In this document: positions 1 through 64,000 of the stretch, in pieces
How the letters are laid out: each line of letters starts with the position of its first letter
How positions within the stretch are numbered: position 1 is the stretch's first letter
Origin: Bacteroidota bacterium
GTDB lineage: Bacteria > Bacteroidota > Ignavibacteria > SZUA-365
Length of the DNA stretch: 64,000 nt
NCBI GenBank assembly: GCA_003246455.1
Contig: QKAF01000015.1
Coordinates: 127,193 to 191,192, forward strand
Reading direction: 5' to 3'
Made by a program: the position numbers and the translations under genes
Notes under the pieces: model-generated
Seen by the model: the letters and a program-made list of their open reading frames with translations, nothing else
Database searches by the model: none
Told to the model about the DNA's origin: nothing

Positions 1-1
1 T

Positions 2-2137
2 ATCGGCGCAATCCGCGTGCACAATACGGACGGAAACATCATCATCGCCGCATCGCGCCAGGGGATGTTCCGTTCGGATGACGGCGGAAAAAACTGGACG
101 AAAACCCGCAGCGGCAATGCGCATGATCTCGTCCTCCACCCCACCATCGACAGCGTGATGTTCGCCGCGGTGCAGAGCGTCGGCGTCATCCGCAGCACGG
201 ATACCGGCCGCACCTGGACCGACCTCGACATGGGAATCGGCAAGGATTCGATCGGAAGAATCGCGGTCGACCTCTGCCTGACCCAGCCCGATATCATGTA
301 CGCCCTCGTGGTGGGTGCCAAGGGAACGCTGACGAACAAAACCTTCGCCGTCATGAAAACAACAGACGGCGGCGAGACCTGGGAAAGGACGACCTCGGCG
401 AAATCCCCTCCCAATTTCAGCAGCACCTACGGCTGGTACAACTGTGAAATCGCCGTGCATCCCACGGATCCCGAACGACTTCTCTGCGGGGGCGTGGGAC
501 TGTACCTGAGTCTCAACGGCGGCCTGTCGTTCCAGTCGCGCTCCGGTATACATGTTGATCATCACGCGCTGGAATTTTCCCCCAGCGCGCCCGACGTCTG
601 CTATAACGGCAACGACGGCGGATTTTATATCTCCGGCAGCGGAGGCATCAGTTTCACCAGCCTGAATTCCGATCTCCCCATCACGCAATTCTACGAGCTC
701 GGGATTTCCTATCCCGTGCCCGGCATGATCATGGGCGGAACACAGGACAACGGATCGAATCGTCGCCCCACCTCGGGAGAGATCTGGGAGCACGAAACCG
801 GCGGTGACGGTGCCTACTGCGTCCTCGACTACAGCGACTCGCTCGTGATGTATGCAGAGTACCAGAACGGTTCGCATCTCCGCAGCACCGACGGCGGCGT
901 GCGCTGGACGGGACTGAACACGGGTCTTGTCGGCAGCGGTCCCTGGGTCACCCCGGTGGCGATCCATCCCACGGAGCCCGAGGTACTTTTCACCTGCACG
1001 ACCAAGCAGCTGTATAAAAGCACGAATCGCGGCGACCTCTGGGTCGCATTCCACGGCAACATGGATTCTTCACGCACCATCAACTACATCGCACTGTCTC
1101 CGCACAATCCGGATATCATGCTGGTTGGATACAACAACGGCCGGGTATGGATAAGCACCGATGCCGGCACCGTGTGGGAAAACATATCGACAGGTCTGCC
1201 TGGACGCAGCTGCACGGACATCATCTTCGATCCGGTCGACGCGAGCACGGTTTACGCTTCTTTCACCGGATACACGAAGGAATCCGTCTTCAGAACGACC
1301 GACCTCGGCGTTTCCTGGGAACAGATTTCGGGGAATCTTCCCGCGATACCGGTCAATGCGCTCGAGATCAATCCGGGAAAATCGGCACAGCTGTTCGCCG
1401 GAACGGATTTCGGTGTGTACACGACGCTGGACGGCGGAGAAACCTGGGAGATCTGCGGTGAGGGCATGCCCAAGGTGGTCGTCGTCGACCTCGAACTTCA
1501 TCCGTCCACCGGCATCCTGTACGCCGCCACGCACGGCCGGAGCATCTACGCCCTGCAGGTGGCCACTTCGGTGAAGCTGCTGAGCTTCTCGGCACAGCAC
1601 GACGGAGATCGTGTGCGTCTCGACTGGCAGACATCCTTCGAGAGCGCCAACCGGGGCTTCAGCGTTGAACGCGCCGCCGCCCTCGGCGGCTGGGAAGAAA
1701 TCGCCTTCATCGAAAGCCACGGCTCTTCCGCCGCCGTACGGCGTTACAACTATGCGGACGCTTCCCTTCCGTCGGGCGTCTCCACGCTCCGGTATCGACT
1801 GAAACAGGTCGCGATCGACGGCAGCATCGAGTACTCGCAGGAGATTCCGGTCGAAATGTCGAATGCCGCCGCCGCGGATTTCCAGCTCCATCAGAATTAT
1901 CCCAACCCGTTCAATCCGACGACGACGATCCGCTACACCCTTCCGCGGACCGCTCAGATGCGGCTCTATGTCACCGACGCTCTCGGCACCGTCGTCCGCA
2001 CGCTTGAAGACCGCGTCCAGCATGCCGGGGCACATCATCTGATCATGGATGCTTCGGATCTCGCGAACGGCGCGTATTTCTACCACCTCGAATTCGAAGG
2101 TGCACGGATAACGCGGAAAATGCTGCTGATGAAGTAG
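2..2137 (+). CDS. Secreted Asp-box (BNR/sortilin-like) beta-propeller protein with type IX sorting domain; 5' end outside window
   Basis: The reading frame is open to the left edge, so the N-terminus and signal peptide are missing; the GTG at position 17 is only an internal valine codon. The visible ~710 residues hold about eight Asp-boxes of the form S/T-x-D-x-G-x-x-W (for example SDDGGKNW, TTDGGETW, STDAGTVW). These are typical of sortilin/Vps10- or glycosyl-hydrolase-74-like propellers. The last ~80 residues carry the sorting-domain signature YPNPFNPTTTI and end in RKMLLMK, which in this bacterial group directs export by type IX secretion and surface attachment. No catalytic residue can be assigned; such proteins are often adhesins or glycan binders. 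A strong terminator follows the stop. Confidence 0.85.
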   Translation: MGAIRVHNTDGNIIIAASRQGMFRSDDGGKNWTKTRSGNAHDLVLHPTIDSVMFAAVQSVGVIRSTDTGRTWTDLDMGIGKDSIGRIAVDLCLTQPDIMYALVVGAKGTLTNKTFAVMKTTDGGETWERTTSAKSPPNFSSTYGWYNCEIAVHPTDPERLLCGGVGLYLSLNGGLSFQSRSGIHVDHHALEFSPSAPDVCYNGNDGGFYISGSGGISFTSLNSDLPITQFYELGISYPVPGMIMGGTQDNGSNRRPTSGEIWEHETGGDGAYCVLDYSDSLVMYAEYQNGSHLRSTDGGVRWTGLNTGLVGSGPWVTPVAIHPTEPEVLFTCTTKQLYKSTNRGDLWVAFHGNMDSSRTINYIALSPHNPDIMLVGYNNGRVWISTDAGTVWENISTGLPGRSCTDIIFDPVDASTVYASFTGYTKESVFRTTDLGVSWEQISGNLPAIPVNALEINPGKSAQLFAGTDFGVYTTLDGGETWEICGEGMPKVVVVDLELHPSTGILYAATHGRSIYALQVATSVKLLSFSAQHDGDRVRLDWQTSFESANRGFSVERAAALGGWEEIAFIESHGSSAAVRRYNYADASLPSGVSTLRYRLKQVAIDGSIEYSQEIPVEMSNAAAADFQLHQNYPNPFNPTTTIRYTLPRTAQMRLYVTDALGTVVRTLEDRVQHAGAHHLIMDASDLANGAYFYHLEFEGARITRKMLLMK

Positions 2138-2167
2138 AGCGGGCCTTACATCCGGCTATATAAAGAC

Positions 2168-2205
2168 GCAGGGCGGATTCGAGAATCCGCCCTGCGCGTT
2201 TTTTT
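2168..2205 (+). terminator. Rho-independent terminator after the Asp-box protein gene
   Basis: A perfect 13-base inverted repeat (arms 2168-2180 and 2183-2195) is followed by a seven-T run at 2199-2205 on the plus strand. It sits between two convergent genes and may also serve the pyrophosphatase gene on the other strand, though the T-rich side there is weaker. The stem core GGGCGGATT/AATCCGCCC recurs near 14.8 kb and 30.1 kb. Confidence 0.88.
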
Positions 2206-2222
2206 CATGTGCCCGATACAGC

Positions 2223-2834
2223 TCAGCCGCCGTATTCCTCCACGTAGTCATCCATCGCGGCGCGGATGACATTCTCGGCTTCCTCCCGTCCGTAGACGCG
2301 CTCGATACCGACGTGATGGGGTTCGCCCGGTATGAGTTTGTACGTGCTGAAATAATGCCGCAGCCGCTCGACAAGCACCGGGGGAAGATCCTTCAGTTCG
2401 GTAACGTTCGCCCAGAAATTGTCCTTGTTCAGAACAGCGATGATCTTGTCGTCTGCTTCCCCGTGGTCGTTCATCGCGAGTCCGCCCACTACACGCGCCT
2501 GCAGCACCACGTCCGACCGGTTGATCGGCCGCTCGCTCAGGACACAGATATCCAGCGGATCGTGATCGCCCCGCTCGGTACTCGGCATCAGCGCTCCGAC
2601 GCGTCGTCCGCAGAACGTCCGCGGAATGAATCCGTACAGTGTCGGCGGAAGCGCAGACGACCGCTGCGGACGGTCCACGTGCAAATAGCCGGTCACCTTG
2701 TCGAGTTCATACTTCACCATATCGAAAGGGGTGATTTCGATATAGGCGTTGACCAGCGACGGCGGATTCGGCCCGGAGTCGAGACCGTGCCAGGGGTGCG
2801 GTCTCCAGCGATAAAACGGAGGAGGAAATGCCAT
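2223..2834 (-). CDS. ppa: Inorganic pyrophosphatase (family I)
   Basis: Soluble cytoplasmic pyrophosphatase that hydrolyses the PPi released by biosynthetic reactions and so drives them forward. The 203-residue length fits bacterial family I enzymes. The signature GDHDPLD at residues 89-95 supplies the three metal-binding aspartates (D90, D92, D95), and KYELDK at 41-46 fits the conserved substrate-binding segment. The start is preceded by AAGG at suitable spacing. It lies 9 bases downstream of the ferritin gene on the same strand, so the two are probably cotranscribed; the pairing has no obvious functional meaning. Confidence 0.93.
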
Positions 2835-2843
2835 GACGCAGCC

Positions 2844-3356
2844 TTAGTTCTGTGCGCCTGCGGACATTGCCGCCTGCTTGCCGAGTTCGCGGTCGATCAG
2901 GTACAGCCCGCGGCCGTCATGTCCGATAAGGTTGATCTTGTCGACGAGCGAGGAGAACAGCGATTCCTCTTCATGCTGTTCGCCGACGTACCACTGGAGG
3001 AAATTCAGCGTGGAGTAATCCTTCTCTTCGTAGGAGAGAGCAACGAGATCATTGATCTTCGCTGTTACGAAGCGCTCGTGCTTCAGAATCTGCTCGAACA
3101 TCGCGGCGAGGGAATCGTATTCCTGCTGCGGCTTGCTCAGGGCCGGAATGACGGCCATCGCGCCGGTTTCCCCGAGGTAGGTGAACAGCTTCGTCATATG
3201 CATCCGCTCTTCTTCTGCATGCGTGGAGAGGAACTTTGCAGCTCCCTCGAATCCCTTGAAGGCGCACCAGGCGCTCATCTGCAGGTACAGATTCGAAGAC
3301 TCGAATTCCACGCCGATCTGTTCGTTCAGCTTTGTGATCATGTTATTGCTGAGCAT
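2844..3356 (-). CDS. ftnA: Non-haem ferritin (FtnA-like iron storage protein)
   Basis: Forms a 24-subunit shell that oxidises Fe(II) and stores it as a ferric mineral. All ferroxidase-centre residues known from E. coli FtnA occur at the same numbers in this 170-residue protein: E17, E50, H53, E94, Q127 and E130. There is no haem-ligand evidence for a bacterioferritin. GGAG lies just upstream of the ATG. The gene lies between proS (70 bases upstream) and ppa (downstream), all on the minus strand. No Fur-box could be recognised by eye in the upstream gap. Confidence 0.93.
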   Translation of the reverse strand: MLSNNMITKLNEQIGVEFESSNLYLQMSAWCAFKGFEGAAKFLSTHAEEERMHMTKLFTYLGETGAMAVIPALSKPQQEYDSLAAMFEQILKHERFVTAKINDLVALSYEEKDYSTLNFLQWYVGEQHEEESLFSSLVDKINLIGHDGRGLYLIDRELGKQAAMSAGAQN

Positions 3357-3426
3357 GTCTACTCCGTGAATGTTATTGGTTCCTGTGTCTGTATTGCTCT
3401 TTCATTCAAATCTGCGCTCGCCCGCG

Positions 3427-5136
3427 TTATTTGCCGAGTTCTGCAAGGATTGCCTGACAGGTGGAAACCACGTCCGCGACCGGGACGATCCGCCGTTCCC
3501 CGGTGCTGCGGATCTTGATCTCGACGTTGCCGTCGTTGAGATGCTTCTCGCCGACAATCACATTGACCGGCATTCCGAGAAGATCGGCATCCTTGAATTT
3601 GAATCCCGGGCTGACGCCGGTACGATCGTCGAACAGCACCTCAAGGCCTGCGGCTTCGAGTTCCATTTCGAAACGCTCGGCATGCTCGCGTACGGTGTCG
3701 TTTTCCACCTTCACGCCGGTGATCTGCACATGGAACGGCGCGATCGACGGATGCCAGCAGATGCCGTCCTTGTCATGCCGCTGCTCGATGTGGCAGGCGA
3801 CGATGCGCTCGACGCCGATGCCGTACGAGCCCATGATGATCGGGTGTTCCTTGCCCTGATCGTCGAGGAACTGCGCCTTGAGCGCCTCCGAGTACTTCGT
3901 GCCGAGCTTGAAAATATGGCCGACTTCGATGGCTTTCTTCACCTTCAGCGGCTGACCGCTGAGCGGGTCGGGCTCCCCTTCGATCACCGTGCGGAGATCG
4001 ACATACTGCTGGATCTTCGCATCGCGGTCGAGATCGATATTCCGGTAGTGGTAACCGTCTTCATTCGCGCCGCTGACCATGCCGTTGGCGTGTTCAAGCC
4101 GGGCGTCGGCGAGCTGCGGAATCGACGAGCGCAGATTTATCGGACCGATCGATCCGCCATGCGCCCCGGTGAGTTCCACCAGTTCGTCTTCGTGCGCCGG
4201 ACGAATATTGTTCGCCTTCAACGCAGTCTGCAGCTTCGCTTCGTTGAGCTGGTCGTTGCCGCTCATGAAGATCAGGTACGGATTCTCGTCCGCGAAATAC
4301 ACGAGCGCTTTCGCGCAGCGCTCCTCCGCGATGCCATACTGCTCGACAAGATCGTCGATGGACTTCGCCGTCGGGGTTTCGAATTTTTCCGCGACAGGAT
4401 TCTCGTCGACGCGTTCCACCTTCGGCATCCGTGACGTGGCCACTTCGATGTTCGCCGCATATCCGCTCTCGAGATTGAAGGCGCAGAGATCCTCCCCTGC
4501 ATCCGATTCAACCATGAACTCCTGCGACCCGGTACCGCCCATCGCGCCGGACGATGCGCCGACGACGAAATACTCGAGTCCGCAGCGGCTGTAGATGCGG
4601 CAATAGGCCTCGTAGTGTTTCCGATAGCTCTCGTCGAGGCCCTCCCAGCTGTTGTCCAGCGAGTAGGCATCCTTCATGAGGAACTGCCGGGAACGGATGA
4701 CGCCGGATTTCGGACGGGGTTCGTTGCGGAACTTTGTCTGAATCTGGTACCAGATCTGCGGCATGTCACGGTACGAGTGGACGAACGCCTGCGCGAGATG
4801 CGTGATGATCTCCTCATGCGTGGGGGCGAGAACGAGGTCGCGGTTCTTGATATGGAACATCGTATCCCCGAACGCCTCGACACGACCGGTTTCTTCCCAG
4901 ATCTCCTTCGGGTTCAGCGCCGGGAGGTGCAGTTCCATGCCGCCGATCGCGTCCATCTCATCGCGAATGATCTGCATGACATTTTTCCAGACGCGGTATC
5001 CCAGCGGCAGCAGCGAGTAGATGCCGGACGAGAGGCCGCGAATCATGCCCGCACGGAGCATGAGCTGATGGCTGGGGATGACCGCTTCCGCGGGAATTTC
5101 TTTCAGTGTGGGAATAAAGTACCGGGACAGGCGCAT
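3427..5136 (-). CDS. proS: Prolyl-tRNA synthetase (bacterial type with editing insertion)
   Basis: Class II aminoacyl-tRNA synthetase that charges tRNA-Pro. At 569 residues it matches the length of bacterial-type ProRS, in which an editing domain (which deacylates Ala-tRNA-Pro) is inserted between class II motifs 2 and 3. The N-terminus contains the helix and motif 1 region (GLSSGIYSLLPLGYRVWKN). Motif 2 is seen around RNEPRPKSGVIRSRQF, and motif 3 around MGSYGIGVERIV. The C-terminal anticodon-binding domain follows. It is the probable first gene ahead of ftnA and ppa. Confidence 0.96.
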   Translation of the reverse strand: MRLSRYFIPTLKEIPAEAVIPSHQLMLRAGMIRGLSSGIYSLLPLGYRVWKNVMQIIRDEMDAIGGMELHLPALNPKEIWEETGRVEAFGDTMFHIKNRDLVLAPTHEEIITHLAQAFVHSYRDMPQIWYQIQTKFRNEPRPKSGVIRSRQFLMKDAYSLDNSWEGLDESYRKHYEAYCRIYSRCGLEYFVVGASSGAMGGTGSQEFMVESDAGEDLCAFNLESGYAANIEVATSRMPKVERVDENPVAEKFETPTAKSIDDLVEQYGIAEERCAKALVYFADENPYLIFMSGNDQLNEAKLQTALKANNIRPAHEDELVELTGAHGGSIGPINLRSSIPQLADARLEHANGMVSGANEDGYHYRNIDLDRDAKIQQYVDLRTVIEGEPDPLSGQPLKVKKAIEVGHIFKLGTKYSEALKAQFLDDQGKEHPIIMGSYGIGVERIVACHIEQRHDKDGICWHPSIAPFHVQITGVKVENDTVREHAERFEMELEAAGLEVLFDDRTGVSPGFKFKDADLLGMPVNVIVGEKHLNDGNVEIKIRSTGERRIVPVADVVSTCQAILAELGK

Positions 5137-5357
5137 GGGGACAACTCGTTGTTATGAAAGCGAAAAACTCAATCGTCGTGGTGATTTACAGACTGGTAAT
5201 ATACGCCCCCTCGCGGAGCCGAACAACCGGGGACTGTTCGCACGGAAGGCATGAGGCACTCAGTCGGCGAAACTGAAACCCTCCAGCGCGTTCCGCTGTT
5301 ATCGGTACAGACCCCTGCACGAATCGGTTATTACCACATTCATATCCCGGAGATTTC

Positions 5358-6227
5358 ATGCTGAAACTCTTCCCCGTTCTCCTGCTCCTGATGTTCCTCT
5401 CGCCGCTACCAGTAAGCGCCCAGTGTTCCGACGCGGGCGCCTGTGCCATCGGCGGCATGGACACGCACGAAAAGGAAGCAGTCAGGCACCTGCTCGCGCT
5501 TCGATACGCATTCGGCAGCAGCGGCACTCCCGACGACATCCGATTTCATACCGTGCTCGTGGAAGGCAGCGCGGAGCTGATACCCGGTTCGCGCATCGCC
5601 GCGCGTCTGCCGTATTCTGTGATCGACGGACCGAAGGGATCGACGAGCGGCATCGGGGATCTGACCCTGCTGTGGGATCAGCGTCTGTGGCGGAGCGACG
5701 GGTTGGAGCTGCGCGCACAGGCGGGCGTGAAACTCCCCACGGGAGACGATGACGCCGGAATGCTGCCTCAGGCGTACCAGGCGGGCCTGGGAACCACGGA
5801 TCTGATCGCCGGTCTGAGCCTGGACGCCGCGCCCTGGAGTGCGGCCGTTGGCTACCAGTACTCCGACGGACGCAGCGACAACGCGCTTACACGACTCCGT
5901 CGCGGCGACGACTTGCTTCTGCGCGCTGGATATGGAAGCACGATCGATGATTACGGGTTCGGGCTCGAGGTGATTGCGATCCAGCGTCTCGCCCTCTCCA
6001 CGATCGTCAATCCCGAGCCGGGAAGTCCCGACGCGTTCATCGCCATACCGGGGAGCGATCAGCTGCAGGTAAACGTGCTTGGCACGGCATCTGCCCCGCT
6101 CTCGGATCAGCTTCGCCTGTCGGTGCTCGCCGCCGTACCGCTGCTGAAGCGCGATATCAACATCGACGGACTCAAACGGACGCTGACCCTGTCCGCCGGA
6201 TTCGAACTGCTCCTGGGCGGCGATTAG
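5358..6227 (+). CDS. Predicted outer-membrane beta-barrel protein, transporter-like
   Basis: A 289-residue protein with a clear Sec signal peptide (hydrophobic stretch to about residue 19, cleavage near VSA-QC). Alternating amphipathic strands follow to the end, consistent with an outer-membrane barrel. Segments such as GIGDLTLLWDQRLW and LRAQAGVKLPTGDDD resemble barrel proteins annotated as MetA-pathway or DUF3187-like transporters. The substrate is unknown. GGAG lies 6 bases upstream of the ATG. The 3' end overlaps the convergent small gene by four bases. The call rests on signal peptide and strand pattern. Confidence 0.65.
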   Translation: MLKLFPVLLLLMFLSPLPVSAQCSDAGACAIGGMDTHEKEAVRHLLALRYAFGSSGTPDDIRFHTVLVEGSAELIPGSRIAARLPYSVIDGPKGSTSGIGDLTLLWDQRLWRSDGLELRAQAGVKLPTGDDDAGMLPQAYQAGLGTTDLIAGLSLDAAPWSAAVGYQYSDGRSDNALTRLRRGDDLLLRAGYGSTIDDYGFGLEVIAIQRLALSTIVNPEPGSPDAFIAIPGSDQLQVNVLGTASAPLSDQLRLSVLAAVPLLKRDINIDGLKRTLTLSAGFELLLGGD

Positions 6228-6586
6228 CCTTTGATGAAATTCCAGACCTCTTCTTCATTCTCGGCGATGTACACCAGATGCAGATGCGGAAGGGTTTCCA
6301 CTCCGTTGAACAGTATCGTAGTGTGAAAGTAGGTCGGCAGCGCTTTCTTGTCGTCCGCGTCGTTGACCCATTTCTCGACGTCCCTGATCACCGTTTCCGG
6401 CACACCGGCGCAGTACTCGCTGCGAACGACAATCCCGGCTGCAGCGTCGAGGCCAAGGTGAAAAAGAAGATTGTGGTACTTCTCGGGAACTGACGGAATA
6501 CGATCTCCCTGGATTGCGCAGGTATCCACGACAGTGAGAAAGTCCTTGTCCTGTTCATCCTTGTCCAGACGATAAAACCGGTACAT
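6224..6586 (-). CDS. Small soluble protein of unknown function
   Basis: A 120-residue protein beginning MYRFYRLDKDEQDKDF. This start is chosen over an in-frame upstream codon because AAGGAG lies seven bases before it. The sequence is acidic and mixed alpha/beta with no signal peptide and no recognised motif. It contains two cysteines (DTCAIQGD and EYCAGVPE), and the C-terminal half (PTYFHTTILFNGVETLPHLHLVYIAE when read in order) suggests a small sheet domain. It is probably expressed alone, as it is convergent with the barrel gene and separated from the tRNA by about 280 bases. Confidence 0.6.
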   Translation of the reverse strand: MYRFYRLDKDEQDKDFLTVVDTCAIQGDRIPSVPEKYHNLLFHLGLDAAAGIVVRSEYCAGVPETVIRDVEKWVNDADDKKALPTYFHTTILFNGVETLPHLHLVYIAENEEEVWNFIKG

Positions 6587-6831
6587 AATTGCTCCTTGAT
6601 TGTCAGGCGGTGAATGCAAAGGGAGAACGTCGACAGTTGCCCATTCCCTCTTTGAAGAGTTCTTCTTCCTCTAACGTATTGAATACTGCCCGATCGTGCA
6701 AACGCGCAGGGATTTGTTCCCTTGTCGAAACGCCGCCTTGCGCCTCCCGTGCGTCCGTTCGCGAAGCATGACGCGTGCTCCTCACGCGACCTGTTTGCTT
6801 CCGCCCTCTGCAGTTTGTCAGCCCGCGCAAT

Positions 6832-6858
6832 AAAAAAACGGCCTTTCAAAGGCCGTTT
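6832..6858 (-). terminator. Terminator of the tRNA-Arg transcript
   Basis: On the minus strand the sequence AAACGGCC-TTTGAAA-GGCCGTTT is followed by further T residues. It starts six bases beyond the 3' end of the tRNA. Perfect stem plus T-run makes this a typical intrinsic terminator. Confidence 0.88.
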
Positions 6859-6864
6859 CACATG

Positions 6865-6938
6865 TACCCCCGGGGTGACTCGAACACCCGACCTGCGGTT
6901 TAGGAAACCGTCGCTCTATCCACCTGAGCTACGGGGGC
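6865..6938 (-). tRNA. tRNA-Arg (anticodon CCT)
   Basis: The minus strand folds as a cloverleaf: acceptor GCCCCCG/CGGGGGT with A as discriminator, D-arm GCTC/GAGC, anticodon loop TTCCTAA, and T-arm GGGTG-TTCGAGT-CACCC. The loop gives anticodon CCU, which reads AGG codons. The 3' CCA is not encoded, because CAT follows the discriminator base. The first anticodon-stem pair is A-C rather than a Watson-Crick pair. The terminator begins six bases downstream and a candidate promoter lies about 40 bases upstream. Confidence 0.95.
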
Positions 6939-6978
6939 ATTGATCTGCTATCTTCGGCGCACAGGGCCAAAGGATATT

Positions 6979-7009
6979 CAAAGATAGCAAGACCGCTGTG
7001 CTGGATCAA
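6979..7009 (-). promoter_or_regulatory. Candidate Bacteroidota-type promoter for tRNA-Arg
   Basis: On the minus strand TTG (7007-7009) is followed after 20 bases by TATCTTTG (6979-6986), an exact match to the TAnnTTTG -7 element of Bacteroidota housekeeping promoters. Transcription would start about 30 bases before the tRNA, a normal leader length. Confidence 0.5.
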
Positions 7010-7159
7010 GCTTATGCATCAGCAGCGTACGCATTCTCCCGAGGGAAACACGGCTCCGGACCTGCTTTGAAAACCGGAATAATTTCGTCAATATAACGCG
7101 ATATCCGACGACGGTTTTTCATCGCAGCCCTGTATTCATGCTTCCAATCCGCCATCGCC

Positions 7160-9424
7160 ATGAACACTCAACCTGATTCCCCCGCCGACAGGGTTCGCGA
7201 GCAGCTCGCGCTCCACCGCGCGATACTCCGTACCGCAATGGACGGGTACTGGATGCTCGACCTCGACGGAAACATTCTCGAGGTGAATGACGCCTATTGC
7301 CGGATGAGCGGCTACGACGCCGAAGAACTTGTACGCATGCACGTTTCTGCGCTGGACGCGGAGGACGCGGCCACCGGCATGATGGAGCATCTGCGTCGGA
7401 TCATTGAGAACGGTGCGGAGCGCTTCGAGACACGGCAGCGTCGGAAGGACGGGACACCGTACGACGTTGAAATGAGTGTGCAGGTACAGGCGGACGGCGA
7501 TGACTGCATGGTCGCCTTCGTGAGGGATATTACCGCGCGGCGTCGTGCGGAAGCGGAACTCCGCGAGAGTCAGGAAATGTTCGCTCAGTTCATGCTGCAT
7601 TCGCCCATCTACGCCTACATCAAAAAGGTCGACGACGCGGAAAGCCGCGTCCTGCAGGCCAGCGAAAACTACGTCGACATGCTTGGCATCCCGGGCAGCC
7701 AGATGCGCGACAAATCGATGCACGAGCTTTTTCCCGCCGACTTCGCCGAGAAGATGACCGAGGACGACAGGACGGTGGTCAACAACGCCCGCGTGCTCTA
7801 TCTGCCCGAGGAATTCAACGGCAGATATTACACCACGATCAAGTTCCCCATCGATCTACATGGGAAAAAACTGCTCGCCGGCTATACGATCGACATCACG
7901 GAACAGAAGCAGGCGGAGTTCAAGCTGCAGGAGAAGGAGAAAATGCTCCTCGAATCCCAGGCCGTTGCCAATCTCGGCAGTTATGTCTGGGATATTCGGA
8001 CCGGGTTCTGGGACAGCTCCGTCGTCCTCGATCAGATCTTCGGTATCGATGACTCCTATGTCCGCTCGCTCGAGGGATGGGTCGAGATCATCCATCCGGA
8101 CTGGCGCGAGGTCATGAACGATTACGTTCTGAACAGGGTCGTCGGCCGGCGGGAGCGTTTCGACCGCGAGTACCGGATCATCCACCAGCGCAGCGGAAAG
8201 GAGCGATGGGTACATGGACTCGGACAGCTGGAGTTTGACGACGAAGGACAGCCGACCCGCCTGATCGGCACGATCACCGACATCACCGACAGGAAACTGG
8301 CGGAGGAACGCCTTCAGCTCCTGATGAAGGGAATCGAACAGAGTCCCGCGATGATCATGATCACGGATCCCGAGGGAACCATCGAATTCGTCAACGCGAA
8401 GTTCACCGAGATGACGGGGTTCACCCAGCAGGAAGCGATCGGAAACAACCCCCGCATTCTCAAATCCGGCGACATCGCGCCTGATGAATACCGTCAGATG
8501 TGGCTGGATATCAAGAAAGGACGGGAATGGAAAGGGGAATTCCGCAACCGGAAGAAAAACGGAGAACTGTACTGGGCGAGCGCCCTGATCTCCCCCATCA
8601 TCAACGACCGCGGACAGATCACGCATTACATCGCCCTGCAGGAGGACATCACTCCCCGGAAGACCGCGGAAATCGAACTCCTCCGCGCCAAGGAACACGC
8701 GGAGCGCATGGGCAAGCTCAAGGACGCGTTCATCGCCAACATCTCGCATGAAATCCGCACCCCGCTCAATGCCATTCTCGGTTTCAGCACCATCATTGAA
8801 GAAAGCTGCAGCAGCGCGCTCGCCGAAGGGGAACGCGTGTATTTCGATCATATCCGCTTCGCGGCCGACCGCCTCATGCGAACGGTGGACCTGATCCTCG
8901 TGCTCTCCCGGATCCAGGCGGGGGATCTTCACCTGCACCCGCAGGATATCGATCTCCCCTCCCAGCTGAATCGCCTTCGTGAATCATTTCGTTTCGCGGC
9001 GAGCCAGAAAGACCTCGAGCTCGTGCTCCTGAACGAAGTCGGGGACCTGCATATCACCACCGACGAATACTGCCTGACAGAGGCGGTGAGCAATCTTCTG
9101 AACAATGCGATAAAGTTCACCCGTCAGGGCAATGTGACGATGCGGGTATCGAAATCTCCCGAAGCCCGCTATGTGCTCGAGGTGCGGGACACGGGCGTCG
9201 GCATTTCGGACGAGTACAAACCCTATCTTTTCGAACCCTACTCCCAGGAGGAGATCGGGTATTCGCGCCGCTTCGAAGGCATCGGACTGGGTATGACCCT
9301 GGTCAAGAAATATCTCGACCTGCTGCAGCTCCCGATTTCTTTCGAAAGCAGAAAAGGCGTCGGCACGAAGTTCAGTATCGACCTCACCTCGATCGTCACC
9401 CGGCCCGAGAGAGCGGAGACATGA
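7160..9424 (+). CDS. Soluble multi-PAS sensor histidine kinase
   Basis: A 754-residue kinase with no signal peptide or membrane segment, so it senses a cytoplasmic signal. About four PAS/PAC modules occupy residues 15-510 (the first has GYWMLDLDGNILEVND, the fourth SPAMIMITDPEGTIEFVN). The dimerisation domain has the H-box NISHEIRTPLNAIL with phospho-accepting H530. The ATPase domain follows, with N-box (LLNNAIKF), G1 (RDTGVGISD) and G2 (GIGLGMTLV). No response regulator is adjacent. Possible PAS cofactors cannot be assigned from sequence by eye. It may be transcribed with the downstream MaoC-patatin-arfB genes, 45 bases away. Confidence 0.93.
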   Translation: MNTQPDSPADRVREQLALHRAILRTAMDGYWMLDLDGNILEVNDAYCRMSGYDAEELVRMHVSALDAEDAATGMMEHLRRIIENGAERFETRQRRKDGTPYDVEMSVQVQADGDDCMVAFVRDITARRRAEAELRESQEMFAQFMLHSPIYAYIKKVDDAESRVLQASENYVDMLGIPGSQMRDKSMHELFPADFAEKMTEDDRTVVNNARVLYLPEEFNGRYYTTIKFPIDLHGKKLLAGYTIDITEQKQAEFKLQEKEKMLLESQAVANLGSYVWDIRTGFWDSSVVLDQIFGIDDSYVRSLEGWVEIIHPDWREVMNDYVLNRVVGRRERFDREYRIIHQRSGKERWVHGLGQLEFDDEGQPTRLIGTITDITDRKLAEERLQLLMKGIEQSPAMIMITDPEGTIEFVNAKFTEMTGFTQQEAIGNNPRILKSGDIAPDEYRQMWLDIKKGREWKGEFRNRKKNGELYWASALISPIINDRGQITHYIALQEDITPRKTAEIELLRAKEHAERMGKLKDAFIANISHEIRTPLNAILGFSTIIEESCSSALAEGERVYFDHIRFAADRLMRTVDLILVLSRIQAGDLHLHPQDIDLPSQLNRLRESFRFAASQKDLELVLLNEVGDLHITTDEYCLTEAVSNLLNNAIKFTRQGNVTMRVSKSPEARYVLEVRDTGVGISDEYKPYLFEPYSQEEIGYSRRFEGIGLGMTLVKKYLDLLQLPISFESRKGVGTKFSIDLTSIVTRPERAET

Positions 9425-9469
9425 TGCCCGCCTTCCCATTTCTTCACGACATTCCCGGCAATACCGATC

Positions 9470-9919
9470 ATGTATTTTGAGTCATTTTACCCCGGCCTCC
9501 GCACCACGACGCCGCAGCGCACGATCACCACGACAGAACTCGACGCATTTCTCGAACTCGCCGACCTTCATCTTCCGATGTTCCTTCACGACGAAGGCGC
9601 GCGTGAAGTGGGGCATCAGCGGCGGCTGGTGACAGGCCCCATGATTCTCGCCGTGGCGCTGGGACTCGTCCGCGTGCACGGATGGTTCGATCAGGTCGTC
9701 GCCGCACTGGAATTCAACGAAATGCGTTTCCTGAAGGCCGTTCACCCCGGCGACACACTGCAGGCGCACATCACCGTACAGGAGACGCGACGGACAAGGG
9801 ATTCCGGACGCGGACTCGTGCTGCTCGCGTTCGATATCCGTAACCAGGACGATATCACTGTCCTGGAGATGCAGGGCCGGTACCTTTTCAGAACCTCCCC
9901 GACCGGACCTGCCGCATGA
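9470..9919 (+). CDS. MaoC-like hotdog-fold dehydratase family protein
   Basis: A 149-residue single hotdog domain like MaoC/R-hydratase proteins, which act on enoyl- or hydroxyacyl-CoA thioesters. The pattern of an N-terminal T-x-x-D/E-L-D-A-F segment, a central helix with H-x-R-x-L-V-T-G-P, and the strand EMRFLKAVHPGDTLQAHITV is characteristic. The usual catalytic D-x5-H pair is not obviously present in canonical form (DLHLPMFLHDEG is the closest stretch), so the catalytic role is uncertain. Its stop overlaps the start of the patatin gene by four bases, indicating translational coupling and a possible shared lipid substrate. Confidence 0.72.
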   Translation: MYFESFYPGLRTTTPQRTITTTELDAFLELADLHLPMFLHDEGAREVGHQRRLVTGPMILAVALGLVRVHGWFDQVVAALEFNEMRFLKAVHPGDTLQAHITVQETRRTRDSGRGLVLLAFDIRNQDDITVLEMQGRYLFRTSPTGPAA

Positions 9920-10788
9920 AGACGGTTGCCCTGGTTCTCGGGAGCGGCGGAGCGCGCGGCATCGCGCACATCGGCGTCATCCGATGGCTGGAAGAACACG
10001 GCTACCGTATCCGCTGCATCGCCGGATCGTCGATCGGCGCCGTCGTGGGAGGTATTCACGCCGCGGGGAAGCTCGACGAATTCGAGGGATGGGTGCGCGC
10101 GATCTCGCGCGTGGATATCGTCACCTTCCTCGACGTGGCATGGGGAAAAGGCGGCCTCGTCAAGGGTGACCGCATCATCAACGCGCTCACCGACCTGGTC
10201 GGCGACGTCTCCATCGAGGACCTCCCTCTTCGCTTCACCGCCGTCGCCACCGATCTCAACAGCCAGAAGGAAGTATGGTTCACATCCGGCAGGCTGTTCG
10301 ACGCGATACGCGCCTCCATGTCGGTGCCATTGATTTTCACGCCCTTTTCCATGGGCGGCGTCGATCTCGTTGACGGAGGCGTTCTCAACCCGGTACCGGT
10401 GGCAGCGACGATCGGCGCCGATGCGGATCTGACCGTTGCCGTCTACTGCGGCGGGGTTTCGATCAAATCCTCCAGGCACAGCATGAAATCCGTCATGCCC
10501 TCCATGCTGCCTTCCGCCCTGCAGGAGAAAATCCGCGGATTCATGCAGCGACTGCAGTCGTCCGACGGCGGCGACGCGGGACACGATTGGGGCACATATG
10601 AAGTCGCCATTCAGTCGTTTGAGACCATGCAGAACACGATTGCCCAGCACAAACTCGCAGCGTATCCTCCGGACGCCCTTATCGAAATCCCGCGGAACGC
10701 ATGCCGCACCCTCGACTATGACCGGGCATCGGAGATGATCGACATGGGATATCAGAAGGCGGCTGAACATTTTTCATCCGGGGACTGA
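9916..10788 (+). CDS. Patatin-like phospholipase (RssA-type)
   Basis: A 290-residue cytoplasmic patatin-fold hydrolase. The oxyanion loop GSGGARG is at residues 9-15, the nucleophile elbow GSSIG has S39, and the second member of the catalytic dyad is D153 in the DGG motif (DLVDGGVLNPVP). The family hydrolyses acyl esters of phospholipids; no signal peptide argues against an exported toxin-like role. It overlaps the upstream MaoC-like gene by four bases and lies five bases ahead of arfB. The C-terminal ~90 residues show helical segments without a recognised extra domain. Confidence 0.9.
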   Translation: MKTVALVLGSGGARGIAHIGVIRWLEEHGYRIRCIAGSSIGAVVGGIHAAGKLDEFEGWVRAISRVDIVTFLDVAWGKGGLVKGDRIINALTDLVGDVSIEDLPLRFTAVATDLNSQKEVWFTSGRLFDAIRASMSVPLIFTPFSMGGVDLVDGGVLNPVPVAATIGADADLTVAVYCGGVSIKSSRHSMKSVMPSMLPSALQEKIRGFMQRLQSSDGGDAGHDWGTYEVAIQSFETMQNTIAQHKLAAYPPDALIEIPRNACRTLDYDRASEMIDMGYQKAAEHFSSGD

Positions 10789-10793
10789 CCGCG

Positions 10794-11216
10794 ATGCTGA
10801 TCGTGACCTCGGAAATACGCATTCCCGATACTGAACTCGACGAGCGCTTCGTACGCGCCTCGGGTCCCGGCGGGCAGAACGTCAACAAGGTCGCAACGGC
10901 AGTGCAGCTGCGTTTCGACGTACGCCGCTCCCCCTCTCTGCCCGAGGAGGTTCGGGAACGCCTTCTCCGTCAGGCCGCAGCGCGCATCACCGAGGACGGC
11001 GTCCTCCTTATCGAAGCCCGTCGGTATCGCACCCAGGAACGCAATCGTCAGGACGCCCGCGATCGCCTGATAAAACTCCTCCAGAAGGTCGCCCTTCCGC
11101 CCCGCGCGCGAAAACCGACCAGGCCCACCCGCGCCTCCAACCTCAAGCGGCTCGAAACAAAGCGCCGGCGAGGAGAAACCAAACGCCGGCGCGGGGAACA
11201 CGGATTTGACCGATGA
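10794..11216 (+). CDS. arfB: Alternative ribosome-rescue factor ArfB (GGQ peptidyl-tRNA hydrolase)
   Basis: A 140-residue protein with the release-factor catalytic motif GPGGQNVNK (GGQ at residues 26-28) and a basic, flexible C-terminal tail. This is the arrangement of ArfB/YaeJ/ICT1, which enters ribosomes stalled without a codon in the A site and frees the nascent chain. No stop-codon recognition domain is present, so it is not a true release factor. The tail ends with a near-perfect seven-residue duplication (KRRRGET, KRRRGEH) encoded by a 21-base tandem repeat. It is convergent with ogt, with six bases between the stops. Confidence 0.9.
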   Translation: MLIVTSEIRIPDTELDERFVRASGPGGQNVNKVATAVQLRFDVRRSPSLPEEVRERLLRQAAARITEDGVLLIEARRYRTQERNRQDARDRLIKLLQKVALPPRARKPTRPTRASNLKRLETKRRRGETKRRRGEHGFDR

Positions 11217-11222
11217 TGAGGG

Positions 11223-11759
11223 TTACACCAGGAGCGTGCCCTCGAGCTTGAGAAGTTTCTTCTTCCGGTCGATGCCCCCCGCATACCCCGTAAGCGAGCC
11301 GCGCTCGCCGATGACCCGATGACACGGAATGATAATGGAAATGGGATTCTTCCCCACGGCGCCACCTACCGCACGGGAAGCGTCGGGGTTGCCGATGGCC
11401 TCGGCGACGTAATGATAGGAAACGGTGCTCCCATACGGAATCACCCGCAATGCTGTCCAGACCTGCAGCTGAAAATCGGTTCCGAACAAGTGGGTCTTGA
11501 TCCTGAACTTTTTCAGTTTCCCCTGAAAGTACTTATCGAGCTGGGCCTGAATGGACTCATGTTCGCCGTGCTCGGTTCTGATTTCGAATATCTTCAGATA
11601 CTTCGCCAGCCATTCGTACATTTCTTCGCGGTATCCCTTGAATTCGAATCCGAGATAGCATAACGCGCCGTCACAGGTCGCGAGATGCAGATTTCCCAGT
11701 GGCGAGGGCATGTGTGACATGATGATGACGGCGGGTTTGCGGGTGGAGAGAGCTGCCAT
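11223..11759 (-). CDS. ogt: Methylated-DNA--protein-cysteine methyltransferase
   Basis: Suicide DNA-repair enzyme that transfers the alkyl group from O6-alkylguanine to its own cysteine. The active-site motif IPCHRVIG places the acceptor at C146, and the DNA-binding helix-turn-helix region (PYGSTVSYHYVAEAIGNPDASRAVG) precedes it. At 178 residues it matches Ogt rather than the longer Ada. The first ~80 residues form the N-terminal ribonuclease-H-like domain. Neither the start used here nor a second ATG 13 codons later has a good Shine-Dalgarno sequence, so the N-terminus is uncertain. Confidence 0.92.
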   Translation of the reverse strand: MAALSTRKPAVIIMSHMPSPLGNLHLATCDGALCYLGFEFKGYREEMYEWLAKYLKIFEIRTEHGEHESIQAQLDKYFQGKLKKFRIKTHLFGTDFQLQVWTALRVIPYGSTVSYHYVAEAIGNPDASRAVGGAVGKNPISIIIPCHRVIGERGSLTGYAGGIDRKKKLLKLEGTLLV

Positions 11760-11815
11760 GAAGCGTCCCGGCCAGGTGAAAAGGAATGGAATGCCGGAAA
11801 TTACGCTTTATGTGC

Positions 11816-11852
11816 AAAAAAAGAAACGCCGGACATCGAACGATGCCCGGCG
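11816..11852 (-). terminator. Terminator of the M16 peptidase gene
   Basis: On the minus strand a 12-base-pair hairpin with one G-T pair (11827-11852) is followed by TTTCTTTTTTT. It lies 24 bases after the peptidase stop codon. Confidence 0.88.
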
Positions 11853-11876
11853 CTGCAATCGAATGACTTCGCGGGG

Positions 11877-14738
11877 TTACTTGCCTTCTTCCGCGGCGTC
11901 GGTTTCAGGCTTGGCTTCCGGATAGAGCACGACCTGAACGTAGTTGTCGAGATCAAGATACTTTTTGGCGGATGCCTGAAGGGCCTCCAGAGACAGTCCG
12001 CTGATCTGCGTCTCATAGTCGAGCCATTCGTTCAGCGGGTCGTTGTTCAGAAGTGCGGACTGCAGACGGCCGAGCCAGAAACCGTTTTCCTTCATGCTCG
12101 TCTCGCGCTCGCGACGCTGCAGTTCCTTGATCTTGTTGAGATTCTCCTCGGTCGTCAGATTGTCGCGCGTGTCCTTGAGAACGTCGAACAGGGTTCCGAC
12201 CAGTTCGTCGACGCGCTCCGGATCGGTTCCGAACTGCACCATGACGGTGAAATCCGATTCGGGGTACCGGTCCGCGCTTGCGCGCACGCCGACACCATAG
12301 GTACCGCCCTTGTCCTCGCGGATCGCTTCACGCAGCTTGATGGTGAGAAGCTCCTTGAGGGACGAGAGGTCGTAACGATTCTGATACGTCCAGTCGAAGG
12401 GGCCGTTGAACACGACGGCGACCATGGATTTCTGATCCACGCCCTTGTACACGGCCTTCTTGATGATGCCTTTCGGCGGACGCACGCCCGGATCCTTCCA
12501 GGTTTCCTTGCGGCCGGTCACCGGCAGCGCGCCGATGTACTTCTCGACGAGGGGTTTCAGTTCCTCCGCCTTGATGTTGCCGACGAAGATGAACGTGAAA
12601 TCACCGGCGTCCGCGAAGCGGTCACGGTAGAAGTCGTAGGCCTTTTCAAGATCGATGGACTCCAGCCACTCCTTCGTGATGGGACGAACACGCGGGTGAT
12701 AGTTCGCGAGCGTCACCTGCAGCGTGTCGGAGAAGACACGTTCCGGCATGTTGCCGAAGTTCTCGAACATCGCGGCCATGCGCGTCTTGAACGATTCGAA
12801 GGCCGTCGTGTCTTTGCGAGGCTGATTGAAATACAGGTACACGAGCTGGAGCGCGGTTTCGAGATCCTTCGGTGCGGCGTCGCCGCTGAAGCCCTCGTAT
12901 TCGCCGCCGATGAACGGATTCACACTCAGGACCTTGCCCGCGAGAAGTTTCTTCAGCTGGATGGCATCGAAATCGCCGACACCGCCGAGATCGACGACCG
13001 TGGCTGCCATGGCGCCCGACGCGATGTCCTCATCGCTGATGAAGCCGTTTCCGCCCGGACTGATCGCGGCGAATTCGATTTCGTCCGCCTTGAAATCGGT
13101 CGTCTTCAGCAGCACGCGGATGCCGTTGCTGAGCGTCCATTCCGTCACGTCGAGGTCGTCGAGTTTCTTTTCGGAGGCGATCTTCACCGTGCTTGCAGGA
13201 ACCTCGGCAAGCGGTTTGTTCGCCACTTCATCGACATAGGCGTCGAGCGTCATCTGGTCGACTTTCGCGATCACCGCGCGGAGTTCGTCTTCCGTCGGGA
13301 CGGTAACGTTTTCCTTCTCCGGCATGCTCAGTGCCACGACGCGATTCTTCTCGTTCATGTATTCGTCGGTCAGACGATTGATATCGCGGATCGAAATGGT
13401 CGGCAGATACTTCTTGTACAGTTCGTATTCGACCTCGATGCCCGGAATCGGTTCGTCCGTGAGGAAGTTCCGGACAAATTCCGAGGCGTGCGATTCGGAG
13501 CGGGTTTTCTCGCGCTCCTTGTACGACTGCTCCATGTTGCTGAGGATATTGGTCTTTGCCCGCTCGAGTTCCGACGCGGTAAAGCCATGATCCTTCACAC
13601 GCTTGGCTTCGATGAGCATCGCCTCGAAACCGCGGAGAACGCCGTCATCCTTCGCGGAGAGTCCGAGAACGTAGACGTCCTTCGCGCGGACGAATCCGCC
13701 CTGTCCCGAGTAGGCGTTGATGAACGGAGGATCTTTTTTCTGAACGAGTTCGCTGAAACGCTCGTTGAGCATGCGGCTGTAGAGCTGCTGCATCATCGAC
13801 TTGCGATAGTCGGAAACCTTGCGGTCGACCCTGGGATCCATCATGTGGTAGAGCGACAGCGACGTGCCGGTCGCTTCCTTGTCCGTGGCGATGGCAAACA
13901 GCAGTTCATTGTGGTCGGGCACGTCAAAACTCGGCCGCGGCTTGGGGTTCTCGCGGGCGGGAATGCTCCCGAACATTTCCTTGACCTTCTCTTCCATCTT
14001 GCTCACATCGAAATCACCGACGACCGCGACGGCCATGAGATCGGGACGATACCAGTCATGATAGAACTGCTTGATCGTCTCGTGCTTGAACGAGCGGAGA
14101 ATATCCGGCTTGCCGATCGGCAGACGATCCGCATAGAGGGAGCCCTTCAGGATGATCGGAAACTGCTTATCGCGGATGCGCGCGCCCGCGCCGTTGCGGG
14201 AACGCCACTCTTCGATGATCACACCGCGCTCCTTGTCGATCTCCTCATCCTCAAAGCTCACGTAGTTTGCCCAGTCGACGAGCACCTGCATGCCCTTCGT
14301 GACGACTTCCTCGTCATCCATCGGCAGCTCGAGCATGTACACGGTTTCATCGAAACTCGTGTATGCGTTGAGATCTCCTCCGAAGCGCATGCCAATGGAC
14401 TCGAGGTACTGCACGAGTTCATTTTTCTCGAAGTTCTTTGTGCCGTTGAATGCCATGTGCTCGCAGAAATGCGCGAGACCCTGCTGTTCGTCGGTTTCAA
14501 GAATCGATCCGGCGTTCACTGCCAGCCGCAGGGCGGCACGATTCTCGGGCTTCTTGTTCTGCATGATGTAGTACTTCATGCCGTTTTCAAGCTTGCCTAT
14601 GCGAATTTTCGGATTGATCGGCAACGCACTTCCAAGGCCGAGTGAAGAAGCGTTGATTTCGTTTTCCTGCGCGTGCAGCAGTACGGGGACCGCGAACACC
14701 AGCATCAGGAGAATTCCCAGGCGAGACAACGTTCGCAT
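11877..14738 (-). CDS. Exported M16 family zinc metalloprotease (two-half, PqqL-like)
   Basis: A 953-residue protein with a signal peptide (residues 1-24, ending LLHAQ). The N-terminal catalytic half carries the inverted zinc motif HFCEH (H90, E93, H94) in a peptidase M16 domain. The second half (from about residue 510) repeats the fold without the motif, as in full-length pitrilysin/PqqL-type clamshell proteases that degrade peptides in the periplasm. The ATG at 14738 has GGAG seven bases upstream; an adjacent upstream TTG is not needed. It appears monocistronic, with its own terminator. Confidence 0.93.
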   Translation of the reverse strand: MRTLSRLGILLMLVFAVPVLLHAQENEINASSLGLGSALPINPKIRIGKLENGMKYYIMQNKKPENRAALRLAVNAGSILETDEQQGLAHFCEHMAFNGTKNFEKNELVQYLESIGMRFGGDLNAYTSFDETVYMLELPMDDEEVVTKGMQVLVDWANYVSFEDEEIDKERGVIIEEWRSRNGAGARIRDKQFPIILKGSLYADRLPIGKPDILRSFKHETIKQFYHDWYRPDLMAVAVVGDFDVSKMEEKVKEMFGSIPARENPKPRPSFDVPDHNELLFAIATDKEATGTSLSLYHMMDPRVDRKVSDYRKSMMQQLYSRMLNERFSELVQKKDPPFINAYSGQGGFVRAKDVYVLGLSAKDDGVLRGFEAMLIEAKRVKDHGFTASELERAKTNILSNMEQSYKEREKTRSESHASEFVRNFLTDEPIPGIEVEYELYKKYLPTISIRDINRLTDEYMNEKNRVVALSMPEKENVTVPTEDELRAVIAKVDQMTLDAYVDEVANKPLAEVPASTVKIASEKKLDDLDVTEWTLSNGIRVLLKTTDFKADEIEFAAISPGGNGFISDEDIASGAMAATVVDLGGVGDFDAIQLKKLLAGKVLSVNPFIGGEYEGFSGDAAPKDLETALQLVYLYFNQPRKDTTAFESFKTRMAAMFENFGNMPERVFSDTLQVTLANYHPRVRPITKEWLESIDLEKAYDFYRDRFADAGDFTFIFVGNIKAEELKPLVEKYIGALPVTGRKETWKDPGVRPPKGIIKKAVYKGVDQKSMVAVVFNGPFDWTYQNRYDLSSLKELLTIKLREAIREDKGGTYGVGVRASADRYPESDFTVMVQFGTDPERVDELVGTLFDVLKDTRDNLTTEENLNKIKELQRRERETSMKENGFWLGRLQSALLNNDPLNEWLDYETQISGLSLEALQASAKKYLDLDNYVQVVLYPEAKPETDAAEEGK

Positions 14739-14821
14739 CAATAACTCCGGAATGGTTTCAGAAAAAATGCATCATAGGTGATACGACGCAACATCCTAAA
14801 AGATACGATAAAATCTGAAGA

Positions 14822-14855
14822 AACAGGAAATAAGAAAGGCGGATAAATATCCGCC
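14822..14855 (-). terminator. Terminator of the octaheme cytochrome gene
   Basis: On the minus strand the hairpin GGCGGATA-TT-TATCCGCC (14838-14855) is followed by the T-rich stretch TTTCTTATTTCC. It lies 61 bases after the cytochrome stop. Its core matches the hairpins at 2.2 and 30.1 kb. Confidence 0.72.
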
Positions 14856-14916
14856 CTTCATGTTCGATCCGGGCGCATGCATGGGGGCATGCGCTCATGG
14901 TACTGCGCTGCGGAAG

Positions 14917-16830
14917 CTACTCGAGGGGATTCATCGAGTACATTTCGACTTCGTCGTCTTCGTAGCCGAGTTTCTTCCAGTCAAGCACGCCGTTCTTCGA
15001 GTGGCAGTTGCTGCAGGTCAGCGCCCCGTTGCGGCGCACCGCGTGACTGATCTCCATGGACGCGTCGTTCGGGATCCACCGAGCCTCGACCTTGCCCTTC
15101 TTCATGTTGAGCACATCGTCGTAGGCATCGCCGTGCCATTCTGTCACGAATTTCCCCGACCCGTCGTCCATGTAGCGCATGAACTTGTCCATGAGATACA
15201 CCTTGAACATCGTGCCGTACATCATTTCCATCATCCCCTTCTGCAGTTCCATCGCGCCGGCTTTCGCAGGGTCGCCGGTCTTGTAGTAGGTGGGGAGATT
15301 ATACGGGACGTACATGCCGCCGAACGGTCCGATATTCTGGAGGTCGATGTGCTGACGGCCGTTGAAAATCTTCATCGCGTACAGCTTGGAAGGCTTTTTC
15401 TTCGAGAGCGGACGCATGACCTTTTCATACCACTTCGCATAGTCGTAATTCTTGAACTCAGGCCAGACATGCGTCGGGTTGTAGAAACGATAGAGATTCT
15501 TTCCATTCGGATTGTCGCCGATGGCATTGCCGAGGAAGGTTGCGTCGCCGTTCCACCAGACATAGGTGATGGCTTTCTTCGGCTGGGTTTCCTTCACATC
15601 CTTGTAGACATACACGCCGGGATGCTCTTCGAAGATCGGGGAGGCGAAATCGCGCATCGTGGCGTTGTCTTCGTGGAGGGAGGGAATGTGGCAGGTAACG
15701 CAGGCGACTTTCTCGGTATGCGCATTGAGGAAGTCGGCGATCTCCGCATTCGCGGAATGCGGCTCGGAGGTATGACAGTTTTCGCAGGCGACTTCGACGC
15801 CGGGAAGATCATTGGTCATCATCGTGGTGGTATGGTTGCCCTTTGCGATGAAATGACCTTCCGTCACGTGGCAGTCGGTGCAGTTGAGCCCTGCGGCGGC
15901 GTGCACATCCCATGACGGCGAGAACGGCGTTCCGCGCTTCGAACCCGGATGCAGCACGCGCGGACGGTCATGGCCGGTGTTGAGAATGCTCTGGAAATAG
16001 CTGGTATCGGTGGAATCGACGAAAATATCGCCGCCGAAGTTGTGCTGATGACAGCGGAGGCAGGTCTGGGAGGTGGTTTTGGTCACGGACATCGCCGCGC
16101 GCATGCCGCGGTCCTGCTCCCAGCGCTTGAGGCCGTTCTTGTCGACGGCAACCTGCTTCTTGTTCATGTCGTAAGCTGCCGAATGGCAGATCAGGCAGTC
16201 GATGGCATCTTTTTCATTCTGTTCGGTCACGTAGCCCGGCATGATTTCGCCGAGCGGCGCCTGGTACTGGCCGCCGATGTGGCACTGACCGCAGCCCTCC
16301 GACATCGTATCACCCTTGGCGGTGACAACGATTTCGGCCCAGGCCGTGAACGCAAAGGAACCCGGCTTCGGGCAGGGGCGATCGATCTTGCCCATGGGGA
16401 AATTGTCTGCCAGTTCGCCGTTGAAGCCGTAGACGTTATCGTGTTTCTCTGTGAAAAAGCGGTAATGCGTGGAGGTAAGCAGGTTCTCCATGAGCTTGAC
16501 CTTCTTCTCCTTGCCCGAATGCGCGTCCTCGACCGTGATGTCCTCGTGACAGGTCAGACAGGTCTGCGGTCCCTCGTACGCCGTGACTCCGGCTTCCTTG
16601 AAGATCTTGATGTGCTTGAATTCCAGATCGTAATCGGCCTGCAATCCCTCGGCAATCCGGTCGTATTCCGACGCGCTGACCTTCTCGACAGGGAAAATGA
16701 TGTCGCCCGGACGGCTGTCCTCCGGCATCATCCAGTTGATGACGCTTGATCGGAACGTCCATCCCAGGATGGCCATCAGCGGTATTATCGCGAGGATCGC
16801 GAAGAGAGAGGTGCGAGTTCTTTTCGTCAT
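14917..16830 (-). CDS. Octaheme c-type cytochrome, tetrathionate reductase (Otr) family
   Basis: A 637-residue exported multihaem cytochrome with an N-terminal hydrophobic signal or anchor (residues ~9-28). Eight CxxCH haem sites occur in order: CLTCH (C91), CGQCH, CLICH, CLRCH, CTDCH, CENCH, CVTCH and CSNCH. The number and flanks (PQTCLTCHEDI, CGQCHIGG, DCLICH, DCHVTEGHFIAKG) fit the Otr family, members of which reduce tetrathionate, nitrite or hydroxylamine in vitro. The physiological substrate cannot be told from sequence. GGAGAAG precedes the chosen ATG. No quinol dehydrogenase, NapC-like donor or maturation gene is adjacent, so electrons must come from elsewhere. Confidence 0.85.
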   Translation of the reverse strand: MTKRTRTSLFAILAIIPLMAILGWTFRSSVINWMMPEDSRPGDIIFPVEKVSASEYDRIAEGLQADYDLEFKHIKIFKEAGVTAYEGPQTCLTCHEDITVEDAHSGKEKKVKLMENLLTSTHYRFFTEKHDNVYGFNGELADNFPMGKIDRPCPKPGSFAFTAWAEIVVTAKGDTMSEGCGQCHIGGQYQAPLGEIMPGYVTEQNEKDAIDCLICHSAAYDMNKKQVAVDKNGLKRWEQDRGMRAAMSVTKTTSQTCLRCHQHNFGGDIFVDSTDTSYFQSILNTGHDRPRVLHPGSKRGTPFSPSWDVHAAAGLNCTDCHVTEGHFIAKGNHTTTMMTNDLPGVEVACENCHTSEPHSANAEIADFLNAHTEKVACVTCHIPSLHEDNATMRDFASPIFEEHPGVYVYKDVKETQPKKAITYVWWNGDATFLGNAIGDNPNGKNLYRFYNPTHVWPEFKNYDYAKWYEKVMRPLSKKKPSKLYAMKIFNGRQHIDLQNIGPFGGMYVPYNLPTYYKTGDPAKAGAMELQKGMMEMMYGTMFKVYLMDKFMRYMDDGSGKFVTEWHGDAYDDVLNMKKGKVEARWIPNDASMEISHAVRRNGALTCSNCHSKNGVLDWKKLGYEDDEVEMYSMNPLE

Positions 16831-17035
16831 TGCTTCTCCATGATTCCGGTTTTCGCGGTTTCGGACCGTTTTAATTTCAGATACATCGGTCCTGTGTATC
16901 ACGATGTTTGATGCACGCGATTGGATGGAGGATTCAAAAATCGTGAATTTTTTTTTGCCCTATTCCGACCGTATTCCCTGAATCCCGCTTCCACCGCCCG
17001 TTATGCCCTGATCCGCCCCGGCTCCTGTCACTTTG

Positions 17036-18322
17036 TCATGACACACGGAATATTTCGGTTGGCCTGCTCCGTCCTTTCAGTTCGACCGCTCCCACGCTTT
17101 CGACGGGTTCCTCGGCGCCAATGCGTCTGCGGGTTTCCTCCGAGATCAGAATCGAGGTTGAGAAGCGCTTGTTGAGCTGTTCGATGCGCGAAGCGAGGAT
17201 GACCGTACTGCCCGTGATCGAGTACTGTTTTCGTTCCGCGGAGCCGATATTTCCCGTCACAGCGGGACCGCTGTGTATCCCCACCCCGATTCGTATCGGT
17301 GGAATCTTCCCTTCTTCCACCATGATCCGCACGGCTTTCTCGATCTCCTTCGCAGTGAGAACGGCTTCGTGCGGGTGACGGTCATTTTCAACCGGGGCTC
17401 CGAAAGTGGTCATGAAACCGTCTCCGAGAAACTGGTTGATCACGCCGCCATGCGCGGTGACGATTGCGATGAGACGCTCGAACAGGGTGTTGAGGAAGGC
17501 GACCACCTCTTCGGCCGTCTTTGATTCCGCCAGCGGGGTAAAATCGCGGATGTCCACGAACATGACCGTGACATCCCGAACCACGCCCGCCCCCGTTCCG
17601 TCTTCCCGGAGCAGTTCTGCTGCCACCGGCTCGGAAACCTGCTGCCCGAACAGACCGATCACCTGATTCCAGTCTTCGATGGTTTTGATGAGGTTGGTAA
17701 CCTTGGTCCGAAGCACCCGTCCGATCATGCCCGCGGCGATGCCTGCCACCAGGAGCATGACCGCACGGGCGGTATAGAACCCGAAAGCGGCAAAAAGCGG
17801 ATTGCCGGCTTCCACCCCGTGTGCGGAGATCAGGCAGGCAGCAAGGAGCAGGTATTCCGCCGCGGCAACCGCCCCGGTGAAGACGCTCAGGCGAAACTCC
17901 AGGCGCAGCACTGACAGCATGATGAAAATGAAATACAGCGCCGCGAATGGCGAAACGAGCGCAAAAAGAGGATGGACGGATTGCGAGAGAATAATGATTC
18001 CCAGGCTCGGGACGGTGATTTCGACGACGGCGTTGAGGAAACGGAGACCGCTCGGTACAGGTTTGCTCCGCCTGATGCGAATGCCGATGACCAGCTGCAG
18101 GACGAATTCGTAGGCCGCCACCGCATAGAGGAGTATCGCGAGCCACAGGCGCACATACGCCCCGGCGAATATTCCTTCGTAGAGGGCCGGAACGGTCGCG
18201 CTGAGCACGAGGAACATTGTTCCGGAAACGAAGAACAGGATCGCGAGAATGCGCGCGCGCAGCTGTTCGCTGCTGGCAGCTTCCAGTTCCAGAACCGGGC
18301 GTATGCGCCGGAGCGTGCTCAT
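17036..18322 (-). CDS. Membrane-bound class III nucleotide cyclase
   Basis: A 428-residue protein with about six membrane helices (residues ~22-205) and a C-terminal class III adenylate/guanylate cyclase domain (~245-420). The metal-binding aspartates are visible in MFVDIRDFTP and FLGDGFMTTFG. In the segment SITGSTVILASRIEQ the transition-state arginine is kept. The preceding asparagine, normally in V-N-x-A-x-R, is replaced by isoleucine, which may lower or abolish activity. The start overlaps the ygiQ stop by four bases, and it is the last gene of a four-gene operon. It would make cAMP (or cGMP) in response to a membrane or lipid signal if active. Confidence 0.88.
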   Translation of the reverse strand: MSTLRRIRPVLELEAASSEQLRARILAILFFVSGTMFLVLSATVPALYEGIFAGAYVRLWLAILLYAVAAYEFVLQLVIGIRIRRSKPVPSGLRFLNAVVEITVPSLGIIILSQSVHPLFALVSPFAALYFIFIMLSVLRLEFRLSVFTGAVAAAEYLLLAACLISAHGVEAGNPLFAAFGFYTARAVMLLVAGIAAGMIGRVLRTKVTNLIKTIEDWNQVIGLFGQQVSEPVAAELLREDGTGAGVVRDVTVMFVDIRDFTPLAESKTAEEVVAFLNTLFERLIAIVTAHGGVINQFLGDGFMTTFGAPVENDRHPHEAVLTAKEIEKAVRIMVEEGKIPPIRIGVGIHSGPAVTGNIGSAERKQYSITGSTVILASRIEQLNKRFSTSILISEETRRRIGAEEPVESVGAVELKGRSRPTEIFRVS

Positions 18323-20013
18323 CGATCCGGTTTCCCCGTAATGATGTCTTTCTGCCTTCGCTTCCCGCGCAGTTCCTTCTCGACGCTCAGTGGCTCTCCG
18401 GTGAAGGGGTTGCGGCCGGTATGATACATGACGCTGGCCCAGGTCCCCGGAGTCGGCGTAAAGATCTGTACTTGTTCCGGAGCGATCCGCAGTTCGGCGG
18501 CGGTGAACCGCTGAAGCGCGCGCATATGTGATTCCTCGCTTCCGGGATAGGCGGCGATGAAATAGTACGTCAGGAACTGTTTTTTTCCCATTTGGCGGGA
18601 GAGCGTGAAAAACCGTTCACGGAAATCGATCAGGTCTTCGGTGCCCCCCTTCCCCATCAGGTCGAGAATCGCCGGATCGCTGTGCTCCGGGGCAAGCTTC
18701 AGCTGCCCGGACACGTGATGGCGCACGAGTTCTTCCATGAATTCCATCCCGCAGCGTTTGTCGTTCATGACCATGTCATGCCGGATGCCGCTGGCGACGA
18801 ACACTTTCCGGATCCCCTCGATCTTTCTCAGCTTTTCCAGCAGCCGCGTATACCGCGAGTGGTCGACGGGCATCTGCCTGCAGAGTTCCGGATACAGGCA
18901 CCGCTTTTCCGTGCAGGCGCCTTTGTCGATCTTTTTCGCGCATTCGAAGCCATACATGTTCGCGGTCGGTCCGCCGACATCCGGAATGATGCCCCGAAAG
19001 CGCGGATGCCTGGTCAGAGACGCGGCTTCATCAAGGATCGATTTTTCGCTGCGCCACCGTACGCGCCGGCCTTCGTGCACGGCGATCGCACAGAAATTGC
19101 ATTCGCCGTAGCAGCCGCGATGGGTCTGCAGGGAAAAGCTGATGGTATCGAGCGCCTGCAGCTTCCCCTGTCCGCGGTAGGACGGGTGCGCATCGCGCGC
19201 GAAAGGAAGTTCCGCGATCGCATCGAGCTCCGCCTGGGATTCATACGCCGGCGGGGGATGCTGAATCAGCCACCGATCCCCGTGTTTCTGCACGAGTCCG
19301 CTGGCTGTCACCGGATCGGTATTGTCATAAAACACCGCGTACATCCGGCTGAAGGCCTCGGTGCTGGTGCGTACCTCTTCGAACGGGGGCAGCTCGCGGT
19401 AGCCGGTGACGGCTTCGCGCGCGATTTCGCAGGTTCCGGGAATGCCGTGAATGTCATTGCCCTCGCGCAGGCGCTGCGCGAGTTCGCGTACAGTGCGTTC
19501 CGCCATCCCGTAGACGAGCAGGTCTGCCTTCGCATCGAAAAGCAGCGAGCGCCGTACTGCGTCGCTCCAGTAGTCGTAGTGCGCGATCCGCCGAAGACTC
19601 GCTTCGAGGCCGCCCAGCACGATCGGCGCGGTGCGCTTGAAATGCTGGCGGATAAGTGTGCTGTAGACGATGCTCGCCCGGTCGGGACGGCGGACATTCT
19701 CCCCACCCGGCGTGTAATCGTCACTTCGACGCTTTTTCCGCAGTGCCGTGTAGTTCGCGACCATGGAATCCACGCTTCCGGCGGTGAGTCCCCAGAACAG
19801 AAGCGGTTCACCCAGCCGGCTGATGTCCGTCCCGCTGCGGACATCCGGCTGCGCGATGACGCCGACACGGAAGCCCGCGGCGACGAGCACCTGCCCGATG
19901 ACGGCGATACCGATCTGCGGGGAATCGATGTATGCGTCGCCGCTGACCAGAATGACATCCAGCGATTCCCACCCGCGTGCCCGCATTTCGGCCTTTGTTG
20001 TCGGAAGAAACAT
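18319..20013 (-). CDS. ygiQ: YgiQ family radical SAM protein
   Basis: A 564-residue protein. The N-terminal domain (SLDVILVSGDAYIDSPQIG and onward) is the UPF0313/YgiQ N-domain. The radical SAM core contains the 4Fe-4S motif C-x3-C-x2-C in RGCYGECNFCAI. A Cys-rich stretch (CAKKIDKGACTEKRCLYPELC when read through) follows, as usual for the family. The biochemical reaction of YgiQ is not established. It overlaps the downstream cyclase by four bases and lies five bases behind the aldolase gene. It is somewhat shorter at the C-terminus than the E. coli homologue. Confidence 0.93.
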   Translation of the reverse strand: MFLPTTKAEMRARGWESLDVILVSGDAYIDSPQIGIAVIGQVLVAAGFRVGVIAQPDVRSGTDISRLGEPLLFWGLTAGSVDSMVANYTALRKKRRSDDYTPGGENVRRPDRASIVYSTLIRQHFKRTAPIVLGGLEASLRRIAHYDYWSDAVRRSLLFDAKADLLVYGMAERTVRELAQRLREGNDIHGIPGTCEIAREAVTGYRELPPFEEVRTSTEAFSRMYAVFYDNTDPVTASGLVQKHGDRWLIQHPPPAYESQAELDAIAELPFARDAHPSYRGQGKLQALDTISFSLQTHRGCYGECNFCAIAVHEGRRVRWRSEKSILDEAASLTRHPRFRGIIPDVGGPTANMYGFECAKKIDKGACTEKRCLYPELCRQMPVDHSRYTRLLEKLRKIEGIRKVFVASGIRHDMVMNDKRCGMEFMEELVRHHVSGQLKLAPEHSDPAILDLMGKGGTEDLIDFRERFFTLSRQMGKKQFLTYYFIAAYPGSEESHMRALQRFTAAELRIAPEQVQIFTPTPGTWASVMYHTGRNPFTGEPLSVEKELRGKRRQKDIITGKPDR

Positions 20014-20018
20014 CCGGA

Positions 20019-20690
20019 TCAGCGCTCGCTTCCGGAGATTTCCGCGGCGGCCGTTCCGTAGTTTTTGAACTTCTCGATGACACGCGCCATTTCATCGTCC
20101 GGGAGCGCGACGGGCGTTCCGATGGCCCGCGCCTGCCAGCAGATCCGCGCGACGAGTTCGACTTCCTCTGCGACGGTGAACGCCCGTTCGATATCCGTGC
20201 CGACGGCGAGCAGTCCGTGGGTGGCGAGCAGCACGGCGTTGTATTCCGATCCGAGCGCGGCTGCCGCCAGTGCGGCGAGTTCCTCGCTGCCATAGGTCGC
20301 GTACGGGGCGACGGGCACCTTTTTCCCTGCGAACCCTATCAGGTAATGCACCGGCGGAATTTCTTCACGGAGACAGGCGAACGTCGTCGCGTATGCCGAA
20401 TGCGTGTGCACGACCGCTCCGATCTCGGGTCGTGCCGCATACACCGCGGCATGCATGCGCCATTCCGATGACGGACTCCGCTTCCCCGCGAGGGTGTGTC
20501 CTTCGTCTTCCATGACCACGATGTCCTTCGCCCTCATCACATCGTATCCGATGCCGGTGGGACTCATGCAGAAATACGCCGTTCCGGGAATGCGCAAACT
20601 GATGTTCCCCCCGGAACCGGTCGTGAGTCCTGCCGCGAGCATGCGTCGGAGATAGCGCACGACCTGTCTCCGTTCCTGTTCGAATTTCAT
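20019..20690 (-). CDS. Class II aldolase, FucA-like (L-fuculose-1-phosphate aldolase family)
   Basis: A 223-residue zinc aldolase. E76, H95, H97 and H158 correspond, shifted by three, to the catalytic glutamate and zinc-binding histidines of E. coli FucA (E73, H92, H94, H155). The glycine-rich TTGSGGNIS loop at 23-31 binds the phosphate. The family cleaves sugar 1-phosphates to DHAP and an aldehyde but also includes MtnB dehydratases; context does not decide. The start is set at 20690 because GGAG lies seven bases upstream and the ATG overlaps the stop of the aminopeptidase gene as ATGA. The longer open frame upstream is a shadow. Confidence 0.88.
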   Translation of the reverse strand: MKFEQERRQVVRYLRRMLAAGLTTGSGGNISLRIPGTAYFCMSPTGIGYDVMRAKDIVVMEDEGHTLAGKRSPSSEWRMHAAVYAARPEIGAVVHTHSAYATTFACLREEIPPVHYLIGFAGKKVPVAPYATYGSEELAALAAAALGSEYNAVLLATHGLLAVGTDIERAFTVAEEVELVARICWQARAIGTPVALPDDEMARVIEKFKNYGTAAAEISGSER

Positions 20691-21745
20691 TTCACTGCTC
20701 CTGTCTCCTTGCGGTCGCCGATCTGTGTCTTCATCCACTCGAAACCGAGGACCTGCGCCTTGATGTTGTTCGGTTCGTCCATGGCATGCCCGGATGCGAA
20801 CGTAATGTTCAGCCGGGCGTTTTTCAGCTGCCGGGAGAGTTTCCACGCAGTGACCGGAGGACAGATCACGTCGAAGCGGCCATTGACGATCCAGGTCGGA
20901 ATATGCGCAATCCGGGCTATGTCGCGCCAGAGCTGCCCTTCTTCGAGAAAGCAGTGATGCGCCATATAGTAACTCTCGAACAGCGCGAAAGACGTCGGGA
21001 CGTTCGATTCGAGCCAGCGGTTGAGATTCCGCAGATGCGTGCTGTCCGGATCGATCTTGCTGGCGCCGTCCTCGAATCGCGTCCAGACGCGCACGAGACG
21101 TGCCTGCAGTTCGGGATCGGCCGTACGCAGCAGTTCGTCGAGATATTCCGGGAGCGGCCTTCGCGCCGGATCGGGCAGGGAATCGAGAAGCTGCTGTTCG
21201 AGTTCCGGAAAGAAGCGCGCAAGTCCGCCGTGATAGAAGTGGTCGATTTCTTCCTGCGTCGCCGTGAAGACTCCGCGAAGGACGATCCCCCGTACATGCT
21301 CGGGATATTTCTCGGCGTAGGCCAGGGCGAGCGTCGTTCCCCATGAACCGCCGAACAGCACGATGCTGTCGACGCCGCAATGGATGCGAAGCCGTTCGAT
21401 ATCCTCGACGAGGTCCCAGGTGGTGTTTTCACGCAGATCAGCGTACGGTCGTGATTTCCCTGCCCCGCGCTGGTCATGCTGAATGATCTGATAAAAATCC
21501 GGATCGCAGAAACGGCGTGTAAAGGGAGAAGTACGGCCTCCTGGACCGCCATGCAGGACAAACACGGGTACGCCATGCGGGTTCCCGCAGCGCTCATAGT
21601 AAATCTGATGAATTTCCGACACCGCGAGATACCCCTGCGCGTACGGTTCGACCGGCGGCCAGAGCTGCCCCGGCTCCTGCGCGCGCGTGAGCGCTGGCGT
21701 CATCAGGAATAAAATCGTGAAAATGAGCGGGAATGAGACGTTCAT
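20687..21745 (-). CDS. pip: Prolyl aminopeptidase (proline iminopeptidase), predicted exported
   Basis: A 352-residue alpha/beta hydrolase of peptidase family S33 that removes N-terminal proline from peptides. HGGPGG at 65-70 forms the oxyanion region, and the nucleophile is S134 in GGSWG. The other triad members lie in GRFDVICPP and SGHAMDEP. The start at 21745 is chosen because AGGAGG lies eight bases upstream and it begins a signal peptide (residues 1-22, ending TRA-QE). Export is unusual for this mostly cytoplasmic enzyme. First gene of the operon pip-aldolase-ygiQ-cyclase. Confidence 0.92.
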   Translation of the reverse strand: MNVSFPLIFTILFLMTPALTRAQEPGQLWPPVEPYAQGYLAVSEIHQIYYERCGNPHGVPVFVLHGGPGGRTSPFTRRFCDPDFYQIIQHDQRGAGKSRPYADLRENTTWDLVEDIERLRIHCGVDSIVLFGGSWGTTLALAYAEKYPEHVRGIVLRGVFTATQEEIDHFYHGGLARFFPELEQQLLDSLPDPARRPLPEYLDELLRTADPELQARLVRVWTRFEDGASKIDPDSTHLRNLNRWLESNVPTSFALFESYYMAHHCFLEEGQLWRDIARIAHIPTWIVNGRFDVICPPVTAWKLSRQLKNARLNITFASGHAMDEPNNIKAQVLGFEWMKTQIGDRKETGAVK

Positions 21746-21883
21746 CACGGAATCCTCCTGTGCGAAACAATGTACAAAAAAGCGCGGATGAGGGCATCCC
21801 GCGATTTTGCATATTGTATCGAAGTCGTATATTAGGGATGTTAACAGCACACATGATAGCGATCAGTCATAGAAGGAGGAATC

Positions 21884-22066
21884 ATGAGCAAATACCAGGA
21901 GTTGCTTGATCTGGTGAAAACCTTCGAGCAGGATTTCGAAAAGTTCTACATCAAGGGAAACAAGTCCGCAGGTACGCGTCTCCGCAAGCACATGAACGAG
22001 CTGAAGAAATTCGCCCAGGATGTGCGCATGGAAGTGCAGACCATCAAGAAGAGCGACGGAGAATAA
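21884..22066 (+). CDS. Histone H1-like DNA-binding protein (Hc1 type)
   Basis: A 60-residue basic helical protein. Its sequence (KFYIKGNKSAGTRLRKHM followed by NELKKFAQDVR) is characteristic of the short Hc1-family histone-like proteins common in Bacteroidota and Chlorobiota, named after the chlamydial Hc1. It is expected to be an abundant nucleoid protein. AGAAGGAGG is placed ideally before the ATG, consistent with strong translation. Divergent from pip. A hairpin with a T-run that could end its transcript lies within the next gene. Confidence 0.88.
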   Translation: MSKYQELLDLVKTFEQDFEKFYIKGNKSAGTRLRKHMNELKKFAQDVRMEVQTIKKSDGE

Positions 22067-22076
22067 TCCGCGCCTG

Positions 22077-22985
22077 ATGATCACGGAGCTGCGTCCGCGT
22101 TTTCCCGCGGATTTCCATTTTGAGCACACCGTCTATTCCCATGGGTGGTGTGCTCTTTTTCCATTCCGTCTCGATCGCGCATCGCAGACCCTCAGCTGTA
22201 CACTCGAGGACGGGAACGGCCGTATCGGCACGCTCCGGTATTCGCTTCCCTCCCAGAAAAAACCGCGCGTCGCACTCGAGACGCGGGGAACGCCCTCGAG
22301 CACCAGTCTCGCGCTTTTCGCCGCACGGGCCGCGAATATCCTTCACCTCAATCTGGATCTTCGGATGTTTTACGCCCGTGTCCGCGAGGACGCGCGGTTC
22401 GCATGGATCGCAGAACATCGGACGGGACGCATGCTGCGCGCTCCGACGTTTTTCGAGGATGTCGTGAAAATGATCCTCACGACGAATTGCTCGTGGTCGC
22501 TGACAGAACTGATGAACGAGCGTCTGATTCAGCAATTCGGCATTCCCGCGGCGGACGGCGCGGTCTGTTTTCCCCGGCCCGAATCCATCGCCGAGAGCAG
22601 TGAGGAAATCCTTCGCTCCGAAGTCCGGCTGGGATACCGGGCGCCGTTCGTGCTCGAACTGGCCCGCAGAGTCGCATCGGGCGCGCTCGACATCGAAGCG
22701 TTCCGTCAGGCCGATGCGCCCGCCCTCGAACTGCATCGCGCCCTCCGCGACATCAAAGGTGTCGGAGACTACGCCGCCAGCAATCTGCTGAAACTTCTCG
22801 GACGGTACGATTATCTCGGACTGGACTCCTGGTGCCGCGCCAAATTCGCCGAACTGCACAATGGCGGAACCCCCGTGCCCGATACGGAAATCGAGGGGTA
22901 TTATGCGCCTTTCGAGGAATGGAAAGGACTCGTCATGTGGCTCGATGTCACCCGTCAGTGGTATGCGTTGAAGTTTCCTTTTTGA
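22077..22985 (+). CDS. HhH-GPD family DNA glycosylase (AlkA/OGG-like)
   Basis: A 302-residue base-excision repair glycosylase. The N-terminal domain (SHGWCALFPFRLD) resembles AlkA/OGG-type glycosylases. The helix-hairpin-helix is DIKGVGDYAASNLLKLLG, followed by the catalytic aspartate region GLDSWCR. The lysine that defines bifunctional OGG lyases is not evident by eye, so a monofunctional alkyl- or oxidised-base glycosylase is likelier. The start lies 10 bases after the histone stop. An intrinsic-terminator-like hairpin at 22122-22160 lies within its coding sequence. Confidence 0.82.
   Translation: MITELRPRFPADFHFEHTVYSHGWCALFPFRLDRASQTLSCTLEDGNGRIGTLRYSLPSQKKPRVALETRGTPSSTSLALFAARAANILHLNLDLRMFYARVREDARFAWIAEHRTGRMLRAPTFFEDVVKMILTTNCSWSLTELMNERLIQQFGIPAADGAVCFPRPESIAESSEEILRSEVRLGYRAPFVLELARRVASGALDIEAFRQADAPALELHRALRDIKGVGDYAASNLLKLLGRYDYLGLDSWCRAKFAELHNGGTPVPDTEIEGYYAPFEEWKGLVMWLDVTRQWYALKFPF
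22122..22160 (+). terminator. Terminator-like hairpin inside the glycosylase gene (possible end of histone transcript)
   Basis: GAGCACACC (22122-22130) pairs perfectly with GGTGTGCTC (22147-22155) across a 16-base loop and is followed by five Ts. It lies 56 bases after the histone stop but 45 bases into the next coding region, so it would work as an attenuator rather than a complete stop. Confidence 0.4.
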
Positions 22986-23048
22986 TCCTTTCCGCCGCCA
23001 CCGATTTCGCTCCCCGCCACTCCGACACAATCACAGAAGCGAAACCCC

Positions 23049-24221
23049 ATGCGTACATACATGTTCGTTCTGACCGCGCTGCTTTCCGCATCCCTGCTGA
23101 GCGCACAGGACTTTCGGTCACTGCATTCCTCCGCGATCGTCGCCGACGGGCACAATGACATTCTCGGCCGCGTCATGTCGGGGGGAGAAATGGAATCCCG
23201 CGCGGCCGAGGGACATTCCGATCTCCCGCGGTTTCGCGAAGGCGGCATGGACATACAGCTGTTCTCGATCTGGGTCCCTTCCGATCGCAAGGGAGACGAT
23301 GCGTGGCGCTTCGCGCTCGACGAAATCGATTCGCTCAAGGCGATCGCCGCACGCCACCCGGAAACGCTCGCCCTGGTCACCGGTCCGGGAATGATGAGCG
23401 GGGCCCTGAGCGCGGGCAAGCTGGCCGGGGTCATCGCGCTGGAAGGCGGGCGCTGCATCGACGGCAAACGCGAGCGCATCCTCGAACTGTATCGTCGGGG
23501 AATGCGCAGTTTCGGCCTGACCTGGAATTACAGTTCGGACTGGGCCAGCTGCTCGAAGGACGAATCCCAGGGGAAAATACCCGGAGGGCTTTCCGCGAAG
23601 GGAAAATCCTTCGTTCGTCTTCTCGACTCCCTTGGAGTGCTCATCGACGTCTCCCATCTCGGGGAACGCTCCTTCTGGGACGTCGCCGCGACATCGACGC
23701 ACCCGCTCTTCGCCTCTCATTCCGCCAGCAAGGTGCTCCGGGATCATCATCGAAACCTCACCGACGATCAGCTGCGCGCGGTCGCGAATAGCGGCGGTGT
23801 GGTCATGACCAATTTCTTCCCGGGTTTCCTGGTCTCGAGTCTCAATCAAAAGAGCACGGCGCGACTGCGCGAATTCGAAAAGCGCGCCGCAGCACTGAAG
23901 AAAAAGCACCCGAAACGCGGCAAGGCGTACCTGAAAGAGTACGACCGCATGGTGCGCGAGGCCGCGACGGAAGGACTCTGCACGATCAACGACGTCGTCG
24001 CGCATATCGACCGCATGGTGCGCATCGCGGGAGCCGCGCACGTGGGCCTCGGTTCCGATTTCGACGGAATCAACCTGACCCCCATCGGCCTCAACGACGT
24101 GACAGACCTGCCGATGCTCACCCGTGCCCTCCTGAAGCACGGGTACACCGGGGAACAGGTGCGCGGGATTATCGGCGGCAACTTCCTTCGCGTTTGGAAC
24201 GCGGTCGTGGAACACAAATAG
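23049..24221 (+). CDS. Exported membrane dipeptidase-like protein (peptidase M19)
   Basis: A 390-residue amidohydrolase-fold protein with a signal peptide (residues 1-19, ending LLSAQ). Zinc-binding landmarks of the M19 renal dipeptidase family are seen: DGHND near the N-terminus, EGG (bridging glutamate), DVSHLG, FASHSAS, and GSDFDGI near the end. Family members hydrolyse dipeptides, often with broad or D-residue specificity, in the periplasm. Between HSAS and the last motif is a Lys/Arg-rich helical stretch (about residues 265-305). Transcribed alone or with the upstream glycosylase, 63 bases away. Confidence 0.93.
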   Translation: MRTYMFVLTALLSASLLSAQDFRSLHSSAIVADGHNDILGRVMSGGEMESRAAEGHSDLPRFREGGMDIQLFSIWVPSDRKGDDAWRFALDEIDSLKAIAARHPETLALVTGPGMMSGALSAGKLAGVIALEGGRCIDGKRERILELYRRGMRSFGLTWNYSSDWASCSKDESQGKIPGGLSAKGKSFVRLLDSLGVLIDVSHLGERSFWDVAATSTHPLFASHSASKVLRDHHRNLTDDQLRAVANSGGVVMTNFFPGFLVSSLNQKSTARLREFEKRAAALKKKHPKRGKAYLKEYDRMVREAATEGLCTINDVVAHIDRMVRIAGAAHVGLGSDFDGINLTPIGLNDVTDLPMLTRALLKHGYTGEQVRGIIGGNFLRVWNAVVEHK

Positions 24222-24265
24222 TTGCTGTTGTCATCGATAATCGCGATTTTAGGGAATCCGTCTTT

Positions 24266-24294
24266 TTGATTCAATTCGTTTTATCGCATACAAT
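24266..24294 (+). promoter_or_regulatory. Candidate promoter of sucC
   Basis: TTGATT (24266-24271) and TACAAT (24289-24294) are separated by 17 bases, close to the sigma-70 consensus. The start would fall near 24301, leaving a leader of about 14 bases that contains the AAGGA Shine-Dalgarno sequence. Confidence 0.45.
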
Positions 24295-24314
24295 ATCAGC
24301 ACAAGGAACGGCGC

Positions 24315-25517
24315 ATGAAAATTCATGAATTCCAGGGAAAGCAGATCCTGCGGAAATTCAACGTCCCCACTCCCGAGGGCGGTGTTGCGACAACGCCCGA
24401 ACAGGCGGTGAGCGTCGCAAAGAAGCTCGGCGGCAAGGTCTGGGTGGTCAAATCGCAGATTCATGCCGGCGGTCGCGGCAAGGGACAGATCCTCGATCCC
24501 GAGACGCGCAAACTCGTCCTTGACGGCGGCGTGAAAGTCGCAAAGTCGCTCAAGGAAGTCGAGAAGTATGCGTCGCTTATGCTGAAAAACCTGCTCGTCA
24601 CCATTCAGACCGGACAGGAAGGCAAGATCGTGCGCCGTGTGCTGATCGAGCAGGGTGTGAATATCGACAAGGAGTTTTACGCCGGTATGCTCCTCGACCG
24701 CGCCCAGTCGCGCAACGTCATGATGGTCTCGACCGAGGGCGGCATGGAGATCGAGAAAGTGGCGGCGGAAACGCCGGAAAAAATCCTCAAAGTCACCGTC
24801 GATCCGACGATCGGGTTCCAGGCATTCCAGGCACGTGAACTCGCCTTCGGACTCGGGCTCAGCGGTGTCGCATTCAAGAACGGCGTCAAGTTCCTCATGG
24901 CGCTTGCGAACGCCTACGAAGAAATCGACGCGAGCATGTTTGAAATCAATCCGCTGGTCCTGACCAAGGAAGGCGACATGCTTGCGCTAGATGCCAAGGT
25001 CAATCTGGACGACAACGGTCTCTTCCGCCATACGGACTTCCTCAAGCTGCGCGATACCGCGGAAGAAGATCCCCTCGAGGTCAAGGCATCGAAGTTCAGC
25101 CTCAACTACATCAAGCTCGACGGCAACGTCGGCTGCATGGTAAACGGTGCGGGGCTCGCAATGGCCACGATGGACATCATCAAACTTGCAGGCGGCGAAC
25201 CTGCCAACTTCCTCGACGTCGGCGGCGGCGCGAGTGCGGAGACGACCGAGCAGGGCTTCCGCATCATCCTCAGCGACAAGAACGTGAAAGCGATTCTTAT
25301 CAATATCTTCGGCGGTATCGTGCGCTGCGACCGCATCGCGAACGGCGTTGTCCAGGCTGCCCGCAATATCAACATCAAGGTCCCGATCGTGGTGCGGCTC
25401 GCCGGAACCAATGCGGAAGAAGCCGCGGAAATCCTCGAGAAGAGCGGTATCGATTTTCTCGTCGCGCACAATTTCGAAGAAGCAGCACAGAAGGTCACAC
25501 AGGTCATCGCCGCGTAA
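24315..25517 (+). CDS. sucC: Succinate--CoA ligase (ADP-forming) beta subunit
   Basis: TCA-cycle enzyme subunit making ATP (or GTP) from succinyl-CoA. It is 400 residues long, as usual, with an N-terminal ATP-grasp domain (QIHAGGRGKG, MFEINPLVLTKEG, ALDAKVNLDDNG) and a C-terminal CoA-ligase domain (GGIVRCDRIANGVV). The partner alpha subunit gene sucD is not adjacent, which differs from the common sucCD operon. It has a candidate promoter immediately upstream and a strong hairpin downstream, so it seems monocistronic. Confidence 0.96.
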   Translation: MKIHEFQGKQILRKFNVPTPEGGVATTPEQAVSVAKKLGGKVWVVKSQIHAGGRGKGQILDPETRKLVLDGGVKVAKSLKEVEKYASLMLKNLLVTIQTGQEGKIVRRVLIEQGVNIDKEFYAGMLLDRAQSRNVMMVSTEGGMEIEKVAAETPEKILKVTVDPTIGFQAFQARELAFGLGLSGVAFKNGVKFLMALANAYEEIDASMFEINPLVLTKEGDMLALDAKVNLDDNGLFRHTDFLKLRDTAEEDPLEVKASKFSLNYIKLDGNVGCMVNGAGLAMATMDIIKLAGGEPANFLDVGGGASAETTEQGFRIILSDKNVKAILINIFGGIVRCDRIANGVVQAARNINIKVPIVVRLAGTNAEEAAEILEKSGIDFLVAHNFEEAAQKVTQVIAA

Positions 25518-25567
25518 GCGCGCGCAATGCCGATCGACGGTTTTCCGTTCGGCAGCTGTTTCGATTT

Positions 25568-25610
25568 CAGCGGGTATGAAAGAACTGTTCTTTCATACCC
25601 GCTGTTCGTT
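25568..25610 (+). terminator. Terminator of sucC
   Basis: Two 18-base arms (25568-25585 and 25587-25604) are perfect inverted repeats with a single base between them, followed by TTCGTT. The stem is very stable, but the T-tract is weak. It lies 51 bases after the sucC stop. Confidence 0.75.
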
Positions 25611-25644
25611 ATACAGGGGCTCCGCTAACTTTCACAAATGTAAC

Positions 25645-25675
25645 TTGCCCTCGCGTCCCCTGTTATTTAGATTTA
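25645..25675 (+). promoter_or_regulatory. Candidate Bacteroidota-type promoter
   Basis: TTG (25645-25647), a 20-base spacer, then TAGATTTA (25668-25675), one mismatch from TAnnTTTG. It would drive the Asp-box sorting-domain protein gene from a start near 25682. Confidence 0.4.
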
Positions 25676-25697
25676 TCCCGTTGTCCCGATAAAACGC

Positions 25698-26939
25698 ATG
25701 CGAGGTATTATGCGCTCTGCTTTACTCTTCTCGGCTCTCTTTCTTTCGGTGATCTGCAGCGCCGCGGCCCAGCCCGGCTGGTTTCAGCTGCGCAGCGAAG
25801 GAGATCCGATCCTCTTCTCCGTCGATATGCTCGATGCCGATAACATCACCGCCGTAGGCAGCGACGGGCTGATTCTCCAGTCCAGCGACGGCGGAAGCAA
25901 CTGGCTCTCCATCCCTTCAGCCGCCACGGACAATCTGCGCCGCATCCGCTGGTACAGTCCGTCCCTCGGAGTGATCCTCGGCAATGACGGGGTCATCCTC
26001 AAATCGACAAATGCCGGCGGATCGTGGACGCAGCTGAGCTCCGGCACGTCGGAGGCACTTTTCGACATTCATTTCGTGGATGAAAACAACTGGCTCGTCG
26101 TGGGACAGGCCGCGCTCGTCATGACGACAACCAACGGCGGCGCAGCATGGGAAGACGGCGGGTCGGGCCTGAACAACTATAACGAGATCACGTTCCACGG
26201 AGATCTCGGCATCGTCGTCGGCAATAAAGGCACCGTCCGCGTTACCGAGGACGGCGGCGGTAAGTGGAAAGACCGCAGCGGCGCCACCGCGAATGAACTG
26301 ACGAGCGTGTCGATCGGTGATGACAGCACCGCAATCGCCGTCGGTGCGAACGGAACGATTCTCCGTACGGAGGACAAAGGGAGAACCTGGACGGAAATCG
26401 CAGCGTCCATTCCGCTGTCCACATACAGGCTGAGCGGCGTGCGGCACCTCTCACGCGAGCGTGTCGTCATCGCCGGTTATGGGGGACTTATTCTCTGGTC
26501 CACGGACACCGGCCTTAGCTGGTACCCGCAGGAAAGCAATACGTCGATAAATCTCGAGGCGCTGGCGTTTCTGAATAACAAGATCGGGGTGGCAGCGGGG
26601 TGGAACGGAACGGTCATGCGCACCAATACGGCCGGATCGCTCGGCGTGACGAAACTCGGCGCGGAACGTCCTTCCGGCATACGCGTGCAGGATGCGTGGC
26701 CCAATCCCGTGCGCCGGGGAGGAAACGCGAAAGTTCGTATCGAGATCCCGGGTAACGGGACGGTGAATCTGCGCGTGTACGATCTCCTCGGGCGCGAGTG
26801 CAGAGGCATACTCAACGAACCGCTCGAGGCAGGCTCGTATTCGATCACCTGGGACGCCACCCTGCCGAAGGGTGTGTACCTGTACCGTCTGGAACAGAAC
26901 GGATCGTCACAGGTACGCAAGTTCACGATACTGGATTGA
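25698..26939 (+). CDS. Secreted Ycf48/Asp-box propeller protein with type IX sorting domain
   Basis: A 413-residue protein with a signal peptide (ending CSAAAQ) and about six Asp-box repeats (SSDGGSNW, STNAGGSW, TTNGGAAW, TEDGGGKW, TEDKGRTW, STDTGLSW). These form a seven-bladed-type propeller like Ycf48-related proteins. The last ~75 residues (AWPNPVRRGG, LPKGVYLYRLEQNG, VRKFTILD) match a type A C-terminal sorting domain, so the protein is likely exported across the outer membrane. An ATG four codons downstream (25710) has the AGG of the first codons as a possible Shine-Dalgarno sequence and could be the true start. No enzymatic role is evident. Confidence 0.85.
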   Translation: MRGIMRSALLFSALFLSVICSAAAQPGWFQLRSEGDPILFSVDMLDADNITAVGSDGLILQSSDGGSNWLSIPSAATDNLRRIRWYSPSLGVILGNDGVILKSTNAGGSWTQLSSGTSEALFDIHFVDENNWLVVGQAALVMTTTNGGAAWEDGGSGLNNYNEITFHGDLGIVVGNKGTVRVTEDGGGKWKDRSGATANELTSVSIGDDSTAIAVGANGTILRTEDKGRTWTEIAASIPLSTYRLSGVRHLSRERVVIAGYGGLILWSTDTGLSWYPQESNTSINLEALAFLNNKIGVAAGWNGTVMRTNTAGSLGVTKLGAERPSGIRVQDAWPNPVRRGGNAKVRIEIPGNGTVNLRVYDLLGRECRGILNEPLEAGSYSITWDATLPKGVYLYRLEQNGSSQVRKFTILD

Positions 26940-26970
26940 TCGAAGAAAAAACTGACACACCCCTCATGAC

Positions 26971-27022
26971 CGCCGAACATGGCGCAGCGAACTTTGAGAA
27001 AAAGGAGCTGCCATGTTCGGCG
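26971..27022 (+). promoter_or_regulatory. Hairpin that buries the start codon of a small membrane peptide
   Basis: CGCCGAACATGGC (26971-26983) is exactly complementary to GCCATGTTCGGCG (27010-27022). The 13-base-pair stem contains the ATG of the 36-codon gene, and the 26-base loop exposes its Shine-Dalgarno sequence (AAAAAGGAG). No T-run follows, so it is not a normal terminator. Confidence 0.6.
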
Positions 27023-27123
27023 ATAACGTTACTTCCCTGCTGATACTTCTTGCTGCGACGCACATCGCGTCGGGAATGATGATCGTATACGGTTTCCGTG
27101 CCCTGCGCCGCGGCGGCCGCTAG
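27013..27123 (+). CDS. 36-residue single-span membrane peptide
   Basis: The frame ATG 27013 to TAG 27121-27123 encodes MFGDNVTSLL followed by a hydrophobic helix (residues ~7-27, ILLAATHIASGMMIVYGF) and a positively charged tail (RALRRGGR). This is the layout of a small inner-membrane peptide with its C-terminus inside. AAAAAGGAG lies six bases before the ATG, an excellent Shine-Dalgarno sequence. The start codon is buried in a 13-base-pair hairpin. The stop overlaps the stop of the convergent hydrolase gene. Function unknown. Confidence 0.55.
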   Translation: MFGDNVTSLLILLAATHIASGMMIVYGFRALRRGGR

Positions 27124-27956
27124 GCGAAGGCCTTTCTGAACGCGCGGACACTCTGTTTGAGCACGGTCTTGAATGCCGGCGTCGCCCCTTCGAACGGATG
27201 CCGGATACCGAAGGTGTGATCGGTGTTCGGTATGATGAGCATCTCGCTGTTCCGCGGGTTTGCGGAAGACGCGATACGATGCCCTTCCTCCAGCGGAACC
27301 GATACGTCCTGCTCGCCATGAATGATGAGCAGCGGCTGCATGAGACGCGAGGCAGCCGCAGGAATGTCGAAGCGCTCGGGATTCTCCTCCAGGTCTTCGA
27401 GCATGACCACGTCCATCGGCATCATCTGACCGGTACGCGCGTTCTCAATTTCCATTCTCCCCTCCCTCTTCCACATCGCACGGGTCTTCTTCCCCCATCG
27501 AATGAAATCCGCGACCGCGGCCCAGCTCGCAACCGCGCCGATACGATCATCCTCGCCCGCGTGAACGATCGCGACGCCGCCGCCGAGCGAATGCCCCACC
27601 AGCGCGATGCGCGATACGTCGCACGGCTCCGGAAGCAGATCTCCGGCAGTGATCGCATCAACCAGGTCTCCCAGGTCATCGAGTTCCCGGCTGACGGTAT
27701 TCCTGGCGAAGCGATCCAGCGCGGTAAAATCCATGAACGAATCTTCGATCCCGTTGAGCGAGAAATTGAACCTGACAGACACGAAACCCTTGAGAGCGAA
27801 ATGCTCCGCGGCATACGGGAAACTCCCCCAGTCCTTGAAGCCCTTGAACCCATGACAGAGAATGACCACGGGAGCGCCCTCTGTGTCGTTCGGGAGGTGG
27901 ATGTCGCCCCGGATGAGGTCGCGATGACGATTGACGATATGAAAAGGGGTGCTCAT
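27120..27956 (-). CDS. Alpha/beta hydrolase (dienelactone hydrolase / prolyl oligopeptidase-like)
   Basis: A 278-residue cytoplasmic hydrolase without a signal peptide. The oxyanion strand is CHGFKG, the nucleophile is S123 in GHSLGGG, the acid lies in HGEQDVSVP and the histidine in NTDHTFG, so the triad is complete. A helical cap (about residues 150-200) precedes the acid motif. The substrate is unknown; the family includes esterases and acyl-peptide hydrolases. Convergent with the 36-residue membrane peptide, with which it shares four bases, and divergent from the glycosyltransferase. Confidence 0.85.
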   Translation of the reverse strand: MSTPFHIVNRHRDLIRGDIHLPNDTEGAPVVILCHGFKGFKDWGSFPYAAEHFALKGFVSVRFNFSLNGIEDSFMDFTALDRFARNTVSRELDDLGDLVDAITAGDLLPEPCDVSRIALVGHSLGGGVAIVHAGEDDRIGAVASWAAVADFIRWGKKTRAMWKREGRMEIENARTGQMMPMDVVMLEDLEENPERFDIPAAASRLMQPLLIIHGEQDVSVPLEEGHRIASSANPRNSEMLIIPNTDHTFGIRHPFEGATPAFKTVLKQSVRAFRKAFA

Positions 27957-28029
27957 GCTATTACGATTTCTGTGTCTGCTTGTCTATTTTGAAACAACGA
28001 AGTATTGTCAAATCGTCTGAAAGAACAAA

Positions 28030-29157
28030 ATGTCCACCGGAGTCCATCCACGCATCGCCCTCGTCCACGACTGGCTCACCGGCATGCGCGGAGGAGAAAA
28101 ATGCCTCGAGGTTTTCTGCGAACTGTACCCGGATGCACCCGTGCACACGCTGCTGGCCTTCCCCGAGCGCGTGAGCGAGACCATCCGCAGCCACCCACTC
28201 TACAGCAGTTTTCTCCAGAAGATGCCGGCGGTGGAAACGCGCTACCGGCACTATCTCCCGCTGTTTCCCGTTGCAATCGAGCGCCTGAAGCTCGGTGATA
28301 TCGACGTCGTGCTTTCATCGTCCCATGCGGTGGCGAAGGGCGTCCGCGTCCCCCCGGGCGCCCTGCATATTTCCTACGTGCACACCCCCATGCGCTATGT
28401 CTGGGACATGTTCGATCAGTATTTCAGCCCCGCGACCGTCGGAAGCCTGCAGCTGGCAGTGATCCGCCTCGTCGCCGCCCGCATTCGGCGCTGGGACGTC
28501 CGCACCGCCGCGCGCGTCCATCATTTCATTGCGAATTCCCATTACGTAGCGGAGCGCATCCACCGGATTTACGGCCGGGATGCGGCGGTCATCCATCCGC
28601 CGGTCGAAACCGCGCGCTTTCTCCCCTCATTGCGCGACGACGGGAGCTTCCTCGTCGTTTCTGCGCTGGTGCCGTACAAACGCGTGGATCTCGCGGTCGC
28701 CGCGGCCAACCGCGAGGGCTTCCCCCTTCGCGTCATCGGTGACGGCCCCGAACGCGCCCGACTCGAGGCGATAGCCGGACCAACCGTGCGCTTCGAGGGC
28801 TGGCTGCCCGATGCAGGGATAGAAGAGGCGTATGCCACCTGCCACGCCCTGCTCTTTCCGGGGGAAGAAGACTTCGGTATCGTTCCGGTCGAAGCGATGG
28901 CATGCGGGAAACCCGTCATTGCGTTCGGCCGCGGCGGAGCGACGGAAACGGTCATCGAAGGACTGAGCGGCACACTCTTTCCCGAGCAGAGCGCTGAATC
29001 ACTCTCTGAAGCGATAATCCGTTTCGAAACCCTGCATTTTGATGCTGCGGCGATCCGCGCACATGCGGAAACATTCGACCGCGAGGTGTTCCGGAAGCGG
29101 ATTGCTGAATTTGTCAATGAAAAATGGGAAGAGTGGTCCAGCCGGTCCAGGGGATGA
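28030..29157 (+). CDS. Glycosyltransferase family 4
   Basis: A 375-residue GT-B fold transferase. The N-terminal acceptor domain begins IALVHDWLTGMRGGEKCLE with the glycine-rich loop of GT4 enzymes. The C-terminal domain holds the nucleotide-sugar site EEDFGIVPVEAMACGKPVIA (E-x7-E pattern). Such enzymes add a sugar from a nucleotide donor during polysaccharide or glycolipid synthesis. No other polysaccharide gene is adjacent, so the pathway is unknown. The upstream Shine-Dalgarno sequence is weak (GAAAGAA). Confidence 0.9.
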   Translation: MSTGVHPRIALVHDWLTGMRGGEKCLEVFCELYPDAPVHTLLAFPERVSETIRSHPLYSSFLQKMPAVETRYRHYLPLFPVAIERLKLGDIDVVLSSSHAVAKGVRVPPGALHISYVHTPMRYVWDMFDQYFSPATVGSLQLAVIRLVAARIRRWDVRTAARVHHFIANSHYVAERIHRIYGRDAAVIHPPVETARFLPSLRDDGSFLVVSALVPYKRVDLAVAAANREGFPLRVIGDGPERARLEAIAGPTVRFEGWLPDAGIEEAYATCHALLFPGEEDFGIVPVEAMACGKPVIAFGRGGATETVIEGLSGTLFPEQSAESLSEAIIRFETLHFDAAAIRAHAETFDREVFRKRIAEFVNEKWEEWSSRSRG

Positions 29158-29202
29158 CAGGCCGCAGATGACATGCCTCGCCGCTTACATGGCGATGCCT
29201 GC

Positions 29203-30012
29203 CTACAGTCCGAGCTGCTCCAGCGTGTACGTCCAGAGATCCCTTCTCAGACGAACGTCGTAACTCATTGTGGATGATGTGGTTGGTAGTTCCTTCACAA
29301 AGTACTTTCCCGATACTCCTTCCAGGTCCTCACTGAGCGCCAGCCGTATGCTCGTCCTTGCACCCTCATCGAGCGACGCGCCCTCGATCCCGAATCCGTC
29401 CATCAGCAGCTTCGTACTGATGACTCCCGGATGGAGACAGTTTACCGCCACGCCCTTTCCCTCGAGCCGTTCCGCCAGTTCGTAGGTGAAGAGCACGTTC
29501 GCAAGTTTTGACTGCGCGTAGGCGGCATACGCGTCGAAGCCGTGTTCCCCCCCGATGTCATGCAGATTGATCGAACCGCGGGTGTGTGCGACGGAGCTGA
29601 CGTTGATGATCCGCGCCGGAGAATTGCCCTCGAGAAGCGGAAGAAGCTCCATCGTCAGCAGGACGGGCGCGAGGTGGTTCACCTGCCAGGTCGTCTCATT
29701 TCCATCGACCGTCTCGTGCCTCCGCTGCATATAGACGCCGGCGTTGTTGATCAAGACATTCAGGTCAGGGTACTGCCTGCGAACGCCTCGCGCCATGGCG
29801 CGGACGGAATCGAGGTTGCCGAAATCCCCTTCGACCGTACCACTGACCGAAAGCCCGGCGGCGATGAATTCATCACGGGTTATGTCAAGTCGTTCGGGAC
29901 TTCTTCCATGCAGAATGACGCGCGCACCCTGACGCGCGAGTCCGAGGGCTGTTTCCTTTCCAATGCCGTCGGTCGCACCGGTAACAAGGATCGTGGGACG
30001 TGAGCGAGGCAT
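29203..30012 (-). CDS. Short-chain dehydrogenase/reductase (retinol dehydrogenase-like)
   Basis: A 269-residue Rossmann-fold NAD(P)-dependent oxidoreductase. It has the cofactor motif TGATDGIG at 11-18, the NNAG motif, the active-site serine in NVSSVAH and the catalytic Y-x3-K pair (within AYAQSKLAN). The longer C-terminal segment with HPGVISTKL is typical of the retinol dehydrogenase/WWOX branch. The start at 30012 is chosen because GGAG lies four bases before it and the glycine motif then begins at the usual distance. The substrate is unknown. Confidence 0.9.
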   Translation of the reverse strand: MPRSRPTILVTGATDGIGKETALGLARQGARVILHGRSPERLDITRDEFIAAGLSVSGTVEGDFGNLDSVRAMARGVRRQYPDLNVLINNAGVYMQRRHETVDGNETTWQVNHLAPVLLTMELLPLLEGNSPARIINVSSVAHTRGSINLHDIGGEHGFDAYAAYAQSKLANVLFTYELAERLEGKGVAVNCLHPGVISTKLLMDGFGIEGASLDEGARTSIRLALSEDLEGVSGKYFVKELPTTSSTMSYDVRLRRDLWTYTLEQLGL

Positions 30013-30114
30013 AATCTCCAGCCTGAGTGAGTAGGAGGATAAGTTCGGCAATAATCCGGTCTTTACAAACACGGAAATTCGCCCCGCGATGCGCGTGTGC
30101 CCCCAGAAACAGAC

Positions 30115-30140
30115 AGGGCGGATTTTTCAATCCGCCCTGC
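30115..30140 (-). terminator. Hairpin terminator after atpG
   Basis: CAGGGCGGATT and AATCCGCCCTG form an 11-base-pair stem with a four-base loop, followed on the minus strand by TCTGTTTC. It lies 33 bases after the atpG stop and ends the ATP synthase operon. It is nearly identical to the hairpin at 2.2 kb. Confidence 0.65.
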
Positions 30141-30172
30141 GAGCAAAAGTTCAATGGTAACGCTTCTGCGGT

Positions 30173-31066
30173 CTATTCGGCCTTCAGTGCATTCGCGCCG
30201 CTGACGATTTCGAGAATCTCCGTCGTGATACTGGCCTGGCGCGCGCTGTTGTAGGACAGCTGCAGGTCGTGGATCAGCTCTTTGGCGTTTGTCGTCGCCG
30301 CGTCCATTGCAGTCATTCGTGCTCCCTGCTCTGCCGCATTCGATTCCATGAACACACGGTAGAGCTGGAAGTTGAGATGCTTCGGAATCAGGTATTCCAT
30401 CAGTTCGATTTCCGACGGTTCGTAAATGTAGTCCACGAACTGATGGTACTGTCCTTCGGTTTCCTCGACCTTCTCCTCCGGCAGCGGAAGCAGCTGCTCT
30501 TCGCGGATGCGCTGCTGAATGACGGATTTGAACTCGTTGTAGATGACTTCCACGTGATCGAATTCACCGTTGAGGTAGCGTTCGAGAACGTCTCCCATCA
30601 TGACCGAAGCGTCCGCATGCGTGGCGGAATTGATCAGTCCGATGTGATGCCCGAAAATATCGTACCCGCGCTTGCTGAAGTGGCTGTATCCGCGACGTCC
30701 GACGCAGAGCAGGGAAACATTCCCCTTTTCGTGCTGCGCGGCGTAGGTCTCATGGATACGCTGCGTGGCATGGCGGATGATGTTCGTATTGAACGCACCG
30801 CAGAGACCGCGATCGGCCGTGACGACCACGAGAAGCACGCGTTCGACTTCCTCGCGCTTCGTCATTACCGGAAGCGTGTTGCGATCGACGCGCGCCAGAA
30901 GGTGCCGTACCAGCCCGTCGAGGGAGTACGCGTAGGGCCGCGCCGAAACGATGGCATCCTGGGCACGGCGCAGTTTCGCCGCGGCGACCATCTTCATCGC
31001 CTGGGTGATTTTGCTGGTGCTGCGAACGCCGTTGATGCGGCTGCGTATCTCGCGGAGATTGGCCAT
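30173..31066 (-). CDS. atpG: F1F0 ATP synthase gamma subunit
   Basis: Central rotor shaft of F1, linking the catalytic head to the c-ring. The 297-residue protein starts with the long coiled-coil helix (MANLREIRSRINGVRSTSKI) and ends with its C-terminal partner helix (MTAMDAATTNAKELIHDLQL, SITTEILEIVSGANAL), both strongly conserved. The central Rossmann-like domain lies between. Last gene of the atp operon, three bases after atpA; the beta and epsilon genes that often follow are absent here. Confidence 0.97.
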   Translation of the reverse strand: MANLREIRSRINGVRSTSKITQAMKMVAAAKLRRAQDAIVSARPYAYSLDGLVRHLLARVDRNTLPVMTKREEVERVLLVVVTADRGLCGAFNTNIIRHATQRIHETYAAQHEKGNVSLLCVGRRGYSHFSKRGYDIFGHHIGLINSATHADASVMMGDVLERYLNGEFDHVEVIYNEFKSVIQQRIREEQLLPLPEEKVEETEGQYHQFVDYIYEPSEIELMEYLIPKHLNFQLYRVFMESNAAEQGARMTAMDAATTNAKELIHDLQLSYNSARQASITTEILEIVSGANALKAE

Positions 31067-31069
31067 TGA

Positions 31070-32635
31070 TTACGCCTGGTCTTTTTTCAGAGAAAGCGTG
31101 AACGATGCGACGAAATCCTTCAGCAGCGCGTGCATCCTGTCGGAGAGTTCATCGCTGAGTTTCTTCTCGTCGGCGATTTCGCTGAGCACTTCCGGATGCC
31201 GTGTGCGCAGGAAATCCAGATATTCGGCTTCGAAGCGCGATACTTCCTCACCAGGAATCTGATCGAGATATCCTTTCACGCCGGCGAAAATGCTGGCGAC
31301 CTGTTCCTCGACCACCATCGGCATGTACTGCCCCTGCTTGAGCAGTTCGAGCATCCGGGAGCCCCGGCGCAGCTGCTGCTGGGTGCTCTTGTCGAGATCG
31401 GAGCCGAATTTCGCAAAGGCTTCGAGCTCGCGGTACTGTGCGAGATCGAGACGGAGCGGGCCGGCGATCTGTTTCATGGCCTTGATCTGCGCGCTTCCGC
31501 CGACGCGGGACACGGAGATACCGACGTTGACCGCGGGACGCTGTCCGGCGTTGAACAGACTCGATTCGAGATAGATCTGGCCGTCGGTGATGGAAATCAC
31601 GTTGGTCGGGATGTACGCCGACACGTCACCGGCCTGGGTTTCGATGATGGGAAGCGCCGTGAGGCTGCCGCCGCCAAGGTCGTCGTTGAGCTTGGAAGCG
31701 CGCTCGAGCAGCCGCGAATGCAGATAGAACACGTCGCCGGGATACGCTTCGCGACCCGGGGGACGGCGCAGGAGCAGCGAGAGTTCGCGGTACGCGACAG
31801 CCTGCTTGGAGAGATCGTCGTAAACAACGAGCGCATGGCGGCCGCTGTCACGGAAAAACTCGCCGAGCGTCGCACCGGAATACGGCGCGATGTACTGCAT
31901 CGGGGCCGGCGTATTCGCTTCCGCGGTGATGATGGTCGTATACGCCATCGCACCCATCTCCTCGAGTTTCGCATGCACCTGCGCAACGGTGGAGGCCTTC
32001 TGGCCGATCGCCACATAGATACAGTACACGGGCTGGACGCCGCGCTTCTTCGACTCTTCGGTGTGGGTGAATTTCTGATTGATGATGGCGTCGAGCGCGA
32101 TGGCGGTCTTGCCGGTCTGCCGGTCGCCGATGATGAGCTCGCGCTGGCCGCGGCCGATGGGAATCATCGAGTCGATCGATTTGAGGCCTGTCTGCAGCGG
32201 CTCCTTCACCGGCTGACGCTGGAGGACGCCGAGCGCCTTGCGTTCGATCGGCATGAAGGTTTCAGTGTGAATGACACCGCGGCCGTCGAGAGGACGCCCC
32301 AGCGGGTCGATCACGCGACCGAGCATCTCTTCGCCCACCGGCATGGAAGTAACCTTGCCCGTCCGTTTGACGGTGTCGCCTTCCTTGACTCCGGTGGCTT
32401 CGCCGAAAAGTACGCAGCCGACGTTGTCCTCTTCGAGGTTCAGCGCCATGCCGAAGATATCATTGGGGAATTCGATGAGCTCACCGGCGAGGCAATTCTT
32501 CAGGCCGTAGATGCGCGCGACGTTGTCGCCCACCTGCAGCACCGTACCCACCTCGTAGACATCGATGTCGCTGTCGAATCCGCTCAGCTGCTTTCTCAGT
32601 ATCGCCGATACTTCATCGGGTCGAACTTCTGCCAT
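31070..32635 (-). CDS. atpA: F1F0 ATP synthase alpha subunit
   Basis: Non-catalytic nucleotide-binding subunit of F1, forming the hexamer with beta. The 521 residues include the P-loop GDRQTGKT and the alpha signature around [17 protein letters not shown] with the arginine finger region. The N-terminal beta-barrel and C-terminal helical domain are complete. Placed between atpH (63 bases upstream) and atpG (three bases downstream). Confidence 0.98.
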
Positions 32636-32698
32636 GTCTCTGTCGCCTTATGCTAAACTGTGGTTATTCTGATCTGCTGTACTCTTCGGGGATCGCCG

Positions 32699-33241
32699 CT
32701 ACGCACCGCTGACAAATCTGTCGCGCAGCCGCTTGAGTTGCTGACGGACGCTGCCGTCGTACACGGTATCGCCGAGGCGGACGACGAGTCCGCCCATCAG
32801 TTCGGCGTTCACATCATACCGGGATTCGACGCGCTTGCCCGACATGCGTTCGAGGGCCGCATTGAGCGCTGCCTGCTGACTCGGGTTCATTTCCACCGCG
32901 CTGTGGATCTCGGTCCGGAGTATGCCTTCACGGTCGCGGTATTTCTCGAATACCGCGTCGATGACTTCTAGTACATATTCCTCGCGCTCCTTCTCCGCAA
33001 GAAACAGGAGCACCTGCAGCGTATAGGCGCCGACACGTTCCGCGAACAGCGCGGTGATCGTATCCCGCTTCAGCCTCGGTGAGAGCACGGGCGACTGAAA
33101 GAACAGCAGCAGTTCCCGTGACTGCCGTATCGACGACTGGACGTCGCGCAGATCGTTGAGGAACGACATGCGCTCGCTGCCTTCGGGTACGGCATCAAGA
33201 ATGGCTTCAGCGAAACGGTTTGCGATGCGTGCGATGCTCAT
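32699..33241 (-). CDS. atpH: F1F0 ATP synthase delta subunit
   Basis: Peripheral-stalk subunit that joins the top of F1 to the b subunits. The 180-residue length and organisation fit: an N-terminal helical domain (IANRFAEAILDAV) and the C-terminal signature (DVNAELMGGLVVRLGDTVYDGSV). It lies between atpF (18 bases upstream) and atpA. Confidence 0.95.
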   Translation of the reverse strand: MSIARIANRFAEAILDAVPEGSERMSFLNDLRDVQSSIRQSRELLLFFQSPVLSPRLKRDTITALFAERVGAYTLQVLLFLAEKEREEYVLEVIDAVFEKYRDREGILRTEIHSAVEMNPSQQAALNAALERMSGKRVESRYDVNAELMGGLVVRLGDTVYDGSVRQQLKRLRDRFVSGA

Positions 33242-33259
33242 GGGCGTCGGTCTGCCGGT

Positions 33260-33754
33260 TTAGTTTTTGGGAAGGTTGCCGATGAAGTCGTCGACAAGCC
33301 TGCGATGTTTGTCCGCGTCAAGTTCCTCGCCGAGGACCTTGCCTGCCGCGCGAATCGCGAGATCGGCGACTTCCGTGCGCAGCTGCGACAGCGCCGTGTC
33401 TTTTTCGCGCTGGATTTCCGCTTTCGCCTGGGCGGTCATCTGGCGCGCCTGTTCGTGCGCGCTGTCGACGATACCCTGCTTGATTCCTTCCGCAGTCTGT
33501 TTTGCCTCGTCAAGAATCTTTCGGGCTTCGATTTCGGAGTTCTGCAGAAGCTTGCGGTGTTCTGCGAGAAGCCGCTCCGCATCGGCACGCGCGTCTTCCG
33601 CTTTCTGAATATCCTCTCGGATCTTCGTCTCGCGGCTTTCGAGTGCGCCCAGCAGGGGTTTCCAGGCCAGTTTCTTGAGAATCCACAGGAGCAGGGTGAA
33701 CGTGATGAACGTCCAGATCAGCATCCCGGGTTCAAGAGCAAGTAGATTATCCAT
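33260..33754 (-). CDS. atpF: F1F0 ATP synthase b subunit
   Basis: Peripheral stator stalk. The 164-residue protein has one N-terminal membrane helix (LIWTFITFTLLLWILKKLAW, residues ~12-31) and then a long charged coiled coil to the end, the standard b-subunit plan. A single b gene is present and no b' is seen. It lies between atpE and atpH. Confidence 0.95.
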   Translation of the reverse strand: MDNLLALEPGMLIWTFITFTLLLWILKKLAWKPLLGALESRETKIREDIQKAEDARADAERLLAEHRKLLQNSEIEARKILDEAKQTAEGIKQGIVDSAHEQARQMTAQAKAEIQREKDTALSQLRTEVADLAIRAAGKVLGEELDADKHRRLVDDFIGNLPKN

Positions 33755-33804
33755 ACGCTACCTCAGTGTGTATCCTGCGCGAAATCGTGGTCATTCGTTT
33801 CGAC

Positions 33805-34023
33805 TTATTTCAGGGCCAGAAGCAGACAGACCACAACGGCGAACAGTGCGATACCTTCGATAAGCGCGGCCATGATGATCATCGCACCGCGAAGATCGCC
33901 GGCGGCTTCGGGCTGACGGCCGATAGCTTCGAGAGCGGCGGCGGCAAGTTTACCGATGCCCATACCGGCACCGACGACGACGATAGATGCACCGATACCA
34001 GCTGCTAACCATGCGAGTTCCAT
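33805..34023 (-). CDS. atpE: F1F0 ATP synthase c subunit
   Basis: Proteolipid of the rotor ring. A 72-residue two-helix hairpin with the conserved polar loop RQP at 36-38 and the ion-carrying carboxylate E56. The position that is glutamine in Na+-type c subunits is isoleucine here (GAGMGIG) and E56 is followed by glycine, so proton coupling is likely. The start at 34023 has GGAGG upstream; a longer frame extends further but lacks support. Confidence 0.96.
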   Translation of the reverse strand: MELAWLAAGIGASIVVVGAGMGIGKLAAAALEAIGRQPEAAGDLRGAMIIMAALIEGIALFAVVVCLLLALK

Positions 34024-34097
34024 TGAATGTCCTCCAGTTTGAAAAGTTATGTGAACGTTGTTTGCTGCGTAAACCGAACACGCTCCGCCGTGGCGAA

Positions 34098-35180
34098 TCA
34101 ATGGTCCTGATGGACCGACATGCCGATGAAGAACGACGAGAGCATGGTGAAAATATATGCCTGCAGAAAGCTGATGAAAATCTTCAGCAGGGACATGAAC
34201 AGAAGAAACGCGATCGACATCGGGGCCACGACCAGCGTGTCCATTCCGAAGATCAGCGCGTAAAACGCGCCGATGACCAGCGCGCCCGAAAGCATGTTCG
34301 CAAAGAGACGAATCGCGAGCGCGAAAGGCTTGATCACGAGACCGAGAATCTCGATCACGAACATGAGGATGCCGATGGCGAACGGAATGCCGTGCGGCAC
34401 GAGCCCCTTCCAGAATCCGATGACGCCGTTCGCGCGCATACCGCCGAAAATCATGAATGCGAAGGTGATCAGCGCCAGTCCGGCTGTGATGTTGATATTG
34501 CCCGACGACGCTGCGCCGAAGGGCACCAGTCCGACCAGGTTCATCACTGTGATAAAGAAGAAAAACGAGAGCAGGAGCGACATGTAGCGCTTGGCGTCAT
34601 GTCCGAGGAAGGGTGCGGCGATCTCGTCTCGCACGAAGACGACCACCGACTCGATCATGTTGCCGTACCCGCGCGGTACGATGCCCCGGCGGTTCTGCCG
34701 GGCGGCAAGCCAGGTGAGGACGATGGTGATGAGCATCGACAGCCACATATAAACGATGTGGCGGTTTGGAGACATGTTCAGCGTGAACCCGGCGATGTCG
34801 ATTGTCCAGTCCTGCGGAAGGTTGATCGTCGGGAAGGGATATTCGTGTATGTAGGGGGTGTTCTCGACCTTGTGCTCGAGAATGCGCATCATCTCCTCGG
34901 TGGGAGTCAGGTTGTCGGTGCTGTGCCCTTCCCCGTGGCCGTTCTCGGCGTGCTCGCCCTCGGCGTGCTCGCCCTCGGCGTGCTCGCCCTCGGCGTGCCC
35001 GCCCTCGGCGCTGCCCGGTTCGTGGGATCCGGCAACGCTGCCATGCGGGGCGTTCGCCTCCTGCGTGACCCCGTGCGAGCCCTGATTATCCTGATGCTGC
35101 TGCGCGGGGAGCGAAACGCTGAGTACGATGACTGCGACCGCCGCGAAGAGCATTCCCTGGAGACTGCGAAGTATTGTCAT
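34098..35180 (-). CDS. atpB: F1F0 ATP synthase a subunit with signal peptide and His/Glu-rich repeat
   Basis: Stator subunit forming the proton half-channels; the essential arginine is in ALAIRLFANM. At 360 residues it is far longer than the ~270 of E. coli AtpB. The N-terminal ~120 residues add a cleavable-looking signal peptide (ending LPAQQ) and a periplasmic linker containing four tandem five-residue units (GHAEG, then EHAEG three times) from a 15-base DNA repeat at 34951-35010. N-terminal extensions with a signal sequence are common in Bacteroidota AtpB, but the histidine-rich repeat could bind metal or buffer protons. Confidence 0.95.
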   Translation of the reverse strand: MTILRSLQGMLFAAVAVIVLSVSLPAQQHQDNQGSHGVTQEANAPHGSVAGSHEPGSAEGGHAEGEHAEGEHAEGEHAENGHGEGHSTDNLTPTEEMMRILEHKVENTPYIHEYPFPTINLPQDWTIDIAGFTLNMSPNRHIVYMWLSMLITIVLTWLAARQNRRGIVPRGYGNMIESVVVFVRDEIAAPFLGHDAKRYMSLLLSFFFFITVMNLVGLVPFGAASSGNINITAGLALITFAFMIFGGMRANGVIGFWKGLVPHGIPFAIGILMFVIEILGLVIKPFALAIRLFANMLSGALVIGAFYALIFGMDTLVVAPMSIAFLLFMSLLKIFISFLQAYIFTMLSSFFIGMSVHQDH

Positions 35181-35210
35181 ACTGATGGATATACTGAGAC
35201 GCTGTTGAAT

Positions 35211-35627
35211 TTAGGCCCGCACTCGGCGAGGCTTGAGCATGTCTGTCTTCCTGTTGATGTGGTACACCTCGATGATCAGGAAGATCGTGTACGTGGCCAT
35301 GAAAGACCCCACGAACTCGAGCACGTTGCCGGTAACGGTCAGCAGGAAAATCGCGACCGCGGCGATCATCAGGAAGAAACGAACGGCCATCGCTGCCAGA
35401 GAGAACAGCATGAACAGGTTATTGTTGAGACGAAAGGCTCGCTCGATAAAGACATAGCCTAAAAATGCATTGGTCACACTTAAAATACAACCCGCGACGA
35501 GGTCGGGGCCGAAGCTGAAATCACCGTTGCGTAATAGCGAAAAAACAAAGAAGAGTGTTGAAAGAAGGCCCAAAAGGGCAAATTCGATCTTGATTTTCAG
35601 AATTTGCTTCCGCATGTACGTGATCAT
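35211..35627 (-). CDS. atpI: ATP synthase I-like membrane protein
   Basis: A 138-residue protein with four predicted membrane helices and a basic C-terminus. Its position between atpZ and atpB is that of the AtpI assembly factor, which helps c-ring assembly. Its sequence is only loosely like AtpI, so the name rests on topology and place. Its start overlaps the stop of atpZ as ATGA; a second ATG four codons later is an alternative start. Confidence 0.7.
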   Translation of the reverse strand: MITYMRKQILKIKIEFALLGLLSTLFFVFSLLRNGDFSFGPDLVAGCILSVTNAFLGYVFIERAFRLNNNLFMLFSLAAMAVRFFLMIAAVAIFLLTVTGNVLEFVGSFMATYTIFLIIEVYHINRKTDMLKPRRVRA

Positions 35628-35884
35628 GACTTTTCTTTTGTATTCCTTTTTTGTAACTGGTTTGCCGTTTTTATCACCGCTGTCAGCCCGTAAACGATTC
35701 CGATCACCGAGAGGCTGACCGTGAGCCAGGGACGCGAGTCAAGCAGGTAATCCGCTCCGTATCCGGCTCCGAAGAACAGGAGCATCGTCGAAACCAACTG
35801 CCATCCGAGATTCGTGTAGGGAAGAAGTTCGCGGAGCGTCTCGGAGATGGATTCAGTCGTCGTTTTTTTCGTTTTTTCCGGCAT
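35624..35884 (-). CDS. atpZ: AtpZ/AtpI-family F0F1-ATPase accessory protein
   Basis: An 86-residue protein with two membrane helices (LVSTMLLFFGAGYGADYLLD and a second at about 57-75) separated by a short loop. It matches the short AtpZ (Ca2+/Mg2+-linked, PF09527-type) proteins encoded at the head of bacterial atp operons. The start at 35884 is chosen over an upstream in-frame start because it gives the usual length and lies 30 bases after the predicted transcription start. First gene of the atp operon. Confidence 0.75.
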   Translation of the reverse strand: MPEKTKKTTTESISETLRELLPYTNLGWQLVSTMLLFFGAGYGADYLLDSRPWLTVSLSVIGIVYGLTAVIKTANQLQKRNTKEKS

Positions 35885-35920
35885 CGTCAATGCCTGAAAT
35901 TCCTCAAAATAATACAGCCT

Positions 35921-35951
35921 TAAAGATAAGATTTTTCGGATAAGAATCAAA
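35921..35951 (-). promoter_or_regulatory. Candidate promoter of the atp operon (Bacteroidota type)
   Basis: On the minus strand TTTG (35948-35951) is followed after 19 bases by TATCTTTA (35921-35928), one mismatch from TAnnTTTG. Transcription would start near 35914, about 30 bases upstream of atpZ. The region is AT-rich compared with its surroundings. Confidence 0.45.
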
Positions 35952-36119
35952 CGATTCAGACTCAATACCGTGAATGCTCGACGAACATCCTAAGACAAAA
36001 CGCATTTGCGATGTCCGGAATTCCCGATTCGTGAAATTTTTTTCGATATTTTTTCGGAACTGCCGGAGGGAAGGAATAACACGAAAGGATGGCAGGATCC
36101 GAGGGACTGGAATGGGGTC

Positions 36120-37634
36120 CTATCCCCCTCCCACCATGCGACGGAAGCCGGCGAGAAGCTTCCAGATGAAAGCCCGCCAGAGGTTGATATGCATGGACGA
36201 GGCCGATGCGAGAAGATAATCCAGGTCGTGCCGGTCGGCGCTGGACAGTGAGCGGAGAAGCGGGCCTCCCCCCTTCTCCATCTGCTGCTCGATGCAGGAG
36301 GTCATGCGGCGCGTCACCTCTTCGCGAAGCTTCTCGAACCGCTGACGGAGCTCCGGGTCATTGGTGTTCTTGATGACCACGCTCAGATGATCGATCAGCA
36401 GGGCCAGCTTGCGCAGCTGCTCCAGCGAGCAGTGAAGGTCCAGCTCACGGGCGATCTGTTGGAAAATGTCGTCGATTTCGTTGAACTGCTCCTCGCGGAA
36501 GTCGAACAGGCCGGGAAGGTCCACGTCTTCCACCTGGAGGTGCAGATGGGAAATCCGCTCGAGCTCGTGCCCGTAGCCGACGATGATCTCCTCGGTCATG
36601 GCGTTGACCTGGCGGTCGATTTCCTGCTGTACGGATCGGAGGGAATCTTCATAGCGTCTGCGGAGATGGGGACTCTGCGCCGTATCGCGCTGATGCTTCA
36701 GCTCGGTCTGGCGTTTCTGCAGCCTTTCGATCACCTTGTGCTGCGCAGTGTCTTCCTCGAAAATCTTGTCGTGGATATAGCTTTTCGAGGCGATGAGCTG
36801 GGACCGGCCGATCTTGATCGTATTGATCACGATTCGGTCGCCCAGCAGACGGCGAATCTCATTTTCGTCGAGGGCGCAGGCCCCGTCGGTGATGATGAGG
36901 ATTTCGGTGCCGGAAAGCTGCGGAAGCGCATTGATGTCGTCGACGGCCTGCCTGATCGCCCGCGCCATTGCCGTCCCGTTCCCCAGCGTGTGGAGCCGCA
37001 TCACATAGCTGATCAGCGCCTGGAAACTCGCCATGTCGCGCGCTTCATGCAGTTCGCCGATTTTCGTGTCGAAGGTGCGCAGGTTGATGTACCCGAGTTC
37101 CTTCATGTTGTGCTTGAGGAAATAGTAGACGACCGCCTTGGCAAGGTTGATGCGGTTCTTCATCGCCATCGAACTGGACGTGTCGAGCAGAACATACAGC
37201 TTCTGCTTCCGACGGTCGGGCCGGTAATCGTCGGAATCGGGATCCACGGAATAGTATCGCGGCTCCCGCGGGTAAGGCACCCAGAGTTCCTTTTTCGCCA
37301 GGCGGTTGAAGAAGACGTCTTCCGGAAGCAGCCACTGGTAATTGTAGATCCGCGGAAGGTGCTGCGCGGTGCGGATCAGTCCGGCCTCGTATTCTTCCTG
37401 CTCGTTGATGATGATTTCGAGGTCCTCCCTTTGCTCGGGAGGCGGAATCGTCTTCCCGGGTTCCGTCAGCTGGAGCACCGGCCGCAGCGTCTGCGCGAGC
37501 TGATTGGTTTCGTCCTCGAGAACGCGCGCTATTTCGAACACGGCGGTGAAATCCTCGGGCAGGTCTTCGTAAATATGTTCGAAGAAGCCCAGGTCCTCCA
37601 TCACGTCGAAAAAATGTTCGTATGCGCCCGGCAT
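36120..37634 (-). CDS. VWA-domain protein, partner of a MoxR-family ATPase
   Basis: A 504-residue cytoplasmic protein. A helical N-terminal region (1-140) precedes a von Willebrand A domain with a complete MIDAS (DTSSS at 151-155 and ITDG further on), which binds Mg2+ and a ligand. A charged coiled-coil region (~300-345) and helical C-terminus follow. The gene follows the AAA+ gene by four bases. This resembles the RavA-ViaA pairing, although in ViaA the VWA domain is C-terminal. Such pairs act as chaperones for metal-cofactor or membrane complexes; the client here is unknown. Confidence 0.85.
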   Translation of the reverse strand: MPGAYEHFFDVMEDLGFFEHIYEDLPEDFTAVFEIARVLEDETNQLAQTLRPVLQLTEPGKTIPPPEQREDLEIIINEQEEYEAGLIRTAQHLPRIYNYQWLLPEDVFFNRLAKKELWVPYPREPRYYSVDPDSDDYRPDRRKQKLYVLLDTSSSMAMKNRINLAKAVVYYFLKHNMKELGYINLRTFDTKIGELHEARDMASFQALISYVMRLHTLGNGTAMARAIRQAVDDINALPQLSGTEILIITDGACALDENEIRRLLGDRIVINTIKIGRSQLIASKSYIHDKIFEEDTAQHKVIERLQKRQTELKHQRDTAQSPHLRRRYEDSLRSVQQEIDRQVNAMTEEIIVGYGHELERISHLHLQVEDVDLPGLFDFREEQFNEIDDIFQQIARELDLHCSLEQLRKLALLIDHLSVVIKNTNDPELRQRFEKLREEVTRRMTSCIEQQMEKGGGPLLRSLSSADRHDLDYLLASASSMHINLWRAFIWKLLAGFRRMVGGG

Positions 37635-37638
37635 GGTC

Positions 37639-38946
37639 TCAGGTCCAGATATGTTCCGCGGCCTGGAACAGCGCCTGGATGTCCCGCTCGGTGTTCGAGA
37701 GGAAATCGGCGATCTCTTCCGTGAGGGGTTCGAAGGATTTCAGATACCCCTCGAGCAGACGGCGGTTCTGTTCCTGGGTCGCATTGGTGATGCCCAGGGT
37801 TTCCTTTGCCCATTCCGTCAGCGTCCGTTTCAGGGGCTGTCCCTCGATCTCGCTGATCGGCCGCTGCAGCAGCGATGGATTATGCTTGACGTGTTCGATG
37901 AATTCCTGGAATTCGAGCAGGCGCTGGATCTGATCGAATGCCTTCGCCGAACTCATCTGCTTGAAAATCGTGCTGTAGGATTTCAGGAACAGCTCTTTCT
38001 GGTCGCGGATGCCGACCACGGTGTACAGATACCAGAGCTTCTGGGCGTCCTCCGGGATCACCTCCATCCTACCGTGGAGAAACGCGATGACGCGCAGCAT
38101 GTCCATCGCCCGGGAATAGGTCCGCGGAGAAATGTAGAAGTCCTTGAGATGGGGATGTTCGTGCGGCCGCTCCTTGATGAGCCGGTTTCTCTGTACCTCG
38201 TAATAGCGGACGACGGAATTGGCAAAGAAGATGACGTTGAGCGGGATGTGGATGCTGAATTCCGCATCCAGGCCGCGGATCACATCGGAAGCGCGCTTCA
38301 GCACGGCGTACGGAATCCGCTGCTCCGGGGTGGTCGGCTGCCCCTTGTGCGCCAGGTAGCGCTGGGCGATCTGGTACTGCGTATAGGGCTCTTTCGCCGG
38401 AATGAACAGGGCCTTGAACACGAAGCGGTCAAGCAGCGCTTCGGTGATCTCGCTGACGCGCAGGTAATTGGTCGCCGCGATCACGCTGTGAACGCGGGCC
38501 GGCACATTCTGAACGCCCAGAATGAGCGCGCGTTCGTTCAGCGTCGTCAGCAGCGCGCGCAGCGTGTAGTCATTCGCATCGAAGATCTCGTCAATGAAGC
38601 CGAATTCGCTTTCCACCAGCGAATTCGCGGTGTTATGCATGATTCGTCCTTTTTTGAGTTCGTCGATGTCGAGTCCCCCGAAATACGTGTCGGGCTGCTG
38701 CTCCTTCGAAGCCTGCACCTGGAAGACATTCGCGCCTTCGAACATCCGGAATATCTGCTGTGCGAGCAGGGATTTGGCCGCGCCCGTGCGGCTCTGAATG
38801 AGCGCATGCTCGCGCATCAGCATCGCCGAAAAAATCTGGTCGATGACCTCGGTTCTATTGATGATGCGGCGGTTTACGAGTTCGATGGCGCTTCGAAACT
38901 GCGCGATCACCTGGTCGGGATGGAACGGAGTCTGCTGTTCTGTCAT
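37639..38946 (-). CDS. MoxR-family AAA+ ATPase (RavA-like)
   Basis: A 435-residue AAA+ protein. The P-loop is atypical (SRTGAAKS, with K-S kept), the Walker B is GFIDEIF, and the sensor/arginine region includes ATNYLRVSEITEALLDRF. The length beyond the ~330 of simple MoxR proteins leaves a ~120-residue helical C-terminal extension, as in RavA. The start at 38946 is chosen because AGGAT lies just before it and the N-terminal helix then begins normally. Coupled with the VWA gene and divergent from the TPR operon. Confidence 0.87.
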   Translation of the reverse strand: MTEQQTPFHPDQVIAQFRSAIELVNRRIINRTEVIDQIFSAMLMREHALIQSRTGAAKSLLAQQIFRMFEGANVFQVQASKEQQPDTYFGGLDIDELKKGRIMHNTANSLVESEFGFIDEIFDANDYTLRALLTTLNERALILGVQNVPARVHSVIAATNYLRVSEITEALLDRFVFKALFIPAKEPYTQYQIAQRYLAHKGQPTTPEQRIPYAVLKRASDVIRGLDAEFSIHIPLNVIFFANSVVRYYEVQRNRLIKERPHEHPHLKDFYISPRTYSRAMDMLRVIAFLHGRMEVIPEDAQKLWYLYTVVGIRDQKELFLKSYSTIFKQMSSAKAFDQIQRLLEFQEFIEHVKHNPSLLQRPISEIEGQPLKRTLTEWAKETLGITNATQEQNRRLLEGYLKSFEPLTEEIADFLSNTERDIQALFQAAEHIWT

Positions 38947-39107
38947 ATCCTGCTTGTCGAAATTGAATGTGCCGGAGTGAAAAAGTACGGGATTGCGGAG
39001 AAAGGTCAAACAGCAGTCCCTGCGGAACATTCGATTCCCGCGGAAGGTACTTCCCCGTCTGCGACACGCTATCTATATACATTCGGGCGTGTTTCCGCCG
39101 GTATTCC

Positions 39108-39136
39108 TTGACACTCTACTCAGAGAAACGTAATTT
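39108..39136 (+). promoter_or_regulatory. Candidate promoter of the TPR-HU-TonB operon
   Basis: A perfect TTGACA (39108-39113), a 17-base spacer and TAATTT (39131-39136), followed by G. The start would be near 39143, giving a 60-base leader. No other good promoter was seen up to 47 kb within this gene run. Confidence 0.55.
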
Positions 39137-39204
39137 GTCCAAGTTAAGTGAACCATCTAGAGTATCACTTTAAGTCCCCCGTTTCCATTACAAAAGAGCA
39201 TCGA

Positions 39205-42201
39205 ATGGTACGATATACCGTCCTGCTCCTGCTGCTGGCCTTCCTTGTAAGCGCCGAGGGAAGCGCGCAGGTGAAAAATCTCAAGGAAGAACAGGATTAC
39301 GCGTTCGCGCTCGGCCTGTTCAAAGACCGGAACTACCAGCTTTCCTTCGAAAAATTCCGACAGTTCACCGCCGCGTACCCTGCGAGCCTTCTCCTTCCCG
39401 ACGCCGAATACTATCTCGCCGAATCGCAGTATCAGAATGCGAACCTGACGGATGCGGCGATCGCTTTCGCCGCGTTCCAGGAGAAATACCCTGACAGCAA
39501 ACTCGCCGACGACGCGGGCTTCCGCGAAGGGGAGGTGTACTTCCGGCAGGGCGATTTCCACCGGGCACACGAACAGCTCGCGAAGGTGGTCCGCCGCTGG
39601 CCCGAGGGGAATCTCGCCCACGAAGCCGCGTACTGGGCGGGCGAGGCAGCGTTCAAGGACGGTAACTATCCCCTTGCGATGCGATACTACCGCATCGCGT
39701 TCGAACATTATCCGGAAGGACGCATCCGCGACTACGCGTACTTTTCGATCGGTTTCGTGCTTGAAAAGCAGGAGAAGTTCGACGAGGCGCTCATGAACTA
39801 TGACGAGTTCCTGCGGCTCTTCCCCGAGAGCGGCCTGCGCTCCAGCGTGTATACACGAAAAGGTGCCTGCCTCTATCAGCTCGGAGAACATGAAAAAGCG
39901 CTCGAGTGGCTCGAGTCCCTGAGCGATTCTCCCGATCCGGAAAACGCAGCGGAACGGCTGTTCCTCCGGGCGGAGGCGAACTACAAACTCGGACGGTACG
40001 CCGCTGCCGAAGAACTCTACAAAAGCTTCCTCACCGGATACCCCGACAACAAGCGTGCTCCCCAGGTGCAGTATTCGATGGGCTGGACACAGATCGAACA
40101 GCAGAAATACTCCGAGGCCATCGCGACTTTCGACGAACTCTCAAAGCGTGAAGGGGAACTCGCCGAGGCGGCGCTGTTCAGGAAGGGCATGGCCCTTCGG
40201 CTTAACGGCACGCTCGAAGCTGCCCGGACGGTATTCACCGGGATGATCGAATCGCACCCCGACGGCGACTACGCCGACAACGCGCATTTCGAACTGGGAA
40301 TGGCGGCGTTCAACGAAAACGCTTTCGAGAAGGCCCTCACGCATTTCAGCGCCGTGACCGGATCATTCCCCGACAGCGACGTGCTCGCCGACGCGTGGTT
40401 CATGCAGGGGGAAACCCTGCTCAAGCTCCAGCGTCCGGCGGAGGCCGCGAAAGCCTACGCCGCGGCGGTCGCCGTCCCCTCCGCGACCCAGGAAGTGCTC
40501 AGCAAGGCACTGTTCCGGCAGGGATTCAGCCTTTTCGAGGCCGGCCAGTACGGCGATGCGATTGTCGTCCTGCGCAATTTCGTGCAGCGCTTCCCCGCCG
40601 ACAGCCGAAAAGCCGAGGCGCTTGTCTGGCTGGGAGAGGCGAGCTTCAAGAACGAGGAATTTGACGATGCCGTGATCTTCTACAACCAGGCCCTGGCATC
40701 GACGCAGAATCCGGAACTGCTGCAGGACGCGCTCTACGGACTCGGCTGGACGCATTTCCGCGACCAGCAGTTCGCCGAAGCGGAGCGCGTCTTCACCCGC
40801 CTGACCACCGAGTACCGGGCCGGGAAGAACGACGTTGACGCGAATATCCGCCTCGGTGACGCGCAGTACGCGCAGAAGAAGTTCGCCGACGCGGCGAAAA
40901 CCTACCGCTACGTTTCCCGCATGTACCCGGCGAATCCCCTGTCGGCGTATGCGCTGCTGCAGCTCGCATCCTGCGAACACCGCCTGGGAAACACCCCGAC
41001 CTCGATCAGCACGCTGCGCGGCATGCTCTCGCGCTACCCTGCCTCCGAATTCGCCGACAAGGGACAATTCTCCCTGGCCTGGATGTATTTCCAGAGCAAG
41101 GACTACGACGTCGCCATTACGGAGTTTCAGAAGCTGATTTCCGATTACCCGCAGAGTCCCCTCGTTCCGCAGGCCAGGTACAGCATCGCGGACTGCTACT
41201 ACAACCAGGGCAAATACCGCGAGGCTGAGGACGCCTACCGGCGCGTGCTCGAGCAGCATCCCGATTCCCCGAAGGTCAGCGACGCTCTCGACGGGCTGGC
41301 GCAGACCCTGCGCATGCAGGGGCGCAATGACGAGGCCGATCGCGTCACGAAGGACTGGCTGACGACCAATCCGAAAAGCAATGCCGCAGACGAGGTGGTC
41401 TTCGCAGGAATTCGCGACCTCGCGTCGGAAAACGACCCGTCGCGCTCCATTCCCGCGCTCCAGCGCTTCATCACCGCCCATCCTCAGAGCGGCCTCCTGC
41501 AGGAAGCCTACCTGCTCCTCGGACGCGCCTTCCGGCAGAACAACGATCAGGACGAAGCGGAAAAAACCGTGCGCGAGGCCATCAAGATCGACCCGAAAGG
41601 TGCTCAGGTCCTTGAATGCAAATTCGAACTGATTGAAATCGCGATCGCCCAGCAGGATCGGAACAAGGCACTGGCGATCTGCCAGGAACTCCTTACCGAT
41701 CCGGCGGCACGCGGCGCGCGCGCCCACGTGTATTACAAGCGCGGTCTGACCTACAAGGCGGACGGCAGCAGCACAGCCGCCAAGCAGGATTTCGAGGCAG
41801 CGCAGAAAGCACAGCCGCAGGATCCCTACGCCGTCCTCTCCGCGATCGAGCACGCCGTGATCGTCGCGCAGGACGGGGACGTCGACGCCTCCGTCGCGTC
41901 TCTCGGGGAGATCGCCAGCACCCGCGTCGACGCCATCGGCGCGGAAGCCCAGTACCGCATGGGCGAGGAACTGTGGAAAGTCCGGAGATACCAGGAGGCC
42001 GAAGAGGCGCTGCTCCGCGTCGGCTACGTATTCGGCGATGCGTCGATATGGAATGCCCGCGCCCTCCTGCTGCTCGGCAAAGTCGACGAGGCACTGGGAA
42101 AGAACGAGGATGCCCGGGAGCATTATCGCAAGGTCGTGGCGGAGTACGCCGGATCGGATGAAGCCCAGGAATCCCAGACCCGCCTGGAGATGATGAAATG
42201 A
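39205..42201 (+). CDS. Large periplasmic TPR-repeat protein
   Basis: A 998-residue protein with a signal peptide (ending SAEGSAQ) followed almost entirely by about 25 tetratricopeptide repeats of ~34-37 residues. Examples are DAAIAFAAFQEKYPDSKLADDA, read in two pieces, and FVQRFPADSRKAEALVWLGEA. The Y/F-P-D/E-S motif at helix ends is the YbgF/BamD/outer-membrane-lipoprotein type, which binds partner proteins in the periplasm. No lipobox is present. The start at 39205 is chosen for the signal peptide; an upstream GTG lacks support. Its stop overlaps the next start by four bases, so it is coupled to the outer-membrane barrel gene. Confidence 0.9.
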   Translation: MVRYTVLLLLLAFLVSAEGSAQVKNLKEEQDYAFALGLFKDRNYQLSFEKFRQFTAAYPASLLLPDAEYYLAESQYQNANLTDAAIAFAAFQEKYPDSKLADDAGFREGEVYFRQGDFHRAHEQLAKVVRRWPEGNLAHEAAYWAGEAAFKDGNYPLAMRYYRIAFEHYPEGRIRDYAYFSIGFVLEKQEKFDEALMNYDEFLRLFPESGLRSSVYTRKGACLYQLGEHEKALEWLESLSDSPDPENAAERLFLRAEANYKLGRYAAAEELYKSFLTGYPDNKRAPQVQYSMGWTQIEQQKYSEAIATFDELSKREGELAEAALFRKGMALRLNGTLEAARTVFTGMIESHPDGDYADNAHFELGMAAFNENAFEKALTHFSAVTGSFPDSDVLADAWFMQGETLLKLQRPAEAAKAYAAAVAVPSATQEVLSKALFRQGFSLFEAGQYGDAIVVLRNFVQRFPADSRKAEALVWLGEASFKNEEFDDAVIFYNQALASTQNPELLQDALYGLGWTHFRDQQFAEAERVFTRLTTEYRAGKNDVDANIRLGDAQYAQKKFADAAKTYRYVSRMYPANPLSAYALLQLASCEHRLGNTPTSISTLRGMLSRYPASEFADKGQFSLAWMYFQSKDYDVAITEFQKLISDYPQSPLVPQARYSIADCYYNQGKYREAEDAYRRVLEQHPDSPKVSDALDGLAQTLRMQGRNDEADRVTKDWLTTNPKSNAADEVVFAGIRDLASENDPSRSIPALQRFITAHPQSGLLQEAYLLLGRAFRQNNDQDEAEKTVREAIKIDPKGAQVLECKFELIEIAIAQQDRNKALAICQELLTDPAARGARAHVYYKRGLTYKADGSSTAAKQDFEAAQKAQPQDPYAVLSAIEHAVIVAQDGDVDASVASLGEIASTRVDAIGAEAQYRMGEELWKVRRYQEAEEALLRVGYVFGDASIWNARALLLLGKVDEALGKNEDAREHYRKVVAEYAGSDEAQESQTRLEMMK

Positions 42202-43910
42202 AACATCTCCTCGTGCTCATCGTTTCGATCCTTGCCTTCAGTCCCCTTCTCGCGCAGGATAAACCGCTGCCGCCTCCCCGGGATTTCAAACCGGAGACGA
42301 AGGAAGCCCGCGATGTTCTGCCCGCACTCAACCTGCCGGAATACGTGATCACCGGAAGCGACATGATCAGCTTCACCGAGGATCGCAAAAGCGGTGCCGC
42401 GGTGCCTGACAGCAGGGAATTCACTGCGCGCGCCGGCCGGGGAACCCGCGAACAGCGATTCTTCGATACCTCACCGACACGCATGCCGCTGCGGAAGGCG
42501 GATTTGACGGGCAGCGACGAGGTCCTGCGCATCCGTGCGGGTCTCGGCACGTTTTCCACGCCGATGATCGAAGGCTGGTACGCCGACCGGTATCACCTCG
42601 GAGATGCCGCCGCTCACATGGCCTACGAGCGCAGCGACGGACATGTCTCCCATGCGGATTACTCGCGCTTCGATTTCGATCTCGCTGGAGGGACCTACCT
42701 CCCGCGTGACATTCACCCGCTCTTCGCGTCGTCGCGCATCCAGGGTGACCTCTCCGTGGAAGCACAGGAATACGGACTGTACGCGGATAAACTCATCCGA
42801 CGCGATCCCGCGCTGGATTTTCGCCGCAGCGCCTTCGGTTTCAGTGCCGGCGCGGATCTCGTCTCCCGGCGGAATTCCCTTTTCGAGCATGACCTGCGTG
42901 TTTTCTTCTCTCATTACGGCATCGATGAAGCCCTTGCGGTGCGCGATACGCTTCCGCTCGCGGAGTATCAGCAGACGGAAAACCGCTTCGGCATCGACGG
43001 GGGCGCGAAAACGACGATCCACGGACAGCCCGTGACTCTCGGACTGCGCCTGCATGTCAATGATCTGACCGAGCGCGATGCCGGCGCATCCCGGCCGTTT
43101 TTCACCCGCATTGACGGGCAGTCGACGTTTCTTCTTGCCGAGCGTACCTACCTCGAAGCGTCCGCCGCCATGTACCTGTACCGGGGAAACAACCAGGCGA
43201 GCCAGTTCCGCCTGTACCCCGGCCTTCAGCTTCGCCACCTCCTCAGCGATGACTGGTCGGTGTTTGCCGGCTGGCTGCCGAAAGTGGAGGAGCGGACGTT
43301 CCGCGGCTTCCTCGGACAGAATCCGTACCTCATGCTGGCGTCCGAATTGCAGCATACCGATCTGCCCCTTCGATTCGAAGCCGGCGCGGCATTCGACGAC
43401 CGCGGTCAGAGCAGTGCCCGATTCTCTCTCGAGTACCTCTCGAGCCGATCCTGGCCCCGATTCTCCCTGCTGCCGGATCCGATACAGCAGCAGTGGGAAT
43501 TGCGCTACGACGGACGGGCAGGCATTTTCAATATGCGTGCCGACCTGGCCCATGCGTTCTCCACGGCGACCCGTATCCAGGCGAACCTTGTGCTTCGCAC
43601 CTCCTCGCTCGGCGAGGATGAGGGCCGCGTTCCGTACCTCCCGGATTACGAGGCGCGCGTGCTTCTCCGCCATGATTTTCCGTTCGCGCTCAGCATCCAG
43701 TCCACGGTGCAGCTGGTCGGAGAACAGGAAGCGGACGGCGGCGCCCTGCCCGCCTGGATGCTCCTCGGGCTCGAATTCGAATACAGAATCATCAGAAATT
43801 TTGGCGTATTCCTCCGTTTCGACAACCTGCTTGACCAGAGCTGGCAGCGCTGGCCGGGGTATCGTGAACGCCCGTTCTTCATGATGGGCGGCGTGAGCGC
43901 GCATTTTTGA
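42198..43910 (+). CDS. Outer-membrane beta-barrel protein, TonB-receptor-like
   Basis: A 570-residue protein with a signal peptide (ending SPLLAQ). A short N-terminal region has the stretch LPEYVITGSDMISF, reminiscent of TonB-box/plug starts. Many amphipathic strands follow, ending in an aromatic C-terminal residue (SAHF), a hallmark of outer-membrane barrels. A full plug domain is not evident. It is linked by overlap to the TPR gene and lies three bases ahead of the first HU-like gene, so it is likely the outer-membrane end of the machine encoded downstream. Ligand unknown. Confidence 0.75.
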   Translation: MKHLLVLIVSILAFSPLLAQDKPLPPPRDFKPETKEARDVLPALNLPEYVITGSDMISFTEDRKSGAAVPDSREFTARAGRGTREQRFFDTSPTRMPLRKADLTGSDEVLRIRAGLGTFSTPMIEGWYADRYHLGDAAAHMAYERSDGHVSHADYSRFDFDLAGGTYLPRDIHPLFASSRIQGDLSVEAQEYGLYADKLIRRDPALDFRRSAFGFSAGADLVSRRNSLFEHDLRVFFSHYGIDEALAVRDTLPLAEYQQTENRFGIDGGAKTTIHGQPVTLGLRLHVNDLTERDAGASRPFFTRIDGQSTFLLAERTYLEASAAMYLYRGNNQASQFRLYPGLQLRHLLSDDWSVFAGWLPKVEERTFRGFLGQNPYLMLASELQHTDLPLRFEAGAAFDDRGQSSARFSLEYLSSRSWPRFSLLPDPIQQQWELRYDGRAGIFNMRADLAHAFSTATRIQANLVLRTSSLGEDEGRVPYLPDYEARVLLRHDFPFALSIQSTVQLVGEQEADGGALPAWMLLGLEFEYRIIRNFGVFLRFDNLLDQSWQRWPGYRERPFFMMGGVSAHF

Positions 43911-43913
43911 AAC

Positions 43914-44141
43914 ATGGCGAACGCTTCAGACATACTCGAACGCACCGCCGGGCGACTGGGACTCGATCCACAGGAGCTTCAGCCGTACATGGACGCGCTC
44001 CTCGCGATCTGCGCGGAAGCGCTTGATGCGGGCGAATGCGTTGAACTGATGACTTTCGGCACCCTTTGTCCCGCGACCGACGCGGAAGCTTTCCGTCCCC
44101 ACTCCTCCCTCTTTCCACCGGCAAGCGAGCCGCGGTCATGA
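43914..44141 (+). CDS. Short HU/IHF-fold-like protein (half of a tandem pair)
   Basis: A 75-residue acidic protein. ILERTAGRLGLDPQELQPYM, continued by DALLAICAEALDAGECVELMTFGTL, follows the HU pattern of two helices and then the strand with E-x-V-x-x-x-x-F-G. The basic beta arms of true HU are missing. It resembles the first of the two HU domains in the HU-CCDC81-type proteins of Bacteroidota. Its stop overlaps the next start (ATGA), and the next frame is open through the last 25 codons of this one. The pair may therefore be a split gene or a frameshift of one two-domain protein. Confidence 0.6.
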   Translation: MANASDILERTAGRLGLDPQELQPYMDALLAICAEALDAGECVELMTFGTLCPATDAEAFRPHSSLFPPASEPRS

Positions 44142-45100
44142 CGCGGGAGCAGTTAATACAGGCACTCGCCGACCGTGTCGATGTCCCGGCGCACAGCGCG
44201 CAGGTGTTTCTCCACGCCTGTTTCGACATCATCAAATCACAGCTCCGCGACGGTGAAAGCGTGGTGCTTCCCCTTCTCGGAAAGTGGACCCCGATCCGAG
44301 ACAGCGAGGGCGCGCTCAACGGGGTCGGGTATGCGGCGCTCGCAGACGAGTCGGGCAGGAACGGCGAGGTGCTCCATGGTCCCGCCAGCAGCATCGACGC
44401 ACGGCATTTCATTCCTGCCGCCGCGCTCGACAGCCGGAACGGCGGCATGCGAACCCCGGTGGACATCGCGTCAATTGTCCGGGAAGTCCGCACGGCATTT
44501 TCCCCTGAACCTGAGACGCCTCCGGCGGAAGGCGCGAACTCCGTGGCGTCGCCGGTCCCCGATGCCGCTTCGGACACCGCGTCCTCGGAAACTGCGCGCA
44601 TGGAAGATTTCCCCGTGACTGCTCCGATGACAGCGAGCACCGTGATCGAAGAGAGCGGATCGGAAGAGGACATCCTGCTCGAAGCGGAAATCGAGGCGGA
44701 ACAGTATGCCGGGGAGCTGCTTTCCGAGGAATACGCGGGAGAGGCGACGGACGATGCGGACCATGCGCTGACCGCGGAGGATTATTCCCTCGCCCTGGCT
44801 GACCCGTCAGACATTGCGGATGACGAACCGTTGTACGGGGAAGCGCCGGGTGAAGTCGAGGAAGAGGCACCCGATCCGCTGGCGGACGACGAGGTGTTCA
44901 ACAGAAACCGCGACCAGCTGTATAACCCTCCCGCGGAGACGAGCAAGCGTCCCCTGCTCATTACGGCGGCGATTTTGACCTTGTGCGTGCTCATCATTAT
45001 CGTCTACATTCTTCTCGATCACAGCGCACCGCGCGATCTGCCCGGCAGCGAGCCCGTGGGACAGCGTGCGGCCGCAGGCGCATACAATTTCGACTGTTGA
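44138..45100 (+). CDS. Membrane-anchored protein with N-terminal HU-like domain
   Basis: A 320-residue protein. Residues 1-95 again fit an HU/IHF fold (MTREQLIQALADRVDVPAHS, later DGESVVLPLLGKWTPI). Residues ~110-265 are a long acidic, low-complexity linker rich in E, D, A and P. Residues ~268-292 form one membrane helix (LLITAAILTLCVLIIIVYIL), and a 27-residue tail follows, which would be periplasmic. In Bacteroidota relatives with HU-CCDC81 domains the tail often carries a SPOR peptidoglycan-binding domain; none is present here. The start overlaps the previous stop. It lies 38 bases before exbB and so is probably part of the same machine. Confidence 0.7.
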   Translation: MTREQLIQALADRVDVPAHSAQVFLHACFDIIKSQLRDGESVVLPLLGKWTPIRDSEGALNGVGYAALADESGRNGEVLHGPASSIDARHFIPAAALDSRNGGMRTPVDIASIVREVRTAFSPEPETPPAEGANSVASPVPDAASDTASSETARMEDFPVTAPMTASTVIEESGSEEDILLEAEIEAEQYAGELLSEEYAGEATDDADHALTAEDYSLALADPSDIADDEPLYGEAPGEVEEEAPDPLADDEVFNRNRDQLYNPPAETSKRPLLITAAILTLCVLIIIVYILLDHSAPRDLPGSEPVGQRAAAGAYNFDC

Positions 45101-45138
45101 AACATGAATAGAACTTTATCACCATACCGGAGAATTCG

Positions 45139-45819
45139 ATGACATTGTTCGATCTCTTCCTCAAAGGCGGCGTCGTCATGTGGTTCATCCTCGCCGCTTC
45201 CCTGCTGGCGACGTACATCGTGATCCAGAAGCTCTTCACGCTCTCGCGTGTCAAAGTGGACGGAGGGAAATTCATCCTGCAGATTCGTTCGGTCCTCAGC
45301 CGCGGCGATACCCAGGCTGCCGTGTCGATGTGCTCGGAAGCAGGTACACCGCTGGGAAGCATCCTGCGAGCGGGTCTGCTCAAAATGAAAGGGACCCATC
45401 AGGAAGTGAAAGACGCCGTCGAAAGCGCGGCGCGCATGGAGGTGTACAAACTCGAGCGCGGTCTGGGACTGCTTGCCTCCGTCGCGGGTATCGCCCCTCT
45501 GCTCGGCTTCCTCGGAACGGTCACCGGTATGATCGGTGCCTTTCGCGTCATCGAAGTCAACGAGGGCGTGGTGAATCCCCAGCTCCTCGCCTCAGGAATC
45601 TGGGAAGCGCTGCTGACCACGGCCTTCGGCCTCATCATCGGTATCCCCGCGTACTTCCTCTACAACTACCTGGTAACGCGCGTCAGTCACTTCGTCTTCG
45701 AGACCGAAGCGAGCTGCAACGACTTCCTCGATATCGCACTGACCGAACAGCGGAAGGCGCAGATCGTGGCGAAAAAGGCACAGATGGCGCGTGAAGCCGC
45801 ACAGGGGAAGGCATCATGA
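45139..45819 (+). CDS. exbB: MotA/TolQ/ExbB proton channel protein
   Basis: A 226-residue inner-membrane protein with three membrane helices (about 12-32, 110-135, 155-180). The conserved ExbB/TolQ core includes LGLLASVAGIAPLLGFLGTV and GIWEALLTTAFGLIIGIPAYF when read onward. With ExbD it forms the pentamer-dimer motor that converts proton motive force into movement of TonB or TolA. GGAG is placed before the ATG. The stop overlaps the next start by four bases. Confidence 0.95.
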   Translation: MTLFDLFLKGGVVMWFILAASLLATYIVIQKLFTLSRVKVDGGKFILQIRSVLSRGDTQAAVSMCSEAGTPLGSILRAGLLKMKGTHQEVKDAVESAARMEVYKLERGLGLLASVAGIAPLLGFLGTVTGMIGAFRVIEVNEGVVNPQLLASGIWEALLTTAFGLIIGIPAYFLYNYLVTRVSHFVFETEASCNDFLDIALTEQRKAQIVAKKAQMAREAAQGKAS

Positions 45820-46238
45820 AAATCCAGCTCACACAGGACAACAAACCGCTGACAATATTCAGCTATTCGTCGCTGACGGATATCGTGCTCCTGCTGCTGG
45901 TGTTCTTCCTCCTCACCTCTTCGTTCATCATCACGGAAGGCATCAAGGTAAGCCTTCCCGAAGCGGAGAACACCACCGCCACCGAACAGGATCAGCTCGT
46001 GGTTGCCCTGCTCAATGACGGACGGATCTTCCTCAACAATGTGGAGATTCCGGTGGACATGTTCCCCGGCGCGCTGAAAGAACGACTGACGGATCCGGAA
46101 AAGCAGGTTATCGTGCTTTCCAGCGACGCGGATGTGCCCATCGAACGGGCGGTATTCGTGATGGACGAGGCGAAAGGCCTGGGCGCGACAAGATTTTTCA
46201 TTTCCACCACGCGAAAAGAGAACGATGACACTCCATAG
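45816..46238 (+). CDS. exbD: ExbD/TolR family biopolymer transporter
   Basis: A 140-residue protein with an N-terminal membrane helix that bears the essential aspartate (SLTDIVLLLLVFFLLTSSF), followed by the periplasmic ExbD/TolR domain. The domain includes VVALLNDGRIFLNN and DADVPIERAVFVMDEAK. It forms the dimer inside the ExbB pentamer. It overlaps exbB by four bases and the TonB gene by 14, showing tight translational coupling. Confidence 0.94.
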   Translation: MKIQLTQDNKPLTIFSYSSLTDIVLLLLVFFLLTSSFIITEGIKVSLPEAENTTATEQDQLVVALLNDGRIFLNNVEIPVDMFPGALKERLTDPEKQVIVLSSDADVPIERAVFVMDEAKGLGATRFFISTTRKENDDTP

Positions 46239-47076
46239 CGATGACGCGAAAAGCTGGGGCATTTCCATCGGACTGCACGCGCTGCTGCTTCTGATCATGA
46301 TTTTCTGGGCTGCCTTTCCGCAGATCCAGCGCATGCCGCAGGAAATTCAGCTCCAGTTCATCATGCCGCAGGAGCGCAGCGAACAGCCTCCCATCGTGGA
46401 ATCCCGCCCGCGTGTGCAGCAGACCGTTCCTCAACAGCGTTCCGCCTCGCCGCAGGTCCGCAGCACCACCAGCGTTTCCCAGCCTGCGGCGCGTCCCGCG
46501 CCTTCCCGGCAGTCCAAGTCGCGAGATGCGGGGAAAGTCGAATCCGCCCCATCCACTCCGGTGGCGCCGCGGCAGCTCCGCGGCGGCGACGACGCGATTG
46601 ATTTCATGGATCAGGGCGGCGGGAAATCCGAGCGCAGCAGCGCGCCCGCGACAGGCGAGTTCACGCGGCGCGAGTCACGTGAACAGGGGCTATCCACCTC
46701 GGCACATTCCTCCGACAACGTCACGGGCGCGGGAACGGGGACGCAGAACGTTCTGACCTCGGACCCGGGCACCCTCAGTGCGACGCCGCGTTCATCGGCG
46801 AATATCGAATGGGACGGCGGCCTTTCCCGTAACAGAATCGCCGGTGTTCTCCCCGCCTTCCCGCCGGGTGCCACGCGTGAAGTCCAGGTCGCTGTCCGGT
46901 TTCGTGTGCGCCCCGACGGAGGCATGTACGGCATGACCGTCATTCAGAAAGGCGACCCGCGATATGAGCGCGCCGCACTGGACGCGATGCGTACCTGGCG
47001 CTTCAATGCGCTCCCGGCAAACGCGAAGCAGGCAGACCAGGTCGGCACGGCCGTATTCACGTTCAAACTGAAATAG
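46225..47076 (+). CDS. tonB: TonB-like energy transducer
   Basis: A 283-residue protein with a single N-terminal membrane helix (about residues 8-30). A long Pro/Ser/Gln/Arg-rich periplasmic linker follows, which is less Pro-Lys-rich than in classical TonB. The C-terminal ~80 residues form a TonB domain with the pattern VQVAVRFRVRPDGGMYG, YERAALDAMRTWRF and AVFTFKLK. The GlyPro-rich YP motif of E. coli TonB is absent. It would carry force from ExbBD to an outer-membrane partner, probably the barrel encoded in the same operon. The 14-base overlap with exbD supports a dedicated motor. Confidence 0.88.
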   Translation: MTLHSDDAKSWGISIGLHALLLLIMIFWAAFPQIQRMPQEIQLQFIMPQERSEQPPIVESRPRVQQTVPQQRSASPQVRSTTSVSQPAARPAPSRQSKSRDAGKVESAPSTPVAPRQLRGGDDAIDFMDQGGGKSERSSAPATGEFTRRESREQGLSTSAHSSDNVTGAGTGTQNVLTSDPGTLSATPRSSANIEWDGGLSRNRIAGVLPAFPPGATREVQVAVRFRVRPDGGMYGMTVIQKGDPRYERAALDAMRTWRFNALPANAKQADQVGTAVFTFKLK

Positions 47077-47144
47077 CATCCATCGGGCGCCGCGCTGCGG
47101 CTGCCCGAGTCTGGTCGATGCGCGGATTTCCTTCCGCGACGTGC

Positions 47145-47169
47145 GAAGCCCCGCGACAAACGGGGCTTC
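47145..47169 (+). terminator. Hairpin after the TonB gene, possible terminator
   Basis: GAAGCCCCG and CGGGGCTTC form a perfect nine-base-pair stem with a seven-base loop, 68 bases after the tonB stop. There is no T-run, so Rho-independent termination is uncertain. Confidence 0.4.
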
Positions 47170-47291
47170 GGGCATCAGGGACGTGGAATGATATTGTGTC
47201 ACATCGGTGCTTCGCTCTACATTTGCTCTTGTGATCGCCCGCGGGTGTCGACCTCGCACCCCCGAGAATGTTGTACTTGGAGCTGAATTTC

Positions 47292-48251
47292 ATGATACGT
47301 CACTCTCTTTTCCTGCTGCTCGTTCTCGCCTGCATGGAGCTCCCGCTTCTGCACGCACAGACACCGCAAGAACTTGCGGCAGCAAAGGAATCCCTGGTGA
47401 GGGAAGTCAGCGCGATGATGGAAACGCGCGTGCTGCCTGTCATGGCGCAGTGGAAAACGCAGTTTGAATCGCGGATTCCGCCGCGGGAACGCGAAACACT
47501 CGAATCCATCCGCGATCGCTACGGGATGCTGCAGACCATTCTGGAAAATAATCTCCGCGCGCGCCAGGCGGCATGGGACCGGCATGACTACGCAAGCTTC
47601 ACCTCGCTTCGGGGACTGCTGCGCACGAACTTCGAAGACCGGCAAAAGCTGTACGCCGAACTCGCACGTTTCACCGAGAGAAATGAAAAGCCCTTCCATT
47701 ATCTCACCTCCCGTATCGATTCGACGGTCGAGGAATGGCGTGGCGCGTCTATGCGGATTTTCGTCGATTGGTTCGCGAAAAACCGCAACGTGATTTCGAC
47801 GGCGATGAATTCCCCTGCCCGCGACGACCTGGCGAGCCTGATGGCCTCGTGCAAGAATATCCAGCTGGAAGAACTTGATGAGCGGGCGAAAGCGACGTTC
47901 CTGCTCTGGGACGGAAAAGACTACCTCCAGCACATCCGTCAGCACGGGATCCCGGAATCCCCGCTCACCGACTGCGGACCCGTGCGTGAAGATATCCTGT
48001 TAGCCGAATCCCCCGCCTATTCCCCGGGAAAAGCGACCATCCGCTTCCTGCTCCCAACGCCCGCCCATGCGACCGTCCGGGCATTCAGCGCTGACGGAGG
48101 CGAAATCCGGACGCTGTACAAGGGCGACCTCCCTGTCGGGAAGCACCTGGTGACGCTCGTCACCGAGGACCTTCGCCCCGGGACCTATTACGTGGCGGTT
48201 GAAGCGGGATCGCTCATCGATGCGGTTCCCGTGCGTGTCACCGGACGGTGA
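47292..48251 (+). CDS. Secreted protein of unknown function with sorting-domain-like C-terminus
   Basis: A 319-residue protein with a signal peptide (ending LLHAQ). A mainly helical, charged middle region (about 25-230) contains a CK and a later DCGP cysteine. The ~75-residue C-terminal beta domain (RAFSADGGEIRTL, PVGKHLVTLVTEDLRPGTYYV) has the look of a FlgD/Por-secretion-type sandwich. It lacks the terminal K-rich motif of classical sorting domains. The start at 47292 is chosen for the signal peptide. The stop abuts the stop of the convergent helicase gene with no spacer. Role unknown. Confidence 0.6.
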   Translation: MIRHSLFLLLVLACMELPLLHAQTPQELAAAKESLVREVSAMMETRVLPVMAQWKTQFESRIPPRERETLESIRDRYGMLQTILENNLRARQAAWDRHDYASFTSLRGLLRTNFEDRQKLYAELARFTERNEKPFHYLTSRIDSTVEEWRGASMRIFVDWFAKNRNVISTAMNSPARDDLASLMASCKNIQLEELDERAKATFLLWDGKDYLQHIRQHGIPESPLTDCGPVREDILLAESPAYSPGKATIRFLLPTPAHATVRAFSADGGEIRTLYKGDLPVGKHLVTLVTEDLRPGTYYVAVEAGSLIDAVPVRVTGR

Positions 48252-51200
48252 TCAGTCAGCTGCGAGGAGCGGCACTTCCTTCCATCGCTGCAGCAATGGG
48301 AAGTAGAGCGCTGCCCTGACGGGCCGATCGTCCCACGCGGCAATCATTCGCGCATACCGTTCAATCTGCGGTCGATAGAGCGCTTCCTGCCCTTTGAGGA
48401 ATGCCTCCAGATCGGCTCCTTCGTGTGTCGCGGTTTTGTAGTCGACCACCCATCGGACTCCATCGGTATCGACAAACGTCCGATCGATTTTCACGGAACT
48501 CACCGCATCGCCATCCCACCCGGTGAGCGCGAGTTCACACTCGCCTTCTTCCTGTGCCGCGAGGAGCCAGCGTCCCCTTTCGTCCGCGAGGATGCGATCT
48601 ATCGCCGCAGCCGCGCGTTCAACCGCTGCCTGGGGAGGATCCGTCAGTCCCGCATCGCTGAAAAGGGCATTCAGCAGCATGCCTCGATCCTCGCCCCCCG
48701 CATCTTTCCAGAATTTCTCTCCATGCTCGGCGATCCGCTGAAGCAGCGCATGGACGACAACTCCCGCCGCACGGGCGCTGTGACCTGCGCGCCATTCGAG
48801 ATCCGACTGCAGAGGCGCACTCTTATCGCCTCCGTCTTCATTCTCCGATGGACCCGCTGTCGGAAACGCCGGAACCGCCGGCGCCGTCCACCCTTCAGTG
48901 ACGCGCTGGAACAGGACCTGCGCGCCGCCCGATCCTCCCCCACTTTCCTCTTCGCCAAGGGGAAGCGAAGTCCACGTACGGTACCGCGCATCGATTTCGC
49001 CCTCCAGGAGCGGCCAGAGATAGGAAAGGAAAGACCGCGGGCGCGGGGTGTTCAGAACACGCTCGCCTTTCCTCGTACTCTCCTTCATGGTCGCAGACAG
49101 AAACAGCCGCCGTTTCGCGCGCGTCGCGGCGACGTACAGCATGCGGAGATATTCATGATCGGCCTTGACTGCGCGATTGTTCCGGATGAAGTCATAGATG
49201 GGATCCGTATCCCCGCCACGCTCTCGTACCGGTGCGATGAGGAAGGACAGGCCCTCCTCGCCGAGGGAGCGATCCCACAGCAGCAGCCTTTCGGAATCCT
49301 GCCGGGGCACGCCGTCGAGGCGCGGAAGGACGACGACATCGAACTGCAGACCTTTCGCCTTGTGGACGGTCATGAGCTGGAGACGCGGGTCGCCTTCGGG
49401 GTCGGGCGGCGCGTACAGCAGCGACGCACTCTGTTCGAGCAGCGTGAGATCGTCGACCTCACCGCCCGCTTCGTGCTGTTCAAGAAGAGCAAGAAACGCC
49501 ATGGCCGCATCGAAGCTGGACGCATCGAGCAGCGACGGCGCGCCGAGAGAAATCCAGCAGGTTTCGATCAGTCTCCGCAGCGACATCCGGCCTCGCTGCG
49601 CGGACGCTTCGGAGACCGCGGCCAGGAGACGCTCGGCCCTGTCCCGACCATCCGTGCTCATTTTGCTTCGTCGCACGGGATCCTCGAGCAGCGACGCCAG
49701 CGGCGTATGCAGATCGTCGCGGCAGAGCGTATGAAGGTCGGCCAGTGTCACTCCGCAAAATGGTGCGCGCAGTACCGCGAGCCATGCAATGCGATCGGAC
49801 GGATACAGGACCGCTCGCGTCAGGGCGAGGATGTCCTGGACGGCGCTGTTCTTTCCGAGAGATTCGATTTCAACAGCGCGGAACCGGAGTCCGGCCGCGC
49901 GCAGTACCGGTACGAGCTGCGCAAGGTGGGTGCGGGCACGGACCAGTACCGCGAGCGATTCCACCCGACCGCAGACTTCTCCAGCGAGTACGCGTTGAAC
50001 ATACGTGGTGACCGCCCGCGCTTCCTCGTTACGGTCACCCGAAAACGTGATGTGGAGATCGACGGCGCTTTCCTCCGCCTCATGTACGGCGGCGGACGCC
50101 GCGTACGCCACCGCACCTGAAGCGGCATCGCTGTTCTCGGGCATGATCGTGGAAAAACTGTCGTTTATCCAGTCGACGATGCGCTGCTGCGACCGGAAAT
50201 TGCGCAGGAGACGCAGGGCTGTCAGCGGAACGCTGCCGAGCCGTTCCTGCTGCCATACGTTCAGGAAAAGGCCGACTTCCGCCTCGCGGAACCTGTAGAT
50301 CGACTGCATGGGATCACCGACCAGGAAAAGCGTATGCTGATCAGGGGCGCTCCATCCCGCCGTGAGCTGACGCAGAAGCAGGAACTGCGTTGATGACGTA
50401 TCCTGGAATTCATCCACGAGCAGATGCCGTATCCGGTATTCCAGCAGCATCGACAGGTCCGTCGGCGCCAGTTCATCTCCCAGCGCCCGCCGCGCCGCGT
50501 TGGCGACCTCGATATGATCGGTGGCTCCCCGCCGCGCGAACAGCGATCGGAGTTCCGCGGTCACCGCTTCCAGAATTGCCACCATGCTCCCGACGATCTC
50601 CCACTGGCCGTGGTCGAAACCCGGCGCTGGCAGAGCGCGGATTCCGGCCAGGAGCGCACGGAGCCCCTCGTCACCAGCAATCTGCTCGAGGACGGATTTC
50701 AGTCGATCCTTCATGGGGTCGTTGGCGGCGAAACCCATGCGCACTGTTATGCCGCGGGGCTTCCGGAATTCATCGCCTTCCGTCAGCAGCAGCTGCCGAA
50801 TCGCGAGCCAGAGAGGTATGTCGTCCTCCGTCTCCCCGGGGACCACGCTGTAATCGAGCCCGGCAGACAACGCGCCCGGCGAGCGTTCCGCGACCCCGTC
50901 GAGAACGGACGATGCATGCGCGGCAAGCAGAAGGACTTCCTCCAGGACGTCCGGTTCCCATTTCGCACGCAGACGCGCGAGATGCGCTTCGATGATCCGA
51001 CGCAGGGTGCTCTCCAGAAGCACGCGCGCCGCCCGGGTTTCCAGTCCGCCGGCAAGCAATTCGATCCACTGATCGCGGATGGCGAGCATCTCGACGAGCA
51101 GGTCCTCCACGGAGCGAAACCTGTTGTCGAGATGGATCAGGAGCTGACGCACCGCCGCGCGAATGCGCGAGCCGCCGGACTGTCCGATGAGCACCGATCG

Positions 51201-51686
51201 AACTGCCTCGCGGTAAAGGATGTCCGCGTCATCGGTGACCGCGGAAACCGGACCGAGACCTGACAGCCATGGCATCTGCCGGGCGATCCAGCCGTTGAGC
51301 GCATCGATGGTGAGTATCCGAAGACGGCCGGGCTGCTCTCCGATCGACCAGCCCCGTTCCCGATCCCGCCGGAGCGCCGCCCGGGCAAGCATCTGCGTAC
51401 GGCGGGCATGCTCGGTGGAGGCCTCAGCCGCATCCGCGGCACCGATGGCCTGGAGAATGCGCACCCGCATTTCCGTCGCCGCCTTCCGTGTAAATGTGAT
51501 GGCAATGATTTCTTCCGGCGCATCCACCGTGGCCAGCAGCGACAGGTAGCGCTGAATCAGCAGCTCGGTCTTCCCCGATCCCGCTGGCGCCTGGACGATG
51601 AACGAAGCCGTCGTGTCGAGCGCCCTCTCGCGGGCCGCGTCGTCCTGCCGGACCAGCGCGGCAGTCATTTCATGCGGATCAGTCAT
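48252..51686 (-). CDS. addA: UvrD/AddA-like ATP-dependent helicase-nuclease
   Basis: A 1144-residue superfamily 1 helicase of the AddA/RecB type, which unwinds and trims broken DNA ends for recombination. The P-loop APAGSGKT is at 33-40. Further helicase motifs include ITFTRKAATEMR, LLVDEFQDTS and VGDPMQSIYRFR. The C-terminal PD-(D/E)XK nuclease contains WVVDYKTATHEG. Its start overlaps the end of the partner gene by eight bases, so the two are made together. The addA name reflects this pairing; it is not proven to be a true AddAB orthologue. Confidence 0.9.
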   Translation of the reverse strand: MTDPHEMTAALVRQDDAARERALDTTASFIVQAPAGSGKTELLIQRYLSLLATVDAPEEIIAITFTRKAATEMRVRILQAIGAADAAEASTEHARRTQMLARAALRRDRERGWSIGEQPGRLRILTIDALNGWIARQMPWLSGLGPVSAVTDDADILYREAVRSVLIGQSGGSRIRAAVRQLLIHLDNRFRSVEDLLVEMLAIRDQWIELLAGGLETRAARVLLESTLRRIIEAHLARLRAKWEPDVLEEVLLLAAHASSVLDGVAERSPGALSAGLDYSVVPGETEDDIPLWLAIRQLLLTEGDEFRKPRGITVRMGFAANDPMKDRLKSVLEQIAGDEGLRALLAGIRALPAPGFDHGQWEIVGSMVAILEAVTAELRSLFARRGATDHIEVANAARRALGDELAPTDLSMLLEYRIRHLLVDEFQDTSSTQFLLLRQLTAGWSAPDQHTLFLVGDPMQSIYRFREAEVGLFLNVWQQERLGSVPLTALRLLRNFRSQQRIVDWINDSFSTIMPENSDAASGAVAYAASAAVHEAEESAVDLHITFSGDRNEEARAVTTYVQRVLAGEVCGRVESLAVLVRARTHLAQLVPVLRAAGLRFRAVEIESLGKNSAVQDILALTRAVLYPSDRIAWLAVLRAPFCGVTLADLHTLCRDDLHTPLASLLEDPVRRSKMSTDGRDRAERLLAAVSEASAQRGRMSLRRLIETCWISLGAPSLLDASSFDAAMAFLALLEQHEAGGEVDDLTLLEQSASLLYAPPDPEGDPRLQLMTVHKAKGLQFDVVVLPRLDGVPRQDSERLLLWDRSLGEEGLSFLIAPVRERGGDTDPIYDFIRNNRAVKADHEYLRMLYVAATRAKRRLFLSATMKESTRKGERVLNTPRPRSFLSYLWPLLEGEIDARYRTWTSLPLGEEESGGGSGGAQVLFQRVTEGWTAPAVPAFPTAGPSENEDGGDKSAPLQSDLEWRAGHSARAAGVVVHALLQRIAEHGEKFWKDAGGEDRGMLLNALFSDAGLTDPPQAAVERAAAAIDRILADERGRWLLAAQEEGECELALTGWDGDAVSSVKIDRTFVDTDGVRWVVDYKTATHEGADLEAFLKGQEALYRPQIERYARMIAAWDDRPVRAALYFPLLQRWKEVPLLAAD

Positions 51687-54420
51687 GCGCCGCCTCCCTG
51701 TTTTCGGACGTGCCGCTTGCGTCGTCCCCTCCCGCCGTCACATCGAGAGAATCGCCGATGCGGCAGAAAGCGGTCTGCGCGCACCAGGCGCAGGTATTCT
51801 CGCCGTCACGCGGATCCACGCCGGCCGCCCCGGAGAGAAACTCCCGGGCGAGTCTTTGCAGGACCTCGGCCCATCGCTGACGCAGGTCGGTCCAGCCCTG
51901 CTCCTCCATTCCCCACTTCTGGAGATAATCGGCTGCGTTTCTCACCTGTTCTTCATCGACGTCTTCATCGCGCAGGCCGGAGAAGTGGCAGTCCCCTCTC
52001 CTGAGTATGGCGAAAGCCGCTGCACGCAGACGCTCGTCCATCGCCTGGACATAGAGCGGAATCTGCGGCTCGGTTGGGCGATCCGACATCCAGTCCGAGA
52101 TGGATTTATTCCCGGTCTTGTAATCGATGATCATGGTGCTTCCGTCACCCAGACGGTCGATACGGTCGGCGCGGACGCGCAGCGGCAGTCCTTCGATGCT
52201 GAGGTCATGACGGACTTCGCATCCGTCGACGGTGAACGGCGCCCGCTGTTTCTCGAGCGCGAGCCATTCCTTCAGCAGGGTCAGCAGGCAGGAGCGTTCG
52301 GCCTCGACGAGATGATCGGGCACACGGCGTACCCCGATGGCGGCTTCATCGCGGATCGTCTGATCGACGATCTCCCCGAGCAGTGCATCCAGCGCGGTAT
52401 CTCCGAGCGCCAGCAAGCCCTGCTGGGTTCCGATCCGCAGCCAGAAACGCTCCATCGCATCATGAACCATGTTCCCGCGGTCCAGCGCCCGCAGTCCGTG
52501 TTCCACCGCTTCGGGCTGTCCCGCATGGAGCCGCAGTTCTGCGAACGCGCGGAAGGGACAGGCGGACTGAAGGGCGATCACCGACGTCCCGCCCCTGATG
52601 GTTTCCTCGGCATCGACGGCCGGACCACGACTGTCCTCCACTGTTTCGAGCGCATCGCGCGCACAGCCTGCCAGCTGATGCGCCGGATCCTGCCGTCGGG
52701 CCTCCCTGTCCTCGGGATCGAGCCCCGCCAGCAAAGGGGTCGGAAGCAGTTCGCGGTCGCCATCCGACCGGCTGCAGGTAAAGGTCACTTCCGCGGCGCT
52801 GCGAAAAAGCAGCGCTGTCTCCTCGCGCACCTGGGTGAGAAAGCGCTCGGGCACCGCGGCAGGGACTTCCGCCCTGCGCTGAAGGTGCAGGGGGATGAAC
52901 GCGGTAGGTCGCGGCGTCGGCGGCCAGATGTCATCGTTCATTCCCAGCACGCGGCAGTGGGAGAAACGCAGTCCGACACTCTCCCGGACACCCATGATCT
53001 GTACCGGGGCACCCAGCGACCGTGTCTGAAAAACGCGATCCGCGGCAAGGGTCCGGAAGCGGCCGAGCGCCTCCGGAAGCGGAACGGGCTGCATGACCGC
53101 ATCCAGACCGGAAAACTCCTCGAGCAGTTCGCGAAATCGCTCACGGGCCTGAAACTCCCGGCTGTTGAGGACGCGGTCGCCGGGCCATCCCACGCGTTCG
53201 AGGAAACGCAGATATTCCTCGCTCCACTGCGAGGCGCTGCGCCGCGCCGCGTCGGGAACGGCATCCTCCAGGGCTTCAAGGAACGGATCACCGGCAAGCA
53301 TATCGTGTGCAGATGCGACGTACAGGATGTCTTTCGCGCTTGCCTCGCGTGAGCCTCGACGTCGCAGTTCCGCGTCCAGGAATGCCCGTCTTCCGCCGCA
53401 CCGATCGCTGCCGCGAAGGAACGGCGTATGAAGAATCCTGGTCCACTGCGGCAGTTCCAGGCTGCCGCGAAGCATGTCGAGCAGCATCAACGCGGCGTGG
53501 ATCGAGGGTTCATCCGCGGCGCGTGGTCCGAGCGATAGCTCGAACAGCGGTTTAATCTCCGCGATCTCTGACGGGAAGCGTGCGGGGTGAAGCACGCTGG
53601 CGAAAACGTATTCCGTCCGGGTTCTCACCGTATCGAGATGCGGAATGATGATCCCGATATCCGTTTCACCGCGCTCCAGCAGATCCCTGCACCAGGCGGC
53701 CGCATCCTGCAGTTCATCCTCGAACGAGGGGAAGCGCAGCAGATGCGCCTCCGCGGGCGCATGCCGAGAAACAGGAATATGGACGGTCACCCCTTGCGCC
53801 TGCAGCACGCGAAAGATCTGTCTGAGGGCGGCATCCGCCGGGAGATCGAAGCCGACGAACACAATTTCCTTCGGGAGAAGAAACGGGGCGCTGCGTATGG
53901 CTTCCGCCACGGTCCATGGAATGCTCGCCGCCGGCAGCGCATGGAGCTGACGCCAGCGCGATTCCGCATGGGCACGCACGGACAGGAACGCCGTCGCATC
54001 CGTGCCGGGAGCGGCGTCGGCGTCGGCGATACGGATATCCCATGCCGACGCGAGCGTGTGTGCGTCCATCATCGCCGCGGCGAGCTGCAGCGGCTGAAGG
54101 ATATCCGTCAAGACGCCTGCGGCACCGGCGGATTGCTCCCAGATGAGACGCTCCTGCTGCTCCTCGAGGATTCGGATGTACGGCTCATTCGCGCGCGCGC
54201 GATGCATGCCGTATGCGGCGACGATTCTACGCTGCCAGGCACCGAGGGGAAGGATGTCGGCGGTACGCCATACCCGGTGCCCTTCCTGCTGCATCAGCCC
54301 GTTCCACGCGGCTGTGAGCGCCCGGGACAACCGCTGCGTTGCGGCACACACTGTCGCGCCCCGGCGTATGGCGTCAGCGACCTCCTCTCCTCCCAATTTC
54401 ATAAGATGCGGTATCATCAT
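51679..54420 (-). CDS. addB: AddB-like PD-(D/E)XK nuclease with probable iron-sulfur cluster
   Basis: A 913-residue protein with a degenerate helicase-like N-terminal part and a C-terminal PD-(D/E)XK nuclease domain containing STMIIDYKTGN. A cysteine before the nuclease domain (SACPFRAFAE) and the cluster C-x2-C-x5-C near the end (CAWCAQTAFC) match the four ligands of the 4Fe-4S cluster in AddB-type nucleases. It is closest in plan to the 'probable DNA repair protein' relatives of AddB. The start is taken at a double ATG with AGGG just upstream; an in-frame ATG six codons later is possible. First gene of the addB-addA pair. Confidence 0.85.
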   Translation of the reverse strand: MMIPHLMKLGGEEVADAIRRGATVCAATQRLSRALTAAWNGLMQQEGHRVWRTADILPLGAWQRRIVAAYGMHRARANEPYIRILEEQQERLIWEQSAGAAGVLTDILQPLQLAAAMMDAHTLASAWDIRIADADAAPGTDATAFLSVRAHAESRWRQLHALPAASIPWTVAEAIRSAPFLLPKEIVFVGFDLPADAALRQIFRVLQAQGVTVHIPVSRHAPAEAHLLRFPSFEDELQDAAAWCRDLLERGETDIGIIIPHLDTVRTRTEYVFASVLHPARFPSEIAEIKPLFELSLGPRAADEPSIHAALMLLDMLRGSLELPQWTRILHTPFLRGSDRCGGRRAFLDAELRRRGSREASAKDILYVASAHDMLAGDPFLEALEDAVPDAARRSASQWSEEYLRFLERVGWPGDRVLNSREFQARERFRELLEEFSGLDAVMQPVPLPEALGRFRTLAADRVFQTRSLGAPVQIMGVRESVGLRFSHCRVLGMNDDIWPPTPRPTAFIPLHLQRRAEVPAAVPERFLTQVREETALLFRSAAEVTFTCSRSDGDRELLPTPLLAGLDPEDREARRQDPAHQLAGCARDALETVEDSRGPAVDAEETIRGGTSVIALQSACPFRAFAELRLHAGQPEAVEHGLRALDRGNMVHDAMERFWLRIGTQQGLLALGDTALDALLGEIVDQTIRDEAAIGVRRVPDHLVEAERSCLLTLLKEWLALEKQRAPFTVDGCEVRHDLSIEGLPLRVRADRIDRLGDGSTMIIDYKTGNKSISDWMSDRPTEPQIPLYVQAMDERLRAAAFAILRRGDCHFSGLRDEDVDEEQVRNAADYLQKWGMEEQGWTDLRQRWAEVLQRLAREFLSGAAGVDPRDGENTCAWCAQTAFCRIGDSLDVTAGGDDASGTSENREAAHD

Positions 54421-54437
54421 CCCTGCGACCGTACTGC

Positions 54438-55343
54438 TTATTCTCCCGTCGGCGACGTTATCACAAAAAACACCCCGGTCGTCACGGAAGTCACATCAGG
54501 CATGTTGCGCGCCCGCGTGATCGAAGAGACACCAAGGTTGAGTCCCATGCCGTCAGAAAGCCAGAATGCCAGTTCGGGTCCGTACATGAGGTACTTCTGA
54601 TTGTTGCTCGAGAACCCGAAGCTCCCGCCCATAAATTCGGGATTCCCGTTGCCCTGGCTGTTGACGGACCGGACATGAAAACGGATTTCGAGCGGATCCC
54701 ACGGCCGGAAGCCCAGATCGGCGCCGATATGGATTTCATCGGCGAATCCCCCACTGCGGAAATTGTACCCGCTTTCAACCTGGATGCGCAGTCCGAGATC
54801 CTCGAATGAGTGCCCGTACCCGAATGTGAGCATCTGATTGTACTCGTTGTCTCCCGCCCAGAGACCGTCGGACTGCGTGGTCTCCCCGAGGGGAATTCCG
54901 AACAGGCCTGTCAGCGTGATCACGTCCTGCTCACCGGACCAGACCGCAAAGCGCATCCCGAGTTCTACATCCCCCGGCGACTGAACGCTCAGCAGCGGCG
55001 ACTCGGGGGATACCTGCGCGAAGAGTTTTCTGAACGCCGGAATATTTACGATTGCCGAAACGTATTTCGAATATCCGTATTCGCTGTACAGGGAAAGGGT
55101 CTGTTCTTCGAGTCGCTGCAGACCCAGCGATTCGCCCTGCCGCCCGTAATAATGCTGTCCGCTGAATCCCCGGTACCCGATGGAGAGATACGTCGCCTTG
55201 CGTTCCAGCGGCCAGGAGCCGGCGCGGGCGTCGTTCACGGCAAGGAGCAGGAAGAGTGAAAACAGAAGGAGGAGAGAAGCGCGTGCGGGGAGAGAGGCGT
55301 GTAGCATCGAAGCACGCTGCAAGGTGTCGTCGCCTTTCATCAT
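54438..55343 (-). CDS. Predicted outer-membrane beta-barrel protein
   Basis: A 301-residue protein with a signal peptide (hydrophobic core LLLLFSLFLLLAV, cleavage near ARA-GS). Amphipathic strands run throughout, with segments such as VELGMRFAVWSG, TLTGLFGIPLGE and YGPELAFWLSDGMGLNLGV resembling transporter-like barrels. The start is set at 55343 (ATG ATG, with AGGA 11 bases upstream); a start 12 codons later also gives a signal peptide. Substrate unknown. Its stop is 17 bases from the start of addB on the same strand, but the two roles do not obviously relate. Confidence 0.62.
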   Translation of the reverse strand: MMKGDDTLQRASMLHASLPARASLLLLFSLFLLLAVNDARAGSWPLERKATYLSIGYRGFSGQHYYGRQGESLGLQRLEEQTLSLYSEYGYSKYVSAIVNIPAFRKLFAQVSPESPLLSVQSPGDVELGMRFAVWSGEQDVITLTGLFGIPLGETTQSDGLWAGDNEYNQMLTFGYGHSFEDLGLRIQVESGYNFRSGGFADEIHIGADLGFRPWDPLEIRFHVRSVNSQGNGNPEFMGGSFGFSSNNQKYLMYGPELAFWLSDGMGLNLGVSSITRARNMPDVTSVTTGVFFVITSPTGE

Positions 55344-55574
55344 AGGTATTGTCCTGAATATGAAAACCGTCGCTGGATAAAATACGACATCGCAGGGACA
55401 TTCCGCCACTCCGCAAAGGATTTCCCGCGGTGCCGGCCCCGCAGGGCTCTGTTTCGGCTCGGAAAGAGGCACGCCCGACAATCAGCGCGTGTCGCCGTTC
55501 CCTGAAAGCCCCGGCTTGTGCCTTTGCACCGCAGCAACTACATTCACCCTATTCATTCCCAAAAAGGTGAAAGC

Positions 55575-56021
55575 ATGTCCCAGTTCGTTTACACCGAGGA
55601 CCATTCCTCCGGACTCATCGCCCGGTTGTTTCTCGGATTCGTCATCCTCCCCCACGGACTGCAGAAAGCGTTCGGTCTTTTCGGCGGCAAGGGCCTGATG
55701 CCGACGCTCGAGAGCTTCGACGCCTCCGGCATTTCCCTGGTGTTCGGGGCTCTGGTGATCGGTGCCGAATTCCTCGGTGCGATCGCCCTGATTTTCGGAA
55801 TCTTCGGCCGTTTCATGTCGGCGGGAATCATCGCGGTGATGATCGGCGCGATGGTGATGCGGAGCATGCAGCACGGTTTCTTCATGAACTGGAGCGGCAT
55901 GCAGGAGGGTGAAGGCATTGAATATCATCTCCTCGCCATCGGACTCGGACTGATCATCCTCGTCGCGGGGAGCGGACGCCTGTCCTTTGATCGCTGGCTA
56001 ACCCGGCGTCACTGGGGCTGA
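55575..56021 (+). CDS. DoxX family inner-membrane protein
   Basis: A 148-residue protein with four membrane helices. Its N-terminal motif LFLGFVILPHGLQKAFGLFGG (in parts) and the GAEFLGAIALIFG helix are typical of DoxX/DoxD-like proteins. Relatives are linked to thiosulfate:quinone oxidation or to oxidative-stress complexes, but most have no known role. AAAGGTG lies before the ATG. Apparently monocistronic. Confidence 0.85.
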   Translation: MSQFVYTEDHSSGLIARLFLGFVILPHGLQKAFGLFGGKGLMPTLESFDASGISLVFGALVIGAEFLGAIALIFGIFGRFMSAGIIAVMIGAMVMRSMQHGFFMNWSGMQEGEGIEYHLLAIGLGLIILVAGSGRLSFDRWLTRRHWG

Positions 56022-56229
56022 TTCGTCTCTGCGGAACATCCTCCCCTCGAATCCTGCGCGCACTCCATGCGCGCAGCGCCCCGCGCCCCCGCCCCGGATC
56101 CTGTCCGGCCCGATAATGCCTGCCTGAAAGCGGAGAAATCCGTATATTGGATGCTTAAATCCGTTCTGTTATCCTGTCAGCCGGGACCGTCCCGACCCCT
56201 ACGCATCCAGCAGAATCGACGGAATATCG

Positions 56230-56625
56230 ATGAAACAAGCAATTCTCTGTGTCGATGACGAGCAGATGGTGCTCCAGAGTCTTCGGACGCAGCTTAAAAA
56301 CTACTTCAACGACCGTTTTTCCTATGAAATCGCGGAAAACGCAGACGAAGCCTGGGAAGTGATCGAGGACCTCGTCAGCGAGGGCGTGACCATTCTGCTC
56401 ATCGTCTCGGACTGGCTGATGCCGGGAATCAAGGGAGACGAGTTTCTCATCGCCGTGCACCGGCGATATCCGCAGATCGTGACCTTCATGCTCACCGGTC
56501 AGGCGGACGAGGAGGCGATCAGGAACGCAACTGTTCATGCGTCGCTGCGGGCATGCATTCACAAACCCTGGCGGGAAGACGAACTGATCAGCGTCATCTC
56601 ACGCGCAATCGGTGACGCGACATGA
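56230..56625 (+). CDS. Single-domain response regulator
   Basis: A 131-residue stand-alone receiver domain with the acidic pair CVDDEQ at the N-terminus, phosphorylated aspartate D61 (VSDWLMPG), the switch residue in MLTGQAD and the lysine in HKPW. The LTGQAD and HKPWREDEL signatures place it with receivers that partner sensor kinases bearing a long insert, like the kinase at 60 kb. No output domain is present, so it may act as a phosphate sink or protein-protein switch. The stop overlaps the next gene by four bases. Confidence 0.92.
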   Translation: MKQAILCVDDEQMVLQSLRTQLKNYFNDRFSYEIAENADEAWEVIEDLVSEGVTILLIVSDWLMPGIKGDEFLIAVHRRYPQIVTFMLTGQADEEAIRNATVHASLRACIHKPWREDELISVISRAIGDAT

Positions 56626-58217
56626 GCAAACCCGTTCTTCTCTGCGTCGACGACGAACAGATCATTCTCCTCAGCCTCAAGGACCAGCTGAGACATCACT
56701 TCAGCGAGGATTTCCAGCTGGAGATGGTCGAGAGCGGCGACGACGCGCTGCATTTATTCGAAGACCTCATCGCCGCCGGTGTCGACGTTCCGGTCGTCAT
56801 CTGCGACCAGATCATGCCGGGGATGAAAGGCAACCAGCTGCTGCGCCGCATACACGCGCTCAGTCCCAAGACCTTCTCCGTATTGCTGACGGGGCAGGCG
56901 GATGCGGGAGCGGTGGGCGATGCGGTCAATCATGCGAACCTGTTCCGCTACATCGCAAAGCCGTGGGAAGAAACCGACCTCGTCCTGACGATCAAGGAGG
57001 CGATACGCAGCTACTACCAGGACAAGCAGCTGCAGGAAAAGAATCTCGCGCTCCAGGCGATCAACGAGAATCTCGAGAAAATTGTTGAAGCGCGGACCGT
57101 CGAGATTGTGCTGCAGAAGGAAGAAATCCAGCGGCAGATGCAGAACATCGAATTCCAGCGGAAGGAACTCGAACTGCGCAACGAGTTCATCCGCGGAGTC
57201 TTCGGGCGGTACGTCAGCGACGAGGTGATGAACACGGTGCTCAAGGACCCGGGCGCCCTGGAGATCGGCGGCGCGAAGCGGGATATCACCGTGCTCATCT
57301 CCGATCTCCGCGGTTTCACGACGCTCACCGACCGCCTGGCTCCGGAAGAGATCATGAACCTGCTCAACAGGTATTTCAAGCGCATGATCGAAATAATTTC
57401 GGATCATGGCGGCATCATCATCGAATTTCTCGGCGACGGTATCATGGCCATTTTCGGTGCGCCCAACACGCTCGATCATCACGCGGATCAGGCGGTCGCC
57501 TGCGCCCTTTCAATGCAGCTCGCGATGGAAGATCTGAACCGGCTCCACGTCGAGGAAGGATTCCCGGTGATTGAAATGGGAATCGGACTCACCTCCGGCG
57601 AGGTCGTCGTGGGGAATATCGGGTCCGAGCGCCGCGCCAAGTACGGCGTCGTTGGTACGCCGGCGAATCTGGCCGCCCGCATCGAGGCGCTTTCGACGGG
57701 ACAGCAGGTGCTCATTTCCTCCGACACCCTCGCGCGCTGCCACGGGAAGGTGACGGTCGAGCACGAATTCCAGGTCTCCGTCAAAGGCATCAAGGAACCG
57801 CTCACCATCTTCGAAGTCTCGGGAATCGACAACGGCGATGCCATATCGTTCCGTCCGCTTCCCGTGCTGATGGAGACCGTGCGCAGAAACGTGACGGTTG
57901 AACTGGCGGTTCTCGACGGAAAATCCGTTTCCCGTGAACACCTGACCGGTACGGTCGAGAAGCTGTCGCGGCAGCGCAGCAGGATACGGCTGAACGAAGC
58001 GACTCTGCCCCGGCATTCCGACGTCCGGATCTGTGCCGTCTCCATCGGCGGCGACCGGTACGAGACGGAAACCTACGCGAAGGTGACCGTGTCGGAAGGA
58101 CACGCCGTAACCATCCGCTTCACCTCGCTGTTCTTCAAGGAATCGGATGTGCTGTTCGACGCGATTCTCGCGGACGCTGACGATACACAGGCAGCATCCG
58201 ACAACCGCTCTGTATAA
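56622..58217 (+). CDS. Response regulator with nucleotide cyclase and PilZ-like C-terminal domain
   Basis: A 531-residue protein with three parts. The receiver domain (1-125) has D62 in CDQIMPG. A coiled coil (~135-190) links it to a class III cyclase (~205-385) with metal aspartates in ISDLRGFTT and LGDGIMAIFG and the transition-state N and R in ANLAARIE, all present, so it should be active. The last ~120 residues form a beta-rich domain (RRNVTVELAVLDGKSVSREH, HLTGTVEKLSRQR, IRFTSLF). Its pattern resembles PilZ, the cyclic-di-GMP receptor fold, though the second motif is degenerate. Phosphorylation would control cAMP output. Overlaps the upstream receiver gene. Confidence 0.88.
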   Translation: MSKPVLLCVDDEQIILLSLKDQLRHHFSEDFQLEMVESGDDALHLFEDLIAAGVDVPVVICDQIMPGMKGNQLLRRIHALSPKTFSVLLTGQADAGAVGDAVNHANLFRYIAKPWEETDLVLTIKEAIRSYYQDKQLQEKNLALQAINENLEKIVEARTVEIVLQKEEIQRQMQNIEFQRKELELRNEFIRGVFGRYVSDEVMNTVLKDPGALEIGGAKRDITVLISDLRGFTTLTDRLAPEEIMNLLNRYFKRMIEIISDHGGIIIEFLGDGIMAIFGAPNTLDHHADQAVACALSMQLAMEDLNRLHVEEGFPVIEMGIGLTSGEVVVGNIGSERRAKYGVVGTPANLAARIEALSTGQQVLISSDTLARCHGKVTVEHEFQVSVKGIKEPLTIFEVSGIDNGDAISFRPLPVLMETVRRNVTVELAVLDGKSVSREHLTGTVEKLSRQRSRIRLNEATLPRHSDVRICAVSIGGDRYETETYAKVTVSEGHAVTIRFTSLFFKESDVLFDAILADADDTQAASDNRSV

Positions 58218-58248
58218 TGTGCCACTCCCTTTGTATACTGCCGCATCC

Positions 58249-58671
58249 ATGAAACATGTTTTTCTCATACTGACGATCTGCCTGTTTTTCTGCGCTGCCG
58301 CACTCCCCGCGCAGACGGTCGTTATCGTCAATGAAAGCGTCAGCACGAAATCACTCAGCGTGAAAGAGCTGCTTGACGTCTATACCCTGAATAAATCGCA
58401 CTGGGATGACGGTTCACGCATCACCGTCTTCGATCTCAAGGGCGGAAAGACAAAAGAGTCATTCCTCTCATACCTTGGCATGACAGAAGACGAGCTGAAG
58501 CGCATCTGGCTGCGCAAGCAGTTCACCGGAAAGGCCCGTCCCCCCCGGGCGCTCACGGACGAGGAAGAAGTACTGGAAGCTGTCGCTCGCACACCCGGCG
58601 CGATCGGGTACATCAGCGAGCGGACGTACAAGACCACGCGAAATGTGAGAATTATTGCGAAGGTGAAATAA
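58249..58671 (+). CDS. Solitary PstS-like periplasmic binding domain
   Basis: A 140-residue protein with a signal peptide (ending ALPAQ) followed by a half-length phosphate-binding-protein-like domain (VNESVSTKSLSVKELLDVYT, WLRKQFTGKARPP, EAVARTPGAIGYISE). True PstS proteins are about twice as long and lie beside PstCAB; no transporter is found here. Such short domains often neighbour porins and signalling genes and may act as sensors. The start at 58249 is chosen for the signal peptide. It lies four bases before the porin gene. Confidence 0.82.
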   Translation: MKHVFLILTICLFFCAAALPAQTVVIVNESVSTKSLSVKELLDVYTLNKSHWDDGSRITVFDLKGGKTKESFLSYLGMTEDELKRIWLRKQFTGKARPPRALTDEEEVLEAVARTPGAIGYISERTYKTTRNVRIIAKVK

Positions 58672-58675
58672 CGCC

Positions 58676-59947
58676 ATGGAATCATTCAACACCCGGCGCC
58701 TATCCCTCTACATGCGCGCGTGCCTGTATTTCACCGCATGCACCCTGCTGACCGGCGGTGCCCTGTACGCCCAGGAGACCGGCGATATGCAGATCTTCGG
58801 ATCGATGCAGTCGCTGTTCATGTACCAGGATTCACAGCTGCGCGCGACGTTCCCGGATCCCGCGATGGATTTCAAACTGAGTGAAACGCGCAACTCCTTT
58901 GCGCTCCAGCAGCTCGATCTCTTTCTGAGCAAGGAGATCGACGAAAGCTTCAGCGCGTTCATCGATCTGGAATTCCAGCTCAACTATTCCTCCGATAAGC
59001 ACTGGGGCAGCATGAGCGTACAGGAGGCATGGCTGAACTATCATTATCTCGACGAGCTGAGCTTCAAGGCGGGACTCCTGTACCCGGCGTTCAATCACCT
59101 CAACGAAATCAAGAACCGCCTCGCCCTGATGCCCTATATCTACCGTCCGATGGTGTACGAACGCCTGCTCAGCGAACGCTTCTTCACCGAAGATTTCATC
59201 CCGGAGCATGCGTTCATCCAGGTGTCGGGCTCCCATGCGACCGGGCCCGTGTTCCTCGATTACGCCGTGTTCGCCGGCAACGCTGAGGGAAGCTATATCA
59301 CGAAACGGAATCCTGACGGCTCCCTGTCTTCGGATGTCAATCAGAAATTCGAATTCCTGTCCGGGATCGACCCGACGAACCTCAATCTGAAACTGATCGG
59401 CGGGCGCATCGGATTCCGCACGCGCGATGAGCAATGGAAGGCCGGCATTTCCATTACGCACGACTACAACAATCTGCGAGACACGGTCAGGATGCCGTCG
59501 GAAGGACTGCCGCCCGCGACCCGGCAGCTGCTCGGCGACGATGCGGAACGCATTCGCATCGGTGCCGATGTGAGCATGCGCTGCGGCGACTTCTGGTTCG
59601 AAGGAGAGCTCATCAAGGTCACCTACGATTACGAACCGGCTGAAAAACTCGACCTGCACGCGGAGCAGGGATTCGCCTACGGCACGCTCGGATATGAATT
59701 CACCCCCGCGACCACGGCCTACGCTTCGCTGCAGTGGGGAGATTATTTTTTCGGCGTGGATTCCGACTACTTCGTCTACACCGTCGGCGGCGCATGGCGC
59801 CTGAACCAGGCGATCACCGCGAAAGCGCAGTTCCTGGTGTACGACGAACTGCATGAAAACTATACCCCCGACATTCAGACCATTCCCGCACACAAGGAGC
59901 GGGTCACGATCACGTTTACGATGCTCGGTCTGAGCATTCTGCTCTAG
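58676..59947 (+). CDS. Outer-membrane porin-like protein
   Basis: A 423-residue protein with a signal sequence (ending GALYAQ), then a barrel with repeated aromatic girdle strands (EAWLNYHYLDELSFKAGLLY when divided, and ASLQWGDYFFGVDSDYFVY). It resembles phosphate-selective porins and other porins in plan (strand MQIFGSMQSLF at the start, signature NRLALMPYIYRP) but lacks a decisive family match. Its coupling with the PstS-like gene, four bases upstream, suggests uptake or sensing of the same anion. Ends in LSILL. AAGGTG lies at a fair distance before the ATG. Confidence 0.72.
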   Translation: MESFNTRRLSLYMRACLYFTACTLLTGGALYAQETGDMQIFGSMQSLFMYQDSQLRATFPDPAMDFKLSETRNSFALQQLDLFLSKEIDESFSAFIDLEFQLNYSSDKHWGSMSVQEAWLNYHYLDELSFKAGLLYPAFNHLNEIKNRLALMPYIYRPMVYERLLSERFFTEDFIPEHAFIQVSGSHATGPVFLDYAVFAGNAEGSYITKRNPDGSLSSDVNQKFEFLSGIDPTNLNLKLIGGRIGFRTRDEQWKAGISITHDYNNLRDTVRMPSEGLPPATRQLLGDDAERIRIGADVSMRCGDFWFEGELIKVTYDYEPAEKLDLHAEQGFAYGTLGYEFTPATTAYASLQWGDYFFGVDSDYFVYTVGGAWRLNQAITAKAQFLVYDELHENYTPDIQTIPAHKERVTITFTMLGLSILL

Positions 59948-59978
59948 ACATTGCACTGTCCCACAGCTGGCGGATACC

Positions 59979-61742
59979 ATGAAGCGAAGTAGCATGCTGC
60001 GGTTCACCGTAAAGCAGAAGATCCAGCTGCCGATCATTCTGTTTATCAGCGTGCTCTCCCTGTTCATGTTCATCTACTTCCCCTACGAGCATAATGCCGC
60101 CCTCCGCGACAGTGTCGGCAACGAAGTCGCCTCGCTCGCGCAGATGGTATCGAACGGCGTCACACTCGGACTGGAAAATCAGGACTGGGCGGGGATGCGC
60201 AGTTCCATCGATTTTGTCCGGCAGTCCAAGGATATCCGTTTCGTCGCGCTCGTCGATGAAAACGGTGCGACGTTTTCCGCCGATCCCGAGGATTTCGTCT
60301 ACGATCCGGCGCTCGCCGAAAACGACTCCCTCATTATCGGCTCGTACGTCGTCGATACGGAACTGTTCAGCGGAGAGGTCGTTGTCGGCAGCAGCACGCG
60401 CTATATCGAAGGACAGGTCCGGAAGCTCCGAGCGACAACCTTCTGGGCGGCGCTGATCACGCTCGTCCTCGGTATCTTCTTCGGCATGGCGCAGGCCAAC
60501 CTGATCGTCCGGCCGCTTTCCCTGCTGCGGCTCGCCGCGATCAAGGTCGGTCACGGGGATCTCGACACCATGGTGGAGCGACGCTCGGGAGACGAAATCG
60601 GCGACCTGGCTTCCGAATTCAGCCGCATGATAACCAGCGTCCGCCTGGCCCAGCAAAACGTGCAGGATGCGAACGCCGAACTGCAGACCAAGAACCGTCT
60701 GCTCGATACCGAACGCCGGCAGCTGGCGCGTACGCTCGAACACCTGAAAGCGACACAGGCGCAGCTTGTGCAGTCGGAAAAGATGGCCGCTCTGGGTCAG
60801 CTGATCGCCGGCATCGCGCATGAGATCAACACGCCGCTCGGCGCGATCCGCGCCTCCATCTCGAATATCGAGCGCGCGCTGGAGCATACGCTCATGCAGC
60901 TGCCAGAACTGCTCAGTACTCTCGCCCCCGAGGCGCAGCGGCAGTTCTTCGACCTGGTCTCGCTCAGTCTTTCCACGCGGCTCACGCTTTCGGCGCGGGA
61001 AGAGCGCGGCCTGCGGCGCAGCCTGCTCGCCCGTCTGGAAGAAGCGGGATTCGCGCATGCCGAGGAAATCACGGATGCCCTGGCCGACATGCAGCTGTTC
61101 GAGGGCTGGGAGCCCTTCGAAGACCTCCTACGCCTGCCGAACGTCAAGTCCATCCTGCAGGTCGCCTCGCGCCTTTCGCTTCAGCAGCGCAACAGCCAGA
61201 ACATCGAAACGGCTGTCGAACGCGCGAGCAAGATCGTATTCGCGCTGAAGAACTTTTCGCATCATGACGCAAGCGGCAACATGTCGCTTTCCGACATCAC
61301 GGAAGGAATCGACACGGTGCTGACGCTGTATCATAACCAGCTCAAGCACGGGATCGAGGTGAGCCGCATCTTCGAACCGGTGCCCCCGGTGCTCTGTTTC
61401 CCCGACGAACTCAACCAGGTCTGGACCAACCTTATCCACAATGCGATCCAGGCCATGAACGAGCAGGGACATCTCATCATCGAGGTGAAACAGGCGGCCC
61501 CGTGGATCGAGACGCGCATCACCGACACGGGCCGGGGAATCCCTGACGAAATCCGCGACAAGATTTTCGATCCGTTTTTCACGACGAAAGATGCGGGGGA
61601 AGGTACGGGGCTCGGACTCGACATCGTGCGCCGGATCGTCGAGAAGCACCGGGGAGAAATATCGGTCGAGAGTGTTCCTGGACAAACGACATTCCTTGTG
61701 CGCATCCCGCTGGTACAGGATTCGCCACCCGTGAGCAGCTGA
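59979..61742 (+). CDS. Membrane sensor histidine kinase with large insertion
   Basis: A 587-residue kinase. An N-terminal membrane helix (~17-36), a periplasmic sensor (~37-150), a second helix (~155-175) and HAMP (~177-230) are followed by a coiled coil and H-box GIAHEINTPLGA with H281. A ~180-residue helical insertion lies between the H-box and N-box (LIHNAIQAM), before the G1 (DTGRGIPDE) and G2 (GTGLGLDIV) boxes. The insertion resembles that of kinases paired with LTGQAD-type receivers, such as the two encoded upstream. It follows the porin gene by 31 bases and precedes the MATE gene by one base. Confidence 0.9.
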   Translation: MKRSSMLRFTVKQKIQLPIILFISVLSLFMFIYFPYEHNAALRDSVGNEVASLAQMVSNGVTLGLENQDWAGMRSSIDFVRQSKDIRFVALVDENGATFSADPEDFVYDPALAENDSLIIGSYVVDTELFSGEVVVGSSTRYIEGQVRKLRATTFWAALITLVLGIFFGMAQANLIVRPLSLLRLAAIKVGHGDLDTMVERRSGDEIGDLASEFSRMITSVRLAQQNVQDANAELQTKNRLLDTERRQLARTLEHLKATQAQLVQSEKMAALGQLIAGIAHEINTPLGAIRASISNIERALEHTLMQLPELLSTLAPEAQRQFFDLVSLSLSTRLTLSAREERGLRRSLLARLEEAGFAHAEEITDALADMQLFEGWEPFEDLLRLPNVKSILQVASRLSLQQRNSQNIETAVERASKIVFALKNFSHHDASGNMSLSDITEGIDTVLTLYHNQLKHGIEVSRIFEPVPPVLCFPDELNQVWTNLIHNAIQAMNEQGHLIIEVKQAAPWIETRITDTGRGIPDEIRDKIFDPFFTTKDAGEGTGLGLDIVRRIVEKHRGEISVESVPGQTTFLVRIPLVQDSPPVSS

Positions 61743-61743
61743 G

Positions 61744-63096
61744 ATGAAGCCCCGCAGTATCAGGGAACATATCCGCGAGACAACAGTCCTCGCCATACCC
61801 GTCGCTATTGGTCAGCTCGGGCATGTCATGCTCGGCGTCACCGACAGTCTCATGGTCGGGCGCCTGGGCGAGGTGCCGCTCGCGGCCGCATCGCTGGGTC
61901 ACAGCCTTTTCATTCTGACGCTGGTGTTCGCCGTCGGTGTCTGCAATGCCATCACGCCCCTGACGGCGATCGCCGCGGGCAGGGACGACCACGACGAGGC
62001 GGGGATCGTGTTCCGTCAGGGACTGCTCGTGAACGCCGCCCTCGGTATCCTGCTGGTGGCCTTCACCTGGCTTCTTTCGGATTTCCTGACGTTGATGGGG
62101 CAGCCGCCGGACGTCGTCGTCCTGGCCGCTCCCTACCTGCGCATCATGGGATTCTCGTTCCTGCCGATGACGATCTTTTTTTCCTTCCGCAACTTCATCG
62201 AAGGATTATCGTTCACCAAGCCGGCTATGGTGATCATCCTCCTGGCCAACGGGGTCAACATTTTCGGCAACTGGGTGCTCATCTTCGGGAACCTGGGAAT
62301 GCCGGCGCTGGGTCTGAACGGCGCCGGGTTCAGCAGCCTGCTGGTCGAACTGTTCTCCGCGGTCGCCCTGGCCGTCTACGTCCTGCGTGCCGCGTCGTTC
62401 CGCCGCTACGATCCCCTTCTCCACTTCCGGAGCGTGAACTCCGCGATGATCCGCCGGATACTGCGCATCGGCCTGCCGAGCGGCATCCAGTACCTGTTCG
62501 AAGCGGGTTCGTTTTCATTCTCCGCCGTCATGATCGGATGGATCGGCGCGACCTCCCTTGCGGCGCACCAGATTGCGATCAGCATGGCTTCGGTCAGCTT
62601 CATGATCACTCTGGGGATCGCCAATGCCGCCACCATTCGTGTGGGGAACGCCGTCGGACGCGGCAGCGGGGACGAGGTGCGCAGAGCGGGATTCTCGGCG
62701 GTGCTGATGGGAGTGTCGCTGATGGGCATCGCCGCGGTCAGTTTCGTGGTATTCCGGAACGTGCTCCCGACGCTGTACATCGATGACGGCGCGGTTGTTG
62801 CCATCGCATCGAAGCTCCTGATTCTCGCCGCGCTCTTCCAGCTCTCGGACGGAACGCAGGTCGTGGGCCACGGTATTCTCCGCGGCATGACCGATGTGAC
62901 CGTGCCGATGTTCATCGCGGTCTTTGCCTACTGGGTCATCGGCATTCCGACCAGCTACGTCCTCGCATTTGTCGCCGGCCTGGGACCGGAGGGAGTATGG
63001 ATGGGATTTGTTGCAGGACTGACGACCGCAGCCATCTCATTCGTCATCCGTTTTCACCGGCTCAGCAGCCGTTTCATCGCCGCCGGCTCTCGCTGA
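61744..63096 (+). CDS. MATE family multidrug/Na+ antiporter
   Basis: A 450-residue inner-membrane protein with about 12 helices in two halves, beginning VLAIPVAIGQLGHVMLGVTD (in parts) as in NorM/DinF-type MATE exporters. These expel cationic drugs or metabolites in exchange for Na+ or H+. It lies one base after the kinase stop and so is probably cotranscribed with the signalling genes. Its last 20 codons overlap the 3' end of the convergent tcdA gene. Confidence 0.93.
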   Translation: MKPRSIREHIRETTVLAIPVAIGQLGHVMLGVTDSLMVGRLGEVPLAAASLGHSLFILTLVFAVGVCNAITPLTAIAAGRDDHDEAGIVFRQGLLVNAALGILLVAFTWLLSDFLTLMGQPPDVVVLAAPYLRIMGFSFLPMTIFFSFRNFIEGLSFTKPAMVIILLANGVNIFGNWVLIFGNLGMPALGLNGAGFSSLLVELFSAVALAVYVLRAASFRRYDPLLHFRSVNSAMIRRILRIGLPSGIQYLFEAGSFSFSAVMIGWIGATSLAAHQIAISMASVSFMITLGIANAATIRVGNAVGRGSGDEVRRAGFSAVLMGVSLMGIAAVSFVVFRNVLPTLYIDDGAVVAIASKLLILAALFQLSDGTQVVGHGILRGMTDVTVPMFIAVFAYWVIGIPTSYVLAFVAGLGPEGVWMGFVAGLTTAAISFVIRFHRLSSRFIAAGSR

Positions 63097-63843
63097 TCCG
63101 GGGGCTGACACGACATCGCCTGTTCCCTCCATCAATCCCCGCAGCACGACGGAGGCGCAGAAACAGCCGAAAATCGGCGGCATATAGGAGATCGTACCCA
63201 CGACGGTCTTTTTGTTCTGTTCGTCCTCGACGGCCATGACGCGCGCGCGGTCGATTTCTTCCGGCGAGTAGACGACGGTGAAGCCGGAGCGGATGCCGAG
63301 ACGATGCAGCCGTTTGCGGAGCATCTTGCCCAGACGGCAGTGATGTGAACGGGAAATATCATCGATGCACACCTGCGACGGATCCACTTTCCCGCCTGCC
63401 CCCAGGGAGCTGACGACCGGAATGTTCCGCAGACGCGCGTTCAGGATCAAAAACACCTTCGGGGAAAGCGTATCGATGCAATCGACCACGTAGTCATACC
63501 CTCTCGCGACGATCTCCTCGAGTCGTTCATCCCTGATGTATTCATCGATCACTTCGAGCTCGAGCTGCGGATTGATATCGCGAAGACGCGCGGCCATGAC
63601 CTCCGCCTTCCGCTGTCCGTCGGTACTGCTCAATGCCGGCAGCTGGCGGTTCCTGTTGCTCGCCTGGATCGTGTCGCCGTCGATGATGGTCATGCGGCCG
63701 ACGCCGCCGCGGCAGATCATTTCCGCGGCATAGGCCCCGACACCGCCGAGACCGGCGACGAGAACATGCGCGTTGCGAAGACGCTCAATGCGTTCCGCGC
63801 CGACGAGGAGCTCCGTACGTTCGAGCCATTGCGGTGGATTCAT
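63037..63843 (-). CDS. tcdA: tRNA threonylcarbamoyladenosine dehydratase (TcdA/CsdL)
   Basis: A 268-residue E1-like enzyme that uses ATP to cyclise t6A37 in tRNA to ct6A. It has the nucleotide loop GLGGVGAYAAEM at 31-42, the acidic DGDTI and the R-x-x-Q motif (NRNRQ) of the ThiF fold, and the typical middle segment DCIDTLSPKV. The last ~25 residues are polar, of low complexity, and encoded within the 60-base overlap with the convergent MATE gene. The start overlaps the stop of the TatD-like gene by four bases. Confidence 0.92.
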   Translation of the reverse strand: MNPPQWLERTELLVGAERIERLRNAHVLVAGLGGVGAYAAEMICRGGVGRMTIIDGDTIQASNRNRQLPALSSTDGQRKAEVMAARLRDINPQLELEVIDEYIRDERLEEIVARGYDYVVDCIDTLSPKVFLILNARLRNIPVVSSLGAGGKVDPSQVCIDDISRSHHCRLGKMLRKRLHRLGIRSGFTVVYSPEEIDRARVMAVEDEQNKKTVVGTISYMPPIFGCFCASVVLRGLMEGTGDVVSAPGSARAGGDETAAEPVKTDDE

Positions 63844-64000
63844 TCCGTCACTCCGAAACAGCGCTGAAAATTATCGTACACGAGCCTGCGCAGGGCGTCT
63901 ACCGGCATCCGGAGCACTTCGGCTGCTCCCCTGTATATGGCCTGAATATCCGCCCCGCTCTCATCGGTTTCGAAGAACATGCGGTCGGGAGGCACGTGCG
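63840..64000 (-). CDS. TatD family hydrolase, 3' end only (5' end outside window)
   Basis: The last 53 codons lie in the window. The segment HVPPDRMFFETDE matches the conserved P-x-x-R-hhh-E-T-D stretch of TatD-type metal-dependent DNases, whose aspartate binds metal. The following helix contains LRRLVYDNFQRCFG, matching the usual V-x-x-N-x-x-x-x-F end. The stop overlaps the tcdA start as ATGA, so it is the upstream gene of that pair. Call based on a short stretch only. Confidence 0.65.
   Translation of the reverse strand, partial: HVPPDRMFFETDESGADIQAIYRGAAEVLRMPVDALRRLVYDNFQRCFGVTE

Follow-up and report, generated by a model that had tools for sequence, protein, structure and literature searches.

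Seven genes lie between positions 39205 and 47076 on the forward strand of the window, by which we mean the whole 64-kb stretch of DNA that was analyzed, and all seven open reading frames are intact. Table 1 lists the genes together with the promoter and leader that precede them. Recomputed from the DNA, the intergenic distances were −4 (TPR/barrel), +3 (barrel/HU1), −4 (HU1/HU2), +38 (HU2/exbB), −4 (exbB/exbD), and −14 (exbD/tonB) bases, with negative values denoting overlaps. These figures are identical to those of the first-pass annotation, which had described seven coupled genes with six such junctions. Its component assignments were also recovered: the TPR protein, the two HU-fold proteins, ExbB, ExbD, and TonB are Pfam matches, and the barrel was identified by modeling.

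Table 1. Features of the operon and its leader (window coordinates)
Feature	Coordinates	Strand	Description
Promoter/leader	39108..39180	+	TTGACA-17-TAATTT(G) plus inverted repeat, conserved upstream in relatives
TPR scaffold	39205..42201	+	998 aa, with signal peptide and numerous YbgF/CpoB-like repeats
Outer-membrane barrel	42198..43910	+	570 aa, disordered N terminus followed by 22-strand barrel, no plug
HU1	43914..44141	+	75 aa, acidic arm-less HU-fold protein
HU2	44138..45100	+	320 aa, arm-less HU domain, acidic linker, one TM segment
ExbB/TolQ-type proton channel subunit	45139..45819	+	Pfam MotA_ExbB
ExbD/TolR-type subunit	45816..46238	+	Pfam ExbD; membrane Asp D22
TonB-like energy transducer	46225..47076	+	TM segment near N terminus, TonB_C domain

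Two neighbors flank the operon. A divergent gene pair encoding an AAA ATPase and a VWA-like protein (36120-39030) adjoins it across its own family and is also found near it in family f16 (L119-L121). On the other side, 191 bases 3' of the operon, a gene at 47268-48251 encodes a probably secreted protein of 327 amino acids with a weak FlgD-Ig match; this gene adjoins tonB in only some relatives.

Motor, scaffold, barrel, and leader

The three motor proteins matched MotA_ExbB (PF01618; 106 bits), ExbD (PF02472; 88.6 bits), and TonB_C (29.5 bits; cutoff, 24.6). The membrane aspartate of ExbD and two threonine positions of ExbB align to those of solved ExbB/ExbD. The tolQ model (97 bits; cutoff, 221) and the tolR model (47 bits; cutoff, 127) both scored above the exbB and exbD models, and all of these scores were below the cutoffs. 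Since a separate energizer cluster, exbB-exbD-exbD, is located elsewhere in the same genome (G000:C128:15318-15671, L226), the ExbB-ExbD motor is probably dedicated to this operon.

The start of the TPR gene was placed at the ATG at 39205, where identity among relatives sets in. Its product carries YbgF/CpoB-like Pfam TPR repeats and, among natural PDB entries, best matches CpoB, a coordinator of cell division. No Pfam family, the plug domain included, matched the barrel. In the AlphaFold model, residues 27 to 106 are disordered and 22 strands, counted from the DSSP line, follow from residue 110 on; the best structural match is BtuB (E = 1e-16), and both Foldseek and the profile search placed the barrel with the TonB-dependent transporters. 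The disordered N terminus, of about 85 amino acids, carries LPEYVITG in the source protein, and (E)LPEFVITG near the mature N terminus is kept across the class, with the strict pattern present in 63 of 91 barrels. Its position and resemblance suggest that this motif is a TonB box.

A single TTGACA promoter had been proposed for the block. Although the hexamer at 39108-39113 fell below the cutoff in a simple sigma-70 promoter scan, TTGACA-17-TAnnTT is kept 5' of the operon in all six aligned sequences (the source and five relatives). An inverted repeat lies just 3' of it in most of the six, AAGTGA-N13-TCACTT at 39146-39170 in the source, and the leader between promoter and TPR gene (39126-39180) is strongly conserved among relatives. 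The 33-base element around this repeat occurs once in the genome; thus, a regulon sharing it was rejected, and the repeat is possibly an operon-specific operator or a 5' untranslated region (UTR) element. The Bacteroidetes-type promoter pattern had no match within the 64-kb window.

Conservation of gene order and the membrane subunit

The shared gene order is TPR, barrel, (HU1), (HU2)-TM-(SPOR), exbB, exbD, and tonB, with variable parts in parentheses. Within the source's own family, it is kept in 10 of 10 relatives as far as the contigs reach. At the class level, the barrel profile matched 130 of 197 genomes, and we surveyed the regions around 40 of these 130; an independent survey used the TPR profile and covered 41 loci labeled Ignavibacteria or Bacteroidetes. 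Both recovered the order TPR, barrel, membrane protein, exbB, exbD, and tonB, and in several class families exbB and exbD are absent from the cluster, with TPR-barrel-SPOR-TonB retained. For the wider phylum, 18 loci were fetched with the HU-CCDC81_bac_2 model; in 14 of them the barrel immediately preceded the HU gene, and in 11 exbB and exbD came next. The order recurs far beyond chance, being found in dozens of genomes with barrel identity falling to about 15 to 25%. A comparison of gene order in related genomes had been suggested with the first-pass annotation; conservation was borne out across family, class, and wider phylum, which is more than that suggestion encompassed.

HU1 matched PF00216 at 23.0 bits (cutoff, 22.4) and HU2 at 29.9 bits, the matches covering only the N-terminal 53 to 55 of 90 positions, i.e., the helical dimerization half and the first strands. 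A model of HU2 residues 1 to 130 comprised α1 (residues 3 to 13), α2 (18 to 37), and strands; its top PDB hits were without exception HU and IHF (best Foldseek E = 0.007), at a mean pLDDT of only 62.6 from an alignment of four sequences. The HU fold first assigned to both small proteins is thus upheld, by Pfam for the two and by modeling for HU2. The DNA-binding arm motif RNPxTG is absent from both source proteins. HU1 has a pI of 4.2, residues 1 to 60 of HU2 have a pI of about 5.5, and the linker has a net charge of −37. The HU domain of HU2 is N-terminal, and its linker and membrane helix are followed by a 27-residue periplasmic tail; Pfam gave no SPOR match in HU2. The juxtamembrane motif VFxRNRDQLYxPPxE and the membrane helix are invariant across the source's own family. 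Neither PF18174 nor PF18175 matched the source HU1 or HU2 at E < 1, and profile-profile comparison of HU1/HU2 with sets from other phylum members gave probabilities of 89 to 96% (controls, <1%).

The fourth gene encodes a single-pass membrane protein, with a C-terminal SPOR domain outside the taxonomic order of the source. The SPOR domain of FtsN and DedD binds septal glycan. An HU domain is present in the cytoplasmic portion of the fourth-gene product of class families f11 (weak), f13, f14, f18, f22, and f26, as well as in that of the other phylum members examined; in many class families, the gene encodes TM-SPOR without HU. HU1 is a separate small gene (65 to 93 amino acids) in some lineages and is fused to HU2 in others, a single HU1-HU2 reading frame being found in G004 and G006 of the source's own family and in other phylum members. 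A supposed absence of HU1 from G006 was rejected, as HU1 is fused to HU2 there. The fused form at L190 exceeded the cutoffs of PF18174, PF18175, and PF05036, and that at L189 exceeded those of both HU-CCDC81 families. Because these two forms exceed the HU-CCDC81_bac_1 and _2 cutoffs, the membrane-anchored HU protein, initially regarded as foreign to any familiar envelope machine, is a known architecture: HU-CCDC81 with TM and SPOR is a Pfam-recognized combination in Bacteroidota. By its place in the operon, the fourth gene corresponds to this CCDC81-like HU1/HU2-TM-SPOR architecture.

The counterparts of these genes in f13 and f18 code for HU proteins that are full-length and basic (pI 8.7 to 10.1). 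HU1 at L124 (pI 10.1) has the full arm motif RSGRNPKTG, and related motifs, RKGVNPKTG and RRGINPQTG, occur at L115 and L116. In two genomes of the source's genus (G001 and G002), HU1 and the HU2 domain are deleted and the rest of the operon is kept (L033, 9191-9825; L034, 2195-3139). The residual membrane protein starts a few bases from the barrel stop codon, and the remaining HU1-profile matches are only weak, lie elsewhere, and resemble the matches that the profile gives to the ordinary HU of other genomes. The two genomes were assembled from metagenomes, and a single deletion common to them may account for both losses. Since two congeners lost both modules and many class members have TM-SPOR only, the HU pair is an accessory of the machine. 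SPOR is also missing in family f3 of the same order (L096, 1337-2527), where the juxtamembrane motif is degenerate (KKREQFYSPPGE); thus, SPOR was apparently lost at the level of the order to which the source genome belongs.

Proposed machine and alternatives

We give roughly even odds (about 50%) to the operon encoding a dedicated Bacteroidota motor of the Tol/Ton type that couples the two membranes and the cell wall between them, probably when the cell divides. Judging from the protein families, ExbB-ExbD would be powered by the proton gradient and would drive the TonB-like transducer across the periplasm, where TonB_C may engage (E)LPEFVITG on the free N terminus of the plugless barrel. The products would then form a physical complex in which TonB pulls on the barrel, and the TPR protein, 998 amino acids long, would bridge the parts in the periplasm. 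HU2, as a membrane protein beside ExbBD, would position the complex, in most orthologues through SPOR on septal glycan and, in the SPOR-less order of the source, perhaps by means of the juxtamembrane motif and the portion facing the cytoplasm. HU1 and HU2 may pair as an HU-type heterodimer that serves to contact other proteins instead of gripping DNA. By analogy with Tol-Pal, the machine would likely act, probably while the cell constricts, to pull or stabilize the outer membrane against the wall.

The first-pass proposal of a trans-envelope complex driven by proton motive force gains support as a dedicated, probably proton-driven machine from the parts and their conserved order; the absence of exbB and exbD from the cluster in several class families counts against the motor. 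The division link suggested at the same time is plausible, given the SPOR domain in most orthologues of the membrane subunit, but the source lineage lacks this domain, which is the chief indication of a septal location, and its absence counts against a septal role there. If the proposed motor is correct, a single conserved machine may, throughout a major phylum, link the outer membrane and cell wall to the cytoplasm, and HU-SPOR membrane proteins gain a concrete context. Outer-membrane constriction in these bacteria, in whose relatives we found no TolB, becomes directly testable by knockout, and the lineage series of armed HU, arm-less HU, and deleted HU offers a natural experiment on the role of HU. 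Apart from the 2017 HU-clade work, in which the gene neighborhood may be mentioned, the open-access literature searched contained no description of the complete system.

Among the alternatives, TonB-dependent transport fares best, though we consider it unlikely. The barrel would import or export a substrate, served by a dedicated ExbBD-TonB and a TPR helper, as its transporter-like fold, TonB_C, and the N-terminal TonB-box-like motif might suggest. However, since the barrel has no plug, the usual gated uptake is hard to see; moreover, near-universal pairing with TM-SPOR proteins and 1,000-amino-acid TPR proteins is unlike nutrient-specific transporters, and substrate genes were not seen in the operon.

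Two further readings give the HU modules a DNA-related role. In one, which we regard as doubtful, the operon would be an undescribed phylum-wide counterpart of Tol-Pal whose HU heterodimer, in armed-HU lineages, reads DNA or nucleoid position and gates a proton-driven septal pull on the outer membrane. In the other, marginally more doubtful, DNA binding by HU1 and HU2 would couple the position of the chromosome to the envelope motor. The HU fold, the basic full-length proteins of f13 and f18, and the arm motifs at L124, L115, and L116 agree with such a tether, as does the title of the HU-clade paper (Burroughs 2017, as cited in PMC5906684), which names chromosome partitioning. Against it, the source lineage has no arm and is acidic (HU1 pI, 4.2; HU2 domain pI, about 5.5; linker charge, −37), and the HU modules are lost in G001 and G002 and absent from many class families. 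For the source genome, the nucleoid sensing or tethering envisaged in the first pass is therefore unlikely; for lineages whose HU proteins are armed and basic, tethering is less improbable.

Signaling, in which the barrel-TonB state would pass via HU2 to cytoplasmic HU1/HU2 and regulate genes, appears very improbable: a cytoplasmic HU pair joined to a TM protein beside ExbB would suit it, but the operon has no regulator or sigma factor, and congeners do without the HU part. Least credible is a set of cotranscribed yet functionally separate genes, which would fit the 38-base HU2/exbB gap and the absence of exbBD from the cluster in several families but not the HU1-HU2 fusions or an order held across class and phylum at about 15 to 30% barrel identity.

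Comparison with known systems

With HU/IHF DNA-binding proteins, HU1 and HU2 share the α1-α2-β fold, but they have neither the arm nor a basic surface. HU-CCDC81_bac_1/2-TM-SPOR proteins (PF18174, PF18175, PF05036) have the same operon position and single-pass layout, with the HU pair N-terminal of the helix, whereas the source proteins match PF00216 only, HU1 and HU2 are separate genes, and SPOR is lost.

The Agl-Glt gliding machinery combines a motor of the TolQR type with TPR proteins and partners in the outer membrane and works in a manner like that proposed here. To our knowledge, it has no HU or SPOR membrane subunit. The GltC model scored far below its cutoff in the operon proteins; this Myxococcus machinery is the subject of PMC3169522.

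ExbB-ExbD-TonB systems with their TonB-dependent transporters have PF01618, PF02472, TonB_C, a 22-strand barrel, and a TonB-box-like motif in common with the operon; unlike theirs, the operon's barrel has no plug, and the genome holds the separate exbB-exbD-exbD cluster. As for Tol-Pal (TolQRA-TolB-Pal-CpoB), TolB_N (PF04052) was found in 0 of 41 relatives' genomes, with Escherichia coli, Caulobacter, and Bacteroides ihuae as positive controls, and the tolA model was below its cutoff in the operon proteins. The operon resembles Tol-Pal in its candidate TolQ/TolR-like motor, its TM reach protein, its YbgF/CpoB-like TPR repeats, and, likely, its coupling to the outer membrane, and differs in having a barrel and an HU/SPOR subunit.
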